Positions 1 to 64,000 of a DNA stretch of 64,000 nt are shown here, one piece after another. The notes beneath the pieces are model-generated. The model saw only the letters and a list, made by a program, of their open reading frames with translations. It ran no database searches and was not told where the DNA came from. The translations under genes and the position numbers were made by a program. Numbering within the stretch: position 1 is the stretch's first letter; each line of letters begins with the position of its first letter. The stretch comes from Burkholderiales bacterium PBB6 (GTDB lineage Bacteria > Pseudomonadota > Gammaproteobacteria > Burkholderiales > Burkholderiaceae_C). The stretch is from NCBI GenBank assembly GCA_002255925.1, contig NKIH01000001.1, positions 1,116,001-1,180,000 of the forward strand. The letters are read 5' to 3'.

Positions 1-606
1 GGCCCGTTCCGCTGGGTCGCGCTGAGCGGTGATCCGGAAGACATCCGCAAGACCGACGCCAAGATGAAGGAGCTCTTCCCCGAAGACGCCCACCTGCACC
101 GCTGGCTCGACATGGCCGGTGAGCGCATCGCCTTCCAGGGCCTGCCGGCACGCATCTGCTGGATCGGCCTGGGTGAGCGTCAGCGCGCCGGCCTGGCCTT
201 CAACGAGATGGTGAAGAACGGTGAGCTGAAGGCCCCCATCGTGATCGGCCGTGACCACCTCGACAGCGGCTCGGTGGCCAGCCCCAACCGCGAAACCGAA
301 AGCATGCTCGACGGCTCCGACGCCGTCAGCGACTGGCCGTTGCTGAACGCCCTGCTCAACACGGCAGGCGGCGCTACGTGGGTGAGCTTGCACCACGGCG
401 GCGGCGTGGGCATGGGCTACTCGCAGCACTCGGGCGTGGTCATCGTGTGTGATGGCACCGATGAGGCGGCCCGCCGTGTCGAGCGCGTGCTGTGGAACGA
501 CCCGGCCACCGGCGTGATGCGCCATGCCGACGCTGGCTACGAGATCGCCCGTCAGTGCGCCCGCGAGCAGGGCCTGAACCTGCCCATGCTCAACACCGGC
601 GCCTGA
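1..606 (+). CDS. hutU: Urocanate hydratase, C-terminal part
   Basis: Urocanase converts urocanate to imidazolone propionate, step two of histidine degradation, in the cytoplasm with NAD+ as tightly bound cofactor. The frame is open from base 1, so the N-terminal two thirds lie outside the window; 201 codons remain. The urocanase signature [10 protein letters not shown] is visible, with the conserved active-site Cys, and so is the Gly-rich segment [12 protein letters not shown] near the end. The stop lies 39 bases before hutH on the same strand, the usual hut operon order. Identity is near certain; only the start is missing. Confidence 0.96.
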
Positions 607-645
607 GCGGCCTTTGGCCTCGAACCGCATTTTCTGGAATTCACC

Positions 646-2202
646 ATGACGACCAAGACTCCCTTGACCCTCACCCCCGGCGCATTGACGCTGGATCAGC
701 TCCAGGCCATCCACGCCGGCCGTGTGGTGCTGACGCTCGACCCCGCCGCCCGCCCCAACATCCGCGCCAGTGCTGCGGTGGTGCAGGCCGCTGCCGCCGG
801 TGACGCGCCCGTGTACGGCGTGAACACCGGCTTCGGCAAGCTGGCCAACCAGCGCATCAGCGCGGCCGACCTGGCCAAGTTGCAGCTGAACCTGATCCGC
901 TCGCACTCGGTGGGCGTGGGTGAGCCGTTGGCGCCGGAAGTGGTGCGTCTGATGCTGGCCATGAAGGCAGCCAGCCTGGCGCGCGCCTACTCCGGCGTGC
1001 GTGAAGTCGTGATTGACACCCTGCTGGCCGTGCTCAACGCGGGCCTGGTGCCCTGCGTGCCGTCCAAGGGCTCGGTGGGCGCCTCGGGTGACCTGGCACC
1101 GCTGTCACACATGACGCTGGCGCTGCTGGGCGAGGGCGAGTTCATGGTGGACGGCCAGCGCCAACCCGCCGGCCCCGTGCTGGCTGCGGCCGGTATCGCA
1201 CCGCTGGCGCTGGAAGCCAAGGAAGGCCTGGCGCTGATCAACGGCACGCAAACCTCGGCGGCGCTGGCGCTGCACGGCTTCCTGGCCTTCGAGCCGGTGC
1301 TGGAGGCGGCGCTGGTGGTGGGTGCGCTCACCGTTGACGCAGCCCGTGGCTCTGACGGCCCGTTTGATCCGCGCATCCATGCGCTGCGCGGCCAGCCCGG
1401 CCAGATCGATGTGGCGCAGGTGTACCGCAGCCTGCTGGCCGGCAGCGCCATTCGCGCCTCGCACGAAGAAGGCGACGACCGGGTGCAAGACCCGTACTGC
1501 CTGCGCTGCCAGCCGCAGGTGGTGGGTGCGTGCCTCGACCAGTTGCGCCATGCCGCGCTGGTGCTGTGCCGCGAAGCCAATGCCGTGACCGACAACCCGC
1601 TGGTCTTCTTCGAAGACGGCGCGATGATTTCCGGCGGCAACTTCCATGCGGAACCCGTGGCCCTGGCCGCCGACGCGATGGCCGTGGCCATTGCTGAAGT
1701 GGGCGCGATTGCCGAGCGCCGCATCGCCATGATGATCGACGCCAGCGTGTCACGCCTGCCGCCGTTCCTCAGCAGCGACGCGGGCCTGAACAGCGGCTTC
1801 ATGATCGCCCACGTCACCGCAGCTGCTCTCGCCAGCGAGAACAAGTCGCTGGCGCACCCGGCCAGCGTCGACAGCCTGCCGACCAGCGCGAACCAGGAAG
1901 ACCATGTCTCGATGGCCACCTTCGCTGCGCGCCGCCTGCAACCCATGATCGCCAATGTGGCGCACATCATCGGCATCGAGTGGCTGGCTGCGGCTCAGGG
2001 CATCGAGTTCCTGCGGCCGCTGAAGAGCTCAGCCGTGCTGGAGCAGGCCCACGCCCTGCTGCGCGAACGCTGCGCCGCCATGCCCACCGACCGCTACCTG
2101 GCACCGGACATTGAAGCCGCCGCTGCGCTGGTGCGTGAAGGTGCGCTGACGAGTTTGTTGCGCGCCCAGCCCGGCTTGCCGGCGCTGTGGGTGCCGGCCT
2201 GA
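646..2202 (+). CDS. hutH: Histidine ammonia-lyase
   Basis: Histidase removes ammonia from L-histidine to give urocanate, the first step of the hut pathway. The 518-residue length is normal for the family. The motif [15 protein letters not shown] holds Ala146-Ser147-Gly148, the triad that cyclises into the MIO electrophile. The conserved YGVNTGFG lies near residue 57, and the C-terminal half keeps the [11 protein letters not shown] block. It follows hutU directly. No other hut gene lies downstream, so hutI, hutG or hutC, if present, lie upstream of the window or elsewhere. Confidence 0.97.
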
Positions 2203-2275
2203 GTTTGGAAGGCCGGTGGAGGGGCGCTTGAGAAGCGTTTGAGGAGGAGGGGCTGCTGCGCGCAGTCTCGACCAC

Positions 2276-2728
2276 TCAGTCCTTGAGATGTCCCCAGCGG
2301 CACCACTGCTGCTCACAAGGCACGCCGTCGCCATTGCCGTCCATCACCACGGCAGGGCAGTGGGCGAGGAAGTACTTGGCCTCGGCGCATGAGGTCATCT
2401 GCGAGCAGAACCGCCGACCGTCGCAGTGGAAAGCGCTCGGCCCGGCGGGTGCTGCCGGGCGGGCCTTGACCGGCGGTGATGCCGGAGCCGGCGCTGCAGC
2501 AGAAACGGAAGCGGGAACAGATGCAGATGCAGTCGCAGCCCGCTTCTTCGCCTCAGCATTCAATTGCTGGATGCTGGGGCGCGGACCTGCTTCCTCAGCC
2601 GGACACGGCGCCTGCTGGAACGTGACCGTGCCGTCGATCATGCATTTGTTCGCCGCTGCAACCGAGGTGCTGGCGAAAGCGATCACCATGCTCAAAACCG
2701 CAGTGACGATGGACGATGTATTGATCAT
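2276..2728 (-). CDS. Secreted protein with Excalibur calcium-binding domain
   Basis: A 150-residue protein with a signal peptide (about residues 1-25, ending at AAA) and a short Cys-containing segment, KCMIDGTVTFQQAPCP, that resembles DUF4124-type N-termini. An Ala/Pro/Ser-rich linker covers about 60-97. The C-terminal Excalibur-like domain has four or more Cys and the calcium-loop pattern DGNGDGVPCE. It is presumably periplasmic or extracellular and binds Ca2+ through that loop. Function is unknown; these domains are often fused to secreted nucleases, but no nuclease domain is present here. Confidence 0.8.
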   Translation of the reverse strand: MINTSSIVTAVLSMVIAFASTSVAAANKCMIDGTVTFQQAPCPAEEAGPRPSIQQLNAEAKKRAATASASVPASVSAAAPAPASPPVKARPAAPAGPSAFHCDGRRFCSQMTSCAEAKYFLAHCPAVVMDGNGDGVPCEQQWCRWGHLKD

Positions 2729-2805
2729 GGTGATGGCTGGGTTGCCTCTCGCCCAGACGGATGTTCAGCGCTCTCGCTGAAGTGCGACGGGTGACTTCGG
2801 CCAGG

Positions 2806-3078
2806 CTACAGGAGCGTGAGCACAAAGCCGGCTGTCGAGGCCAACAGGCCACCCCATTGCATGGGCAGGCCGAAGGTCAGGTGGGGCGCTTTGCCGTCAG
2901 CGTCGGTCTCGTCCCCGTTGAGCTTTGTGCCCAGGAGCCAGACGGCCGCTGCCGCGAGCAGAAAGGCGATGCGGATCGCCTTGAAATTGTTGTGGCCGAA
3001 CAGGACACACGCCAATCCCCAGGCGGCAAACGGAATCATGAAACCCAGGTAGCCCAACCGTCGCCAACTGATCTGCAC
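2806..3078 (-). CDS. Small membrane protein of unknown function
   Basis: About 90 residues with three likely membrane segments: GFMIPFAAWGLACVLFG, IAFLLAAAAVWLLG and the C-terminal GGLLASTAGFVLTLL. A central hydrophilic stretch, LNGDETDADGKAPH, separates the last two. I chose the GTG at 3078 because an AGGA-type ribosome site lies about 10 bases upstream; a longer frame to 3219 adds a Cys/Arg-rich leader that does not look like protein. I do not recognise a family. It is monocistronic or loosely linked to the Excalibur gene downstream. Confidence 0.6.
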   Translation of the reverse strand: MQISWRRLGYLGFMIPFAAWGLACVLFGHNNFKAIRIAFLLAAAAVWLLGTKLNGDETDADGKAPHLTFGLPMQWGGLLASTAGFVLTLL

Positions 3079-3234
3079 GCTTTTTTCCTTCTTCGTCGAG
3101 CCCAAACGCTCTACCAAAGTGTATGGCGTCGGCGGCACGCAGAGCGAGCGGGCTGCAGCAGGCCTGCAACAAGACTGTAGTGGCGACGTTGAAGCGCCGC
3201 ACACCGCGCCCGGTATCACACGCTTGAAACGCGC

Positions 3235-3846
3235 TCAGTAAGCACTTCGCGTTTCCACACCCAGCAAGCCATCCCGCAGCGCTTGGTCGACCGGCTGCGG
3301 GCCAACCCAGATGCGCAGCACCATGGCGAAGAACTCGGCGTCGCCGACCGGGGCACCCTGGGGTTGGCCGGAGATGTAGAACTGCGTGCCCTTGCCGGGG
3401 ATGAAATCCATGGCGAAGGTGTCGCCGGGCACCAGCTTGGGCTTGCCCGAGAAGATCTCGATCAGGCGGGTGGACGACATGGTGTGGCGTTGCACCAGGT
3501 CTTTGGCCGAGTTGGCTTGCAGGCCCTTGATGAAAGCCAGGCCCAGGTCGGTGCCCGGAATCTCGCGCAGGGCGGTGAAGCGCAGGCGCTTCGGGCCGGG
3601 CTGGTTCACCAGGGCGTCGGCGGTGTTCACCTTCTGCGGCGTGTACAGCGCCATGTCGTACACCTTGAACATCACGCGAAAGCGCGTGCCCGTGCCATTG
3701 AGCTGCAAGGTCGAGCCTTGCAATTGGGCAGTCGGCTCGAAGGTGGTGCTCGTGGGCGCTGCGTGCACGGGGGCCACTTGCAGGGCCAGGGCGCACAGCG
3801 CCGTTGCAAATAGCGGCGCCAGATAATGCGCTTGGCGTCGGTTCAT
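3235..3846 (-). CDS. Secreted chalcone isomerase-like protein
   Basis: A 203-residue protein with a signal peptide (about 1-29, cut after VHA-AP) followed by a chalcone-isomerase-like domain. Family hallmarks include LNGTGTRFRVMFKVYDMALYTP near the mature N-terminus and the FxxGKPKLVPGDTFAMDFIPGKGT block. Bacterial members of this fold are periplasmic and their substrate is generally unknown, so flavonoid isomerisation should not be assumed. The ATG at 3846 is supported by an AAGGAG ribosome site; an in-frame extension to 3918 has no such site. Confidence 0.8.
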   Translation of the reverse strand: MNRRQAHYLAPLFATALCALALQVAPVHAAPTSTTFEPTAQLQGSTLQLNGTGTRFRVMFKVYDMALYTPQKVNTADALVNQPGPKRLRFTALREIPGTDLGLAFIKGLQANSAKDLVQRHTMSSTRLIEIFSGKPKLVPGDTFAMDFIPGKGTQFYISGQPQGAPVGDAEFFAMVLRIWVGPQPVDQALRDGLLGVETRSAY

Positions 3847-3970
3847 GCCGGTCTCCTTGATACTTGTTGGTTGGCTTCGAAAGCCATTTTGGTGGCTTCG
3901 ATGGTCAGCGCCCACCATCCATCAGGGGGATCGTGCATCCCAAACCACGCCAAGGTGATCTGGAACACGG

Positions 3971-3987
3971 ACTAAATTGGCTTTAGT
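3971..3987. repeat. Short inverted repeat ACTAAA-N5-TTTAGT
   Basis: A perfect 6-bp inverted repeat in the 148-bp gap between the asparaginase stop and the chalcone isomerase-like start, both on the minus strand. It is A/T-rich against a GC-rich background. It lies just past the asparaginase stop and about 125 bases upstream of the next start, so it could be an operator or promoter part. No T-run follows, so it is not a standard terminator. Confidence 0.3.
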
Positions 3988-3994
3988 TGCGCTT

Positions 3995-5041
3995 TCAGGT
4001 CCGTGTGGCGGCGAGCAACTCAGCCGACGGCTGCAAGGTGCCCACCTCTATGCCATTCCAGTTGCGCATGTGCACCGTGGTGCGGGGCGCCAGCACGGCG
4101 TGGTCGGCTTCACTGCGCGCCACCCAGGTAGCCAGCAGATGGGCCATCACCACCTCGACCGCGCGGGCGTTGTTGCCGTCGTCCATCTTGATGGCCACAC
4201 CCCAACCGAGCTCAGGCAGGGCGGCGCAGTACACGCCTTCGGCGCCCACCTTGCAGAACACGCGTTCGCCGAAATGGGCCATCACGTCGGTATCGAAGCG
4301 GTCGGTGCCCGCCACCATGAAGGGTGCGCTGGCCACGGCCTTGCGCAGCCGGGCGGCGGCGCGGGCGTGGTCGGCACTCAGCCCCTGGCCGGTGGCCACG
4401 CGGGCAAAGCCGAGTGCCAGCTGGCGCAGCGGCATGCCGAAGGTGGGGATCGAGCAGCCGTCCACGCCGACGGGGGCCTGGCGCAGGTCGGTGCTGGTGG
4501 CAGTGGCCAGCGCGTGGGTCACCTGCTGCATCACCGGATGATCGGGTTGCACGTAGCCTGACAGAAATCCGCGGGCATCCAGGCCCTGTTCGCGGGCCAG
4601 CAGGCAGCCCAGGCAGACCAAGCCGGCGTGTTTGCCGGAGCAGTTGTTGTGCAGCGCGGTTGGGTCGCCGCCACTGCGGGCCAGTTCGCGGCTGCTGCGG
4701 TCATGGCTGGGCCAGTGGCTGCCGCAGCCCAGGGCGGTGGCGTCCACGCCGGCCTTGGCCAACATGCCGGCGGCGGTGGCTGCGTGCGCGGGCTCGCCAT
4801 TGTGTGAGGCGCAAGCCAGGGCCAGTTCGGTGTCGGTCAGCTGGAACAGATCAGCCGCGCCGCTGGTGATCAGCGGCAGCGCCTGCAGCACCTTCACGGC
4901 CGAGCGCGGAAAGATCGCGCGCTCAATGTTGCCCAGCGCGTGGACCACCGTCCCGGTGGCGTCCACCACGGCACAAGCGCCCTGGTGGAAGGATTCGGTC
5001 ACCCCACCGCGTTGCACATCAACCAGGACCGGATTCGACAT
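3995..5041 (-). CDS. L-asparaginase II family protein
   Basis: A 348-residue protein that matches the asparaginase II family (PF06089 type, as in Rhizobium etli AnsA), distinct from the E. coli AnsA/AnsB fold. Recognisable segments are VDVQRGGVTESFHQGACAVVD at the N-terminus, FPRSAVKVLQALPLI, CASHNGEPAHAATA and NNCSGKHAGLVCLGCLLA. Likely reaction: asparagine to aspartate plus ammonia. The ATG at 5041 is preferred because a longer frame to 5167 adds Pro/Arg-rich residues and would overlap the small upstream gene. Specificity for asparagine is inferred from the family only. Confidence 0.85.
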   Translation of the reverse strand: MSNPVLVDVQRGGVTESFHQGACAVVDATGTVVHALGNIERAIFPRSAVKVLQALPLITSGAADLFQLTDTELALACASHNGEPAHAATAAGMLAKAGVDATALGCGSHWPSHDRSSRELARSGGDPTALHNNCSGKHAGLVCLGCLLAREQGLDARGFLSGYVQPDHPVMQQVTHALATATSTDLRQAPVGVDGCSIPTFGMPLRQLALGFARVATGQGLSADHARAAARLRKAVASAPFMVAGTDRFDTDVMAHFGERVFCKVGAEGVYCAALPELGWGVAIKMDDGNNARAVEVVMAHLLATWVARSEADHAVLAPRTTVHMRNWNGIEVGTLQPSAELLAATRT

Positions 5042-5072
5042 GGCGGGCAGCGCTGTGAGGTGAGTCGGGCGA

Positions 5073-5300
5073 TCAGGCCATCTTGGCCTTGGTGCGCTTC
5101 GCGTGCTTGGCGCCCTTGGTGTGCTTGCCGGCCTTGGCATGCTTGCCAGCCTTGGCGTGCTTGCCACCCGCCTTGGCCACCGAGGCCTTGGCCGGGTGGT
5201 GAGCGGTACGGGCTTCAGCGGGCACAGCGGTGGCCAGGGCCACGCCCATCACCAGGGCAGACAGGGCGGCGCCGATACGGGGCAGAGCGAATTTGGACAT
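5073..5300 (-). CDS. Small exported Lys/His/Ala-rich repeat peptide
   Basis: 75 residues: a signal peptide (about 1-30, ending ATAVPAEA) followed by a very basic mature part built from near-repeats of HAKAGK (GGKHAKAGKHAKAGKHTKGAKHAK). The mature peptide is almost only Lys, Ala, His and Gly. An AGGAG ribosome site sits just before the ATG. Composition recalls acid-shock (Asr-like) proteins, but the match is compositional only. It is encoded between the asparaginase-family gene and ygiQ on the same strand. Function unknown. Confidence 0.65.
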   Translation of the reverse strand: MSKFALPRIGAALSALVMGVALATAVPAEARTAHHPAKASVAKAGGKHAKAGKHAKAGKHTKGAKHAKRTKAKMA

Positions 5301-5343
5301 GGAGTCTCCTACGTCGGTGATTCAGGACAAAACGCGGGTCTTG

Positions 5344-5375
5344 CAGGCATGCACGATCCCGCAGCGTCATGCCTG
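5344..5375. repeat. 8-bp inverted repeat CAGGCATG/CATGCCTG
   Basis: Perfect 8-bp arms (5344-5351 and 5368-5375) around a 16-base spacer. They lie in the 181-bp gap between the ygiQ stop and the start of the small basic exported protein, both minus strand. It could be the leader of the small gene, an operator, or a weak processing hairpin after ygiQ. Nothing else is evident in this gap. Confidence 0.4.
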
Positions 5376-5481
5376 AATCCTACCCCTGACGCCCGGTGTT
5401 TCAACGCGGGCGGCCAACGAAATCTTTGCTCATTGAGGAGGTGTTTCCCGGGTAGCACGAGCCCCTGCCCACATGCTCGCC

Positions 5482-7983
<2,502 letters not shown>

Positions 7984-8102
7984 GTCGTCCGGCGCTAGAC
8001 CGCTATTGTCCCCGGTATCGGCCCGGCTTGCAGATAACCCTGATTGCGGCCCGGCTGCCCGGTGTGACTTCCTGCTGGAAGGCCACCCGCCGCCGCCGCG
8101 GT

Positions 8103-9281
8103 TCAGCGGCCAAACAGGCTGCGCACGGTGCGGCCCACACCTTCCACCACGCCACCCACGCTCACGCCCACCGCCTCGGCCAGGCCGGTGGCAAAGCGCT
8201 TGGCCAGGCTGTCGTTGAGCGAAAACGTCGGGTCGTCCAGCCGGCCCTGCAGCGTGAAATCGAGCTGGATGCGGCCATCCCGGCTCAAGGTGGCCAGCGC
8301 CGCATCGCGCGAAACACCCCCCACCTGGTTCCACAGCCCCGGCCCGCTGGCCAGTTGCAGCCCGGTCAGGGTGATGCGCCCGGGTGCTTCCAGCCGGCGC
8401 CCGGCCACCCGGGCCTGCAGCTGCAGATCCAGCCGGCCGGCGCGCACACCGCCGTCGGCGGCCTTCAACAGCCAGGGCTGCAGCAGGCGCATGTCCACGT
8501 CCTGCAGGGCAATGTCCAGGTCGGCGTCCAGGCTGGCGGGGGTCAGGTCACCAGACAAGCGCAGCTGCCCGTCACGGCCTGCGCCCAGCACCTTGGCCGC
8601 CATGTCGATCTGCATCGGCTCGTCCAGCGCGGTGAGCGTCAGGTGCTTGAGCGTAGCCTGCACTTCGGCGAACGTCAGGTGGTGGGGCTTGGGCAGGGCA
8701 GGGCGGAAGGAGTCGTCGAACAGGTCCAGCCGGCCGTCCACGATGTCGATGCGGTCGATGACCAGCCGGGTGCCGCTCGCTGCTGCGGGCTCAGGGGGCA
8801 GGGTGGCTTTTGCCGACGCAGTTGCGGACGCAGTTGCTGATGTCGTTGCCGACGCAGTTGCCGACGTCTTTGCCATCAAGCCAGGCACCACCAGCAGCTT
8901 GCCCTGGCGGTTGCGCAGCATCACCAGGCGCGCTCCCTCCACCTTCACCCGGGCCAGGCGCCACGAGCCGCCCAGCACGCTGCGCCACGAGGGCCGGATG
9001 TGCACCGCTTCGGCGCTGAGCTCTTCTTCAGCCGGCCAGCCTGGCACAGCGGCCACCCGCAACTGCCGCACGGTGATGCCGAACGACGCGACCTCGATGC
9101 TGCCGACGCTGGCGCGCGGGCCGAGGGCATCGCGCACGGCGGTGGCCAGGCGCTGCTGGGCCCAGATGCTGGCGCCCCACAGGGCCAGGGCGATGAGCAG
9201 AGGAACGGCGGCCAGGCGCAGCGCGCGGCGAGACAGGAGAGAGTTCAGCAAGGGAGCACAGCGGGGATGACAGCCCGCCAT
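8103..9281 (-). CDS. AsmA/DUF748-like membrane-anchored protein
   Basis: About 392 residues: one N-terminal membrane helix ([19 protein letters not shown]) followed by a periplasmic region with AsmA/DUF748-like sequence ([35 protein letters not shown], and [20 protein letters not shown]). Such proteins belong to the wider bridge-like lipid transport superfamily with TamB, but this one is short. A Ser/Ala/Thr repeat (SATASATT type) forms a linker around 8806-8878. The start is uncertain: ATG 9281 is used, but an upstream codon at 9308 or an internal TTG near the membrane helix is possible. Confidence 0.7.
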
Positions 9282-9338
9282 TTTCGCCGGAAGCCCCGTC
9301 GCGGGCACGGCGGCGCCCGGCTGGCCACAATTGCAGCC

Positions 9339-10301
9339 ATGCCTACGCGATCATCTGACGGCCCGAACAGCGGCCTCACTGCCCAAAAGCCTGCCCGCAA
9401 AGCGGCCAGCAAGACGGGCGTCAAGGCAGTTGGCAAAGCCGCACCCGCCGTCGACACCGCCAACGCTTCCGCGGACGTGCCCGTGACCCTGCCGCTGATC
9501 GGCGTCGATTTTTCGAGCGCACCCACCAAACGCAAACCGGTGGTGGTGGCGCAGGGCGTGCGCTCAGGCAGCGTTGTGCGGCTGGATGGCCTGCAGGCCT
9601 TCGACAGCCTGGCTGCGTTTGGCGACTATCTGAAGCACACCCCCGCCTGGCTCGGCGGCTTCGACTTGCCGTTCGGCTTGCCGCGCGAGCTGGTGGAGAC
9701 GCTGGGCTGGCCCACCACCTGGCCCGCCTTGATGGACCACTACGCCGCCCTGAGCCGGCCGCAGATCCGCGAGCAGTTCGTCGGCTTCTGCGCTGCCCGG
9801 CCGGTGGGCGGCAAGTTCGCCCACCGCACCTGTGACGGCCCCGCAGGCTCATCCCCCAGCATGAAGTGGGTCAATCCGCCGGTGGCCTGGATGCTGCACG
9901 CCGGTGTGCCCTTGCTGCGCGCCGCCAACGCCTGGATGCCCGGCTTGATGCCCGCACCCACAGAGGCGCCGCAACGCGTGGCGCTGGAGGCCTACCCCGG
10001 CCTGCTGGCGCGCGAGGTGCTGGGCAACCGCAGCTACAAGAGCGATGACCGCGCCAAGCAGACGCCCGAGCGCCTGATTGCCCGCAAGGACCTGCTGGAA
10101 GCGCTGGAGCAGGGCCGTACCCGGCTGGGCCTGCGCATCCGGCTGAGCCACGCCCAGCGCGACGACCTGGTGGCCGACGCCAGCGGAGACCGCCTCGACG
10201 CGCTGCTCTGCCTGCTGCAGGCGGCCTGGGCTGGTGGGCGCCGTGATTGGGGCTTGCCTGCGGCCGTCGACCCGCTTGAAGGCTGGATCGTCAGCGCCTG
10301 A
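9339..10301 (+). CDS. DUF429 domain protein
   Basis: A 320-residue protein with an N-terminal Lys/Ala-rich tail (about 1-45) followed by a DUF429-like domain. It starts IGVDFSSAPTKRKPVVVA, keeps the GGFDLPFGLPRELVE block, and ends with RDDLVADASGDRLDALLCLLQAAWA, in which acidic residues resemble an RNase H-like active site. DUF429 proteins are predicted nucleases with no proven substrate that I know of. It is divergent from the AsmA-like gene and followed by ykvA and the thermonuclease gene on the same strand. Confidence 0.75.
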   Translation: MPTRSSDGPNSGLTAQKPARKAASKTGVKAVGKAAPAVDTANASADVPVTLPLIGVDFSSAPTKRKPVVVAQGVRSGSVVRLDGLQAFDSLAAFGDYLKHTPAWLGGFDLPFGLPRELVETLGWPTTWPALMDHYAALSRPQIREQFVGFCAARPVGGKFAHRTCDGPAGSSPSMKWVNPPVAWMLHAGVPLLRAANAWMPGLMPAPTEAPQRVALEAYPGLLAREVLGNRSYKSDDRAKQTPERLIARKDLLEALEQGRTRLGLRIRLSHAQRDDLVADASGDRLDALLCLLQAAWAGGRRDWGLPAAVDPLEGWIVSA

Positions 10302-10339
10302 CCGGCAGCGCGCCACCCCCGGCGTGGAACAATCCGGCC

Positions 10340-10741
10340 ATGAGTCGTCTCACCCGTTTCTGGCGCATGGCCAATACCGCCCGCCTCGCCGCCTACCTGA
10401 TGGCGCTGTGGAAACTGGCGCGTCACCCCGAGACGCCGCTGGCCCCGAAGCTGGTGGCTTGGCTGGTGCTGGGCTACGCGCTCAGCCCGATCGACCTGAT
10501 ACCTGATTTCATCCCGGTGCTGGGCCAGCTCGATGACATGCTGCTGGTGCCGCTGGGCGTGGCGCTGGTGGTGCGCCTCACGCCCCGCCCGCTGTGGGCA
10601 GCGTGCATGCAAGCCGCCGAAGCGCAGACCGAAACTTTGCCCAAACTCTGGTGGGGCCTGCTGCTGGTGCTGCTGATCTGGGCGCTGCTGTTCGTGGCCT
10701 TCGCGGCCTGGCTGGTGCGCACGGTGTGGCACGGCGCTTGA
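10340..10741 (+). CDS. YkvA-family (DUF1232) membrane protein
   Basis: 133 residues carrying the DUF1232 core KLVAWLVLGYALSPIDLIPDFIPVLGQLDD, which is diagnostic for the YkvA family. A C-terminal membrane helix (LLLVLLIWALLFVAFAAWLV) follows. Function is unknown. The ATG is 38 bases after the DUF429 stop, and the stop overlaps the probable TTG start of the next gene, which suggests one transcription unit. Confidence 0.85.
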   Translation: MSRLTRFWRMANTARLAAYLMALWKLARHPETPLAPKLVAWLVLGYALSPIDLIPDFIPVLGQLDDMLLVPLGVALVVRLTPRPLWAACMQAAEAQTETLPKLWWGLLLVLLIWALLFVAFAAWLVRTVWHGA

Positions 10742-11268
10742 CGCTCACCCCGGCGTTCTTCGTCGTGATGGCCGCGTTGGTGTGGCCCGCCGCCAGCCAC
10801 GCCTGGCCTGCCCGGGTACAGCGTGTGGCCGACGGCGACACCGTCTGGGTGCAGCGCCTGCACATCACCGCGCCACCGGGCAAGCCGCAGCTGGTGCGCC
10901 TGCAGGGCATTGACGCGCCCGAGGGGTGTCAGGCTGGGGGTGACGCCGCCACGCAGGCCTTGCGAGCGCGGGTGCTGAACGAGGTGGTGGAGCTCACGCC
11001 GCTGGGCGACGATGTGCACGGCCGGCTGCTGGCGCGCGTGCACCTGGGCGGCCACGACGTTGGCCGCGACCTGGTGTTGCAAGGCCTGGCCTGGAGTTAC
11101 CGCTACAAAGGCGACCCCGGCCCCTATGCCGCTGAAGAGGCGGCCGCCCGGCAGGCCCGCCGGGGCTTGTTTGCTGCCGGTGCGCCGGAGCCGCAGCCCC
11201 CGCGCGCATTTCGCCAGCAACATGGGCGGTGTGTTTACCAGCACGGGCACCCACAACAACGTCCATGA
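10738..11268 (+). CDS. Secreted thermonuclease (SNase-like)
   Basis: About 176 residues with a signal peptide (PAFFVVMAALVWPAASHA) followed by an SNase domain. The catalytic pattern is intact: VADGDTVWV, RLQGIDAPE (Arg, Asp, Glu) and the second Arg in HGRLLARVHLGG; the YRYKGDPGPYAAEEAAARQARRGLF helix is typical. It should cleave DNA or RNA in the periplasm or outside. The start is ambiguous: TTG 10738 overlaps the ykvA stop as TTGA, while GTG 10765 and ATG 10768 give a shorter signal. The last 25 residues are not conserved-looking. Confidence 0.82.
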   Translation: MTLTPAFFVVMAALVWPAASHAWPARVQRVADGDTVWVQRLHITAPPGKPQLVRLQGIDAPEGCQAGGDAATQALRARVLNEVVELTPLGDDVHGRLLARVHLGGHDVGRDLVLQGLAWSYRYKGDPGPYAAEEAAARQARRGLFAAGAPEPQPPRAFRQQHGRCVYQHGHPQQRP

Positions 11269-11301
11269 CGGCACCCCAGCAGGTGCCGCGTCGGATCCCC
11301 G

Positions 11302-12042
11302 TCAGGGCGTCGTGAAGTTCAGCGTGGTGGTCTGGCCAGCGCTGGTGGTGCTCACATCCACCGTGGCCGCGGTGCCCAGCGCGCCGTTGGTGGCGATCTG
11401 GAAGCAGCGCTTGTCGGTGGTGGCCTCATCAGGCAGCGTGCTGCTGCTTGTCAGGCACCAGCCCACGCCACCGCCAGCCATGGTTTCGAGTGACCAGCGG
11501 ATGCTGAAGCTGCCCGTGGCCGCCGCGCCTGCGGTGCAGCTGGCCAGGATCGAGCCGCTGGCCACCAGGCCGCTGTTGCCCACGGCCGCGTACTCGGGCG
11601 GGGTGCCGACGGTGGTGACGGACGAGCACACCGACACATCACCGCTGTCATCGACCTGGCCCAGCACGTCGCCGGTGCTGGCATTGAAGTAGACGCGGTT
11701 GATGCCGGTCTGCTGCACGTTCGGGCCGATCAGCGTGAGGGTTTCGCGCTGCTCGCGTGCCAGCACCGTGCTGGGCGGGTAACTGGTGCCGGCGCCTGGC
11801 GCGTAGCGTATGCCGAGCGTGAAGGTCTGGCCCTGGAAGGTGGTGGTCAGCGTGCGCTGCACCGTGCCGGTGGTCAGGCTGAGCCACGGCGCGCGGATGT
11901 TGTAGCTGCTGGTGTTGCCACTGCCGCTGTCACTGCCACCGCCGCCGCAAGCGGCCAGGCTGAGTGCGAGTGCGCCCAGTGCACCCATTGCGCCCAGCGC
12001 TGTCAGTCGCGAGGCTGTGGAAAGCTGAACGGCGTGCTTCAT
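11302..12042 (-). CDS. Lipoprotein of unknown function
   Basis: 246 residues with a lipoprotein signal ending in LSLAACGGGG (lipobox LAAC, lipidated Cys at about 32). The mature part is Ser/Thr/Gly-rich and beta-like, without a domain I recognise, and has several Cys that may form disulfides. The ATG at 12042 overlaps the arginase stop by four bases (ATGA), so the two are probably cotranscribed. It converges with the thermonuclease gene, with 33 bases between the stops. Confidence 0.7.
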   Translation of the reverse strand: MKHAVQLSTASRLTALGAMGALGALALSLAACGGGGSDSGSGNTSSYNIRAPWLSLTTGTVQRTLTTTFQGQTFTLGIRYAPGAGTSYPPSTVLAREQRETLTLIGPNVQQTGINRVYFNASTGDVLGQVDDSGDVSVCSSVTTVGTPPEYAAVGNSGLVASGSILASCTAGAAATGSFSIRWSLETMAGGGVGWCLTSSSTLPDEATTDKRCFQIATNGALGTAATVDVSTTSAGQTTTLNFTTP

Positions 12043-12953
12043 TTGCGCATCAGCGTGCTCTTGCCGAACAAGCTCTCGATCAGGTCCACCGCCACTTCGG
12101 CGGTCTTGTTGCGGATGTCGATGGCCGGGTTCAGCTCCATCACGTCCAGGCTGGCCATGAGGCCGGTGTCGGCGATCATTTCCATGCACAGCTGGGCTTC
12201 GCGGTAGGTCGGGCCGCCGGGCACGGTAGTGCCCACGCCGGGGGCGATGTCGGGGTCGAGGAAGTCGACGTCGAAGCTCACGTGCAGGTGGGTGTTGGCA
12301 TCCATCGTGGCCAGGGCCAGCTCCATCGCGTGGCGCATGCCCATCTCGTCGATGTAGCGCATGTCGAAGACCTCCAGGCCTTGCTCATGCACGAAGCGCT
12401 TTTCGCCGGCGTCCACGCTGCGGATGCCGATCTGGCGCACCCACTTCGGGCTGATGGCAGGCACCAGGCCGCCGATCTCGATCAGCTCCTTCGGGCCGTG
12501 GCCGCACAGGCAGGCCACCGGCATGCCGTGGATGTTGCCGCTGGGCGTGAGGGCGCTGGTGTTGAAGTCGGCGTGGGCATCCAGCCAGAGGATGCGCAGC
12601 TTCTTGCCGGTGTCGCGGCAGTGGCGCGCCACGGCGCTGATCGAGCCCAGGCCCAGGCAGTGGTCGCCGCCGAGCAGGATGGGCATGCGGCCGGCGCTCA
12701 GCTCGGCATACACGGCGTCATGCACCAAGCGGTTCCACTCGGCCACTTCGGGCAGGTGGCGGTAGCCCTCCACCGGGGGCTGCCAGGGGTTGGACGGGCC
12801 TGCAAGATTGCCCCGGTCGAGCACTTGCACGCCATGGCTTTCCAGGATCGGGCCGATGTTGGCCACGCGCAGGGCTTCTGGCCCCATGCTGGCGCCACGT
12901 GCGCCGGCACCGATGTCGGTGGGTGCGCCGATGAGGGAGACTTGTTTCTGCAT
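12039..12953 (-). CDS. rocF: Arginase
   Basis: 304 residues, the normal arginase length. It hydrolyses arginine to ornithine and urea with two Mn2+. Metal ligands are visible: H98 in GGDHCLGLGS, D125/H127/D129 in DAHADFNT, and D228/D230 in SFDVDFLDPD. The N-terminus VSLIGAPTDIGAGARGASMGPEALR is typical of arginases rather than agmatinases. The ATG at 12953 is chosen because the upstream frame codes for Arg/Cys-rich non-conserved sequence. The gene symbol follows common use for arginase. Confidence 0.93.
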   Translation of the reverse strand: MQKQVSLIGAPTDIGAGARGASMGPEALRVANIGPILESHGVQVLDRGNLAGPSNPWQPPVEGYRHLPEVAEWNRLVHDAVYAELSAGRMPILLGGDHCLGLGSISAVARHCRDTGKKLRILWLDAHADFNTSALTPSGNIHGMPVACLCGHGPKELIEIGGLVPAISPKWVRQIGIRSVDAGEKRFVHEQGLEVFDMRYIDEMGMRHAMELALATMDANTHLHVSFDVDFLDPDIAPGVGTTVPGGPTYREAQLCMEMIADTGLMASLDVMELNPAIDIRNKTAEVAVDLIESLFGKSTLMRK

Positions 12954-13045
12954 GGACGTGATTGTCAGGGCAAGCGGGCCGCATCGCCTGCGGCAAAGGC
13001 CCCGCCGCGCCGAAGGAAAATCGGCTGCAGCGGGCGTGGCGCACC

Positions 13046-13948
13046 TCAATCGTCGGCGTACTGGCCTTCAAAGTCGGCCGGGGCGTCCAGGCCGTAGTCC
13101 TGCGCCAGCACCTGCCAGGCCTCGTCAGCCGTCTCGACGAAGCGGAACAGGTTGACGTCGTCGGCGTGGATCATGCCGGTGTCGATCAGGTGGTCGAAGT
13201 TGATCAGCTTGGTCCAGAACTCGCGCCCGAACAGCAGGATGGGCCGGCGCCGGCACTTGCCGGTCTGGATCAGCGTCATGGTCTCGAACAGCTCGTCGAG
13301 GGTGCCAAAACCGCCGGGGAAGCACACCAGCGCCACCGAGCGCATCAGGAAGTGCATCTTGCGCAGCGCGAAGTAGTGGAACTGGAAGCACAGCGCCGGC
13401 GTGATGTACGGGTTGGGCGCCTGCTCGTGCGGCAGCACGATGTTCAGCCCGATGCTGCGCCCGCCAGCTTCGAACGCGCCGCGGTTGCCCGCTTCCATGA
13501 TGCCGGGGCCACCGCCCGTGACCACCACCACCGGCGTCGGCAGCTTGGCGGTGCGCTCGGTGACGATGGCCGCGAACTTGCGGGCCTCGTCGTAATACAC
13601 GCTCATGGCCTGCTGGGTGCGGGCGCGGCGGATGGGGATGGCCTCACCCGCGGCTTCCGCTTCAGCCAGGCGCTGCGCTGCCACGTCGGGCGCCGGAATG
13701 CGCGCGCTGCCGAAGATGACGATCGTGCTTTCGATGCCCAGCGCCTTCTGAGCCAGCTCGGGCTTGAGCAGCTCCAGCTGCATGCGCACCGGACGAAGCT
13801 CGTCGCGCAGCAGGAAATCGGTGTCGGTGAAGGCCAGCTGGTAGTTGCTGTCCGGACCGTCGTAGCGCGGCAGCGGCCGCGCGGTGTTCTGGGCTTCCTC
13901 CACGGCGGAAGGGAAGTTGCGTGCAGTCAGGGGCCGGGGTGCGCTCAT
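13046..13948 (-). CDS. LOG-family protein (TIGR00730-like)
   Basis: About 300 residues. The Rossmann-like LOG core is clear: TIVIFGSARIP, VVVVTGGGPGIMEAGNRGAFEAGG and CFPGGFGTLDELFE, the PGGxGTxxE motif of cytokinin riboside 5'-monophosphate phosphoribohydrolases. Members hydrolyse nucleoside monophosphates to base plus ribose 5-phosphate; the old name lysine decarboxylase is wrong. An N-terminal extension of about 70 residues precedes the core. Start is ATG 13948, with a TTG two codons upstream. Substrate is unknown here. Confidence 0.85.
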   Translation of the reverse strand: MSAPRPLTARNFPSAVEEAQNTARPLPRYDGPDSNYQLAFTDTDFLLRDELRPVRMQLELLKPELAQKALGIESTIVIFGSARIPAPDVAAQRLAEAEAAGEAIPIRRARTQQAMSVYYDEARKFAAIVTERTAKLPTPVVVVTGGGPGIMEAGNRGAFEAGGRSIGLNIVLPHEQAPNPYITPALCFQFHYFALRKMHFLMRSVALVCFPGGFGTLDELFETMTLIQTGKCRRRPILLFGREFWTKLINFDHLIDTGMIHADDVNLFRFVETADEAWQVLAQDYGLDAPADFEGQYADD

Positions 13949-14009
13949 GGACAACAGGGTGGAGGTTGCGAGACGTCCAGCTTAACGCCAAGCGGGGCGC
14001 GCCGGCGCC

Positions 14010-14762
14010 TCAGCGCAGGCTGGCGCACACCGGGCAATGGGCCTGGCGCGGCAGCTGGATGTCGTCCCAGTGCATGCCGCGGGCGTCCAGCATCTGCAGC
14101 CGGCCCGCGAGTGAGCTGCCCACGCCGGTCAGCAGCTTGAGCGCCTCGGCCGCCTGCATAGAGCCGATGATGCCCACCAGCGGCGCAAACACGCCCATCG
14201 TTGCGCAGCGCACTTCCTCGAAGGTACTTTCCGGCGGGAACACGCAGGCGTAACAGGGCTTGCTGGCATCCCGCGTGTCGTACACCGAGATCTGCCCGTC
14301 GAAGCCGATGGCCGCGCCCGCCACCAGCGGCTTGTGGTGCTTCACGCAGGCCGCGTTGATGGCGTGGCGCGTCTGGAAGTTGTCGGTGCAGTCGATCACC
14401 ACATCGGCATCGGCCACGGCCTCGTCCAGCCAGGCGGCGTCGGCGCGTTGCAGCACGCAGCGCACATCCGCGGCCGGGTTGATGGCGTGGATGGCCTGGC
14501 GCGCCGATTCGGCTTTCGACACACCGACGCGGTCGAGTGTGTGGGCGATCTGGCGCTGCAGGTTGGTCACGTCAACCGTGTCGTGGTCGACGAGCGTGAG
14601 GCGGCCCACACCGGCGGTGCCCAGGTACAGCGACACCGGCGAGCCCAGCCCGCCCGCACCGATCACCAGCGCATGGCTGGCGAGCAGCCGGGCCTGGCCC
14701 TCGATGCCGATGTCGTCCAGCAGGATGTGGCGCGAATAGCGCAGCAGCTCGTCGTCGGTCAT
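14010..14762 (-). CDS. moeB: MoeB/ThiF-type adenylyltransferase
   Basis: 250 residues, an E1-like enzyme that adenylates the C-terminus of a sulfur-carrier protein (MoaD or ThiS). ATP-binding GAGGLGS lies at 36-41, NLQRQI at 67-72 and DCTDNF at 124-129. Two zinc Cys pairs, C170/C173 and C243/C246, are present. MoeB and ThiF cannot be separated by sequence alone; the N-terminal RYSRHILLDDIG is shared. It lies between ctpA and the LOG gene on the same strand, with short gaps and no molybdopterin or thiamine genes nearby. Confidence 0.85.
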   Translation of the reverse strand: MTDDELLRYSRHILLDDIGIEGQARLLASHALVIGAGGLGSPVSLYLGTAGVGRLTLVDHDTVDVTNLQRQIAHTLDRVGVSKAESARQAIHAINPAADVRCVLQRADAAWLDEAVADADVVIDCTDNFQTRHAINAACVKHHKPLVAGAAIGFDGQISVYDTRDASKPCYACVFPPESTFEEVRCATMGVFAPLVGIIGSMQAAEALKLLTGVGSSLAGRLQMLDARGMHWDDIQLPRQAHCPVCASLR

Positions 14763-14824
14763 GAAATGAAGCGGGCCGCTGATGAGGCGGCCCGGTGTGT
14801 GCAGAGGGTTGGCGAGGCCAGGCG

Positions 14825-16261
14825 TTATTGCGTGGTGCCGGCGTCGGCCTTGCGCTCGTTCATGGTCTTGCTGACCATCACCTGCTTGCCCTTCAGGCGG
14901 TTCAGCGCCTGGGCCAGCTGGAAGTCCTCGGCGCTGCCGAACTCGGGCAGCGGCTTGATGCTGTCCTTGTCCTTGGCAATCTGCTCTTCGAGCTTCTTGC
15001 GGGCTTCCTCGCGGGCCTTCTCGCGGGCTTCGTCCTTCTTCTCGTCGACGTTGCCCAGGTGCTTTTCCAGGTCGGCTTCGCGGGTGCGCAGCGCGGCGAA
15101 GACGTTGCCCTCGGCGGTTTCGTCGAGCCAGATGTCGGGCACGATGCCCTTGGCCTGGATCGACTTGCCCGACGGCGTGTAGTAGCGCGCCGTGGTGATC
15201 TTCAGCGCGGTGTCCACGGTCAGCGGACGCACGGTCTGCACCGAGCCCTTGCCGAAGGTCTGCGCGCCCATCAGCGTGGCGCGCTTGTGGTCTTGCAGCG
15301 CGCCGGCGACGATTTCGCTGGCCGAAGCCGAGCCTTCATTCACCAGCACGATCATCGGCACGTTCTTCAGTGCGGCCGGCAGGCGCTTGAGCGGGTCGTT
15401 GCCGCCGCGGCGCAGGTAGTTGTCGGGGCTGGCGCGGTAGGTGGCCTTGGAATCAGGGATCTGGCCGTTGGTGCTCACCACCACGGCATCCGAAGGCAGG
15501 AACGCGGCGGCCACGGCCACAGCGCCTTCCAGCAGGCCGCCCGGGTCATTGCGCAGGTCCAGCACCAGGCCCTTGATGTTCGGGTCCTGCTTGTAGAGCT
15601 CTTCGAGCTTGCGCGAGAAGTCGTCGACCGTGCGGTCCTGGAACTGGCTGACGCGGATCCAGGCGTAGCCCGGCTCGACCATCTTGGCCCGCACGCTCTG
15701 CACGCGGATTTCTTCGCGGGTGATGGTGACGGGGAAGCTGCGGTTCTCGGCCTTGCGGAAGATCGTCAGGGCGACCTTGGTGTTCGGCTCGCCGCGCATG
15801 CGCTTGACGGCCTGGTCCATCGTCAGGCCCTTGACGGCGGTGTCGTCGATCTTGGTGATCAGGTCGCCGCTCTTCAGGCCGGCACGGAAGGCCGGGCTGC
15901 CTTCGATCGGGGAGACCACCTTGACCAGGCCGTCTTCCATGCCGATCTCGATGCCCACGCCGACGAACTTGCCGGTCGTGCCTTCACGGAATTCCTTGAA
16001 GGTCTTCTTGTCGAAGTACTGCGAGTGCGGGTCCAGGCCGGCCACCATGCCGCCGATGGCGTCTGTGATCAGCTTCTTCTCGTCCACCGGCTCGACATAG
16101 TCGTTCTTGACCATGCCGAAGACCGCCGCGAGCTGCTGCATCTCTTCCAGCGGCAGCGGGCTGTAGGCGCTCCGCGCGATCGCCTGGAACTGGATCGTCG
16201 TCAATGCACCTGCCACTGCCCCGAGGGTCAGCAGACCAGCCACTTTAAGTTTGGCACCCAT
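14825..16261 (-). CDS. ctpA: S41 carboxy-terminal processing protease
   Basis: 478 residues. An N-terminal membrane or signal segment (KVAGLLTLGAVAGALTTI) is followed by a PDZ domain (about 95-180) and an S41 catalytic core. The Ser-Lys dyad region is visible as NEGSASASEIVAG (about 309-320) and TFGKGSVQ (K338). A charged helix rich in Glu, Lys and Arg closes the protein. It degrades or trims proteins in the periplasm from the C-terminus. ATG 16261 is chosen over the codon at 16282 because an AGAGG ribosome site precedes it. Confidence 0.92.
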   Translation of the reverse strand: MGAKLKVAGLLTLGAVAGALTTIQFQAIARSAYSPLPLEEMQQLAAVFGMVKNDYVEPVDEKKLITDAIGGMVAGLDPHSQYFDKKTFKEFREGTTGKFVGVGIEIGMEDGLVKVVSPIEGSPAFRAGLKSGDLITKIDDTAVKGLTMDQAVKRMRGEPNTKVALTIFRKAENRSFPVTITREEIRVQSVRAKMVEPGYAWIRVSQFQDRTVDDFSRKLEELYKQDPNIKGLVLDLRNDPGGLLEGAVAVAAAFLPSDAVVVSTNGQIPDSKATYRASPDNYLRRGGNDPLKRLPAALKNVPMIVLVNEGSASASEIVAGALQDHKRATLMGAQTFGKGSVQTVRPLTVDTALKITTARYYTPSGKSIQAKGIVPDIWLDETAEGNVFAALRTREADLEKHLGNVDEKKDEAREKAREEARKKLEEQIAKDKDSIKPLPEFGSAEDFQLAQALNRLKGKQVMVSKTMNERKADAGTTQ

Positions 16262-16363
16262 GTGTTTTGCCTCTTGCCGCATCTTGCGCCTGTAACTGAT
16301 CGGCAGTATAGGGCTGCCACCTGAGGCTGTGATTCGCGCTGACCCGTAAAGTTGCTGCCTTTA

Positions 16364-17485
16364 TCAGGCTATTTTCGTGAGGGGGTGCTCACCTTCAGTC
16401 GCTTCGTGCACTTCCCGCGGGAAAGTGACGACGTGATCGACCTGCGGGCGGATGCCGATCCACTCGCCGATCGCGTGGTCATGGTGCGAGGGCACCAGCA
16501 CCTGGACCTGCTCGCCGGTGGCCAGCCGCAGCGTGTAGAGGAACTCCGAGCCGCGGAACGCCTTGCGCTCGATGCGGGCTTTCACCTGCGCGTCGTCGTC
16601 ATGGACGATGTCATCGGCGCGCAGCAGCACATCACAGCGGTCGTCGGTGAAGGCGCCGGGCAGCGGGCACTCGTCGTGGTCGGTCAGATCGCCCAGCGGC
16701 GTGCGCACGCTCGGGCCGTCGTTGCCGGCCACCACCTGGCCGGGCAGGAACACCCCGTGGCCGATGAAACCGGCCACGAAGCGGGTGGCCGGCCGGTGGT
16801 ACAGCGCATAAGCCTCGTCCCATTGCTGCAGCTGGCCGTTCGACATGACGCCGATCAGGTCGCCGATGGCAAAGGCTTCCAGCTGGTCGTGGGTGACGAA
16901 CAGCGCGGTGGCATTGATCTGCTTGAGGATGGCGCGCACGTCGTGGGCCAAGCGCTCGCGCAGGTCGACGTCGAGGCTGGAGAAGGGCTCATCCAGCAGC
17001 AAGAGGCGCGGCTGGCGGGCGAGGGCGCGTGCCAGCGCGATGCGTTGCTGCTGCCCGCCCGAGAGCTGGTGCGGCGCGCGCTTGGCGGTGTGGGCCAGGC
17101 CCACCAGCTCCAGCATGTCAGCCACCCGGCGCTGGCGCTCGGTGCGCGGCAGGTGCCGCAGCCCGAAGCCCACGTTGTCAGCCACGCTCAGGTGCGGGAA
17201 CAGGGCGTAATCCTGAAAGACCATGCCGATGCCGCGATCTTCGGGTGCCACATGCACGCCTTGCGGGCCGCCGCTCAAGGGCTGGCCGGCGAGGGTGATG
17301 GTGCCGGCGGCGGTGGGCTCCAGCCCGGCCACGGCGCGCAGCAGCGAGGTTTTTCCGCAGCCCGACGGCCCGATGAGCACGCCGATCTGGCCGGGCGACA
17401 AGCTCAGCGAAGCGGCATCAACGGCGGGCCGCTGGCCCGGCGACGTGCCGTAGGACACGGTCACGCGGTCAAGTTGCAGGAACAT
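16364..17485 (-). CDS. fbpC: Ferric-type ABC transporter ATP-binding protein
   Basis: 373 residues with complete ABC motifs: Walker A GPSGCGKT (39-46), Q-loop MVFQDYALFPH, signature LSGGQQQR (139-146) and Walker B LLLLDEP (about 159-165). The C-terminal regulatory part (DVLLRADDIVHDDDAQ) is TOBE-like. The sequence is of the FbpC/AfuC type that energises Fe3+ uptake. It is divergent from the matching permease gene, 88 bases away. No periplasmic binding protein gene lies next to the pair. Confidence 0.85.
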   Translation of the reverse strand: MFLQLDRVTVSYGTSPGQRPAVDAASLSLSPGQIGVLIGPSGCGKTSLLRAVAGLEPTAAGTITLAGQPLSGGPQGVHVAPEDRGIGMVFQDYALFPHLSVADNVGFGLRHLPRTERQRRVADMLELVGLAHTAKRAPHQLSGGQQQRIALARALARQPRLLLLDEPFSSLDVDLRERLAHDVRAILKQINATALFVTHDQLEAFAIGDLIGVMSNGQLQQWDEAYALYHRPATRFVAGFIGHGVFLPGQVVAGNDGPSVRTPLGDLTDHDECPLPGAFTDDRCDVLLRADDIVHDDDAQVKARIERKAFRGSEFLYTLRLATGEQVQVLVPSHHDHAIGEWIGIRPQVDHVVTFPREVHEATEGEHPLTKIA

Positions 17486-17573
17486 CCGACTATGATACTA
17501 GCCAAATGAAAATGAGGATTGTTCGTATCTGGATGCGCTGCGCATCGTTGGGAACAGTGGTTGGGGCAGTGGC
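17486..17573. promoter_or_regulatory. Divergent fbpC/fbpB promoter region with Fur-like A/T tract
   Basis: The 88-base gap contains the only A/T-rich stretch nearby, around 17491-17523, with AAATGAAAATGAGGATTG. It resembles a degenerate Fur box (consensus built from GATAAT hexamers), with repeated ATGA/ATGAGG units. Placement between two iron-type ABC genes fits Fur control of both. The match is visual and partial. Confidence 0.35.
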
Positions 17574-19193
17574 ATGAGGTTCGTGATTCTGCTGCTGGCC
17601 GCTCTCTTGGCCCTGCCGGTCATCGGCGTGCTCGGTGCCTGGGTGGCGCTGGACGCCACCTCCTGGGCGACCCTGCAACACCAGTGGACGACGGTGCTGC
17701 CGGCCTATGCCGCCCAGTCGCTCTGGCTGGTGGCGGCCGTGGCCGTGGGTGTGGCCGTCGTGGGCGGTGCCACGGCGGCGGCGGTTACCTTGTTTGAATT
17801 CCCGGGGCGGCGCTGGCTGGAATGGGCGCTGTTGCTGCCGCTGGCGCTGCCGGCCTATGTGCTGGCCTACGCCTACACCGACGCGCTGCAGTTCAGCGGC
17901 CCGGTGCAGGTGGCCTTGCGCGCCTGGACGGGTGCCGAGGGCGCGCTGTGGCCCGACATTCGCCATGTCTGGGGCGCGGTGTTGTTGTTCACCGTCAGCC
18001 TGTACCCGTATGTGTATCTGCTGGTGCGCACCGCGTTGGGTGAACACGCTGCCGCCACGATGGAGGCCGCCCGCCTGCTGGGCGCGCCGATGCGCCGGCG
18101 CGTGCTGGAAGTGGCGCTGCCGATGGCGCGCCCGGCCCTGGCCGCCGGCATGGCGCTGGCCCTGATGGAAACGCTGGCGGATTACGGCGTGGGTTCCTAC
18201 TTCGGCCTGACCACCTTCACCACCGGCATCTACCGGGCCTGGCTGGTGATGGACGACCGCATGGCCGCGGCCCAGCTCGCCAGCCTGCTGCTGGTGCTGG
18301 TGGCGGCCTTGTTGTGGGCTGAGCAGCGCGCCCGGCGCCAACTGCGCTTTGCGGCTGCGCGCCCCGGCGCCAGCACCGCGGCGCGGCCGGTGGTGCTGCG
18401 TGGCAGCGGTGTGGCGGCAGCCTGGGCCGTGTGCGGCGTACCGGTGCTGCTGGGCTTCCTGCTGCCGGTGGGCTGGCTGCTGCGCCTGCTGTGGCAGGAA
18501 TGGCGCCTGGGTGATTCACCGGTGTTCGAGCCCGGCTACCTGCAGCGGTTCGTTGAATGGTCGTGGTCCAGCTTCCGACTGGCCGGGCTGGCTGCGGTGC
18601 TGGCGCTGCTGTTCGCGCTGGCGCTGGCGCTGGCCTTGCGCCGCAACGAGGGCTGGCTGGCGCGCCCGATTCGCTGGGCAGGGCAGCTGGTGTCGCTGGG
18701 CTATGCGGTGCCGGGCGCGGTGGTCGCCATCGGCATCTTGTTGTGGACCGGGCTGGTACAGCAGGTGGCGCCGCAGTGGGCCTTGCCGGCGCTGGTCACG
18801 GGCACGCTGGTGGGTGTGGTGTATGCCTACCTGGCGCGGTTTTCCGGCGTGGCGCTGCAATCGGTGCAGGCCGGTTATGCGCGCATCGCGCCGAGCATTG
18901 ATGAATCAGCCCGCCTGCTGGGCGCCGGCACCTGGCGCACCTGGCTGACGGTGCACATGCCGCTGCTGGCGCGGTCGTCGATGGCAGCCACGCTGCTGGT
19001 GTTTGTCGACACCATGAAAGAGCTGCCGGCCACGCTGGTGCTGCGCCCGTTTGGCAGCGACACCCTGGCCGTGGTGGCTTACCAGTTCGCCCGCGATGAA
19101 CGCCTGGCCGAGGCTGCGTTGCCGTCGCTGGCGATCGTGGCGGTGGGGCTGGTGCCGGTGATCATCTTGTCGCGCACCTTGCGGGCGCGCTGA
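17574..19193 (+). CDS. fbpB: Ferric-type ABC transporter permease (two fused permease domains)
   Basis: 539 residues with about 12 membrane helices and two BPD_transp_1 domains, each ending in an EAA-like loop (EAARLLGAPMRRRVLEVALPMARPALAAG near 165, and DESARLLGAGTWRTWLTVHMPLL near 445). This tandem layout is typical of FbpB/SfuB ferric permeases. It pairs with the divergent ATPase gene to form the membrane part of an iron importer. Assignment to iron rather than another cation or phosphonate is by family likeness only. Confidence 0.85.
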   Translation: MRFVILLLAALLALPVIGVLGAWVALDATSWATLQHQWTTVLPAYAAQSLWLVAAVAVGVAVVGGATAAAVTLFEFPGRRWLEWALLLPLALPAYVLAYAYTDALQFSGPVQVALRAWTGAEGALWPDIRHVWGAVLLFTVSLYPYVYLLVRTALGEHAAATMEAARLLGAPMRRRVLEVALPMARPALAAGMALALMETLADYGVGSYFGLTTFTTGIYRAWLVMDDRMAAAQLASLLLVLVAALLWAEQRARRQLRFAAARPGASTAARPVVLRGSGVAAAWAVCGVPVLLGFLLPVGWLLRLLWQEWRLGDSPVFEPGYLQRFVEWSWSSFRLAGLAAVLALLFALALALALRRNEGWLARPIRWAGQLVSLGYAVPGAVVAIGILLWTGLVQQVAPQWALPALVTGTLVGVVYAYLARFSGVALQSVQAGYARIAPSIDESARLLGAGTWRTWLTVHMPLLARSSMAATLLVFVDTMKELPATLVLRPFGSDTLAVVAYQFARDERLAEAALPSLAIVAVGLVPVIILSRTLRAR

Positions 19194-19241
19194 AACAGCT
19201 CGATACCCGTTGATCTGGTGGCCGTCCGTATCATCACGGCC

Positions 19242-19874
19242 ATGATGTTTTGCAGTTTGAATGGCGCCGCGCGTTGGCCGGCCAAGCAGTCGGCGCGAGC
19301 CGGTTTTGTCGGGGTGAAGTCCGGCGTCATGGTCGGCCTGCTGGCGCTGTTGAGCGCCTGCGGCGGCGGTGGTGGTGGTGGTGATTCCCCCGCCGCCTCG
19401 TCCAGCGGCAGCACCGCGGCAGCCAGCAGCACCGGCACGTGCAATCTCGCTGATTTCCAGCAGCAGGTGCTGGACCGTGTGAACGCGCTGCGCGCCACCG
19501 GCGGCAGTTGCGGCGCGAGTGGCAACTTTGCAGCCTCCAAGCCCCTGACCTGGAACGGCCTGCTGGCCAAGGCCTCTGACGCCCACGCCGCCGACATGGC
19601 CACGCAGAACTACTTTGCCCACACCAGCCTCGACGGCCGCACGCTGGGCACCCGCGTCACGGCCGCTGGCTACAGCTGGCAGCTGGTGGGTGAAAACATC
19701 GCTGCCGGTTACTCGAGCGTGGAGAGCGTGATGGCCGGTTGGCGGGCCAGTGACGGCCATTGCGCCAACCTGTTGAACCCGGCCTACACCGAGATTGGCG
19801 TGGCCTGCGTGGCGGCTCCAAGCACCAGCCAGTACGGCAATTACTGGGTGATGGACCTGGGCAAGGCGCGCTGA
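19242..19874 (+). CDS. CAP-domain (SCP-like) lipoprotein
   Basis: About 210 residues: a lipobox LLSACGGGG, a Gly/Ser/Ala-rich linker, then a CAP domain with FQQQVLDRVNALRA, LTWNGLLAKASDAHAADMATQNYFAHTSLDG, the GENIAAGYSSVESVMAGWRASDGHCANLLNP block and YWVMDLGK. Bacterial CAP proteins are secreted and of unclear function. Start is uncertain: ATG 19242 or 19245 gives a long leader, while GTG 19314 gives a textbook short lipoprotein signal (KSGVMVGLLALLSAC). Confidence 0.8.
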   Translation: MMFCSLNGAARWPAKQSARAGFVGVKSGVMVGLLALLSACGGGGGGGDSPAASSSGSTAAASSTGTCNLADFQQQVLDRVNALRATGGSCGASGNFAASKPLTWNGLLAKASDAHAADMATQNYFAHTSLDGRTLGTRVTAAGYSWQLVGENIAAGYSSVESVMAGWRASDGHCANLLNPAYTEIGVACVAAPSTSQYGNYWVMDLGKAR

Positions 19875-19879
19875 AGCAG

Positions 19880-19955
19880 TGGTGCGGCTGGCAGGAATCG
19901 AACCTGCGACCCTCTCCTTAGGAGGGAGATGCTCTATCCACTGAGCTACAGCCGC
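19880..19955 (-). tRNA. tRNA-Arg (anticodon CCU)
   Basis: Read on the minus strand, the segment folds as a cloverleaf. The acceptor stem GCGGCTG pairs with CAGCCGC. The D arm holds GCTCAGTGGATAGAGC, and the anticodon stem TCTCC/GGAGA carries the loop CTCCTAA, so the anticodon is CCT. The T arm GCAGG-TTCGATT-CCTGC follows. Discriminator A and an encoded CCA close the 3' end at 19880. It reads the rare AGG arginine codon. It sits between the CAP lipoprotein gene and tamB, with no integrase nearby. Confidence 0.95.
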
Positions 19956-19992
19956 ACGACAACGTGCATTTTGGCATGCCGCCGGCGGGTTC

Positions 19993-22900
19993 TCAGTTCC
20001 AGCGCCAGGTCCAGATCAGGTCCAGCGCGCTGTCGTCGCCCGACTGCGCACGCAGCGTGAAGCGCTGCGCGGCACGGTAGATCAGCTGCCAGGTGCCGCT
20101 GGTGGCATTCACGCTGCGCTCATAGCCCACATACCAGCGGCGCGAGAGCTGCTTGCCCACGCTGACCACGGTGGCGCGCACATCGCCGTCGGTGGTCTGG
20201 CGCAGTGAAAAGTCGGTCAGGCCGATGGCCTTGAGCACGGCGTCCGTCGGCGCTTCACCTTCACCAGCCAGCAAGGCCATGGCGGCACGCTGAAGCAGCG
20301 CGGTGTCGGCGCTGCCCAGGCCGTCGCTGGCGCGGCCCAGCACCAGCCAGCTCAGCTTGTCGGTGTCGCTCAGGTCGGTGTCGCTGGCCAGCCGTACGCG
20401 CGGGTTCAGCGCCGTGCCAGTCACGGCCACGCCCACACTGATGTCGAGGTTCGGCCGCACCGCGAAGATGTCGAGCCGCGGGTCTTCCACCGGCCCGACG
20501 AAGCTCAGCACACCGCGCTCGATTTCCAGCTTCTGGCCATACGCGGCGTATGTGCCGCGGTCGGTTTGCACATTGCCGTGCACGGCGAGTTTGTTGCCGG
20601 GGTTGGTGATCTTCAACTGGCCGCGCAGGCGGGTGTCCAGGCCGCGGCCCTTCACCCGCAGTTGCTCGCCCAGATCGAGCGTCACCGCCAGCACCGTGGG
20701 ACGCGGGTTGGCGCGGTTGGCGGGCTCGGAGGCCGTGCTGCCCGCCTGCGCCGTGACGATGCTCACGTCGTCGTCCAGGCCCGGCGCATCACCGCGGCTG
20801 AAATCGATCAGGCCCTCGTCGACCTTGAGCTGGCCGTCCAGGCGCAACTGGTCGGCGGTCAGCTTGAGCTGGGCTTGGCCGCTGGTCACCAGGCGGCGGT
20901 CGACCCGGCCGAGCGTCAGGAACCGATCGGCTTTGAGGTTCAGCTGCGCACCGGGTTGCTCGCCGAAGCGGGCGTCGCCGGTGACCTCGAGCTGGCCTTC
21001 GCCGCCCTTGAACCGGAAGCGTTCGACGATGGCGTGGGCGCCATTGAGCTGAATGGAGATGTCGCCATCACTGAGCTGCAGGCCGTTCAGCACATGCCGT
21101 GCACTGATGCGCTCGCCGGTGACCGTGCCGGTGAATTCGGGTGAGCCAAAGCGCCCGCCCAGCTTGGCCGTGCTGCGCACCTCGCCGCCCAGGCGCCAGC
21201 CCGGCGGCACCCAGGCACCCCAGGCGCCGAGGTTGGCCACACGCAACTGCAGGCTGCCGTCCAGCGGCGCGGCGGCCTCGGGCCACAGCGCATCGGCGCG
21301 GGTGCGCACCGTGGCCACGCCGCCGATGGCGCCGAGCGATTTGCCCGCCAACCCTTGTGTGAAATGCCAGACGCCATCGTGCGCGCTCAGGCCCAGCCGC
21401 AGGTCGGTCAGGCCGAGAGGTTGCGAGCGGCTGCGCGGGTCGAGGTTGTCGTCGGCCACGCTGAGGTCACCGCTGCGCCGCTCGAAGACGATGTCGGCGT
21501 CCAGGCGTTGGCCGGTGCGCACCCGCACGCTGCCCGCCAGTGTCAGGTCACCGGCCCAGCCCAGCTCGGGCTGCGCACGCGCCAGCCACGGGGCCAGCGT
21601 GAACGCCTCCAGTTCCATCTCGAGGTTCAGCTCCGGCAAGGGCTGGCCCGGCCGGGCGCGCCACTGGGCCTGCTGCCAACGCAGGCCGGTGCCGGGCAGG
21701 GCCAGCCGCCCCGGGTTGAGGCGCATGTCGGTGATCTGGCCGTTCGCGTCCAGGCTCAGGCCCAGACCGATGTCGCGGGCCTCGGCCCAGGCTTGGCCGG
21801 TGCCATCAGCGGCACCGCCACGCAGCTGGGTCAACTGGCCTTGCCAGGTGCCGGCCAGCTGGATCGTCGGGCTGACCGGTCCCTTGGCCGACGTGGCGGG
21901 CACCGCCTGGGCAGCCGGTGTCCAGCGGCCTTCCAGCGCGGCCGACAGGCGGCTGCCACTGCCCGTGCTGGTGCCCAGCCATTGCTCGAACCAGGCGGGT
22001 GGGCGGGCCGGGCTGTCGAGCTGCGCCGACAGGCGGTGGTTGCGCAGGCTGCCGCTCACGTCCAGCTGGCTGCTGCGCAAGGCCCAGCCGGCACCACTCG
22101 CAACGCCGCCCTTCAGGTTCAACTGCAAGGGCGCGTCGGCGGTCAGGCCACCGCGGGCCGACACGGTGGCGTCCTTCAATTCCAGCTGCGGGCTGCGCAG
22201 CTCGGCGACCCGGCCGTCCAGCTGCCAGCGGTGTTGCTCAGCCGCGCCCTGGCCGCTGGCGTTCAATTGCAGCTGGCCGCTCTGCGGCATCCACGCGGCA
22301 CTGTGCGGCACCAGGGCCAGCACAGGTGCCAGGCCGGCGATGCGCGGTACCTTGGCGTCCAGCGACCAGCGGGTGTCGGCGGCCAGCGTGGCGCTGGAGC
22401 TCCATTGCGCGTCCGCCACGCTCCCGCTGCCTTTCCACTGGGCCGTGCCGTCGCCGGTGCCGGTGAGCTGCAGCTGCGCCTGCACCGGCACCCCGGCCAG
22501 CTGGCTGGGGGCGATGGTCAGGTTGATGTTGCCGGCCACCTGGGCCAGGTCCGGCAGGCCGGCGCGCTCCAGCGCGGCCGCGGGCAGGCTGGCCGCGCTT
22601 TCCACGCGGGCGTCCAGGCGGTGCGGGCCTTTGCGCCAGGCGCTGCCCGCCTCACCCGGCCACCAGACGGCAGGGTCGAACTGCGAGAGATCGCCCGTGA
22701 GCTGCCAGCGCCAGCGTTGCGCGTCGCGCTGCACCGTGCCTTGCCAGTGGGTGGACGCGGCACCGGCCCGTGCCGTGAAGTCGGTGAGCTTCAAGCCCTG
22801 GCGGTTGCCTTCGGCGTCGATGCGCAGCTGGATGTCGTGCTGGGCCGCGCCCGGGCTGATGAAGGTGCTGCGTCCGTCCAGCTGGCTCTTCACCTTCAAG

Positions 22901-24156
22901 ATGGGCTCACCCGTGCCTGCAGCGGGCAGCAGTTCCAGCGTCACCGGGCCACTGAGCTGCATCGTCGGCGCGCGGCGGTCCAGCAATGCCGGCTGCACCT
23001 GCTGCAGCACCAGCGCCAGGCCGGTCGCACTGTCGCGCTGCCATTGGCCCGAGCCCGAGACGCGCCCGGCGGCTTGTCGGCCGTCGTCCAATTCCAGCAG
23101 CAGCTCGTCCAGCTGCAGTCGGTTCAGCGGCATCGGCGTGCCGGCCACCTTGGCCTTCACGCGGCTGATCGGGGCGCGGTGCTGGTCCCAACTGCCGGGC
23201 AAGGCATTGCGCAGGGTGATCACCGCCTTGGCGGGCTGGTTCAAGCCGGCCGCCTGCAGGCTGATCTCGCTGTCCAGCCGGGTTTCCGGCGCCCGGGCGT
23301 CGAGGCTGGAGAGGTCGAGTGCCGTGGTGCTCAGTTGCAGGTCGCCCAGCGGCCAGGCCTCGAACGGCATCACCGTGGCCTTGGCCTGCAGCGCCGGGGC
23401 GGGCTGGCCGGCGCGTGCCGGCTCGCCGCTCAGGTCGGCGGTGGCTTGCCAGTGCAGCAGCGGGCCTTGGCCGGCCAGCTTGGCCTGCCAGGGGCGGTTG
23501 GCGGTGTTGCCTTGCAGTTGGGCGTTCAGGGCCAGGGCCATCGGGCCCTGGGCGTCAATGCTGGCGCTGCCTTGCAGCTGGTAGCGGTCGGTGCGGGCCT
23601 GCAGGCGGTCGATCTGGTGGCGCGTGCCGCCTTCAGCGCCGAGGTGCACCGAGGCGCGCAGGTCTTCGATCAGCGGCAGTGCATCGACCTGCAACCGGTC
23701 GACCTGCAACTGCTCGATGCTCAAAATCGCGGGCAAGGCCAGGTCGGCGGGGGCGGTGGTGGGGCTGGTGGACGGCGCACTTTGCCAAGTCGCTGCTTGC
23801 ACATTCAAGGCTTGCAACTGCAGGCCCGCCCAGGCGCCGGTGTGCGGTCGCCACAGCCAGGCCATGCCGCTCCAGCGCAGGCCGGTGAGTTTCAGGTCAC
23901 CTGCAGCGCCTTGCCACCGCAGCTCATCAAGCTGCATGCTGCCGCTGCCGAGGGCGCCAGCCAGGCCCTGCGTGCTCAGGCCGGGCACCTGGCCCAGCAG
24001 CCAGCGTGTGCCGGCTTCGCTGTGCCAGGCCCAGCCGCCGGCAGCGATGCCCGCTGCCAGCACGCTGCCCGCACCCAGGCCCAGCCACAGGCCAGCGCGG
24101 GGGCGGCGGGTGGGCTGAGCAGCAGTGTCTGGAGCGGGCAGGGTGGGGTCGGTCAT
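19993..24156 (-). CDS. tamB: Translocation and assembly module protein TamB
   Basis: About 1387 residues. One N-terminal membrane helix (GLWLGLGAGSVLAAGIAAGGWAW) precedes a long repeated beta-rich periplasmic region and a C-terminal TamB (DUF490) domain with GNVQTDRGTYAAYGQKLEIERGVLSFVGPVEDPRLDI and the terminal RWYVGYERSVNATSGTWQLIYR. TamB spans the periplasm from the inner membrane to TamA and is implicated in outer-membrane protein assembly and lipid transport. ATG 24156 is 10 bases after the tamA stop; a GTG at 24186 would overlap tamA. Order tamA-tamB is the usual operon. Confidence 0.93.
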   Translation of the reverse strand: MTDPTLPAPDTAAQPTRRPRAGLWLGLGAGSVLAAGIAAGGWAWHSEAGTRWLLGQVPGLSTQGLAGALGSGSMQLDELRWQGAAGDLKLTGLRWSGMAWLWRPHTGAWAGLQLQALNVQAATWQSAPSTSPTTAPADLALPAILSIEQLQVDRLQVDALPLIEDLRASVHLGAEGGTRHQIDRLQARTDRYQLQGSASIDAQGPMALALNAQLQGNTANRPWQAKLAGQGPLLHWQATADLSGEPARAGQPAPALQAKATVMPFEAWPLGDLQLSTTALDLSSLDARAPETRLDSEISLQAAGLNQPAKAVITLRNALPGSWDQHRAPISRVKAKVAGTPMPLNRLQLDELLLELDDGRQAAGRVSGSGQWQRDSATGLALVLQQVQPALLDRRAPTMQLSGPVTLELLPAAGTGEPILKVKSQLDGRSTFISPGAAQHDIQLRIDAEGNRQGLKLTDFTARAGAASTHWQGTVQRDAQRWRWQLTGDLSQFDPAVWWPGEAGSAWRKGPHRLDARVESAASLPAAALERAGLPDLAQVAGNINLTIAPSQLAGVPVQAQLQLTGTGDGTAQWKGSGSVADAQWSSSATLAADTRWSLDAKVPRIAGLAPVLALVPHSAAWMPQSGQLQLNASGQGAAEQHRWQLDGRVAELRSPQLELKDATVSARGGLTADAPLQLNLKGGVASGAGWALRSSQLDVSGSLRNHRLSAQLDSPARPPAWFEQWLGTSTGSGSRLSAALEGRWTPAAQAVPATSAKGPVSPTIQLAGTWQGQLTQLRGGAADGTGQAWAEARDIGLGLSLDANGQITDMRLNPGRLALPGTGLRWQQAQWRARPGQPLPELNLEMELEAFTLAPWLARAQPELGWAGDLTLAGSVRVRTGQRLDADIVFERRSGDLSVADDNLDPRSRSQPLGLTDLRLGLSAHDGVWHFTQGLAGKSLGAIGGVATVRTRADALWPEAAAPLDGSLQLRVANLGAWGAWVPPGWRLGGEVRSTAKLGGRFGSPEFTGTVTGERISARHVLNGLQLSDGDISIQLNGAHAIVERFRFKGGEGQLEVTGDARFGEQPGAQLNLKADRFLTLGRVDRRLVTSGQAQLKLTADQLRLDGQLKVDEGLIDFSRGDAPGLDDDVSIVTAQAGSTASEPANRANPRPTVLAVTLDLGEQLRVKGRGLDTRLRGQLKITNPGNKLAVHGNVQTDRGTYAAYGQKLEIERGVLSFVGPVEDPRLDIFAVRPNLDISVGVAVTGTALNPRVRLASDTDLSDTDKLSWLVLGRASDGLGSADTALLQRAAMALLAGEGEAPTDAVLKAIGLTDFSLRQTTDGDVRATVVSVGKQLSRRWYVGYERSVNATSGTWQLIYRAAQRFTLRAQSGDDSALDLIWTWRWN

Positions 24157-24166
24157 CAGGAGAAGG

Positions 24167-26116
24167 TCAGAAGGCGATGCCGACACTCAGGTGCAGTCGG
24201 GCCTTGCCCAGGTCGCGGCCCCAGGCCCAGTCGAGCTTGAGCGGGCCGACCGGGCTGCGCCAGCGCACGCCCAGGCCGTAACCCAGCGCGGGCTTCAAAT
24301 CTTTAACGTCGTCGGCCGCGCGGCCGGCGTCCACAAAGCCGGCCCACCAGACAGACGGCAGGCTGGCCGACACCGGGCGCGCGATCTCGGCGCTGGCCGT
24401 GACCAGCAGCTTGCCGCCGGTGGTGTTGCCGTCGGCATTGATGGGGGCGAGTGTGCGCCAGCCATAGCCGCGCACCGAATCATCACCACCGGCGCGGAAG
24501 CGCTGGGAATCCGGCACCTGCATGTCGCTGCGCATCAGCACGCCGCCCAGTTCCAGCCGGGCCTGGCTGTACCAGCTCTGGCCCAGCGGCCAGTAGCCGG
24601 TGGCGCGGCCATAGAGCCGCAGGAACGGCCCGCGGGCCGAGTCTGTTCCGCGCGCCACGCCGGCGCCCATCTGCATCGACAGGCTGTAGCCGCGCGTGGG
24701 CAGCAGGGCGTTGTCGAGATCGCGCCAGACATGGTGCTGCTGCAGTGACAGGGCCGTCACGTCTGCGCAGTCCACCAGCACGCCGCTGTCTCGGCCACAT
24801 TCGCGGGCGCGCTCCACTTCGGTGAAGGTCAGGCGCTCATAGGTCGGCGCTTCACGGCTGCGGCCCAGGCGCAGGCGCTGGGACATCACCATGTCGGTGT
24901 CGGTGTAAAGCCGCTCCAGCGACACGCCCACCAGGTCGCGCTCGAATTGCGGGCTGAGGTGACTGCTGAGCTCGCCGTTCCAGGCCTGCTTGTCGCGGCC
25001 CCATTCCAGCTTGTTGCGGGCGGTGAGTGCGCGGTCGAACAGGCGGCGGTGGCTGTGTTCCAGCGTGGCGCGCGGCCCGGTGTTGGTGCTGATGCCGATG
25101 GCGAAGGTGGCGGCCTGCAGCGGCGCTTCCTTCAGCCGCACCAGCACATGGGCCTGGCCGGCCTGCGCGGTGTCGGGGTCGAGTGTCACTGTGACCTGGT
25201 CGAACAGGCCGGTTTTCTGCAGCCGTTCCTGGTAGTCCAGCATCAGTGTTTCGGTCAGCGCATCGCCGGGCTGAAAACCCGCCAGCCCGCGCACCCGGTC
25301 GGCGTCGTGCACGGCCAGGCCGTCAATGTCGATCGGGCCTGCGCGGTAGAGCGGGCCGCTGTCCATCACCAGGAACAGACGCACCTGCTGGGTCTCGGGG
25401 TCGACCTGCGCGCCCGTACCCGCCCAGTTGGCGGCGGCGTAGCCGTTGGCGCGCAGCCGGCCGACCAGCGCGGTCTTGGCGTCGCCCCAGGCTGCCGCGG
25501 TGAACGGCGCGCCGGCGGGCAGAGGCCAGTCGGCCTGTGCATCGTTGCGCAGGCTGGCGGCTTGCGGGTTGCTGGCGTCGGCCAGATCAGCCAGCTCGCC
25601 CTGGAATTCCAGCGTCAGACGGCCCACCCGGCTTTGCGGGCCGGGCTGCACCACCAGGGTCAGGCGGGTGGGTTGGTCGTCGGGCGCATCAATGCGGGCC
25701 TGGGCGCTGAAGTAGCCGAGCGTCTGCGCCAGCTGGCGGGCCTGGGCAGGCGCCGCCGAGATCTGGCGTGACCATTCCACTTCACCGATGCTGCCGGCGT
25801 CAGGCAGGGCCATGGCGCGGGTGAGGTCGAGGTAGCGCGCCAGCAGGTCTTGAAGATCGCCGGGCGCGTCGATCTTCAGCGTGGGCACCAGGCGGCGGTC
25901 GGTGCGGGGGGCGTCAGGCGCTGATGCCGATGAGGACGCCGCTGTTGCAGATGCCGCTGCAGATGCCGCTGCGTAGGCCGATGCCGCCACAACGGCCGGT
26001 GCCGTGCTCTGGGCGCTGTCAGTATTGCCAGGCCCGTCCAGCCCCAGGCTTGCGCAGCCGGCAAGCAGCAAACCCGCGCAGCCAGCCAGCCAGCGGCCCC
26101 ACCACCGTTGGCTCAT
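24167..26116 (-). CDS. tamA: Outer-membrane translocation and assembly module protein TamA
   Basis: 649 residues of the Omp85 superfamily. A lipoprotein-like leader (LLLAGCASLG) is followed by an Ala/Ser low-complexity linker (about 40-68) and POTRA domains to about 310. A 16-stranded barrel follows, with the conserved FRAGGDDSVRGYGWRTLAP loop (the VRGY/F motif) and a final strand ending in Phe (HLSVGIAF). It forms the outer-membrane half of the TAM complex with TamB downstream. Its ATG overlaps the VWA gene stop by four bases, so the three genes are probably cotranscribed. A lipobox on TamA is unusual. Confidence 0.92.
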   Translation of the reverse strand: MSQRWWGRWLAGCAGLLLAGCASLGLDGPGNTDSAQSTAPAVVAASAYAAASAAASATAASSSASAPDAPRTDRRLVPTLKIDAPGDLQDLLARYLDLTRAMALPDAGSIGEVEWSRQISAAPAQARQLAQTLGYFSAQARIDAPDDQPTRLTLVVQPGPQSRVGRLTLEFQGELADLADASNPQAASLRNDAQADWPLPAGAPFTAAAWGDAKTALVGRLRANGYAAANWAGTGAQVDPETQQVRLFLVMDSGPLYRAGPIDIDGLAVHDADRVRGLAGFQPGDALTETLMLDYQERLQKTGLFDQVTVTLDPDTAQAGQAHVLVRLKEAPLQAATFAIGISTNTGPRATLEHSHRRLFDRALTARNKLEWGRDKQAWNGELSSHLSPQFERDLVGVSLERLYTDTDMVMSQRLRLGRSREAPTYERLTFTEVERARECGRDSGVLVDCADVTALSLQQHHVWRDLDNALLPTRGYSLSMQMGAGVARGTDSARGPFLRLYGRATGYWPLGQSWYSQARLELGGVLMRSDMQVPDSQRFRAGGDDSVRGYGWRTLAPINADGNTTGGKLLVTASAEIARPVSASLPSVWWAGFVDAGRAADDVKDLKPALGYGLGVRWRSPVGPLKLDWAWGRDLGKARLHLSVGIAF

Positions 26117-27282
26117 TTGCTCAGCAGGCGCATCGCACCTTCCAGCCCCTGCAGCGTCAGCGGGAACATGCGCTGCTGCATCAGTTGCTGGACGATCGAG
26201 ATGCTCTGCCGGTACTGCCAGACGCCCTGCGGCTCCGGGTTGATCCAGGCGTACTTCGGGAACGCGTTCGTCAGGCGCTGCAGCCATTCCGCACCGGGCT
26301 CTTCGTTGTTGTACTCAACGCTGCCGCCGGGCTGCAAGATTTCGTAGGGGCTCATGGTGGCGTCCCCGACGAAGATCAGGCGCCAGTCCTTGTTGTACTT
26401 GCGGATGATGTCCCAGGTCGGGCTTTTCTCGGCGTAGCGGCGACGGTTGTTCTTCCACATGAAGTCATAGACGCAGTTGTGGAAGTAATAGAACTCGAGG
26501 TGCTTGAACTCGCTGCTGGCTGCCGAGAACAGCTCCTCGACGCGGTGGATGTGCTCGTCCATCGTGCCGCCCACGTCCATCAGCAGCAGCACCTTCACCT
26601 TGTTGTGCCGCTCCGGCACCATCTTGATGTCGAGCAGGCCGGCGTTGGCCGCCGTGGCGTGGATGGTGTCGTCCAGGTCGAGTTCGAGGTCAGAGCCTTC
26701 GCGGGCAAAGCGGCGCAGGCGGCGCAGCGCCACCTTGATATTGCGGGTGCCGAGTTCCAGCGAATCGTCGTAATCCTGGTACGCCCGCTGCTCCCACACC
26801 TTCACGGCGCTCTTGTTGCGCCCCGGGCCGCCGATGCGGATGCCCTGCGGGTTGTAGCCACCATGGCCGAGCGGGCTGGTGCCGCCGGTGCCGATCCACT
26901 TGTTGCCACCTTCGTGGCGTTCCTTCTGCTCTTCGAGGCGCTTTTTCAGCGTCTCCATCAGCTCTTCCCAGCCCATCTTCTCGATGGCGGCCTTCTCTTC
27001 GGGCGAGAGCTCCTTCTCGAGGATCTTCTGCAGCCAGTCGAGCGGGATCTCCTTGCCGAAGTCCGTCAGCATCTCCACGCCCTTGAAATAGGCGCCGAAT
27101 GCCCGGTCGAACTTGTCGAAATGAGCCTCGTCCTTGACCAGCGTGAGCCGGGCCAGGTAGTAGAAATCGTCGACGCTGTGGCCGATCACGCCCTTCTTCA
27201 ACGCTTCCAGCAGGGTCAGGTATTCCTTGACCGAAACCGGCAACTTGGCAGCGCGCAGGGTGTAGAAGAAGTCGATCAGCAT
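26113..27282 (-). CDS. VWA-domain (CoxE-like) protein
   Basis: 389 residues. The C-terminal half is a von Willebrand A domain whose MIDAS motif is DVGGTMD (about 235-241) in place of the classical DxSxS. The N-terminal half is helical and charged (KKRLEEQKERHEGG), with a Gly-rich loop GTGGTSPLGHGGYNPQG. Such proteins usually act with a MoxR AAA+ ATPase in metal insertion or complex remodelling. A matching MoxR gene lies at 31384-32238, separated by three genes. Function here is unknown. Confidence 0.85.
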   Translation of the reverse strand: MLIDFFYTLRAAKLPVSVKEYLTLLEALKKGVIGHSVDDFYYLARLTLVKDEAHFDKFDRAFGAYFKGVEMLTDFGKEIPLDWLQKILEKELSPEEKAAIEKMGWEELMETLKKRLEEQKERHEGGNKWIGTGGTSPLGHGGYNPQGIRIGGPGRNKSAVKVWEQRAYQDYDDSLELGTRNIKVALRRLRRFAREGSDLELDLDDTIHATAANAGLLDIKMVPERHNKVKVLLLMDVGGTMDEHIHRVEELFSAASSEFKHLEFYYFHNCVYDFMWKNNRRRYAEKSPTWDIIRKYNKDWRLIFVGDATMSPYEILQPGGSVEYNNEEPGAEWLQRLTNAFPKYAWINPEPQGVWQYRQSISIVQQLMQQRMFPLTLQGLEGAMRLLSK

Positions 27283-27468
27283 GGCGGGTGCATCCGGGGG
27301 TTCCTGCGCATTGTGCACAAAGCCTCACGGCCCGCGGCGGCGGACGGGCTTGCGGCGGGGCTGTCGGCAAGGCCCCACTCAAGTTGTTTGAGGTGCGGCC
27401 GATGAACCAACGAGCGACATGCCTGCCTCCGGGCCGGACGTGTGCTGCCCGCTTTTGTCGCCATCCCG

Positions 27469-28671
27469 ATGAACATACCCACCCTGCTGCTGCTCCTGCT
27501 CGTCGCCCAGCACGCGCTTTATGGCGCGGCCTGGTGGGTGGGTGCGATGGTGCTTCGGCTGCCGCGCATGGCTGCGCTGCACTGGATGGGCTATTGCCTC
27601 TTGCTGGCCTGCAGCCTGTTGCTGCACGCGCTGGATCTGGGCCTGTCGGAGGGCCTGCTGGTGGCGCTGCGCAACGCCAGCATGCTGCTGGCCTGCATGA
27701 GCGTGCGCCGCGGACTGGCCTTGTTCCTGCAACGTGACCCGCGCGACATGGAGCAGCTGGGCGTGCTGATCGGCTACCTCTTGTGCGCGGCGGCCATCGG
27801 CCCGCAGGCGGAGCAATTGGTGGCGCGGCATGCGCTGATGGGATGCGCGCTGGCCTGGGTGCTGTGCCGCATGGGCGCAGAGCAGGTGGCGGCCCTGCGC
27901 GACGAGTTTGGCGTGCGCGCTGCCTGGGTGCTGGCCTTGCCGCCGATTGCGCTGGGCCTGGGTCTGGCGGCGCGGGGCCTGCACGGCTGGTGGTTTGATG
28001 TGCATGTGGGTTTGCGGCTGACCGACGATTCACAAGGCAACGAGATGTTGCTGCTCACCGTGCTGGCGCTGTCGACCCTGTTCCAGTTTTCGCTGCTGTA
28101 CCTGGTCACCTTCCGCCTGCTGAAGAAGCTGCACCGACTGTCGCAGCAGGATTCACTGACCGGCTTGCTGAATCGCCGTGCCTGGGACCAGGCGCTGGGC
28201 ACCGAGCGGCAGCGCCTGCGTCGCCGGCCCGGGCCGCTGGCCTTGCTGGTGATCGATGTCGACCATTTCAAGCGCATCAACGACCTGCATGGCCATGCGG
28301 CCGGAGACACCGCGCTGGTGGCCGTGGGCCGCGCCCTGCAGCACGTGGCGCGGGCCACCGATGTGGTGGCCCGGCTGGGCGGGGAGGAGTTCGGCATCCT
28401 GCTGCTGGACACCGATGTGCCCGGCGCCACGGCGGTGGCCGAGCGCGTGCGGCACGAGGTGTCGCAACTCCAGGTGTCGCATGGCCTGGAGATGATCAGC
28501 TTCACGGTGAGCGTGGGGGCCGCCGTGCAGCCCGCCACCGAGAGTGAGTCGCTGCGTCTGGACGAGCTGCAGGCCTGCGCCGACGCCGCGCTCTACCGCG
28601 CCAAGGCCGAAGGCCGCAACCGGGTGGTCATCGAGCACTTCGGCCAGCAGCCGCGCCTGCGCATGGCCTGA
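27469..28671 (+). CDS. Membrane diguanylate cyclase (GGDEF)
   Basis: 400 residues. Six or so membrane helices occupy residues 1-215 and a GGDEF domain the C-terminal 175. The active-site motif is GGEEF (304-308), DVDHFKRINDLHGHAAGD is intact, and an RxxD inhibitory site (RATD) lies five residues upstream, so the enzyme should make cyclic di-GMP and be product-inhibited. ATG 27469 follows 186 bases of non-coding DNA from the divergent VWA gene. The N-terminal sensor region is not a family I recognise. Confidence 0.9.
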   Translation: MNIPTLLLLLLVAQHALYGAAWWVGAMVLRLPRMAALHWMGYCLLLACSLLLHALDLGLSEGLLVALRNASMLLACMSVRRGLALFLQRDPRDMEQLGVLIGYLLCAAAIGPQAEQLVARHALMGCALAWVLCRMGAEQVAALRDEFGVRAAWVLALPPIALGLGLAARGLHGWWFDVHVGLRLTDDSQGNEMLLLTVLALSTLFQFSLLYLVTFRLLKKLHRLSQQDSLTGLLNRRAWDQALGTERQRLRRRPGPLALLVIDVDHFKRINDLHGHAAGDTALVAVGRALQHVARATDVVARLGGEEFGILLLDTDVPGATAVAERVRHEVSQLQVSHGLEMISFTVSVGAAVQPATESESLRLDELQACADAALYRAKAEGRNRVVIEHFGQQPRLRMA

Positions 28672-28694
28672 CGCGCAGGCCACACGCCGCAGGC

Positions 28695-30743
28695 TCATTT
28701 GCCCGCCTTGCCCTTGCTGGTCGCCACATCGTGGCGGCGCAGCCAGGCGAAGAACTCGCCGTACCACTGCGCGCTGTTGCGCGGCTTCAGCACCCAGTGG
28801 TTTTCATCGGGGAACCACAGCAGGCGGCTGTCGATGCCGCGGGCCTTCAGCGTGTTGTAGTAGGCCAGGCCCTGGGCGTCCGGCACCCGGTAATCGAGCG
28901 CGCCGTGGATCACCAGCGTGGGCGTGTTGAAGTTGCCGGCGTAGGTGTGCGGGCTCTGCGCGGCGATGCGCGCCGGGTCTTCCCAGTACCAGGCGCCCAG
29001 CTCCTTCGCATGCCAGCTCCAGGCGTCGTCGGCAAACATGGCCTGCCAGTCGTAGCAGCCGGCGTGGCAGATGTAGGCGGCGTAGCGACCGGCGGGCACG
29101 TGGCCGTTCATCCAGGCCACCATGTAGCCGCCGTAGCTGCCGCCGGTGGCGAAGATGCGGCGCTTGTCGACCCAGCGCTTCTTCAACAGCCAGTCGGTCG
29201 CGGCTTCCACGTCTTCCAGCTCCAGTTCGCCCCAGCGGTGGGTGATGCTGTCGAGGAAGGCATGGCCGAAGCTCGATGAGCCGTGGTAGTTCACGCTGGC
29301 CACCACATAGCCTTGCGCCGCGAACACTTTGTTGTTCCAGCGCCAGTGCCACACGTCCCCTGGCGCCGTGTGCGGTCCGCCGTGAATGGTGTGCAGCACC
29401 GGGTACTTCCTGCTGCGGTCGAAACCGGGCGGATAGTGCAGCCACATCTGCACCTCGTCGCCCAGCGCGCCGGTGAACCAGACTTCTTCGGTGTCGCCCA
29501 GGTTCAGGATTGCCAGCAGCTCATCGTTGAAATGCTCGATGCGGGCTGCCGTGCCATCGGGTTCATGGGCGCGCAGCTGCGGCGGGTGGCTGGCGCTGTC
29601 GGCCAGGGTGACGAGGGTGCCCGCCACCTTGTGGAAGGCATGCAACCAGCCGCCCTTGACGACGACCTCGGCGCGCAAGTCCGGCAGGTCAAAGCGCCAC
29701 AGGTGGCGGCGGCCCTGCTGCTCGGCCGCAAACAGCACGGCCTCGCCGTCTTCTTCCCATTGCAGCGGGGCCTGCACCTCGTGGTCCCACTCGCTGCTCA
29801 CCACGCTCCAGGTGCTGCCGGTGGCGTCGCCCACGGCCAGGTGGTTGAGCAGCGTGTGCTTGCGGCCCACCTCGGCGGCCAGCCAGGCCAGGCGCTTGCC
29901 GTCACCACGCCACACGGGCGCGGTGAGGTGCCAGTCGTCGGCCTTGGCCAGCAGGCTGGTGCGCCGCGTCTTCACGTCGATCACGCTGATGCGGTTGCGG
30001 CCGTCGATCGGCTGGTCCGGGTTCACATCGTGCGAAAACGCGATGCGCTTGCCGTCGGGCGAGATGTCGAAGCAGGTGCTGTCGGGCTCGGTGCGCGAGA
30101 GCTGCAGCGGGGTGCCCTCGAACAGGTTGGTCAGCTCGCCCGTCTGCACATCCAGCACATGCAGGTGCACCACGCGGCCCACGGGCATGAAGTGGTCCCA
30201 GTAGCGGTAGTTGGCCTCGCTGGTGGCCACGCCGGTTTCCTTGCGCGCCTTGTGTTCGGTGTGCGCCTTGGCCTGGGCCTCGGTGCCTTTCAGATGCGGC
30301 CAGACCCACGACAGCAGCGCCACGCGCCGGCCGTCCGGGAACCACTTGAAGGCCTCGACGCCCGTGGCCACCACGCCCGCGCGCCGGGCTTCGCCGCCGT
30401 CAGGGGCGATGACGTAGAGCTGGGTGGTTTCGTCCTTCACGCCGCCGTCTTCGCGCTTGGCGAGGAAGGCCACCAGATCACCTTTGGGTGAAAACTGCGG
30501 CTGGCTGTCCTTGTCGCCGCAGCGGGTCAGCTGGCGCGGCTCACCGCCCAGCGTCGACAACAACCACAGCGCGGTGCGGCTCTTGTTGTCCGCCATTGAC
30601 GGGGTGCTGACGCTGCACACGGCCTGCGCGCCGTCTGGCGACAGGTTCGCCGCGCCCACGCGCTGCATCTGCCACAGCAGGTCGACGTCCAGGGTGTCTG
30701 AAGGCGCCGCCTTGGGCGCTGACTTGTTCGGTTTTTGCGCCAT
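28695..30743 (-). CDS. S9 family prolyl oligopeptidase-like peptidase
   Basis: 682 residues. An N-terminal beta-propeller of TolB/DPP-like repeats (about 25-420) is followed by an alpha/beta hydrolase domain with the nucleophile motif GGSYGGYM, an Asp in HGALDYRVPDAQG and the His in FPDENHWVLKP. This is the acylaminoacyl-peptidase/S9C layout. It has no signal peptide, so it is probably cytoplasmic. It converges with the diguanylate cyclase gene, with 23 bases between the stops, and lies downstream of the acetyltransferase gene on the same strand. Confidence 0.9.
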   Translation of the reverse strand: MAQKPNKSAPKAAPSDTLDVDLLWQMQRVGAANLSPDGAQAVCSVSTPSMADNKSRTALWLLSTLGGEPRQLTRCGDKDSQPQFSPKGDLVAFLAKREDGGVKDETTQLYVIAPDGGEARRAGVVATGVEAFKWFPDGRRVALLSWVWPHLKGTEAQAKAHTEHKARKETGVATSEANYRYWDHFMPVGRVVHLHVLDVQTGELTNLFEGTPLQLSRTEPDSTCFDISPDGKRIAFSHDVNPDQPIDGRNRISVIDVKTRRTSLLAKADDWHLTAPVWRGDGKRLAWLAAEVGRKHTLLNHLAVGDATGSTWSVVSSEWDHEVQAPLQWEEDGEAVLFAAEQQGRRHLWRFDLPDLRAEVVVKGGWLHAFHKVAGTLVTLADSASHPPQLRAHEPDGTAARIEHFNDELLAILNLGDTEEVWFTGALGDEVQMWLHYPPGFDRSRKYPVLHTIHGGPHTAPGDVWHWRWNNKVFAAQGYVVASVNYHGSSSFGHAFLDSITHRWGELELEDVEAATDWLLKKRWVDKRRIFATGGSYGGYMVAWMNGHVPAGRYAAYICHAGCYDWQAMFADDAWSWHAKELGAWYWEDPARIAAQSPHTYAGNFNTPTLVIHGALDYRVPDAQGLAYYNTLKARGIDSRLLWFPDENHWVLKPRNSAQWYGEFFAWLRRHDVATSKGKAGK

Positions 30744-30782
30744 GGGGGCCTCTCAGGAAATCTTGGGTGCGTCAGTGAGCCA

Positions 30783-31376
30783 TCAACGCGGGCGGTTCAG
30801 GTGCCACAGCAGCTGGGCCTTCACCTCCGGCCATTCACCGGCGCGCAGGCTGTACATGACCGTGTCGCGCACGGTGCCGTCGCGGCGCAGCGCGTGGTGG
30901 CGCAGCACGCCGTCGCGGTGTGCACCCAGGCGCTCGATGGCGCGCTGCGAGGCATGGTTGAAGTTGTCGGTGCGCCAGCCCACCAGCTTGGCGCCAAGCG
31001 TCTCGAACGCGTGTTCCAGCAGCAGCAGCTTGGCGGTGGTGTTCACGGCGGTGCGCTGCACGCGGCGGGCGTACCAGGTCCAGCCGATCTCCAGCCGGTC
31101 AATGGCGGGCACGATGTCGTGGTAACTGGTGCTGCCCAGCACCTCGCCGGTCTGGGCGTCGAGCACCACGAAAGGCAGCCGGTGGCCCGCCGCCTGGCCG
31201 GCCAGGGCCAGCTCGATGTAGGCGGCCGTGGCCTGCGGCTCGGGCACCGAGGTGACCCGGATGTTCCACAACTCGCCATCAGCCGCTGCCGCCTTCAGGC
31301 CAGCTTCGTGTGAGGCCTGCATCGGCACCAGGCGGATCGGCCCTCGTGTCAGCTCAACAGGGGTGACGGTGATCAT
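30783..31376 (-). CDS. GNAT family N-acetyltransferase (RimJ/RimL type)
   Basis: 197 residues with the GNAT fold of RimJ/RimL type: LTRGPIRLVPMQASHEAGL at the start, GEVLGSTSYHDI and RLEIGWTWYARRVQRTAVNTTAKLLLLEHAFETLGAKLVGWRTDNFNHASQRAIERLGA. The last block is the acetyl-CoA site and the NxxSxxxxxxLG motif. The substrate could be a protein N-terminus or a small molecule; sequence does not tell. It is seven bases downstream of moxR on the same strand. Confidence 0.85.
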   Translation of the reverse strand: MITVTPVELTRGPIRLVPMQASHEAGLKAAAADGELWNIRVTSVPEPQATAAYIELALAGQAAGHRLPFVVLDAQTGEVLGSTSYHDIVPAIDRLEIGWTWYARRVQRTAVNTTAKLLLLEHAFETLGAKLVGWRTDNFNHASQRAIERLGAHRDGVLRHHALRRDGTVRDTVMYSLRAGEWPEVKAQLLWHLNRPR

Positions 31377-31383
31377 CGCGGGT

Positions 31384-32238
<855 letters not shown>

Positions 32239-32383
32239 AGGGCTATCGTTGATGCTCAGGGGGTTCGGGTCAGTATAAGCTCGCCCCTATAATCATTGAC
32301 AAATCGCAATTGCCGTCGGGTTTGATACCGCCGCGCGCCTGCATTACCCCCTCAAAACCGTCCCACTGACGAAGACAACAGCG
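32239..32383. promoter_or_regulatory. Divergent moxR/cytochrome c4 promoter region
   Basis: A 145-base gap between divergent genes. It contains TATAAT at 32288-32293 and TTGACA at 32296-32301, an A/T-rich patch in a GC-rich region. The two do not form a correctly spaced pair with each other, so the exact promoter for either gene is not settled. The nearest fit after TTGACA is TTGATA at 32322, which is 20 bases away and too far for a standard spacer. Confidence 0.35.
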
Positions 32384-33034
32384 ATGAAAAAAGCGACCTC
32401 CCTGCTGCTGGCCCTGGCTGCCCTGTTCACCTTGTCCACCGCACGTGCCGATGAGGTCAAGGGCGATGCACAGGCTGGCGCCAAAAAGAACGCGATGTGC
32501 ATCGGCTGCCACAGCATCCCGGGCTATCAGGCCAGCTTCCCGCAGGTCTACAAGGTGCCGATGATCTCGGGCCAGAACGCCAAGTACATCGCCTCGGCCC
32601 TTGACGCCTACCGCAAGGGCGACCGCAAGCACCCGACGATGAAGGGCATCGCCGCTTCGCTGACCGACCAGGACATCGCTGACCTGGCCGCCTATTACGG
32701 CGCCCACGGCGTGGTGGCCAACGCCGCTGCACCGGCCGCTGCCGAACTGCCGGCCTCGCTGAAGGACAAGCTGACGGCCTGCACCGCCTGCCACGGCGTG
32801 AACTTCAACAACACGACCGACCCGGCCAATCCGCGCCTGGCCGGCCAGCACGCCGACTACCTCTACGTGGCCCTGAAGGCCTACCAGACCAACACCCCGT
32901 CGGTCGGTCGCTCCAACGCCACCATGGTGGGCATGGCCAAGCCGCTGTCGGACGGCGAGATCAAGCAGATCGCTGCCTTCCTGAGCGGCCTGCCGACCGA
33001 ACTCAAGACCATTCCGCAGTCGAAGTTCCGTTGA
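32384..33034 (+). CDS. Cytochrome c4 (diheme)
   Basis: 216 residues: a signal peptide ending STARA, then two c-type domains, each with a CXXCH heme site (CIGCH near 36-40 and CTACH near 129-133). Distal Met ligands are in HPTMKGIA and NATMVGMAK. It carries electrons in the periplasm, typically to cbb3 or aa3 oxidases. ATG follows a long leader from the divergent moxR gene. No oxidase genes are in the window. The gene ends in a strong terminator. Confidence 0.92.
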   Translation: MKKATSLLLALAALFTLSTARADEVKGDAQAGAKKNAMCIGCHSIPGYQASFPQVYKVPMISGQNAKYIASALDAYRKGDRKHPTMKGIAASLTDQDIADLAAYYGAHGVVANAAAPAAAELPASLKDKLTACTACHGVNFNNTTDPANPRLAGQHADYLYVALKAYQTNTPSVGRSNATMVGMAKPLSDGEIKQIAAFLSGLPTELKTIPQSKFR

Positions 33035-33050
33035 ATCTTGTAAGCCCCTG

Positions 33051-33072
33051 ACAGGCGCCTTCGGGTGCCTGT
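33051..33072 (+). terminator. Possible hairpin after cytochrome c4
   Basis: ACAGGC at 33051 pairs with GCCTGT at 33067 around CGCC-TTCG-GGTG-like bases, just before the main terminator. It has no T-run of its own, so it may only stabilise the 3' end. Confidence 0.4.
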
Positions 33073-33077
33073 GCCGC

Positions 33078-33109
33078 AAAAGCCGCTGCCTTTGTCAGCG
33101 GCTTTTTTC
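33078..33109 (+). terminator. Rho-independent terminator of cytochrome c4
   Basis: AAAAGCCGCTG (33078-33088), a 7-base loop, then CAGCGGCTTTTTT (33096-33108). The stem is 10 or more pairs including the A-U part, followed by six T. It is the clearest intrinsic terminator in the window and ends the cytochrome c4 transcript. Confidence 0.9.
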
Positions 33110-33203
33110 ATGCTCTCCCCGCAGAGCCGGTCGCTCAAGCAAGGCCCGCATTCGCCGATAAACCAGGGAACCCGACGGAGGCGGCGATGGCCGGCGCCCT
33201 GCA

Positions 33204-34556
33204 ATGCTCAAAAAGATTCCCGTAGATCAAGTCCGACTGGGCATGCACCTGCATGCCCTGGAAGGGGCGTGGATCGACCACCCCTTCTGGAAGTCGAAGT
33301 TCGTGATCCGCGATCGTGAAGACCTGGCCAAGCTCCATGCCAGTGGTCTGTCTGGCGTCTGGATCGATGTGACCAAGGGCCTGGATGTGGCCGAGGTGAA
33401 GGACGCGCTGCCCACGCTGCGCCGTGACATGGAGACGGTCGGTGGCGACGTTGCCGTGGTCGCTGACCCCGTGCTAGCCGTGGCAGCCGAGCGCCCGTCC
33501 ATCGCGCCCATGCCGGCTGCATCGAAGGCGGTGCGGGCACCGTCCCGCATGTCGGCCACCGCCACGTCGGTGCCGGTGGCGGCCACGCCCCCGCCCGCGC
33601 CCACCCGCTCCTTGCAGGACGAGCTCAGCCAGGCCGCGGCCGTGTGCAAGCAGGGCCGCTCCAAGGTGGTCTCGATGTTCGCCGAGGCCCGCATGGGCAA
33701 GGCCGTGGACGCCGAGCAGTGCCTGCCGCTGGTCGAGGAGATTTCAGATTCGGTGTTTCGCAACCCGGGCGCGCTGGTCAGCCTGGCGCGGCTGAAGACC
33801 CAGGACGACTACAGCTACATGCACTCCGTGGCGGTGTGCGCGCTGATGGTCTCGCTCGGCCGGGAACTGGGCCTGACCAGCGAAGAGTGCCGCGAGGCCG
33901 GCATGGCCGGCCTGCTGCATGACCTGGGCAAGGCCGCGATGCCGCTGGATGTGCTGAACAAGCCGGGCAAGCTGACCGAGGACGAGTTCGCCATCATGAA
34001 GACCCACCCGGAGCGCGGCCACGAAATGCTGCAGGAGGGCACGGCGGTCACCGAGGCGGCGCTGGAGGTGTGCCTGCACCACCACGAAAAGATGGACGGC
34101 TCGGGCTACCCGCACCGCCAGACAGCTGACCAGATCAGCCTGCTGGCCCGCATGGGGGCCGTGTGCGATGTGTATGACGCCATCACCTCCAACCGCCCGT
34201 ACAAGGCGGGCTGGGATCCGGCGGAGTCGATTGCGCGCATGGCGTCGTGGAACGGCCATTTCGATCCGGCGATCTTCAAGGCCTTCGTGAAGAGCCTGGG
34301 CATCTACCCGACGGGCTCGCTGGTGCGGCTGCAATCGGGAAAGCTGGCGGTGGTGGTTGAGCAGAACCCGCAGAGCCTGGTGGCGCCGCTCGTCAAGGCG
34401 TTCTTCTCGACCAAGTCGCAGATGCCGCTGCCGCCCCAGTTGATGGACCTGTCGCGCACGGCGGACAAGATCATCGGCCGTGAGAACCCAGAGACCTGGG
34501 GCTTCAAGCACCTCGACGAGCTGTGGGCCGGCGACGCCGCACCCGCCCGCCGCTGA
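33204..34556 (+). CDS. DUF3391/HD-GYP domain phosphodiesterase
   Basis: 450 residues. An N-terminal DUF3391 segment ([31 protein letters not shown]) is followed by a low-complexity linker (about 95-135) and an HD-GYP domain. The metal-binding pair H239/D240 is in HDLGK, and [11 protein letters not shown] (about 293-303) holds the GYP triplet. It should degrade cyclic di-GMP to GMP or pGpG. This is the only intact c-di-GMP phosphodiesterase in the window, alongside two diguanylate cyclases. It converges with copA, with 9 bases between stops. Confidence 0.92.
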
Positions 34557-34565
34557 ACGGCGGCC

Positions 34566-37055
34566 TCAAGGCGTTGGCGGCCGCCAGCGCTTGAGCCACA
34601 GGGCGTTGCCCACCACGCACACGCTGGACAAGGCCATGGCGCCACCGGCCACCATCGGGCTGAGCAAGCCGAAGGCGGCCAGCGGCAGCCCGACCACGTT
34701 GTAGGCGAAGGCCCAGAACAGGTTGGTGCGGATCTTCCGGCCCGTGGCGCGCGCCAGCGACAGCGCCTCCACCACGCTCCATGGATCACCGCGCAGCAGC
34801 GTCATGCCGGCGGTGTGCATCGCGATGTCGGTGCCGCCATCGGCATGGGCCATGGCCAGGCCCACATCGGCGGCGGCCAGCGCAGGCGCGTCGTTGATGC
34901 CGTCGCCCACCATCAGCACGGCGCTGCCAGGCGGCAGGCCGACCTTCAGTTGCTCCACCAGCGCGGCCTTGGCGTCGGGGCGAACCTCGGCATGCACCTC
35001 GGTGATGCCCACCAGGCTGGCCAGGTGGCCGGCGGCGCCCGGGTTGTCGCCGCTGATCAGCACGCAGCGCAGACCGTCCTTGCCGAGGGCGGCCACCGTG
35101 GCCGCGGCGTTGGCCCGCGGGCTGTCACCAAAGGCCAGGCAACCCAGCAACTGCGGCTGACCCGGCGTGCCCGGAGCGGGCAGGGCGGCCAGCCAGGAGA
35201 CGGTCAAGCCCTGCTGGGCATGGGCTTGCGCCACGTCGTTCAGCGGGCTGCGGTCCACTGCCAGCTCGTCCATCCAGCGTGCACTGCCCAAGGCCGCCCA
35301 GCCGCCGGCGTGCTCGGCAGTGCTGCCGATCAGGCCGGTGATGCCGCGGCCGGGCACGGCCTGCAGTTGGGTGGCGACCGGCGCGGCGGGGTCGGTCGGA
35401 GGGTTTGCTGTTGCGGATGCTGTTGTGGCGGCGGTTGCGGTTGCGGCTGCTGTTGCGGCATTCAACACCGCCCGCGCCAGCGGATGCTCGCTGCCCGCCT
35501 GCAGCGCGGCCGACCAGGCCAGCACCGCGTGCGTGCCCAGGCCTTCTGCCGCATCGATGTGCATCAGCTGCGGCTTGCCTTCGGTCAGCGTGCCGGTCTT
35601 GTCGAAGGCCACCACGCGGGCGTCGCGCAGGCGCTCCAGCGCGCTGGCATCACGCACCAGAATGCCTCGGCGGGCTGCCAGACCACTGGCCACCATCAGC
35701 GTGGCGGGGGTGGCCAGGCCCAGCGCGCACGGGCAGGCAATCACCAGCACGCTCACAGCGTGGATCAGCGCCGTGGCCAAGCCCGCGCCGTGCCACCACC
35801 AGCCGCCCAGCGTGGCCAGCGCCAGCACCAGCACCGCCGGCACGAACACCGCTGCGACCTTGTCCACCTGCTGCTGGATCGGCGCCTTGGCGCCCTGGGC
35901 CGACGCCACCAGCCGAACGATGCGCGCGATCTGAGATTCAGCGCCCAGCGCCGTCACCCGCACGGTCAGCAGGCCTTCGGCATTCACCGAACCACCGATC
36001 ACCGCATCACCGGGTTCGCGCACCACCGGCAGGCTCTCGCCCGTCACCAGCGATTCATCCACATGGCTGCGGCCCTCCGTCACGAGGCCGTCCACAGGCA
36101 GCCGCTCACCCGGCTTCACGCGCACCAGGTCGTTCAATGACAGGTTCGATACCGGCACGCGGCTTTCCTGCCCGTCGCGCCACAGCGTGGCATCGGCCGG
36201 TCGCAGGGCCTGCAGCGCTTGCAAGGCGGCGAGGGTTTGCCGCTTGGCGCGGGCCTCCAGCCACTTGCCAAAACGCACCAGCGTGACGACCACGGCGGCG
36301 CTCTCGAAATACAGGTGCGGCATGCCGTGGGGCTCCCGGGCCCACAGGGCCACCGACAGGCCCCAGGCCGCACCGGTGCCGATGGCCACCAGCACATCCA
36401 TGTTGGCGCTGCCCGCACGCACGGCCTTGAAACCGGCCACGAAGAAGCGCCCGCCAAACGCCAGCAGCACCACCGTGGCCAGCAGGCCCTGCCACAGGGC
36501 CGGCAGCATCCAGTGCCGGCCGATCAGGTCACCCAGCATGGGCAGCACCAGCGGGGCACTCAAGGCGGCGGCCAGCGCCACCTGCGCACCCTCCGAGGGC
36601 GGCCAGGCGGCTGATGTGGCGGCCTCACCACCGACCAGGTCTTCCGCATTCGCGGGCTGCGCGTCGTAGCCTGCCTTGTGCACGGCGGCCAGCAGCTGCG
36701 AGGGCAGGTCGGTGAGCACCACATGCTGCACCGTGGCCTGGTGGGTGGCCAGGTTGACGGACGCCTCCACCACGCCTTCGACCTTGCGCAGCGCGCGTTC
36801 CACCCGGCCGCTGCAGCTGGCGCAGGTCATGCCCTGCACATTGAGCAGGGTCGTGGCCTGCGGCACGCTGTAGCCGGCCTTGTCGACGGCGGCCATCAGG
36901 GTGCCCAGGGTCAAGCCGTCGGCGGCATCCACACGCACGGTTTCAGCCGCCAGGTTGACCTGGGCCTGTGCCACGCCGGGCACCTTGAGCAGGGCGCGCT
37001 CAACCCGGCCAGCACAGCTGGCGCAGGTCATGCCGCCAATGGGGAGAAGGATCAT
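34566..37055 (-). CDS. copA: Copper-translocating P-type ATPase
   Basis: 829 residues. Two N-terminal heavy-metal domains carry GMTCASC (C11/C14 and C78/C81). The membrane metal site is C441-P-C443, the phosphorylation site D485 is in DKTGTLTEGK, and GDGINDAPAL is intact. It exports Cu+ from the cytoplasm. A Thr/Ala low-complexity stretch (around 35402-35462) is inserted in the nucleotide-binding domain between the P motif and GDGINDAP. It is divergent from the small CopZ-like gene, 93 bases away. Confidence 0.93.
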   Translation of the reverse strand: MILLPIGGMTCASCAGRVERALLKVPGVAQAQVNLAAETVRVDAADGLTLGTLMAAVDKAGYSVPQATTLLNVQGMTCASCSGRVERALRKVEGVVEASVNLATHQATVQHVVLTDLPSQLLAAVHKAGYDAQPANAEDLVGGEAATSAAWPPSEGAQVALAAALSAPLVLPMLGDLIGRHWMLPALWQGLLATVVLLAFGGRFFVAGFKAVRAGSANMDVLVAIGTGAAWGLSVALWAREPHGMPHLYFESAAVVVTLVRFGKWLEARAKRQTLAALQALQALRPADATLWRDGQESRVPVSNLSLNDLVRVKPGERLPVDGLVTEGRSHVDESLVTGESLPVVREPGDAVIGGSVNAEGLLTVRVTALGAESQIARIVRLVASAQGAKAPIQQQVDKVAAVFVPAVLVLALATLGGWWWHGAGLATALIHAVSVLVIACPCALGLATPATLMVASGLAARRGILVRDASALERLRDARVVAFDKTGTLTEGKPQLMHIDAAEGLGTHAVLAWSAALQAGSEHPLARAVLNAATAAATATAATTASATANPPTDPAAPVATQLQAVPGRGITGLIGSTAEHAGGWAALGSARWMDELAVDRSPLNDVAQAHAQQGLTVSWLAALPAPGTPGQPQLLGCLAFGDSPRANAAATVAALGKDGLRCVLISGDNPGAAGHLASLVGITEVHAEVRPDAKAALVEQLKVGLPPGSAVLMVGDGINDAPALAAADVGLAMAHADGGTDIAMHTAGMTLLRGDPWSVVEALSLARATGRKIRTNLFWAFAYNVVGLPLAAFGLLSPMVAGGAMALSSVCVVGNALWLKRWRPPTP

Positions 37056-37094
37056 GGGCTCACTGTACCGGGCTGCTCCATGATCTGGCGCAGG

Positions 37095-37117
37095 TCTCGC
37101 CGGGCAACCCGGGGCGA
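37095..37117. promoter_or_regulatory. Candidate MerR/CueR-type operator between copA and copZ
   Basis: An imperfect G/C-rich inverted repeat with outer arms TCGCC and GGCGA and inner GGG/CCC lies in the copA-copZ gap. MerR-type copper sensors bind dyads between spaced promoter boxes, so position and symmetry fit. The sequence is not a close match to known CueR sites and no regulator gene is next to it. Confidence 0.3.
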
Positions 37118-37148
37118 TACTTGATGCATCTCAAAGAAGGATGCCCCC

Positions 37149-37340
37149 ATGATCGAGCTGACCCTCCCGGACATGACCTGCGGCCACTGCGTGAAGAGCG
37201 TGACGGCCACCGTGCAGGCGGTGGACGCTGCCGCCACCCTGCAGATCGATTTGCCCACGCACCAGGTGAAGATCAGTTCGGCACTGCCGGAAGCTGCCTT
37301 CAAGGCGGCGCTGGCGGAAGAAGGCTACCCGGCCGCCTGA
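37149..37340 (+). CDS. CopZ-like heavy-metal chaperone
   Basis: 63 residues forming a single heavy-metal-associated domain with the metal site MTCGHC (C11 and C14) and the typical ending EAAFKAALAEEGYPA. It should bind Cu+ and hand it to the ATPase encoded divergently. It is too small to carry another domain. The gene symbol is withheld because copZ and merP-like proteins are similar at this size. Confidence 0.85.
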   Translation: MIELTLPDMTCGHCVKSVTATVQAVDAAATLQIDLPTHQVKISSALPEAAFKAALAEEGYPAA

Positions 37341-37473
37341 GTTTGCAGGTGCGCTTCGGGCCGTTCAAGCCCGGGATGGCGCATCGCTGCAGGTGCTTAT
37401 GCACGCAGCAGATACCGCAGGCTCGAACCTTGCATACACTGCGCCCATTCAGACACACATGGATGGAGCCCGC

Positions 37474-39072
37474 ATGAACCGTCGTTTCCTGCCCCGCACG
37501 CTGGCCGCCGCGCTGGCCGTCGGCTTGAGCCTGACCCCGATGGCCGCTGGCGCCCAGGCGCAAACCCTGCGCTGGGCCAGCCAGGGTGACCCGCAGACCA
37601 TGGACCCGCACTCGCAGAACGAGAGCATGACCAACATGATGAATGGTCAGGTCTATGAGACGCTGGTGCTGCGGGACCGGCAACTGGAAATCGTGCCCGG
37701 CCTGGCCACCAGCTGGCAGTCCACCGGCCCGCTGAGCTGGCGCTTCAAGCTGCGCCCGGGTGTGAAGTTCCACGACGGCTCGCCGTTCACCGCCGATGAC
37801 GTGGTGTTCTCGGTTGAACGCGCCAAGAGCCCGACCTCGCAGGTGGCGGCTTATGCCACCGCGCTCGGCGAGGTGAAGAAGATCGATGCGATGACGGTGG
37901 AGTTCGTCATGAGCAAGCCGAACCCGGTCTTCATGGAGCACCTCAACAGCATCTTCATCATGAGCAAGGGTTGGTCCGAGAAGAACAGGGTGCTCAAGCC
38001 CCTGAGCTTCAAGGACAAGGAAGAAACCTACGCCTCGCTCAATGCCAATGGCACCGGCCCGTATGTGCTGGTCAGCCGCCAGCCCGGCGTGAAGACCACC
38101 TACAAGCGCAACCCGGCGTGGTGGGGCAAGTTCGAAGGCAATGTGCAGGAGATCGTCTACAACCAGATCTCCAACGACGCCACCCGCCTGGCCGCCCTGA
38201 TCTCGGGCGAGATCGACTTCGTGCTCGACCCGGCCCCGCGTGACGTGGCCCGCCTGCGCACCACCTCGGGCGTGAAGGTCATCGACGGCCCGGAGAACCG
38301 TGTCATCTACATCGGCATGGACCAGGCCCGCGACACGCTGCTCTACGGCAAGTCGCCCGACGGCAAGAACCCGTTCAAGGACCTGCGCGTGCGCAAGGCG
38401 CTCTACCAGGCGATCGACATCGAGACGATCAAGACGAAGTTGATGAACAACCAGTCGGCGCCCACGGCGGTGCTGGTGCCCTCACCGAAGGCTTATTACT
38501 TCGACAAGGAACTCGACACGCGCCTGCCGTTTGACGTGAGCAAGGCCAAGGCGCTGATGGCCGAGGCGGGTTACCCGAACGGCTTCGAGGTGACGCTGGA
38601 CTGCCCGAACAACCGCTACATCAACGACGAGGAAATCTGCATCGCGCTGGCCGCGATGTGGAAGAAGATCGACGTGACGGTGCGGGTCAATGCCATGCCG
38701 CGCGCCACCTACTTCCCCAAGACCGAGAAGATGGACACCAGCCTGTACATGTTCGGCTGGGGCGGCGCGGTGACGGACGCTGAAACCACCTTCACCCCGA
38801 TCTACCGCAACCGTGGCACCAACGGCGTGGGCGAGTACAACCGCGGCAACTACAAGGACGACAAGCTGGACGCCATGGCGGCTGCGTCTACCGTGGAAAC
38901 CGACCCGAAGAAGCGCGAGGCGCTGGTGAAGGGGGTCTTCCGCGAGCACAACGCCCAGGTGCACCACATCCCCTTGCACCGCCAATTCATTCCGTGGGCC
39001 GCCCGCAGCAATGTGGACGTGGCACACCGCGCCGACAACTGGCTGGAAGCCTCCTGGATCACGGTGAAGTGA
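37474..39072 (+). CDS. Oligopeptide-type ABC transporter substrate-binding protein
   Basis: 532 residues of the SBP_bac_5 (DppA/OppA) family, with a Tat/Sec-like signal (RRFLPRTLAAALAVGLSL...GAQA). Family blocks include LRWASQGDPQTMDPHSQNES, KFHDGSPFTADDVVFSVERA and NANGTGPYVLVS. It captures peptides or related solutes in the periplasm. ATG 37474 is preferred for its GGAG ribosome site. No permease or ATPase genes follow, so it is an orphan binding protein in this window; the 133-base gap upstream holds no clear gene. Confidence 0.9.
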   Translation: MNRRFLPRTLAAALAVGLSLTPMAAGAQAQTLRWASQGDPQTMDPHSQNESMTNMMNGQVYETLVLRDRQLEIVPGLATSWQSTGPLSWRFKLRPGVKFHDGSPFTADDVVFSVERAKSPTSQVAAYATALGEVKKIDAMTVEFVMSKPNPVFMEHLNSIFIMSKGWSEKNRVLKPLSFKDKEETYASLNANGTGPYVLVSRQPGVKTTYKRNPAWWGKFEGNVQEIVYNQISNDATRLAALISGEIDFVLDPAPRDVARLRTTSGVKVIDGPENRVIYIGMDQARDTLLYGKSPDGKNPFKDLRVRKALYQAIDIETIKTKLMNNQSAPTAVLVPSPKAYYFDKELDTRLPFDVSKAKALMAEAGYPNGFEVTLDCPNNRYINDEEICIALAAMWKKIDVTVRVNAMPRATYFPKTEKMDTSLYMFGWGGAVTDAETTFTPIYRNRGTNGVGEYNRGNYKDDKLDAMAAASTVETDPKKREALVKGVFREHNAQVHHIPLHRQFIPWAARSNVDVAHRADNWLEASWITVK

Positions 39073-39099
39073 CCTTGGAATCGCCGCCGCCCGCTGCGC

Positions 39100-39531
39100 T
39101 CAGCGCGTGGCGCGGCGGCGAACCGCGTCGAGGTAGGCGTGGCCGTCGGGTGGCTGCCCGCTGCGCTGAGAGGCCCAGATCATCTCGCCGAGGCATTCCA
39201 TCACCTCGTGCTGGGCGTCGTGCAGCGAATTGCGCTTGGCGGCCAGCAACTCCACCGCCTGGCGGATGCCACGCGGCTGGTCGATCGACACCTGCTCGCT
39301 GATGGTCAGGTGCATCGACAGATGCAGGAACGGGTTGGTGCGGCCGTCGTCCACCGTGTAGACCTCGGCCAGCGCGGCTTCCACGTCGCTCAGGTCGCCG
39401 TGGTATTCCGGGTGTTCGTCGATCCAGCCGGCGGCCAGAACTTCAATCGGGGCCATGGGCTGGCCGCTGCGCTGCTTCGCGAGGGTTTCGCAGAAGAAGC
39501 GGCGGACGTCGTTTTGTGATGGCTGGAACAT
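39100..39531 (-). CDS. DUF1841 family protein
   Basis: 143 residues, matching the DUF1841 family common in beta- and gammaproteobacteria: FQPSQNDVRRFFCETLAKQ, HPEYHGDLSD, and the His-rich NPFLHLSMHLTISEQVSIDQPRGIR. Function unknown. ATG 39531 is chosen; a much longer frame upstream is a shadow of the TauE gene. It is divergent from the TauE/SafE gene by 18 bases. Confidence 0.85.
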   Translation of the reverse strand: MFQPSQNDVRRFFCETLAKQRSGQPMAPIEVLAAGWIDEHPEYHGDLSDVEAALAEVYTVDDGRTNPFLHLSMHLTISEQVSIDQPRGIRQAVELLAAKRNSLHDAQHEVMECLGEMIWASQRSGQPPDGHAYLDAVRRRATR

Positions 39532-39549
39532 TCGAGAATTGTCGCCGCG

Positions 39550-40302
39550 ATGAGCAACTTGATCACTGACCCGGCCTTTTACCTTGTCGCCATCCCGGCG
39601 GTGCTGCTGATGGGCATTTCCAAGAGCGGCTTCGGCGCGGGGTTCGGTGCGCTGGCGGTGCCGCTGATGGCCCTGGCTGTGCCCGTGCCGCAGGCGGCGG
39701 CCGTGATGCTGCCGCTGCTGGCCATCATGGACGCCATGGGCCTGATGGCACTGATCCGCCAGGCTGACAGGCCGCTGCTGGGCCTGCTGGTGCCCGCTGG
39801 CTTGCTGGGCACCGTCATCGGCACGGTGCTCTTCGGGTTGCTGTCGGCCAAGGTGGTGGCGGGCGTGGTGGGTGCCGTGACGCTGGCTTTCCTGGCGATC
39901 CGGCTGGTGTTTCCGCCCAGGGCAGATGCCCCGCCGCCGCCGCGCTGGCTCGGTTTTATGCTGGGCACCACGGCGGGCTTCACCAGCTTCGTGGCCCATG
40001 CGGGCGGGCCGCCGGTGGGCTTTTACCTGCTGCCGCAGCGGCTGGCGCCGGTGGTGTTCACGGCCACCACGGCCGTGCTGTTTGCGGTCATCAATGCGTC
40101 GAAGTGGGTGCCCTATGCCTGGCTGGGCCTGATCGACACCCGCAACCTGCTTACCTCACTGGTGCTGGCACCGCTGGCGCCGGTCGGGGTGTGGATCGGG
40201 CTGAAGGTGGTGCGGCACATCAACCCGGTCTGGTTCTACCGGCTGTTCCACCTCGGCATGGGCCTCACCGGCATCAAGCTGCTGTGGGATGGGCTGCACT
40301 GA
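39550..40302 (+). CDS. TauE/SafE family anion exporter
   Basis: 250 residues with about eight membrane helices and TSUP-type motifs GISKSGFGAGFGALAVPLM near the start and GFTSFVAHAGGPPVGFYLLP in the middle. The family exports sulfite, sulfoacetate or other organosulfur or carboxylate anions; substrate is unknown here. Its 3' end overlaps the convergent amidohydrolase gene by 29 bases. Confidence 0.88.
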   Translation: MSNLITDPAFYLVAIPAVLLMGISKSGFGAGFGALAVPLMALAVPVPQAAAVMLPLLAIMDAMGLMALIRQADRPLLGLLVPAGLLGTVIGTVLFGLLSAKVVAGVVGAVTLAFLAIRLVFPPRADAPPPPRWLGFMLGTTAGFTSFVAHAGGPPVGFYLLPQRLAPVVFTATTAVLFAVINASKWVPYAWLGLIDTRNLLTSLVLAPLAPVGVWIGLKVVRHINPVWFYRLFHLGMGLTGIKLLWDGLH

Positions 40303-41158
40303 AGCCCAGCAGGCGCATCGCGTTTTCCTTCAGGATGAGCGGCTTGACCTTGTCCTTGAAGCCGGCCTCGTCGAAGTCCTTCATCCAGCGCTCGGGCGTG
40401 ATCAGCGGGTAGTCGCTGCCGAACAGCATGCGGTCTTTCAGCAGGGTGTTGGCGTACTGCACCAGCTGCTGCGGGAAGTACTTCGGGCTCCAGCCGCTCA
40501 GGTCGATCCAGATGTTCGGCTTGTGCAGCGCCAGGCTCAGCGCCTCGTCCTGCCACGGCCAGCTGGGGTGGGCAATCACGATCTGGATGTCGGGGAAGTC
40601 GATCGCCACGTCTTCCAGCAGCATCGGATTGCTGTTCTGCAGCCGCAGGCCGCCACCGCAGCGCATGCCTGAGCCGATGCCCGAATGCCCGCTGTGGAAG
40701 ATGGCGGGCAGCTTGTACTCGGCGATCACCTCATACAGCGGCCAGGCCATGCGGTCGTAGGGCAGGAAGCCCTGCACGGTCGGGTGGAACTTGAAGCCCT
40801 TGACGCCGTGCTCCTCGATCAGCCGGCGGGCTTCACGCGCACCCATCTTGCCCTTGTGCGGGTCGATGCTGGCGAAGGCCACCATCATGTCGCTGTTCTT
40901 CTGCGCCGCGTCGCAGATCTCTTCGTTCGGGATGCGGCGCCGGCCCAGCTGCGATTCGCTGTCCACCGTGAACATCACCAGGCCGATCTTGCGCTCGCGG
41001 TAGTAGGCCACCGTCTCCTCGATGGTGGGGCGCAGGCTGGAGCCGAAGTACTTGTCCGCCGCGCGGTCGTATTCCTCGCCGTAGCTGTCAAACGGATTGC
41101 GGCAGGACACCTCGGCATGGGTGTGGATGTCGATGGCAATGAGCTCAGAGGTGTTCAT
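40274..41158 (-). CDS. Amidohydrolase-family C-C/C-N hydrolase, CouO-like candidate
   Basis: 294 residues of the amidohydrolase-2 family: metal-binding H12/H14 in DIHTHAE, KFHPTVQGF, FHSGHSG, IVIAHPSWPW and the catalytic Asp in LFGSDYPLI. It is divergent from a CoA-ligase/beta-oxidation operon. In Rhodococcus jostii CouO, a metal-dependent amidohydrolase, hydrolyses 4-hydroxyphenyl-beta-ketoacyl-CoA; the same role here is inferred from context, not from a residue-level signature. ATG 41158 lies 25 bases from the first palindrome of the divergent promoter. Alternative: decarboxylase or lactonase of the same family. Confidence 0.8.
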   Translation of the reverse strand: MNTSELIAIDIHTHAEVSCRNPFDSYGEEYDRAADKYFGSSLRPTIEETVAYYRERKIGLVMFTVDSESQLGRRRIPNEEICDAAQKNSDMMVAFASIDPHKGKMGAREARRLIEEHGVKGFKFHPTVQGFLPYDRMAWPLYEVIAEYKLPAIFHSGHSGIGSGMRCGGGLRLQNSNPMLLEDVAIDFPDIQIVIAHPSWPWQDEALSLALHKPNIWIDLSGWSPKYFPQQLVQYANTLLKDRMLFGSDYPLITPERWMKDFDEAGFKDKVKPLILKENAMRLLGFSAAHPTAA

Positions 41159-41183
41159 GGGATCTCGGCTTGCGATGGGTGGA

Positions 41184-41208
41184 ATTTATTTAATTATGAG
41201 AACTAAAT
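41184..41208. promoter_or_regulatory. 25-bp palindromic operator, site 1
   Basis: ATTTATTT at 41184-41191 and AACTAAAT at 41201-41208 form an imperfect palindrome with 8-base arms and 9 bases between (7 of 8 paired). It ends 25 bases from the amidohydrolase start codon, so it overlaps that promoter. The reverse complement of site 2 aligns with it over the whole 25 bases with 18 identities by eye. Confidence 0.7.
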
Positions 41209-41320
41209 GCCCGGTCGGCAAGTGGCCGAAGTTGGTGGGGGCATGGCGCTGTCTACTCTGCAAATGCAGACCTAGGGTAAGGCCTCATAGGGTTTGTTCT
41301 GTCTGTCCGGGAAGGTGGCA

Positions 41321-41345
41321 ATTTAGTTCAATGTAATAAGTAAAT
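41321..41345. promoter_or_regulatory. 25-bp palindromic operator, site 2
   Basis: ATTTAGTT at 41321-41328 and AAGTAAAT at 41338-41345 form the second copy: same arm length and spacer as site 1. It ends 29 bases before the crotonase ATG, so it lies over the promoter of the catabolic operon. The MarR-type protein encoded last in that operon is the obvious candidate to bind both. Confidence 0.7.
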
Positions 41346-41374
41346 AGACACTGCAACCGCCTGAGGTCCCGACC

Positions 41375-42196
41375 ATGTCAGATCACGCCGCCCTGCCTTT
41401 TGTTGCCGCCACCGGGGTGCTTGCCACCCTGGACTTGCTGAAGATCGAAACCCAGGGGCCGGTGCTGCACCTGCGCCTCGATCGGCCCGTCAAGCGCAAC
41501 GCCATCAGCGACAGCCTGATCCAGCAGATCCACACGGCCTTCATCAACCTGCCGGAAGAGATCCGCGCCGTGGTGGTGAGCGGCGAGGGCGCGCACTTCT
41601 GCGCCGGCCTCGATCTGTCTGAACTGGTGGAGCGTGACATTGGTGGTGCGGTGCTGCACTCCCGCATGTGGCATGCCGCGTTTGACGCGGTGCAATTCGG
41701 CCGCGTGCCGGTGGTGGCCGTGCTGCACGGCGCGGTGGTGGGCGGCGGGCTGGAGCTGGCCAGCGCCTGCCATGTGCGCGTCGCCGAAGACTCGGCCTAC
41801 TTCGGCCTGCCCGAAGGCCAGCGCGGCATCTTCGTGGGCGGCGGTGGCTCGGCCCGCATCCCGCGCCTGATCGGTGTGGCCCGCATGAGCGACCTGATGC
41901 TGACCGGCCGCGTGTTTGACGCCGACGAGGCGCAGCAGATGGCGCTGGTGAACTACCGCGCTGCGGATGGCGAAGGCCTGGCCCGTGGCCTGGCGCTGGC
42001 GCACCGCATCGCCACCAACGCACCGATGTCGAATTTCGCCGTGATGCACGCACTGCCGCGCATCGCTGACCAGTCGCAATCCGAGGGCCTGTTCACCGAG
42101 GCCCTGATGGCAGCGGTGGCCGAGAGCACGCCGGAAGCCCAGACCCGCCTGCGCGCTTTCCTGGAAGGCCGCGCCAGCAAGGTGGTGAAGTCATGA
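41375..42196 (+). CDS. Enoyl-CoA hydratase/crotonase family protein
   Basis: 273 residues. The crotonase core is clear: RPVKRNAIS, SGEGAHFCAGLDLSEL (oxyanion-hole region) and GGGLELASACHVRVAEDSAYFGLPEGQRG. Both hydratase Glu positions are kept: E127 in GGGLE and E147 in LPE, 20 residues apart as E144/E164 in rat mitochondrial hydratase. That favours true hydration of a cinnamoyl-CoA over the retro-aldol lyase. First gene of the operon; its stop overlaps the ligase start by four bases. No strong ribosome site is needed to decide the ATG, which is the only good start. Confidence 0.88.
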   Translation: MSDHAALPFVAATGVLATLDLLKIETQGPVLHLRLDRPVKRNAISDSLIQQIHTAFINLPEEIRAVVVSGEGAHFCAGLDLSELVERDIGGAVLHSRMWHAAFDAVQFGRVPVVAVLHGAVVGGGLELASACHVRVAEDSAYFGLPEGQRGIFVGGGGSARIPRLIGVARMSDLMLTGRVFDADEAQQMALVNYRAADGEGLARGLALAHRIATNAPMSNFAVMHALPRIADQSQSEGLFTEALMAAVAESTPEAQTRLRAFLEGRASKVVKS

Positions 42197-44070
42197 GCGC
42201 CGCAAGAGGCGCGCGTTGGCGCGATGCCCGGGTGGGCGGCTGCGTGGAGGCGGCGCTGGAACGCCGCGCCGATGGCGCCCAGGTGCTGCGCTCGGCCGAG
42301 CCGCTGGGCTGGTTCCCGGCGCGGCTGACTGACCCGCTGGAGCAATGGGCCGCTGAAGCGCCTGACCGCAGCTTCGTGGCCAAGCGCCACCAGGGCGGCG
42401 ACTGGCAGCACATCAGCTATGCCCAGATGCTGCAGCGCGCCCAAGCCGTGGGCCAGGCGCTGGCCGTGCGCGGCCTGGGGCCGGACCGCCCGGTGGCCAT
42501 CCTGTCTGACAACGACCTGGAGCACCTCACGCTGGTGCTGGGCGCCTTGTGGGCGGGTGTGCCGGTGGTACCGGTCTCGCCGGCCTACAGCCTTGTCTCA
42601 CAAGACTACGGCAAGCTGCGCCACATTCTGGGCACCGTCACGCCGGGCCTCGTGTTTGCAGCCAATGCGGCGTACGGCCGCGCCATTGCTGCGGTGGTGC
42701 CCGCCACCACCGAGGTGGTGTTGACCAGCGGCGCCATGGACGACCGCACCGTCACCCCGTTTGCTGACCTGCTGGCCACTGTGCCGGGCGAGGCGGGCGC
42801 GGCAGCGCATGCGGCCGTCGGCCCCGACACCATCGCCAAGTTCCTGTTCACGTCTGGCTCGACCAAGGCGCCCAAGGGCGTGGTGAATACCCACCGCATG
42901 ATGTGCGCGAATCTGCAGATGATTCGCCAGACCATGGCCTTCCTGGCCGACGAGCCGCCGGTGCTGGTCGACTGGCTGCCCTGGAACCATACCTTTGGTG
43001 GCAACCACAACGTCGGCATCGCGCTCTACAACGGCGGCACGCTGTACATCGACGAGGGCAAGCCCACGCCCAAGGGCATCCAGGAAACGCTGCGCAACCT
43101 GCGCGAGATTTCGCCCACCGTGTACTTCAACGTGCCCAAGGGCTTCGAGGAAATCGCGCGGGCCATGTCCACCGACACGGTGCTGCGTGACCGCCTGTTC
43201 GCCAACTGCAAGGCCTTCATGTTTGCAGGCGCCGGCCTGAGCCAGGCCGTGTGGGACCAGCTCGATGCCCACGGTGAAGCGGCCACCGGTGAGCGCGTGC
43301 GCATCATCACCGGCCTGGGCATGACCGAAACCGCGCCTTCGTGCACCTTCGCGGTGAACACCGATGTGCGCTCGGGCGACATCGGTTTGCCTGCGCCAGG
43401 CGTGGAAGTGAAGCTGGTGCCCGAAGCCGATGGCGGCCTGCATGGCAAGGTCGAGATCCGCTTCCGTGGCCCGCACGTGATGCCCGGCTACTGGCGCGCG
43501 CCGGAAGCCACCGCCGACGCGTTCGACGAAGAAGGCTTCTACAAGACCGGCGATGCGGTGGTGTGGGTGGACCCCGCCAACCCGCAGCGCGGCCTGCGCT
43601 TTGATGGCCGGCTGGCCGAAGACTTCAAGCTGTCCACCGGCACCTTCGTGAGCGTCGGCCCGCTGCGCGCCCGCGTGATCGCCGAGGGTGACCCCTGCGT
43701 GCAGGACGTGGTGGTGACGGGCTTGAACCGCGATGAGATCGGCCTGCTGATCTTCCCGCGGGCGGACGAATGCCGCCAGCTGGCGGGCCTGCCCGCCGGC
43801 ACGCCGCTGCCCGAGGTGCTGCACGCCGCACCGGTGCGCGCATTTTTCCAGGGCCTGGCCAACCGCCTCTGGGCGGCAGGCACGGGCAGCGCCAACCGGC
43901 CAACCCGCATGCACTTGCTGGCCGAGCCGCCGTCCATCGACCAGGGCGAGGTGACCGACAAGGGCTCGATCAACCAGCGTGCGGTGCTGGCCGTGCGCGC
44001 CGCGCTGGTGGAGGCGCTGTACGAGGGCGCCGCCAGCGACCCCTACGTCATCCTGCCGCAAACCCGCTGA
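42193..44070 (+). CDS. fcs: Feruloyl-CoA synthase-like aryl-CoA ligase
   Basis: 625 residues, the length of Fcs-type feruloyl-CoA synthases. ATP-binding TSGSTKAPKG at 220-229, GLGMTETAP near 376 and YKTGDAVVWVDPANPQRGLRFDGR near 450 are adenylate-forming enzyme motifs; the last replaces the usual D-R pattern with FDGRLAEDFKLSTG. It should activate a hydroxycinnamate with ATP and CoA. Gene order (crotonase, ligase, SDR) supports an aromatic acid substrate. Exact substrate, ferulate, p-coumarate or a relative, is not shown by sequence. Confidence 0.87.
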   Translation: MSAARGARWRDARVGGCVEAALERRADGAQVLRSAEPLGWFPARLTDPLEQWAAEAPDRSFVAKRHQGGDWQHISYAQMLQRAQAVGQALAVRGLGPDRPVAILSDNDLEHLTLVLGALWAGVPVVPVSPAYSLVSQDYGKLRHILGTVTPGLVFAANAAYGRAIAAVVPATTEVVLTSGAMDDRTVTPFADLLATVPGEAGAAAHAAVGPDTIAKFLFTSGSTKAPKGVVNTHRMMCANLQMIRQTMAFLADEPPVLVDWLPWNHTFGGNHNVGIALYNGGTLYIDEGKPTPKGIQETLRNLREISPTVYFNVPKGFEEIARAMSTDTVLRDRLFANCKAFMFAGAGLSQAVWDQLDAHGEAATGERVRIITGLGMTETAPSCTFAVNTDVRSGDIGLPAPGVEVKLVPEADGGLHGKVEIRFRGPHVMPGYWRAPEATADAFDEEGFYKTGDAVVWVDPANPQRGLRFDGRLAEDFKLSTGTFVSVGPLRARVIAEGDPCVQDVVVTGLNRDEIGLLIFPRADECRQLAGLPAGTPLPEVLHAAPVRAFFQGLANRLWAAGTGSANRPTRMHLLAEPPSIDQGEVTDKGSINQRAVLAVRAALVEALYEGAASDPYVILPQTR

Positions 44071-44086
44071 CCCCGAGGGAAAATCC

Positions 44087-44851
44087 ATGAACGTACAAGG
44101 ACAAGCCGCCCTGGTGACGGGCGGAGGCTCCGGCCTCGGTGAAGCCGTGGCGCGCGAACTGGCCCGCCTGGGCGCCCGCGTGGCGGTGCTCGACGTGAAC
44201 GCGGCCGGTGCGGCGCGCGTGGCTGCAGAGATCGGCGGCATCGCCTGCACCTGCGACATCACCAATGCCGATGACGTGACCGCGGCGCTTGATGCAGCGG
44301 AAGCGGCGCACGGCCCGGCCCGCATCCTGATGAACATCGCCGGCATCGGCACCGCCAAGCGGGTGATTGCCCGTGACGGCTCCCCCGCGCCGCTGGCTGA
44401 TTTCGAGCGCGTGGTCCGCATCAACCTGGTGGGCACCTACAACGTCATCCGCCTGGCCGCGGCCCGCATGGCCCGCCTGGACGGGCTGGACGACGGCGAG
44501 CGCGGCGTGATCGTCAACACCGCCTCGGTGGCGGCGTTCGACGGCCAGGTGGGCCAGGAAGCCTATGCGGCCTCGAAGGCCGGTGTGGCCGGCATGACGC
44601 TGCCGCTGGCGCGTGACCTGGCCCAGTGGGGCATCCGGGTCAACACCATTGCGCCGGGGCTGTTCGCCACGCCGCTGCTGCAGGAGTTGCCCGCCGAGGT
44701 GCAACAGTCGCTGGCGTCCTCGATTCCGTTCCCGAAGCGCCTGGGCCTGCCGGCCGAATTTGCCGCACTGGCCGCCCACATGGTGGCCAACGGCCACCTG
44801 AACGGCGAAGTGGTGCGCCTGGATGGCGCCCTGCGCATGGCGCCGCGCTGA
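44087..44851 (+). CDS. SDR-family 3-hydroxyacyl-CoA dehydrogenase-like protein
   Basis: 254 residues. NAD-binding [10 protein letters not shown] near 11-20, the NIAGIG loop, and the catalytic S-x-Y-x-x-x-K pattern in [23 protein letters not shown]. The C-terminal [18 protein letters not shown] resembles type-II 3-hydroxyacyl-CoA dehydrogenases (HSD17B10-like). In context it would oxidise the 3-hydroxy intermediate to the beta-keto-CoA. Start is 16 bases after the ligase stop. Confidence 0.85.
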
Positions 44852-44903
44852 CCCTGTTTGAGTTCCTTCCCCCGTTCGAGACACAACACGTTTGGAGACT
44901 CCC

Positions 44904-46055
44904 ATGACCCGACCCTCCCGTCCGTTTGTTCGCAGCCTGATGACCGCTGCCGTGCTGGGGCTGGCTGCCACGGCCGCCCTGGCCGATCTGACCATCGGCG
45001 TCAGCCTGCCGCTGACCGGCCCTGCGTCGGGCCTGGGCCTGCCGGTGCAGAACTACATCAAGCTCTGGCCGACCTCGATCGCCGGCGAGAAGCTCAAGGT
45101 CATCGTGCTGGATGACGCCACCGACCCGACGCGCGGTGTGCAGAACGCCCGTCGTTTCGTGACGGAAGACAAGGTCGACGTGATCATGGGCTCGGCCGCC
45201 ACCCCGGTGGTGATTCCGATGGCCGACGTGGCCTTTGAAACCCAGACGCCGCAGCTGATGCTGTCGCCCGGCGTGCTGGTGGCCGGCAAGGACGCGTGGT
45301 CGTTCCGCCTGCCCCAGGGCAATGCGGTGATGGCGCATGCGCTGATCGAACACATGAAGAAGCTCAACGTGAAGACGCTGGGCTTCCTGGGCTACACCGA
45401 TGCCTACGGCGAAAGCTGGCTGAAGGACTTCCAGGACCAATCCGCACTGCTGGGCGGCCCGAAGATCGTCGCCACCGAGCGCTTCGCACGCTCGGACACC
45501 AGCGTCACCGCGCAGGCGCTGAAGCTGGTCTCGGCCAACCCGGACGCGATGCTGGTGGTGGCCTCGGGCAGCGGTGCCGCGATGCCGCACAAGGCGCTGA
45601 TCGAGCGCGGCTACAAGGGCCGCATCTACCAGACGCACGCCGCAGCCTCGCGCGATTTGATGCGCGTTGGCGGCAAGGACGTGGAAGGCTCGTTCGTGGT
45701 GTCCGGCCCGGCCGTGGTGCCTGAGCAACTGGCCGCTGGCCACCCGTCGAAGGCGCTGGCACAGGACTACGTCAACAAGTACGAAGCCGCGTATGGCAAG
45801 GGCAGCCGCAACCAGTTCGGCGCCCATGCGTTCGACGCCGTGGTGGTGCTGGAAAAGGCCGTGCCGATGGCGCTGAAGAAGGCCCGCCCGGGCACCCCGG
45901 CGTTCCGTGCCGCGCTGCGTGAGGCGTTTGAAACGATGGGCCGCACGCCGGTATCGCAAGGCGTGCTGAACTACACCAAGGACAACCACTGGGGTTTCAC
46001 CACCGAAACTGGTGTCATCCTCAAGGTGGTGAATGGCGACTGGAAGGTGGAGTGA
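44904..46055 (+). CDS. Liv-type ABC transporter substrate-binding protein
   Basis: 383 residues with a signal peptide ending ATAALA and the Peripla_BP_6 fold (LTIGVSLPLTGPASGLGLP, DDATDPTRGVQNARRFVTEDKVDVIMGSA, LGFLGYTDAYGESW). The family covers branched-chain amino acids and, in many soil bacteria, aromatic acids; its place inside the ligase operon suggests an aromatic acid such as a hydroxycinnamate. ATG 44904 has a GGAG ribosome site. Followed by permease and ATPase genes. Confidence 0.87.
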   Translation: MTRPSRPFVRSLMTAAVLGLAATAALADLTIGVSLPLTGPASGLGLPVQNYIKLWPTSIAGEKLKVIVLDDATDPTRGVQNARRFVTEDKVDVIMGSAATPVVIPMADVAFETQTPQLMLSPGVLVAGKDAWSFRLPQGNAVMAHALIEHMKKLNVKTLGFLGYTDAYGESWLKDFQDQSALLGGPKIVATERFARSDTSVTAQALKLVSANPDAMLVVASGSGAAMPHKALIERGYKGRIYQTHAAASRDLMRVGGKDVEGSFVVSGPAVVPEQLAAGHPSKALAQDYVNKYEAAYGKGSRNQFGAHAFDAVVVLEKAVPMALKKARPGTPAFRAALREAFETMGRTPVSQGVLNYTKDNHWGFTTETGVILKVVNGDWKVE

Positions 46056-46103
46056 TCCACCCCCTGAAGCGCCCGTGTTCTTGAACCAGAGGTAGACAGG
46101 CCC

Positions 46104-47141
46104 ATGGACTTTTCAATTGCCAGCATCCTGGCCCTGGACGGAGTGACCAACGGCGCGGTGTACGCGCTGCTGGCCCTGGCCACGGTGCTGTTGTTCGCCG
46201 TGACGCGGGTGATCTTCATCCCGCAGGGCGAGTTCGTGGCCTTCGGGGCACTCACGCTGGCCATGATGCAGGCCGGCACCGTACCAGGCACCGTGTGGCT
46301 GGTGCTGGTGCTGGCCGGCCTGGCCGCGCTGCAGGAGGCGGTGGCGGGCTGGCGCGCGCACCGGCCCTTGCGGCACACGCTGCGGGCCGTGCTGGGCGTG
46401 CTGGCCTGGCCCGTGGTGGCCGCGCTGGTGGTGCGCTGGGCGGCTCCGCAGCAGTTCCCGCTGGGGGTGCAGGCCGTGCTGACGCTGGCGCTGGTCACCC
46501 CGCTGGGTGGCCTGATCTACCGACTGGCCTATGAATCGCTGGCTGATGCCAGCGTGCTGGTGCTGCTCATCGTCTCGGTGGGCGTGCACTTCGTGCTGAC
46601 CGGCCTGGGCCTGTATGCCTTCGGCGCTGAAGGCTTCCGCAACCCGCCGTTCTGGGACGAGCGCTTCGCCTGGGGCCCGCTCACCCTGTCGGGCCAGACG
46701 CTGATCGTCTTCGGCGTGTCAATGGCGCTGATCGTGATGCTGTGGCTGTTCTTCGAGCGCTCGCTCTGGGGCAAGGCCCTGCGCGCCACGGCGGTGAACC
46801 GCCTGGGTGCGCGGCTGATGGGCATTTCGTCCACCGGTGCCGGCCGCCTCAGCTTCACGATGGCCGCTTTCATCGGTGCCTTGTCGGGCCTGCTGATCGG
46901 GCCGACCACCACCATCTTTTATGACTCCGGTTTCCTGATCGGCCTCAAGGGCTTCGTGGCAGCGGTGTTCGCCGGCCTGTCCAGCTATCCGCTGGCGCTG
47001 GTGGGCGCACTGGGTGTCGGCCTGCTGGAGAGCTTCGGCTCGTTCTGGGCCAGCGCCTTCAAGGAAGTGATCGTGTTCGGCGCGATCCTGCCGGTGTTGT
47101 TGTGGCGCTCGCTGCGCGACCCCCATGTGGAAGAGCACTGA
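46104..47141 (+). CDS. livH: Branched-chain-type ABC permease LivH
   Basis: 345 residues with about nine membrane helices. Start [29 protein letters not shown] and the C-terminal [27 protein letters not shown] block are typical of LivH; about 50 extra residues (the ARG-rich stretch near 75-110) make it longer than usual. It forms half of the permease with the LivM part of the next gene, one base downstream. Confidence 0.87.
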
Positions 47142-47142
47142 G

Positions 47143-48912
47143 ATGCGCAACCTTTCCAAGTTCATCCTGCCGCTGCTGTGCGCGGCCATGTTGCTGGTGC
47201 CGGCCCTGCCGGTGCCCGAGTTCTGGATCACCCAGCTGAACTACATCGGCCTGTATGCGCTGGTGGCGCTGGGCCTGGTGGTGCTGACCGGCGTGGCCGG
47301 GCTCACCAGCTTCGGCCAGGCGGCGTTTGTGGGCGTCGGCGCCTACACCACGGCCTGGCTGACCACCGCGATGCAGGTCTCGCCCTGGCTGGCGTTGCTG
47401 GTGGGTGTGGCGCTCGCCGTGCTGGTGGCGCTGGTGCTGGGCGTGCTCACGCTGCGCATGTCGGGCCACTACCTGCCGCTGGCCACCATCTGCTGGGGCC
47501 TGGCGCTGAACTACACCATGGCCAACATGGAGTTCCTCGGCAAGTACGACGGCATCCTGGGCGTGCCGGCTCTGAGCATCGGCGACATGTCGCTGGCCAG
47601 CGGCCGCTCGATGTACGTGCTGATCTGGGTTACCGCACTTGGCGCGGCGATTGCGGTGATGCACCTGCTGGATTCGCGTCCGGGCCGGGCCATTCGCGCG
47701 CTGAAGAACGGCACCACGATGGCCGAGGCCATGGGCATCTCCACCTTCCGCTACAAGATGGTGGCCTTCGTGCTGGCGGCTGTGCTGGCGGCGCTGTCGG
47801 GCTGGCTGTTTGCGCACTTCCAGCGCACGGTCAATCCGTCGCCATTCAGCCTCGCCAAGGGCATCGAGTTCCTGTTCATGGCGGTGGTCGGCGGCGTGGG
47901 CCATGTGTGGGGCGCCTTCACCGGTGCAGCCGTGGTCAAGCTGCTGGAAGACCAGTTGCAGGTGATCCTGCCGGCACTGATCGGCAGCAGCGGCAACTTC
48001 GAAACCATCGTCTTCGGCCTGGTGTTGATCGGCGTGCTGAAGTACGTGCCGGACGGCCTCTGGACCTTCGTGAAAAGGCTGCTGCCGGCACAACAGCGTG
48101 AGCGCGACTGGGTAGGCGCTGCGCCGCTGCCCAGCCGCAGCAAGCCGGTGGCCGGTGAGGTGCTGCTCGACGTCAACAAGGTGCGCAAGCAGTTTGGTGG
48201 CCTGGTGGCGGTGAACGACATCAGCTTCACCATCCGCGCGGGCGACATCATGGGCCTGATCGGCCCGAACGGCGCCGGCAAGTCGACCACCTTCAACCTG
48301 GTTTCGGGCGTGCTGGGGCTGACGAGCGGCCAGGTGAACTTCCGGGGCCGCAACGTGGCCGGCTTGTCGTCGCGGCAGATCGCCCGCGCAGGCATGAGCC
48401 GCACCTTCCAGCACGTGAAGATGATCCCCGAGATGACGGTGCTGGAAAACGTGGCGCTGGGTGGCTACCTGCGTACCTCCAGCGGCGCCTTGAAGGCCAT
48501 GTTGCGCCTGGACCGCGAAGAAGAGCGCCGCCTGTTCGCCGAAGCCGAGGCGCAACTGCAGCGCATCGGCATGGCGGACAAGCTGCACGAGCTGGCCGGC
48601 AACCTGGCGCTCGGGCCGCAACGCCTGATGGAGATTGCGCGCGCGCTGTGCACCGACCCCTCGCTGCTGCTGCTGGACGAGCCCGCCGCCGGCTTGCGCC
48701 TGAAGGAAAAGCAGGCGCTGGCCGATGTGCTGCGGCAGCTGAAGGCCGAAGGGCTGTCCATCCTGCTGGTGGAGCACGACATGGACTTCGTCATGGGCCT
48801 GGTCGATCACATCACCGTGATGGAGTTCGGCACCAAGCTGATCAGCGGCACGCCCGCGCAAGTGCAAGCCAGCCCCGAAGTGCGGGCGGCCTACCTGGGC
48901 ACGGAACACTGA
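47143..48912 (+). CDS. Fused LivM permease and LivG ATPase
   Basis: 589 residues. Residues 1-325 are a LivM permease (LTGVAGLTSFGQAAFVGVGAYTTAWL, FLFMAVVGGVGHVWGAFTGAAVV); after a short linker the rest is a LivG ATPase with Walker A GPNGAGKS (374-381), RTFQHVKMIPEMTVLENV, LALGPQRLMEIARAL in place of a plain LSGGQ, and LLLLDEPAAGL. Permease-ATPase fusions of this kind are known in betaproteobacteria. Starts one base after livH stop and ends one base before livF. Confidence 0.88.
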   Translation: MRNLSKFILPLLCAAMLLVPALPVPEFWITQLNYIGLYALVALGLVVLTGVAGLTSFGQAAFVGVGAYTTAWLTTAMQVSPWLALLVGVALAVLVALVLGVLTLRMSGHYLPLATICWGLALNYTMANMEFLGKYDGILGVPALSIGDMSLASGRSMYVLIWVTALGAAIAVMHLLDSRPGRAIRALKNGTTMAEAMGISTFRYKMVAFVLAAVLAALSGWLFAHFQRTVNPSPFSLAKGIEFLFMAVVGGVGHVWGAFTGAAVVKLLEDQLQVILPALIGSSGNFETIVFGLVLIGVLKYVPDGLWTFVKRLLPAQQRERDWVGAAPLPSRSKPVAGEVLLDVNKVRKQFGGLVAVNDISFTIRAGDIMGLIGPNGAGKSTTFNLVSGVLGLTSGQVNFRGRNVAGLSSRQIARAGMSRTFQHVKMIPEMTVLENVALGGYLRTSSGALKAMLRLDREEERRLFAEAEAQLQRIGMADKLHELAGNLALGPQRLMEIARALCTDPSLLLLDEPAAGLRLKEKQALADVLRQLKAEGLSILLVEHDMDFVMGLVDHITVMEFGTKLISGTPAQVQASPEVRAAYLGTEH

Positions 48913-48913
48913 C

Positions 48914-49642
48914 ATGAGCCAATCCATTCTTTCGGTACAGGGCCTGCACGCGGGCTACGGCAAGGCCGAGGTGCTCTCGGGCCTCAGCCTGGAGCTGCCG
49001 CGCGGCTCGGTCGTCACCGTCATCGGCCCCAACGGCGCCGGCAAATCCACCACGCTGAATGCGTTGATGGGCGTGCTGCCGTCCCGTGGGCGGGTGATGT
49101 TCGACGGCCAGGACATCAGCGACAGCACGCTTGAAGACCGCGTGATGGCGGGCCTGGCGCTGGTGCCTGAAAAGCGCGAGCTGTTCGGCACCATGTCGGT
49201 CGAAGACAACCTGGTGCTGGGCGGCTTCAAGCCGATGCGCCAGCGCGTGCCTCAGTGGCGCAGCACGCTCGATGAGGTCTACACCATCTTCCCGCGCCTG
49301 AAAGAGCGGCGCGTGCAGCTGGCCGGCACCTTGTCGGGCGGCGAGCGCCAGATGCTGGCCGTGGGCCGCGCCCTGATGAGCCGGCCCAAGGTGCTGATGC
49401 TCGATGAGCCCAGCCTGGGCCTGGCGCCGCTGGTGGTGAAGGACATCTTCCGCACCATCACCCAGCTGCGCTCGACCGGCGTGAGCATCCTGCTGATCGA
49501 GCAGAACGCGCGGGCTGCGCTCGAAGTGGCCGACCACGGCTACGTGCTGGAGACCGGCGCCGTGGCGCTGGAAGGCCCGGCCAGCGCGCTGGCCACCGAC
49601 TCCCGCGTGATCGACACCTACCTCGGCGCCAAGAAGCACTGA
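48914..49642 (+). CDS. livF: Branched-chain-type ABC ATP-binding protein LivF
   Basis: 242 residues: Walker A GPNGAGKS near 37, signature LSGGERQMLAVGRALMSRPKVLMLDEPSLGLAPLVVKDIF. Walker B and the D-loop are complete. It pairs with the LivG half of the previous protein to drive the transporter. Confidence 0.9.
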   Translation: MSQSILSVQGLHAGYGKAEVLSGLSLELPRGSVVTVIGPNGAGKSTTLNALMGVLPSRGRVMFDGQDISDSTLEDRVMAGLALVPEKRELFGTMSVEDNLVLGGFKPMRQRVPQWRSTLDEVYTIFPRLKERRVQLAGTLSGGERQMLAVGRALMSRPKVLMLDEPSLGLAPLVVKDIFRTITQLRSTGVSILLIEQNARAALEVADHGYVLETGAVALEGPASALATDSRVIDTYLGAKKH

Positions 49643-49646
49643 GCTC

Positions 49647-49673
49647 GGCCACCGGCCTTCGGGCCTGGTGGCC
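49647..49673 (+). terminator. Strong hairpin with UUCG loop between livF and the acyl-CoA dehydrogenase gene
   Basis: GGCCACCGGCC pairs with GGCCTGGTGGCC around a TTCG loop: seven and four pairs with a one-base bulge. There is no T-run after it, so it is more likely a stability or attenuation hairpin than a full terminator. It falls in the 53-base gap of the operon. Confidence 0.55.
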
Positions 49674-49695
49674 CCCTCCCGAAAGCCTTTTCCCG

Positions 49696-51492
49696 ATGTG
49701 GCACTACAGCCCCCCGCTGCGCGATTGGCGCTTCGTGATCGACGATGTGTTGCAGGCGCCCGCCGCCTGGGCCGCGATGCCGGCCCTGGCACACTGCGAC
49801 GCTGACACGGCCGCGCTGGTGCTGGCCGAAGCCGGCAAGTTCACCGCGGAAGTGCTGGCCCCGTTGAACGGCCCCGGCGATGTGCAGGGCTGCCAGTGGA
49901 CGGCTGGTGAGGTGCGCACGCCGGATGGTTATGCCCAGGCCTACCAGGCCTTCGTGGATGGTGGCTGGCCCGCACTCGCGGCGCCGGAGGATGCCGGCGG
50001 GCAGGGCCTGCCGCACCTGCTGAACGCAGCGCTGAACGAGATGCTGGCCTCGGCCAACCATGGCTGGACCATGTACCCCGGCCTGCTGCAGGGCGCGATG
50101 GATTGCCTGTATGCCCACGCCACGGACACTTTGCGTGAGCGCTACCTGCCGAAGGTGGTGAGCGGCGAATGGTTGTCCACCATGTGCCTGACCGAGCCGC
50201 AGGCCGGCAGTGACCTTGGGCTCATCCGCACCCGCGCCGTGCCGCTGCCTGGCACCGCTGGCAGCGCCGAGCCGGCCTATGCGCTCTCAGGCACCAAGAT
50301 CTTCATCTCGGGTGGCGAGCATGACCTCACGCCGAACATCGTGCACCTGGTGCTGGCCCGGCTGGATGACTCGGCCCACGGACCGGCGCCGGTGGGCACC
50401 CGCGGCCTGACGCTGTTTGTCTGCCCGAAGCTGCTGCCCGACGGCAGCCGCAACGGCGTGCACTGCGACGGCATCGAACACAAGATGGGCATCAAGAGCA
50501 GCGCCACCTGCGTGATGCGCTTTGATGGCGCCACCGGCTGGATGCTGGGTGAGCCGCACCGCGGCCTGGCCGCGATGTTTTTGATGATGAACTCGGCGCG
50601 CCTGCATGTGGGCCTGCAAGGCCTTGGCCACCTGGAAGTGGCCACCCAGAACGCGCTGCGGTATGCGCAAGAGCGGCTGCAATCGCGGGCGCCCGCACGG
50701 CCGGCCGAGGTGCCTGCAGCGGGCGTCGACCCGGTGAGTTTTCACCCGGCTGTGCGCCGCACGTTGTGGCGCCTGAAGGCCCGCACCGAAGCCGGCCGCG
50801 TGCTGGCCGCCTGGGCCGCGCAGGCGCTGGACGAGCAGCACGGCCACACCGATGCCGCCATGCGTGACGACGCCGGCCACCGCGCCGCGCTGCTCACGCC
50901 GGTCATCAAGGCGCTGCTCACCGACCTGGGTCACCACGGTGCTGATGAAGCGCTGGGCGTGTGGGGCGGCCATGGTTATCTGCGTGACTGGGGCATCGAG
51001 CAGGTGGTGCGCGACAGCCGCGTGTCGATGATCTACGAGGGCACCAACCAGATCCAGGCGCAAGACCTGCTGCTGCGCAAGGTGCTGGTCGACGGCGGCG
51101 CGCGGCTGGCCTCGTTGCTGGCATGGGCTTCGGCCCAGTGCGAGGGCAGTGTGCATGCCCCCGCTGCACGCAACAGCCTGCAGTTGGTTGGCGAGGCGGC
51201 AACCCAGCTGAAAGCCGATGCCGCCAACGATGGCGAGCTGCCGTTCCGCGCGGCAGATGCCTGGCTGATGGCCCTGGGCGAAGCGCTGCTGGCCTGCGCC
51301 TGGGCCCGCATGGACGCGGTGGCAGCCAAGGCACTGGCCGCCGGCGAGGGCGATGCTTCGTTGTTGCAGGCCAAGCAGGCCACGGCGCGCTTCCAGTTCA
51401 CCCACCTGGCCGGTGAGGTGCCGCGCTGGCTGAGCGAGGTGGCTGCGGCGCGCCATCCGATCGAGTTCCTGCCCGACGCCGTCGCGGGCTGA
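49696..51492 (+). CDS. Acyl-CoA dehydrogenase (DmdC-like subgroup)
   Basis: 598 residues, longer than the 380-400 of simple acyl-CoA dehydrogenases and close to the 590-600-residue DmdC/FadE-like subgroup. FAD-binding motif CLTEPQAGSDLG, LSGTKIFISGGEHDL and the catalytic Glu of IYEGTNQIQAQD (E448). Under the proposed route it could reduce-saturate the wrong way, so its likely job is oxidation of saturated phenylpropanoyl-CoA to the cinnamoyl-CoA before hydration. Its operon position is consistent but not proof. Confidence 0.87.
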   Translation: MWHYSPPLRDWRFVIDDVLQAPAAWAAMPALAHCDADTAALVLAEAGKFTAEVLAPLNGPGDVQGCQWTAGEVRTPDGYAQAYQAFVDGGWPALAAPEDAGGQGLPHLLNAALNEMLASANHGWTMYPGLLQGAMDCLYAHATDTLRERYLPKVVSGEWLSTMCLTEPQAGSDLGLIRTRAVPLPGTAGSAEPAYALSGTKIFISGGEHDLTPNIVHLVLARLDDSAHGPAPVGTRGLTLFVCPKLLPDGSRNGVHCDGIEHKMGIKSSATCVMRFDGATGWMLGEPHRGLAAMFLMMNSARLHVGLQGLGHLEVATQNALRYAQERLQSRAPARPAEVPAAGVDPVSFHPAVRRTLWRLKARTEAGRVLAAWAAQALDEQHGHTDAAMRDDAGHRAALLTPVIKALLTDLGHHGADEALGVWGGHGYLRDWGIEQVVRDSRVSMIYEGTNQIQAQDLLLRKVLVDGGARLASLLAWASAQCEGSVHAPAARNSLQLVGEAATQLKADAANDGELPFRAADAWLMALGEALLACAWARMDAVAAKALAAGEGDASLLQAKQATARFQFTHLAGEVPRWLSEVAAARHPIEFLPDAVAG

Positions 51493-51515
51493 GTCGTCTC
51501 CTATCATTGCGGCCC

Positions 51516-52031
51516 ATGCCAGCTTCGAAGTCCCTGTCTTCTGCCGCCCCGGTGGCGCCTGCCGCCAAGTCCGCCTCCGCGCCTGCAGCCGCGCTTGACC
51601 AGTCCGGCCTGAGTCACCTGGTGGGCTATGCCAGCACGCTGGCCTCGGTGCTGCTGAAAAAGGCCTTCCAGAAACACCTCGGCGCCCTGAAGCTCAAGGC
51701 GGTGGAGTTCTCCATCTTGGTGCTGGTGGACACCAACCCCGAGGTCAACCAGAAGCAGCTGGGCGCGGCCATTGACGTGGCGCCGCCCAACCTCGCGATG
51801 ATCCTCGACCGCATGGCGGAGCAGGGCTGGGTGCGCCGTGAACGCTCGGAACGCGACCGCCGCGCCCAGCTCATCCGCCTCACGCCCGAGGGCCAGGCCC
51901 TGACGACGCGCGCCCGCAAGATCGCGCTCAGCATGGAAGCCGAAGCGCTCAAGAACCTCAGCGCGGCCGAGCAGGCCATGTTGCTGGAGTTGCTGCAGCG
52001 CGTGGCCCGTGGCCGCGGCGCCGCCCGCTGA
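51516..52031 (+). CDS. MarR-family transcriptional regulator
   Basis: 171 residues with an Ala/Ser/Pro-rich N-tail, then a MarR winged helix: LKAVEFSILVLVDTNPEVNQKQLGAAIDVAPPNLAMILDRMAEQGWVRRERSERDRRAQLIRLTPEG, with the DxRxxxxxLT wing. Last gene of the catabolic operon, so autoregulated if it binds the two palindromes upstream. MarR proteins of hydroxycinnamate operons (CouR, FerC, HcaR types) are released by the CoA thioester. ATG 51516 is 23 bases after the dehydrogenase stop. Confidence 0.88.
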   Translation: MPASKSLSSAAPVAPAAKSASAPAAALDQSGLSHLVGYASTLASVLLKKAFQKHLGALKLKAVEFSILVLVDTNPEVNQKQLGAAIDVAPPNLAMILDRMAEQGWVRRERSERDRRAQLIRLTPEGQALTTRARKIALSMEAEALKNLSAAEQAMLLELLQRVARGRGAAR

Positions 52032-52366
52032 GCCGGGTTGCTGCGCCGGCCACGCAGCCGGCAATCTTGAGCCGCCGCACGTAACCGTTGGCACACGCGT
52101 CTGGCCGTGATGGCCGGGCTGGGGGCCTGCCCGGCGCCTGCTGTGAACGCCGCCCGACGGGTGCATTTGTGTACTTCGCACATTGGCAAACCGTTACATC
52201 AGTGACGAGTCTGCGGCTACTACTTGCACGGCGCAAAATGAAAAAATCTGCATTGCGGTAAAGTGCGTGCCGGCGAGACAGCGATGTCCCGCCTCCGGGC
52301 CTTCCCCGCCCGTCAGCATGAGCCAGCAGAGCCCGGCGACGGCCACAGTCGATGGGACAAGAACCA
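52032..52366. promoter_or_regulatory. 335-bp intergenic region before the AraC-type gene
   Basis: No gene found. The first 130 bases are GC-rich; 52165-52265 is A/T-richer. It contains TGTG-N7-CACA at 52168-52182 (TGTG 52168-52171, CACA 52179-52182) and A/T-rich patches around 52225-52260, a likely promoter area for the regulator. The dyad resembles the one before the DUF5666 gene. Confidence 0.4.
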
Positions 52367-53827
52367 ATGAGTGCAGAGCAGCAGTTGCAGGCTTGGGCGT
52401 GCGTGGCGGAGCGGCTTCAGGCCGACGGGGTGGAGGATGCGGCGAGGGCAGAAGGCGAGTTGTTGAGCCTGCTGCAGGAAATACGGCTGGAGCGCGGCAC
52501 CGTGATGCGGGCGCGTGGCCTGCTGGCCGTGTACGGGCGCGTGGCGGGCCTGGTGAGCGCCCCCGCGGCACTCGATGACCTGCGGCTGGCCCGGCGGGTC
52601 TTTCGCAGCAACCAGCGCTGGCAGGAAGAGGCGCGCTGTCTGCAGATGATTGCCGTGGCCCTGCGCGAACGTGGCGCCATGACGGCCTGCGTGGCCGTGG
52701 TGCGCCACACGCTGATGATGGGGCTGCTGTCGATGTCGGAGCGGGCCGATGTGGCCCACACCGGCGTGCAGGCCCAGATGGCGCTGCTGCAGTTTGACGA
52801 TGCCGACATCTGGGCCCAGCGCTACATCCGCCCCTACCTGACCGGCGCGGCGCAGGCCACCGACCGCCAGTGCGAGTTGTGGCTGGGCTTGTGCCAGCTG
52901 CACCTGCAGCAGTATGAGCGGGCGCTGGCGCGCCGCAGCGTCTACACCCTCGATCTGTCGGCCGACCACCCACCCGACACGGTGCTGGCGGGCCTGTGCC
53001 TGGACAAGGCCCGGCAGAGCCTGACCGCGGCCTCGGCCTGCGCGCAGGGCATGCTGGCGCGCCAGCAGGTGCAGATGCTCGGCATGGTGATGAACGGCCG
53101 CGACGGTGACCTGGCCAGTGCGCGCGCCGTGTTCGACGAACTGCGGCTGTCCTGGGCGGGCGCGCCCGCCGCCTTCCAGGTGGCGCTGCAATGGCACTTC
53201 GCCGGCGTGCTGCGTGACCAGGGCGTGCCGGAGGCGGCCCTGCGCGTGCTGGGCCAGGGGCTGGAGCTGGCGCGCCGCCATCAGGCCGACCACTGGTTGC
53301 CCGTCCTGCTGTTCACCATGGCGCAACTGGCCCAGGAGCAGGGCCGCGCCGCCCAGGCGGCCGAGTGCTATGACGCCTTCATCCAGCTGCATGCCTCGGC
53401 CCTGCGCAATTCGGTGTCGTGGTTCACCGATGCGGAAGACCTGGCCACCTTCGGCCCGCCGCCGGACCCGGTGGCGATGCAGCCGGCGCCGTTGACCGCG
53501 CGGCCGGGCTTTCTGCAGCGCGCGCTGGACCTGCTGGCCGCCAACGACTTCCGGCCGATGGACGTGGACAGCGTGGCTCGCAGCGTGCACGTCAGTCGCC
53601 GCACGCTGGAGCAGGCGGTGCGCAAGTTCGAGGACAAGAGCCTGCTGGAGCTGATGCGTGACCGCCGCATGGGCATCGCCATGCACCGGGTGCGCACCAC
53701 CGACCTGCCGCTGCAGGAACTGGCTCACGCGCTGGGCTACCAGAGCGGGGGCTCCTTCGCCCGGGATTTCAAGAAGGTGTTTGGCCTGGCGCCGAGCGCC
53801 GTGCGCTCAGGGTTGGACAGCCGCTGA
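52367..53827 (+). CDS. AraC-type regulator with TPR-like N-terminal domain
   Basis: 486 residues. The C-terminal 100 residues are an AraC helix-turn-helix: MDVDSVARSVHVSRRTLEQAVRKFEDKSLLELMRDRRM and the second helix pair LPLQELAHALGYQSGGSFARDFKKVFGLAPSAVR. The first 360 residues are helical repeats of TPR or MalT-like type (for example FDDADIWAQRYIRPYLTG, QCELWLGLCQLHLQQYERALARRS). That layout is unusual for AraC. Start ATG 52367 is preferred over 52352 for a weak GGGA upstream. The 3' end overlaps the convergent EAL-like gene by 21 bases. Confidence 0.82.
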   Translation: MSAEQQLQAWACVAERLQADGVEDAARAEGELLSLLQEIRLERGTVMRARGLLAVYGRVAGLVSAPAALDDLRLARRVFRSNQRWQEEARCLQMIAVALRERGAMTACVAVVRHTLMMGLLSMSERADVAHTGVQAQMALLQFDDADIWAQRYIRPYLTGAAQATDRQCELWLGLCQLHLQQYERALARRSVYTLDLSADHPPDTVLAGLCLDKARQSLTAASACAQGMLARQQVQMLGMVMNGRDGDLASARAVFDELRLSWAGAPAAFQVALQWHFAGVLRDQGVPEAALRVLGQGLELARRHQADHWLPVLLFTMAQLAQEQGRAAQAAECYDAFIQLHASALRNSVSWFTDAEDLATFGPPPDPVAMQPAPLTARPGFLQRALDLLAANDFRPMDVDSVARSVHVSRRTLEQAVRKFEDKSLLELMRDRRMGIAMHRVRTTDLPLQELAHALGYQSGGSFARDFKKVFGLAPSAVRSGLDSR

Positions 53828-54709
53828 GCTTGCGGGCGGCGCCGCCACGGGCTCTGCCCGCAGCGGGCGCCAGGCCATGGCCACCACCCCGGCCACGCTC
53901 AGCGCCACCAGCGCCCGGCCGAAGCGCCGCAGCAGCGAAAAATGCTCGGCGGGCGTCCGCTGGAACTCCCAGCCCTGCTGCACGGCTGCCACGATGCGCG
54001 ACGTGGCCCAGCCAGTGCTGTTCGGCTCCACCAGCACGCTGCGGTTGGCAGCGCCGATCTGGCGCGGCGAGGGCAACGCACTGACAAAGGCGATGCCCGC
54101 GCGCCGCACCTGCGCCAGCTCATTCACGCTGGTCACCTGGCTGCCCATCATCAGCACGCCCATGCGCCGCGACAGTTCTTCCAGCGCGCGCCACTGGGCC
54201 TCGAACAGCGGGTCGTCCACCTGCTTCACCAGCGCGCAGTGCAGGTCGATGTGGTGCGGCTTGAACACCATCATCAGTGCCTTGATGGCCGACAGATCAT
54301 CGGCCGGCCGGAACGACAACCCCAGCTCGAAACCGCATTCCTCGCAGCGCTGCCCGAACGCCAGCACGGCCACCAGGTCAGTGCAATGCACGACATGGTG
54401 CAGCTCGATCACCACGCGGCGCGCCAGTACGCGCGCGGCCAGCAGTTCCTCCACGTCCTCGTCGTCGGCGTGCGCGATGCTGCGCGCGTCCAGCGCGATG
54501 ATGAGGCGGCGCACGCTGGCCCGCCGCGGCAACCGTTTCGACAGCCGTTCTCGCCAGGGCAGCCCGAGCGGCAGGGCGCAGAGCTGGCTGTCCTCCAGGC
54601 TGTCCCGGATGATCACGCCGGTGATCCGGGTGGCGTGCAGGCTGTCATCGGCCGTGTTGAGCACGGGATGACTGGCGATGCGGTGGGGGTCGAGGGTGAT
54701 GCGTGGCAC
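53807..54709 (-). CDS. Degenerate EAL-like membrane-anchored protein
   Basis: 300 residues. Segment VVIELHHV (99-106) sits where EAL enzymes have the E-x-T-E metal site, LSFRPADDLSAIKALMMVFKPHHIDL (131-155) where they have DDFGTG and K-I-D, and GSQVTSVNELAQVRRAGIAFVS (189-210) where they have EGVET and QGY. Most metal and catalytic residues are missing, so hydrolysis of c-di-GMP is unlikely; a binding or scaffold role is possible. A single C-terminal membrane helix (about 263-281) follows. Start is GTG 54709, supported by AGGAAA upstream. Assignment as EAL is by eye. Confidence 0.6.
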   Translation of the reverse strand: MPRITLDPHRIASHPVLNTADDSLHATRITGVIIRDSLEDSQLCALPLGLPWRERLSKRLPRRASVRRLIIALDARSIAHADDEDVEELLAARVLARRVVIELHHVVHCTDLVAVLAFGQRCEECGFELGLSFRPADDLSAIKALMMVFKPHHIDLHCALVKQVDDPLFEAQWRALEELSRRMGVLMMGSQVTSVNELAQVRRAGIAFVSALPSPRQIGAANRSVLVEPNSTGWATSRIVAAVQQGWEFQRTPAEHFSLLRRFGRALVALSVAGVVAMAWRPLRAEPVAAPPASSAAVQP

Positions 54710-54847
54710 GGCGTTTCCTGAAAGCGCTCTCAGGATGCCTGTGCAGGGTGCGCGCCGCGCGCCACAAGACCAGCCGCGCTGCAGATGTGTGCGGAAACGG
54801 CGTGCCCGTTGCGGAATTCGCGTGGGTGGCCGGGGCCGGCCGGTGGC

Positions 54848-56473
54848 TCAGTCGAGCCGGACGCGGATGTCGGTGTGCTCGTGCATGCCGATGGCCTGGA
54901 ACAGCAGGTCAATCAGGCGGTGAACCTGGGTGAAGGCGAGGTCACGCCCGGCCTGGCGCTGGGCCACCACCCAGTTCAGCAGGTCGCTGCCCGCCACGAA
55001 GTCGACCCGCACCAGCATGTCGCAACGCAACTCCACCATTTCCGCACGTTCCACACGTATCGACATGTCATCGAGCATGCGCTGCTGATCACCCACCAGC
55101 TGGCCCGACAAGGCCAGCGTGACGAGCATCGGCGCGCCGGCTTCCATCGAGGTGGCGGCCAAGGTGCTCTGGGCGTCGCCGAGGATGGACAGGGTGGCGG
55201 CTTCGGTGTGGTGGCCGTCGTTCAGTTCGCGGATGCTGCACTGCGGCTCCGGCCAGGCCGGTGGTGACAACTCGTAAGTCACACAGTAATCAATGCCCAG
55301 GGTATCCAGCAGGTCGGCTCGCTTGAGCAGGTGCAGCACCCGTAGCTGGGCCAGCCAGAACACCGGGTCGACGTCGGCCACGCCCACGGGGGCGATGTCA
55401 TTGAGCACCCGCAGCAGGTGCTGAGTGGCCAACCAGTGCATCGGCACCGCCTGCTCCGCCCACTGGTTGAGCAGACGCAGCAGTGCAGCCGCGCCTTCGG
55501 CGTCGACCGTCAGCAGCGGCGACCAGTCGATCAGCCACGGCGGCGGCAGCTGCACGGCATGCGAGGCCAGGTGGGCCACGGCGTTCGGGTCGAGCGAGGG
55601 CGGGCAGATCCAGCCCACCGCCTGGCCGTCCGGGCGCAGCTCCGGGCGCACCTGCTGTTCGGCGATCAGGCCGGGCAGCGAGCGCCAGTCGGGTGGTGAT
55701 TCGCCGAAGCGGTGGGCGAAGGCCTCGGCGCGCTGCTCGAAGCGCTGCTGCTGGCCGGTGGCCCGGTAGAAGTCGAGCAGGATGGCCCAGGTGTCGGCCT
55801 GGCCCTCACGCGGGCCGCCCGGCTCCAGCAGATGCAGCAGGGCTTGCTCGCAGGCGCCAAATTCGGCATTGGCAAACGCCATGACGGGCAGCGACAGCTC
55901 GGCGTCCATCGGCCGCTCATGCGCTTGCAGGGCGCTGCTGCGTGCGCCCCAATCGGTGGCGGGCACGCTGTTGGCCTCGCCTGCTGCTGAAGGCGGCGGG
56001 GCGGGTCGGAAGGCCTGGCGAAAGGCGGCGGCGCGGCGCTCGCCACGCAGCTTCATCGGCACCGTGTTGGCAAAGGCCGCGGCCGGTGCTTGGGCTTGTG
56101 ACAGGCCGGGGCGCCCGGCCTTGGCCAGCAGGCCGGCCAGGCCGTGGCGCGAGGCCATCTGGCGCTCGATCGCGTCGATCTTGGCCAGCACGCCGGCCTT
56201 TACCACTTGTTCCGGCCAGGCTTCGGCGTTGTCGGTGGGGCGGGTGTGCTCATCCAGCCAGGCGAAATGCTCCGACGACAAGCCTTCACGGCGCACCGAG
56301 CGCAGCAGGTCGAATTCGCGTTTGCGCACCGCGTCATTGCGGCGCTTCTGGTCGATCAGCACCTTCAACTGGGTGCGCGAGAGCTCCGACGCCTGAGCGT
56401 CGGCCGGCGTGGTGGCGGTGGTCACCTTGTCCAGCATCTGGCGCAACAGGTGTCGGGTATCTGAGCGTTTCAT
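54848..56473 (-). CDS. Uncharacterised protein with two STAS-like segments
   Basis: 541 residues, no signal peptide. An N-terminal charged helical region (RTQLKVLIDQKRRNDAVRKREF) is followed by a Pro/Ala-rich linker (about 110-175), a middle all-helical part, and two STAS-like segments. The first is WLIDWSPLLTVDAEGAAALLRLLNQWAEQAVPMHWL (about 310-345); the second is VELRCDMLVRVDFVAGSDLLNWVVAQRQAGRDLAFTQ, near the end, closing with ELxxIGMHEHTDIRVRLD-like sequence. I do not recognise a named family. It lies between the EAL-like and the diguanylate cyclase genes. Confidence 0.6.
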   Translation of the reverse strand: MKRSDTRHLLRQMLDKVTTATTPADAQASELSRTQLKVLIDQKRRNDAVRKREFDLLRSVRREGLSSEHFAWLDEHTRPTDNAEAWPEQVVKAGVLAKIDAIERQMASRHGLAGLLAKAGRPGLSQAQAPAAAFANTVPMKLRGERRAAAFRQAFRPAPPPSAAGEANSVPATDWGARSSALQAHERPMDAELSLPVMAFANAEFGACEQALLHLLEPGGPREGQADTWAILLDFYRATGQQQRFEQRAEAFAHRFGESPPDWRSLPGLIAEQQVRPELRPDGQAVGWICPPSLDPNAVAHLASHAVQLPPPWLIDWSPLLTVDAEGAAALLRLLNQWAEQAVPMHWLATQHLLRVLNDIAPVGVADVDPVFWLAQLRVLHLLKRADLLDTLGIDYCVTYELSPPAWPEPQCSIRELNDGHHTEAATLSILGDAQSTLAATSMEAGAPMLVTLALSGQLVGDQQRMLDDMSIRVERAEMVELRCDMLVRVDFVAGSDLLNWVVAQRQAGRDLAFTQVHRLIDLLFQAIGMHEHTDIRVRLD

Positions 56474-56578
56474 TGCAAGAGAGAGGTGGCGGACTGCCGC
56501 ACACGCCTTGCCAGGGGCGGCACGTTGAATGGCGCTTTCATTGTAGGGAAGCCCGGGGCGTGCCTGCTGACGCCTGCG

Positions 56579-58525
56579 TCAACGCATCGGCGAGATCGCC
56601 AATTCGGTCAGGGATTCCGTGGTGGGCACCACCAGGCCGGCGTTCAGCACCACCCGGTTGCGGCCGGCGCGCTTGGCGCGGTAGAGCGCCTCGTCAGCGG
56701 TCTTCAGCAAGGAAGCCAGATCGTCCGGGTGGTTGGGCACGAGGCTGCACACGCCGATGCTCACCGTGATGCCGACCGCGCCGTAGCCGGTGTCCACCGC
56801 CAGCGCCTGCACGGCCGCACGCATGCGCTCGGCCACCGCGATGGCGCCGTCCGGGCCAGCGCCGGGCATGACCACGCAGAACTCCTCGCCGCCGTAACGG
56901 GCCACCAGATCGTCCGTGCGCAGGGCCTGGGCCTGCAGCTCACGCGCCACGGTTTGCAGGCAAAGATCGCCCGCCAGATGGCCGTGGGTGTCGTTGAACA
57001 TCTTGAAGTGGTCCACATCGACCAAGGCCACCGAGAGTGATTTGCCGGCCACCGTGGCCTGCTCCAGCTCGCGGGCCAGCACGTCGTCGAGGTAGCGCCG
57101 GTTCGGGATGGCGGTCAGGCCGTCGGTCATGCTGAGCTGCGACAGCTTGCGGTTCACGGCCTCCAGCTCGATGGTGCGTTCCCGTACGCGGCTTTCCAGC
57201 TGCTCGCGGGCTTCATGCTGCACCCGCAGCGCGGCAGCCTGGGCGGATTCGCGCAGCGACCGTTCTTCGTTCAGGCGGGCGGCCAGGCCGAGCGAGATCA
57301 GCAGCACCTCGATGGCACTGCCGATCTGGGCGGCATGTTCGGTCAGCAGGTTGCGCTCGATCAGGCCGAACTTGTTGGCGGCCAGGATGGCACCGCCGGC
57401 CAGCACGCAGCCAAAGGCCAGCAGGAAGATCTGGCCCGGCTTGTAGCCTTCATTGGCCCGCAGCGCCGCCAGCACCGTGACCAGGCCAATGGCCAGCACG
57501 GCTGACACGATGGAGAACTTGATGCCCACCGAATAGGGCAGCACGAATGCGGCGGCTGTTGCCACCAGGTTCATGACCACCAGCGCGCGCACGGCGCTCA
57601 GGCGCCAGGCGGGCAGCGGCTGCAACTTCATGAACGTGGCCGCAAACGCGCAGCCGGTGGCCCCTGAGAGGCCGAGCAGCACCACCAGCGCGGTGTCGTT
57701 CCAGGCGGTGGCTTCGGGCCACAGGTACTGGAAGCTCAGGCCGGTGAGCGTGGTCAGGAAGGTGCCGATGGCGGCGACCCAGGCCACATACAGCGCATAG
57801 ACCTTCTCGCGCACCGTGATCAGCAGGATCAGGTTGTAGATGAGCAGGCCGCCCATCACCCCGATGTAGCCGCCATGCAGCAGCATGGTGTCCTGGTCGT
57901 GGCTGGCGAAGGCGTCGGGGTCCCAGAGCTCCAGCGGGAACTGCATCGAACTGCTCGTCTCCACCCGAGCCAGCAGCGCCAGCGTGCCACCGGCTTGCAG
58001 CGTCACGGGCACCACGAAATTGCGGTGGCGAATGGGGCGGTCGGCGAAGGCCAGCTTGTCACCGAGATGCTGGTGTTGCTGAGCCTGCTCGCTGCCGTTG
58101 TCTGGAACGGCTGAAAGCCACAGATCAATGCTGTCAAGCACCGGGTAGCCAATCTCCAGCAGCCGCCGCGTTGAACCATGGCCATCGTGCGTCAGGTTGG
58201 CGCGGAACCAGAACACGCTGCGGGTGTAGCCAAACTTGGCGTTGTGGTTGCCGGTGGATTGCCAGGCAGACGCCGGCAATTGGCGGATCTGGTCGGCCGT
58301 CATCTGGCCGGCCGGGTCTTCGAAATAGTCCATGGCCACCGCCTCGCGGGCGGGCATGGCGTGGCTGATGGCGGGCAGCGCCAGCAGCAGGCTCAGCAGA
58401 AACAGGGAAAGCAGTTGCTGCCAGCGCCGAGCCAGCGCGCCCGGCCACCGCTGCGCCGCGGCCGGCCGGCGAAGGGCGGGGTGGGGCAGGCGGGTTGAAG
58501 GGGCTTCCACGGGCATGGCGTCCAT
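56579..58525 (-). CDS. 7TMR-DISM diguanylate cyclase
   Basis: 648 residues: a signal or first helix (QLLSLFLLSLLLALPAISHA), a periplasmic 7TMR-DISMED2-like domain (about 65-205), seven membrane helices (about 225-415), a coiled coil, and a GGDEF domain. Active site GGEEF (545-549) and RxxD inhibitory site RTDD five residues upstream are intact, so it should make c-di-GMP in response to a periplasmic ligand. ATG 58525 is chosen; GTG 58540 and ATG 58516 are alternatives. Confidence 0.9.
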   Translation of the reverse strand: MDAMPVEAPSTRLPHPALRRPAAAQRWPGALARRWQQLLSLFLLSLLLALPAISHAMPAREAVAMDYFEDPAGQMTADQIRQLPASAWQSTGNHNAKFGYTRSVFWFRANLTHDGHGSTRRLLEIGYPVLDSIDLWLSAVPDNGSEQAQQHQHLGDKLAFADRPIRHRNFVVPVTLQAGGTLALLARVETSSSMQFPLELWDPDAFASHDQDTMLLHGGYIGVMGGLLIYNLILLITVREKVYALYVAWVAAIGTFLTTLTGLSFQYLWPEATAWNDTALVVLLGLSGATGCAFAATFMKLQPLPAWRLSAVRALVVMNLVATAAAFVLPYSVGIKFSIVSAVLAIGLVTVLAALRANEGYKPGQIFLLAFGCVLAGGAILAANKFGLIERNLLTEHAAQIGSAIEVLLISLGLAARLNEERSLRESAQAAALRVQHEAREQLESRVRERTIELEAVNRKLSQLSMTDGLTAIPNRRYLDDVLARELEQATVAGKSLSVALVDVDHFKMFNDTHGHLAGDLCLQTVARELQAQALRTDDLVARYGGEEFCVVMPGAGPDGAIAVAERMRAAVQALAVDTGYGAVGITVSIGVCSLVPNHPDDLASLLKTADEALYRAKRAGRNRVVLNAGLVVPTTESLTELAISPMR

Positions 58526-58581
58526 TCCCGGGGAAGCCACGTTGGCCGCACAAACCGGGTTCCCGGTCTTATCGGCTGCTT

Positions 58582-58603
58582 TGGCGCCTTATGAAGCGCC
58601 AAG
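58582..58603 (-). terminator. Inverted repeat after the lactate dehydrogenase-like gene
   Basis: TTGGCGC and GCGCCAA, seven bases each with eight between, lie just past the stop of the minus-strand flavoenzyme gene and before the diguanylate cyclase start. There is no T-run. It may be a weak terminator or an RNA stability hairpin. Confidence 0.4.
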
Positions 58604-58609
58604 CGTCAC

Positions 58610-59761
58610 TTACTGCGGAAAGGTTCCGGGCAGGAGGATCCGGCGGTCGACGTTGTCGAGCCGGGTGTGGCCGCAGAACGCCATCGTCAGATCAAGTTCC
58701 TTGTGGATGATTTCCAGGGCCTTGGTCACGCCGGCCTCGCCCATGGCGCCCAGGCCGTACAGGAACGACCGCCCGATCAGGGTGCCGCGGGCGCCCAGGG
58801 CCCAGGCCTTGAGCACGTCCTGGCCGGAGCGGATGCCGCCGTCCATCCAGACCTCGATGTCCTGGCCCACGGCGTCGGCGATCGACGGCAGGGCTTCGAT
58901 GGACGACGGGGCGCCGTCGAGTTGCCGGCCGCCGTGGTTGCTGATGATCACGGCGTCAGCGCCGGACTGCGCAGCCAGGCGGGCGTCTTCCAGGTCCATC
59001 ACGCCCTTGATGATCAGCTTGCCGCCCCAGCGCTTCTTGATCCATTCCACGTCGTTCCAGCTCAGGCCCGGGTCGAACTGCTCGGCCGTCCAGGAGCTGA
59101 GCGAAGACAAATCACCCACGCCCTTGGCATGGCCGACGATGTTGCCGAAGCTGCGGCGTGGCGTGCCCAGCATGCCCAGGCACCAGCGCGGCTTGGTCAT
59201 CAGGTTGATGATGTTGGCCAGCGTGGGCTTCGGGGGCGCCGACAAACCGTTTTTCAGGTCCTTGTGGCGCTGGCCGAGGATCTGCAGGTCCAGCGTCAGC
59301 ATCAGCGCGCTGCACTTCGCGGCCTTGGCGCGGTCGATCAGGCGCTCGACGAAGTCGCGGTCCTTCATCACATAGAGCTGGAACCAGAAGGGCGCCTGGG
59401 TGTGCGCGGCGATGTCTTCGATCGAGCAGATGCTCATCGTCGACAGCGTGAAGGGCACGCCGAATTTCTCGGCAGCGCGTGCGGCCAGGATTTCGCCGTC
59501 GGCGTGCTGCATGCCCGTCAGGCCGGTCGGGGCGATGGCCACCGGCATGCGGCTGTCGATGCCGACCATCTTCACCGCGGTGCTGCGGTTTTCCATGTTC
59601 ACGGCCACGCGCTGGCGCAGCTTGATCTTCTGGAAATCGGCCTCGTTGGCGCGGTAGGTGCTCTCGGTCCACGAGCCCGAATCGGCGTAGTCGTAGAACA
59701 TGCGCGGCACGCGCTTTTTGGCCAGCACGCGCAGGTCTTCGATGTTGGTGATCACGGGCAT
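58610..59761 (-). CDS. lldD: FMN-dependent alpha-hydroxy acid dehydrogenase (L-lactate dehydrogenase type)
   Basis: 383 residues of the FMN-dependent alpha-hydroxy acid oxidase family. PVAIAPTGLTGMQHADGE, the catalytic His in SNHGGRQLDGAPSS, and FMN phosphate-binding DGGIRSGQDVLKAWALGARGTLIGR are visible. It probably oxidises L-lactate to pyruvate; glycolate or mandelate specificity cannot be excluded. ATG 59761 is preferred to 59779 because GGAG lies at a normal distance. A LysR gene lies 70 bases upstream on the same strand. Confidence 0.88.
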   Translation of the reverse strand: MPVITNIEDLRVLAKKRVPRMFYDYADSGSWTESTYRANEADFQKIKLRQRVAVNMENRSTAVKMVGIDSRMPVAIAPTGLTGMQHADGEILAARAAEKFGVPFTLSTMSICSIEDIAAHTQAPFWFQLYVMKDRDFVERLIDRAKAAKCSALMLTLDLQILGQRHKDLKNGLSAPPKPTLANIINLMTKPRWCLGMLGTPRRSFGNIVGHAKGVGDLSSLSSWTAEQFDPGLSWNDVEWIKKRWGGKLIIKGVMDLEDARLAAQSGADAVIISNHGGRQLDGAPSSIEALPSIADAVGQDIEVWMDGGIRSGQDVLKAWALGARGTLIGRSFLYGLGAMGEAGVTKALEIIHKELDLTMAFCGHTRLDNVDRRILLPGTFPQ

Positions 59762-59831
59762 CCGGTTGTCTCCAGGCATTTTTGTGCAGCCGATGCTAGC
59801 TGCGCCGCCCGCCGATTGGCCGGAAACTTAT

Positions 59832-60815
59832 TCAGGCCTTGCCGGAAACGAGCGCCAGTCCTTCCGCGGCGGCGTGGGCGCAGGCTTCGCGCAGCCACTG
59901 GGCCGTGGCGTGCGCCAGCGGGTGATCGGCACAGGTGCTGAGCAGGTAGGCGGTGTCCGGGCGCGCCAGCGGTGTCTGGCCGGCGCCCATCACCGGCACC
60001 AGGGCGCCCGAGCGCAGCGCCTGTCGCGCCAGGCTGGGCCGGGCCAGTACCACGCCCTGGGCCTGCAGCGCCGCTTCAAGCGTCAGGCCGAGGTCGATCA
60101 GGCGCGGGCCCTGGTCGGGCTCGGGCCAGCTCAATCCGCAGGCGCGGAACCACGGCGCCCAGGGCTCGACCGGCGTGCGCAGCAAGGGCCAGCGGGCGAT
60201 GTCTTCCGGGCTGTGCAGGTGCGGCTGCTGCGGGCCCAGCTCGGCCAGCAAGGCGGGGCTGGCCAGGGGAATCAGGTGGTCGTGCATCAGCACCCGCTCA
60301 GGCGCCGCGCCGGCCAGCGGGCTGTGGCGCACTTCCAGGGTGGCGTCGCTGGCAGGGCCGTCGATGAAGGGTGACGACAGCAAAATCTCAAGTTCGACAT
60401 CGGGGTGCGCCTGCGCGAAGGCGGGCAGGGCGGGCACCAGCACCAGCCGGGCGAAGGTGGGCGGCGCGCACAGCTGCACCCGCTGGCGCTGCTGGGCGCT
60501 GCGGCGGTGCAGCGGCATGGCGGCCAGCAAGCCGAGGGCGGCACGCACCTGCTGCAGATATTCCTTGCCGATCGGCGTGGGCACCAGGGCCTTGGCACCG
60601 CGCTGCAGCAGCACCACGCCCAGCAACTCTTCCAGCGCGTTGATGCGCTTGCCAACCGCGCTGGCAGTCACGTGCAATTCATCCGCTGCGCGCTCGAAGG
60701 TGCCCAGTCGAACGGCGGCCTCAAACGCACGCAGACCGTCCATGCTGGGCAGGCGCAGCGCGGGCGAGGTCAGCGGGGCGGCGTTGGGGTCGAGGTGGTC
60801 AGGGAGTACAGCCAT
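59832..60815 (-). CDS. LysR-family transcriptional regulator
   Basis: 327 residues with an N-terminal winged helix (MDGLRAFEAAVRLGTFERAADELHVTASAVGKRINALEELLGVVLLQR) and a LysR effector domain, of the GcvA-like subgroup. It is followed on the same strand by the lactate dehydrogenase-like gene, which it may regulate. The usual LysR arrangement is divergent; here it is tandem, so the target is uncertain. Confidence 0.88.
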   Translation of the reverse strand: MAVLPDHLDPNAAPLTSPALRLPSMDGLRAFEAAVRLGTFERAADELHVTASAVGKRINALEELLGVVLLQRGAKALVPTPIGKEYLQQVRAALGLLAAMPLHRRSAQQRQRVQLCAPPTFARLVLVPALPAFAQAHPDVELEILLSSPFIDGPASDATLEVRHSPLAGAAPERVLMHDHLIPLASPALLAELGPQQPHLHSPEDIARWPLLRTPVEPWAPWFRACGLSWPEPDQGPRLIDLGLTLEAALQAQGVVLARPSLARQALRSGALVPVMGAGQTPLARPDTAYLLSTCADHPLAHATAQWLREACAHAAAEGLALVSGKA

Positions 60816-60976
60816 CGTGGCCGCACTCTATCAAGCCGTGGCATCTTGTTTTGGCGCGGTCGCCATGCTGTCGGGCCAGGCGCGGGCGCGGTATTGCGCC
60901 GCAGCGATTCTTGAAGGCGTGACAAGGCGGCCATTTGCGCTGCATCAAGGTGGATGCGGGCGGGCAGAATGTCGGC

Positions 60977-61396
60977 ATGTTTGTGCCCACATCCACAGAA
61001 AACACCACCGCCATGGCGCCCCGAACCGCGCGGCATGCCTGGCAGCGCGTGTTGTGGCTGGTGGCGGGCTGGCTGGCCTTGTTGCTGGGTGTGGTGGGGG
61101 CGTTTCTGCCGCTGCTGCCCACCACGCCGTTCGTGTTGCTGGCTGCCTTCTGCTTCTCGCGCGGCAGTGCGCGCTGGGAGCACTGGCTGATTCACCACCC
61201 GCGGCTGGGGCCGATGGTGCGTGACTGGCGCGCCACCCGGGCCGTGCCGCTGCGTGCCAAGCAACTGGCCACGGTGATGATGACCTGCAGCTGCCTCTGG
61301 GCCTGGTGGGTCATTCCGTCGGTGTGGCGCTGGGCGCCGGCCATCAGCTGCGCCTGCGTGGCCTTGTGGCTCTGGCGCCTGCCGACACGGCGCTGA
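60977..61396 (+). CDS. YbaN-family (DUF454) membrane protein
   Basis: About 139 residues: RVLWLVAGWLALLLGVVGAFLPLLPTTPFVLLAAFCFSRGSARWEHWLIHHPRLGPMVRDWR is the diagnostic DUF454 block, with three or four membrane helices. Function unknown. Start ATG 60977 is used; ATG 61013 would drop 12 residues. Its stop is six bases from the dinB stop (convergent). Confidence 0.85.
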   Translation: MFVPTSTENTTAMAPRTARHAWQRVLWLVAGWLALLLGVVGAFLPLLPTTPFVLLAAFCFSRGSARWEHWLIHHPRLGPMVRDWRATRAVPLRAKQLATVMMTCSCLWAWWVIPSVWRWAPAISCACVALWLWRLPTRR

Positions 61397-61402
61397 AGGG
61401 GC

Positions 61403-62743
61403 TCAGGGCGTCACGGGGCCTTGGGCCAGGTCGCTGCCGTTCATCGCTTCCAGGTTGTCCATCGCGGGTTCCTCGTCGAACAGGTCCGGCTCTCGGGCCA
61501 GCAGCGCGTGGCTGGGGGAGCCTGTGCCGGTGCTGTGGCTCGTTGGTGAGCTCCCGGCCGCCTTCGGCCTGGTTCGCGCCCCCGAGCGTGCCGGCGCCAG
61601 CACCGGTGCATCCGCCCGCGTCAGGCCGGCCACCCGCACGCCCAGCAGGCGCAGGCGCCGGCTCAGGTCGACGCGCTTCAGGCACTGTCCGGCAGCCAGC
61701 CTGATCTGCGTGCCGTCCGCCGTGGGCGCGGGCAGCGTCAGGTCGCGCGTCACCGTCTTGAAATCATCGAACCGCAGCTTGATGCCCACGGTGCGGCCCA
61801 CGTAGCCCTTGCGCTGCAGGTCGTCGCCGACGCGCACGCACAGCTCGGTGAAGATCTGGCTGAGCTGGGCGCGGTCGCGCACGGCATGCAGGTCGCGCTC
61901 GAAGGTGGTTTCGCGGCTCATCGACACGGGCTCGCTCTCGGTCACCACCGGCCGGTCATCCTGCGCATGGGCGGCGCGGTGCAGCCAGGCGCCGTAGTGG
62001 GCGCCGAAGCGTTCCATCAGCCACAAGGGTTCCATCGCGGCCAGCTGGCCAATGGTTTCAATGCCCAGCGTGGCCAGGCGCGCACCGGCCTTCGGGCCGA
62101 TGCCGTTGATGCGCCGCACCGGCAGCGGCCAGAAGCGGCTGGTGATGTCGTCGACCATCAGCATGGTCAGGCCGTCGGGCTTGTCGAGGTCGCTCGCCAC
62201 CTTGGAGAGCAGCTTGTTCGGCGTCACGCCGATCGAGCAGCTCAGGCCGGTTCGCCGCTTCACGTTGTTCTTGATGTCGCGGGCGATGGCGCGCACGCCG
62301 CCGAGCGGGTCGTGGCCGACGGTGTCTTGCGCGCCGGGCACGTCGGTCAGGTCGATGTAGATCTCGTCGATGCCGCGGTCTTCGATCACCGGCGCCAGCT
62401 CGGCGACCGCCGCCTTGAAGGCCCGCGAGTAGTGGCGGTACTGGTCGAAGTCGGTGGGCAGCAGCACAGCATCGGGCGCCTTGGCCGCGGCCTTCATCAG
62501 GCCCATGCCTGAAAACACGCCCAGCGCCCGCGCCTCATAAGTAGAGGTGGTGATGACGCCGCGGCCGGTGTAGTCACCCAGGCGCGCATAGGTGCGGGTG
62601 CCGTCGGCCTGGGTTTGTGGCTGGTGGCGCCGCCCGCCGCCGATCACCACCGCCTGGCCCCGCAGATCGGGGTAACGCAGCAGTTCGACCGACGCATAAA
62701 AGGCGTCCATGTCGAGGTGGGCGATGAGGCGGCGGCGTGTCAT
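61403..62743 (-). CDS. dinB: DNA polymerase IV
   Basis: 446 residues of the Y-family. The catalytic acids sit in HLDMDAFYASVE and RGIDEIYIDLTD; SCSIGVTPNKLLSKVASDLDKPDG and the little-finger region follow. An Arg/Ser/Pro-rich tail ends with EPDLFDEE, a plausible beta-clamp-binding motif. It performs translesion DNA synthesis. ATG 62743 is chosen as the conserved start; a codon at 62779 would add 12 residues. Two CTG-N10-CAG dyads upstream could be LexA sites. Confidence 0.9.
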   Translation of the reverse strand: MTRRRLIAHLDMDAFYASVELLRYPDLRGQAVVIGGGRRHQPQTQADGTRTYARLGDYTGRGVITTSTYEARALGVFSGMGLMKAAAKAPDAVLLPTDFDQYRHYSRAFKAAVAELAPVIEDRGIDEIYIDLTDVPGAQDTVGHDPLGGVRAIARDIKNNVKRRTGLSCSIGVTPNKLLSKVASDLDKPDGLTMLMVDDITSRFWPLPVRRINGIGPKAGARLATLGIETIGQLAAMEPLWLMERFGAHYGAWLHRAAHAQDDRPVVTESEPVSMSRETTFERDLHAVRDRAQLSQIFTELCVRVGDDLQRKGYVGRTVGIKLRFDDFKTVTRDLTLPAPTADGTQIRLAAGQCLKRVDLSRRLRLLGVRVAGLTRADAPVLAPARSGARTRPKAAGSSPTSHSTGTGSPSHALLAREPDLFDEEPAMDNLEAMNGSDLAQGPVTP

Positions 62744-62754
62744 GGTGGCAACTA

Positions 62755-62808
62755 CTGGATGGATTATCAGCCCGACCATCGCGAAAACAAACCTGCTTTC
62801 CAATGCAG
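62755..62808 (-). promoter_or_regulatory. Two LexA-like CTG-N10-CAG dyads upstream of dinB
   Basis: CTG at 62755-62757 and CAG at 62768-62770, then CTG at 62793-62795 and CAG at 62806-62808, each with exactly ten bases between and their centres 38 bases apart. The general LexA spacing fits, and dinB is a classical SOS gene. Neither matches the full CTGT-N8-ACAG consensus, so they may be chance. Confidence 0.35.
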
Positions 62809-62815
62809 TTTTCGC

Positions 62816-62844
62816 TTGAAATGTGCGCAAAGCACATTTATAGT
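62816..62844 (+). promoter_or_regulatory. Sigma-70-like promoter with a palindrome between its boxes
   Basis: TTGAAA (62816-62821), 17 bases, then TATAGT (62839-62844): good spacing and near-consensus boxes. The inverted repeat AAATGTGC-N5-GCACATTT (62819-62839) fills the space between them, so a bound factor would block or bend this promoter. It points at the DUF5666 gene, whose start is at 62982. Confidence 0.6.
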
Positions 62845-62981
62845 GAGGCCACGCTGAAGGCAGCAAAGCATCTATCCAGATGCCCTTGTTGTCCTTCCTA
62901 CCCGTCACTGGCACCCGGCACGGTCCAGTTCAACCACGGTCAGGCTTGCTGTCTGGCCCTTGCTTGTCTCTGGAGGTTTCC

Positions 62982-64000
62982 ATGTTCAATTCAACGACGC
63001 TTCGTGCCCGCACTACCCTCAACAGCCGCTTTGGCCCCAGCCTGCGCTGGGCGGGTGCCGGCTTGTGCCTGTGCGCCCTCGCGGTCCTGGTTGCCTGTGG
63101 CGGCGGTGGCGGCGGTGATGCCACCACGGCGGGCAGCAACACCGGCGGCAACGCCACGGCCAGCGCTTACACGGCAGGTGCCATCTCCGGCTTCGGCTCG
63201 ATCATCGTGAACGGTGTGCGCTTCGACGACAGCAGCGCTGATGTGCTCGACGACGACGGCGTGCGCCATGGCCGTGACGAACTCAAGCTCGGCACGCAGG
63301 TGGAAATCGAGAGCGGCTCGCTCAACCGCACCACCCAGCGCGCCAGCGCCAGCATCATCCGCTTTGGCAGTGCACTGCTGGGCCCGGTGGAAGCCATCAA
63401 CGCCGCCAGCAACCAGCTGACGGTGCTGGGCCAGACGGTGGAAGTGGCCACCACCACGGTGTTCTCCGACGGCCTGTCGGGCGGCCTCAGCGCCATCACC
63501 ACCGGCATGGTGCTGGAGGTGCATGCCCGCCTCGACACCGCCCGCGCCGTTTATGTGGCCACCCGCATCGAAGCCGAGACCGGCGCCACCGCCTACCAGG
63601 TGCGCGGCACCGTGGCCTCGCTCGACACCACCGCCAAGACCTTCCGCATCGGCAACGCTGTCATCAACTACGCCGGCGTGGCCACCGTGCCCACCGGCCT
63701 GGCCAACGGCAGCAATGTGCGCGCCAGCCTGCAAACCACGGCCGTCAATGGCCAGTGGGTGGCCACGGCCCTCAAGTCGGCGGAGCGCAAGGTGGGCAAC
63801 CACAGCGAGTCGGAAGTGCACGGCCTGATCACCGCGTTCACCTCGGTCACCGCGTTCAGTGTCGACGGCCTGGCGGTGGATGCCACCAACGCCAGCTTCC
63901 CAGACGGCCAGACCGGCGTGGTGCTGGGTGCCCGTGTCGAAGTGGAAGGCCCGGTCGTGAACGGGGTGCTGGTGGCCACCAAGGTCAGCGTGGAAGACGA
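62982..64000 (+). CDS. DUF5666-type lipoprotein, N-terminal part
   Basis: An open frame of 339 codons that runs past the end of the window. A signal with lipobox LAVLVACGGGGGG is followed by DUF5666-like repeats: AGAISGFGSIIVNGVRFD near 62, LLGPVEAINAASNQLTVLGQTVEV near 131, VRGTVASLDTTAKTFRIGNAVI near 208 and VHGLITAFTSVTAFSVDGLAV near 277. The repeats are beta-like, about 70 residues apart. A GGAGG ribosome site precedes the ATG. Outer-membrane or periplasmic; function unknown. The C-terminus is not in the window. Confidence 0.85.
   Translation, partial: MFNSTTLRARTTLNSRFGPSLRWAGAGLCLCALAVLVACGGGGGGDATTAGSNTGGNATASAYTAGAISGFGSIIVNGVRFDDSSADVLDDDGVRHGRDELKLGTQVEIESGSLNRTTQRASASIIRFGSALLGPVEAINAASNQLTVLGQTVEVATTTVFSDGLSGGLSAITTGMVLEVHARLDTARAVYVATRIEAETGATAYQVRGTVASLDTTAKTFRIGNAVINYAGVATVPTGLANGSNVRASLQTTAVNGQWVATALKSAERKVGNHSESEVHGLITAFTSVTAFSVDGLAVDATNASFPDGQTGVVLGARVEVEGPVVNGVLVATKVSVED

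Follow-up and report, generated by a model that had tools for sequence, protein, structure and literature searches.

The divergent promoter region between an amidohydrolase gene and a hydratase-ligase operon in the window, the whole 64,000-nucleotide stretch of Burkholderiales bacterium PBB6 DNA analyzed here, contains two matching 25-bp palindromes, which we designated site A and site B. We propose, with a probability of roughly 0.8, that these palindromes are operators of the MarR-type regulator encoded by the last gene of the operon, that this regulator controls both arms of the locus and is released by an aryl-CoA, and that a third operator is located at an esterase gene elsewhere in the genome.

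Twin palindromes, flanking genes and the MarR-type regulator

Sites A and B are imperfect palindromes; when one is inverted, the two agree at 18 of 25 positions (72%). Their 8-bp outer arms, ATTTATTT/AACTAAAT in site A and ATTTAGTT/AAGTAAAT in site B, are matched at 7 of 8 positions and enclose a spacer of 9 bp. The gap between the two sites is 112 bp, and the site-to-site offset is 137 bp. The end of site A is 25 bp away from the start codon of the amidohydrolase gene (ATG at 41158, minus strand), and for site B the distance to the ATG at 41375 is 29 bp. The original prediction of twin 25-bp sites with like arms and spacer, an 18-of-25 reversed alignment, and distances of 25 to 29 bases from the start codons was confirmed in its coordinates and counts.

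The 4,412,824-bp genome has three occurrences of the exact pattern ATTTANTTN9AANTAAAT, two of which are sites A and B, and none of the reversed pattern, which was used as a control. This is in line with the earlier expectation that a symmetric pair of this kind is unlikely by chance. A 20-base palindromic pattern with three mismatches occurred at four places in the same genome versus zero for its control. When up to two mismatches were allowed in the first pattern, seven places were obtained versus four for the control; therefore, close matches alone are informative and no further targets are claimed. With the family matrix, which was trained partly on sites A and B, the next-best place in the window scored 1.2 bits, overlapping shifted matches aside. 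Among 399 genomes of the family, the exact pattern was present in eight including its own, with one place in each of the other seven; the reversed control was also present in seven genomes, and outside its own genome the exact pattern is therefore no commoner than the control. Three of these seven places (L012 to L014) are approximately 100 bp upstream of an orthologous hydratase gene (74–78% identity), and a fourth (L009) precedes a stretch with weak similarity to the hydratase (34% over 59 residues). The exact pattern was absent from the five other genomes of the same genus among the 399, which showed a degenerate motif only.

The sole σ70-like match in the region, TTGCCG-17-CATAAT, is on the minus strand and has its −10 sequence inside site A; no promoter-like match was found in the intergenic region on the side of site B. 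Between the two sites, at 41268–41305 of the window, are CCTAGGGTAA and ATAGGGTTTG, a possible site for another regulator. TAGGG or CCCTA is present in 31 of 81 upstream regions, as a raw count without a control. A CCTAGGGTAAAC-like element between the sites was rejected as a candidate: the 12-mer with one mismatch occurred at two places in the genome versus two for the control.

The plus-strand operon extends from 41375 to 52031 (10.66 kb) and closes with the MarR gene, as had been predicted for an operon of 10.7 kb (Table 1). Genes assigned by family to ligase, hydratase, hydroxyacyl dehydrogenase, amidohydrolase, and importer occur together, which is the combination of a cou/phd-type beta-oxidative cluster, and the gene set as read from its sequence resembles known hydroxycinnamate (cou/phd) clusters. 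An AraC-type gene with a TPR-like N-terminal part follows the MarR gene at 52352–53827; no relative of it was found in the best 80 of 100 cluster loci, many of which end near or before that position.

Table 1. Candidate operator sites and genes of the divergent locus (positions are those of the window unless a contig is given)
Feature	Position	Strand	Score or basis
Site A, operator-like palindrome before amidohydrolase gene	41184..41208		27.5 bits
Site B, operator-like palindrome before hydratase-ligase operon	41321..41345		30.1 bits
Third exact-pattern site	G000:C20:78419-78443 = L004:8419-8443		other contig, unlinked to window cluster
Amidohydrolase_2 family gene, putative CouO-like role	40274..41158	-	PF04909 164.9 bits
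Enoyl-CoA hydratase/crotonase family gene	41375..42196	+	PF00378; NCBIfam PRK08150 387 bits, cut-off 232
Acyl-CoA synthetase (ligase)	42193..44070	+	PF00501; NCBIfam PRK12582 724 bits, below cut-off 777
Short-chain dehydrogenase	44087..44851	+	PF00106; putative start at ATG within ORF 43979-44851
LivK-type periplasmic binding protein, nearest CouP group	44892..46055	+	PF13458
ABC permease, LivH-like	46104..47141	+	PF02653
Fused ABC permease and ATPase, LivM-LivG-like	47125..48912	+	PF02653, PF00005
ABC ATPase, LivF-like	48914..49642	+	PF00005
Acyl-CoA dehydrogenase family gene	49696..51492	+	PF00441, PF02770, others
MarR-type regulator, CouR-like, final gene of operon, proposed repressor of both arms	51507..52031	+	PF01047 50.7 bits

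The best PDB sequence match of the MarR protein was CouR of R. palustris (71.7 bits; the next match reached 45.1). Its AF2 model (pLDDT 77.8) had the DNA-bound CouR structure 6c2s as the best fold match (E 7.4e-10, 32% identity, TM 0.88 by target), with MexR a close second (8.8e-09). The score with the NCBIfam Saro_0803 family transcriptional regulator was 75 bits, below the cut-off of 200. Across the group of 65–73% identity the recognition-helix region hardly varies, and it is similar in the group of 38–45%; a MarR gene was visible in 42 of the 80 cluster loci (best 80 of 100), several contigs ending early. Since this regulator comes nearest to CouR, a repressor responsive to p-coumaroyl-CoA, a single repressor that senses a CoA thioester and acts on both arms appears to be the best reading, and the MarR protein very probably binds both site A and site B. 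The earlier suggestion that one MarR repressor could control both operons thus gains support by comparison, from the kinship with CouR and the conserved pair. The RHA1-type CouR box, cATTGA-N5-TCAATg, was found in neither site A nor site B. According to the part of the source available, the CouR proteins of RHA1 and R. palustris differ from each other in site sequence (PMC9594313); the RHA1 box therefore does not define the CouR kind.

The LivK-type binding protein scored 345–355 bits with the CouP group (3uk0 355, 3tx6 350, and 4jb0 349), a group that has structures with bound ferulate (4jb0), coumarate (4f8j), and caffeate (4fb4). Three chains of uninformative name gave 276–289 bits, and among the matches listed the other chains, including leucine/isoleucine/valine-binding proteins, gave 62 bits or less. 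In R. palustris, the CouPSTU importer, likewise of LivK type, belongs to the CouR regulon (PMC3610893, in the part available). The best solved relatives of the ligase are malonyl-CoA ligases at approximately 92 bits, and since its NCBIfam score is also below the cut-off, the ligase substrate is not fixed by sequence.

Conservation of the site pair in relatives

A hydratase scan was performed, and the best 80 of 100 loci were kept. In 42 of the 80, at least 110 bp separated a recognized divergent gene from the hydratase gene; the other 38 had a shorter distance, no recognized divergent gene, or a contig end. A matrix was built from L043, L046, and L052, in which both sites are at corresponding positions and in closely similar form, leaving 39 held-out regions. 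The MarR proteins of L043 and L052 are 72–73% identical to that of the window, and the L046 contig stops before MarR. A top site with p ≤ 0.05 was observed in 35 of the 39 held-out regions and both sites in 25, two significant sites being missing in 14; with 20 column-permuted symmetric matrices on the same regions, one site was obtained in a mean of 8.2 (maximum 16) and two sites in a mean of 2.9 (maximum 9). No significant top site was detected in four held-out regions (L032, L042, L056, and L057).

A second set was obtained by an amidohydrolase search of the 399 family genomes, which gave 153 matches at E ≤ 1e-100, and upstream DNA was taken from 40 of the first 45 listed places (the own genome, G259, G090, G358, and G352 were omitted). 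Seven of the 40 were without a hydratase within approximately 3.2 kb, two were too short, and 31 were scored; 10 of these duplicated earlier regions, leaving 21 further regions. Both sites exceeded 5 bits in 15 of the 21, compared with a mean of 0.67 (maximum 3) in 200 shuffles and 1.8 (maximum 7) with 50 permuted matrices. The 21 regions were not thinned among themselves (the sites of L192 and L195 are identical), and because of this and the common ancestry of the relatives, the regions are not independent trials. Thus the palindromes, whose loss from relatives keeping the genes had been named beforehand as counter-evidence, are kept as a pair in both sets far above the controls. Many Burkholderiales share the twin-site arrangement, including some with an esterase gene beside the hydratase gene.

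The gene divergent from the hydratase gene in the 42 regions was for an amidohydrolase in 31, a tannase-family esterase in six, a thiolase in three, and a CoA-transferase in two. Both sites were significant in all six esterase regions and in one of the five thiolase or CoA-transferase regions (thiolase, one of three, namely L053; CoA-transferase, none of two); in the CoA-transferase region L045, the boundary of the scored region fell within the second site, and the site itself is visible in that locus. The thiolase genes of L050, L053, and L059 and the CoA-transferase genes of L045 and L056 stand at the position of the amidohydrolase gene of the window, as if the final step of side-chain removal had been exchanged. 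A PF07519 gene is present in 12 of the 80 cluster loci (best 80 of 100) and is divergent from the hydratase gene in six of them; an amidohydrolase gene is directly behind the divergent esterase gene in five of these six, and L019 shows none. The same esterase arrangement was observed in four of the 21 further regions (L183, L200, L213, and L215). This position of the esterase gene on the divergent arm in relatives agrees with the unlinked, operator-tagged esterase gene of the window genome described below. Hydrogenophaga loci, including L087 and L095, have another palindrome, TTTTGGTTATTGTTTATAACAATAA, before the hydratase gene, present as a single site in these two, which suggests a regulator of other specificity for the same pathway.

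A third site and the tannase-family esterases

On contig C20, 48 bp separate the end of the third exact-pattern site from the ATG of a gene assigned to the tannase/feruloyl-esterase family (PF07519, 425.9 bits); the gene product is predicted from its N-terminus to be exported. With a matrix made from the cluster sites only, the third site excluded, this site scored 26.5 bits; the 99.99th percentile of a background of 748,556 25-mers was 3.8 bits, and the few equally high values were the loci's own cluster sites. A weaker match of 16.7 bits, which overlaps a T-rich stretch, is located 68 bp upstream of the esterase site (L004:8351-8375), and given this match the C20 esterase gene may also have a twin site. 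The gene upstream of the esterase gene (L004:5260-8280) encodes a large M60/IMPa-like metalloprotease-family protein (PF18642, PF13402). Another weaker site (G000:C26:29554-29578, L006:1501-1525; 16.8 bits) is approximately 80 bp before a GH5 cellulase-family gene; this plant-cell-wall hydrolase might possibly share the regulon as a fourth target.

A second PF07519 esterase gene of the same genome (G000:C25:363546-365899; L113, L148, L217) is divergent from the gene of a 44%-identical MarR paralogue, and in the promoter region of the paralogue two sites of related type occur 65 bp apart, both of them weaker (11.2 and 14.5 bits). Comparable esterase-MarR pairs in divergent orientation were seen in G259, G399, G405, G407, and G408.

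The nearest solved relative of the C20 esterase is MHETase (8ekg, 356 bits), and the next outside MHETase is the fungal feruloyl esterase B-1 (131 bits). In the alignment with MHETase, the C20 esterase has Gly for Ser131 (GGSG; putative column) and Asn for Glu226 after the catalytic Ser, in the residue numbering of the MHETase report (PMC7568301, in the part available). Because Ser131 and Glu226 are absent, the gene was filed as a tannase/feruloyl-esterase family gene and not as MHETase. A 43%-identical gene, G433:C104, was taken from its score as that of I. sakaiensis MHETase; unlike at the C20 gene, an operator-like site was not found there, the best score being −7.3 bits. Three PF07519 genes are listed for Ideonella livida (G436, the genome of L050); one of them, which stands upstream in a tandem pair, has a 25.7-bit site. 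Among 18 esterase loci from five genomes, one scored above 20 bits, four scored 6–12 bits, and 13 scored below 5 bits (L172 and L173 being pieces of one gene); the operator link therefore holds for particular near relatives and not for the whole family.

The odds seem to us even that the MHETase-nearest esterases of Ideonella and related Burkholderiales belong to a hydroxycinnamoyl-CoA regulon, through an operator if unlinked or by position in the cluster, that their natural substrates are plant hydroxycinnamate esters, and that MHETase is an offshoot that has left the regulon. The descent of MHETase-like esterases from feruloyl esterases has been argued by sequence comparison in the available part of an earlier report (PMC7568301).

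Proposed control of the locus and its place among known systems

In the proposed mechanism, one MarR dimer on site A would block the amidohydrolase promoter, and a second dimer on site B would block the hydratase-ligase-dehydrogenase-transporter-MarR operon, the MarR gene being autoregulated via site B. Plant hydroxycinnamates such as p-coumarate and ferulate would be imported and then activated by the ligase, and the aryl-CoA thioester would release MarR and turn both arms on. The third operator would extend this control to a feruloyl-esterase-like enzyme of the tannase family, and ester cleavage, import, and beta-oxidation, as the enzyme activities are predicted, would answer one signal. We infer separate-dimer repression, aryl-CoA release, and autoregulation from the anatomy of the locus and from CouR, HcaR, FerC, and PhdR as described in the available parts of the corresponding reports (PMC4737184, PMC5487221, PMC10458429, PMC7593625).

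The operon's acyl-CoA dehydrogenase gene would be in keeping with saturated side chains; a gene of this kind is used for phloretate in P. fluorescens (PMC12642758, in the part available), and the sequence of the ligase does not fix its substrate. The sites could accordingly be operators of this MarR protein with another aryl-CoA (dihydrocinnamoyl-CoA or cinnamoyl-CoA) or a free acid as the inducer, in a phenylpropanoid route other than that of p-coumarate or ferulate. We regard this as rather unlikely, since the nearest MarR (CouR) and the nearest binding proteins (the CouP group) point to hydroxycinnamates. It is quite unlikely that the sites belong to another regulator such as the 44%-identical paralogue at C25: the CouR-like protein is the MarR encoded in the operon itself, its gene stays with the cluster, and in the three relatives with closely similar twin sites the MarR, where seen (two of three), is 72–73% identical, even though the promoter region of the paralogue has its two related-type sites and some cluster loci show no MarR in the DNA covered.

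Less probable still is joint action of A and B through a DNA loop or cooperative complex in place of separate operators. The first-set spacings near 90, 98–100, 110, and 120 bp (R 0.73 at 10.5 bp, 33 regions) would fit it, as would R 0.55 at 10.0 bp in the new set (uncorrected p approximately 0.01, one of ten periods tried); however, R at 10.5 bp was 0.19 in the new set (15 regions), the spacing varies from 69 to 180 bp where both sites exceed 5 bits, and the 137 bp of the window does not fall in phase with the main classes. Helical phasing was rejected as the 10.5-bp signal was not replicated, the unique spacings of both sets giving R 0.42 at 10.0 bp. Because of the 69- to 180-bp range and the failed 10.5-bp phasing, no fixed loop is claimed. 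Finally, mere AT-rich promoter sequence with chance symmetry is very improbable: neither dinucleotide shuffles nor column-permuted symmetric matrices reproduced the conservation, and the own genome has its three exact places against none for the control, which outweighs for us the promoter-like −10 inside site A and the equal frequency of pattern and control in other genomes.

With the operon's own MarR as the repressor of the twin sites, the window system would be one of the hydroxycinnamate repressor-operator systems of CouR type, in this case with twin operators and a regulon that includes an esterase. Sequence comparison supports a switch that is essentially ordinary and belongs to a known kind. 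Corynebacterium glutamicum, a member of another phylum, has phd genes that form a gene set like the window cluster, and in Acinetobacter baylyi ADP1 the esterase gene hcaG is in the same operon as the hydroxycinnamate genes of HcaR, unlike in the window genome, where the esterase gene is tagged by a distant site. As far as the available parts of the sources describe them, PhdR, a regulator of MarR type, responds to phenylpropanoids in their CoA-activated form (PMC7593625), and HcaR is a hydroxycinnamate repressor of the MarR family (PMC5487221, PMC10458429), but the A. baylyi route is non-beta-oxidative (PMC10458429). The R. palustris cou system (CouR, CouAB, CouPSTU) shares with the window the MarR repressor nearest in sequence and fold, ligase and hydratase genes, and a palindromic operator (PMC9594313). 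On the other hand, its route is described in the part of the report available as one without beta-oxidation (PMC3610893), whereas the window gene set suggests beta-oxidation ending in an amidohydrolase. In R. jostii RHA1, again from the accessible part of the source, side-chain removal is initiated by a ligase, is beta-oxidative, and ends in the amidohydrolase CouO; CouR has several boxes at several promoters and is released by p-coumaroyl-CoA, and divergent couN/couR have a single box (PMC4737184), whereas the window has two sites of other sequence.

In the open-access literature, no description was found of a CouR-type regulon that includes a tannase- or MHETase-like gene. The placement of MHETase-nearest esterases within this regulon or cluster in several Burkholderiales, with the presumed MHETase gene lacking the site, appears mildly new. 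The AT-rich palindrome pair thus leads to a defined regulon for which a repressor, a ligand class, three operators, and target genes are predicted, and the operator at MHETase-like tannase-family esterases would provide regulatory evidence on their natural job.
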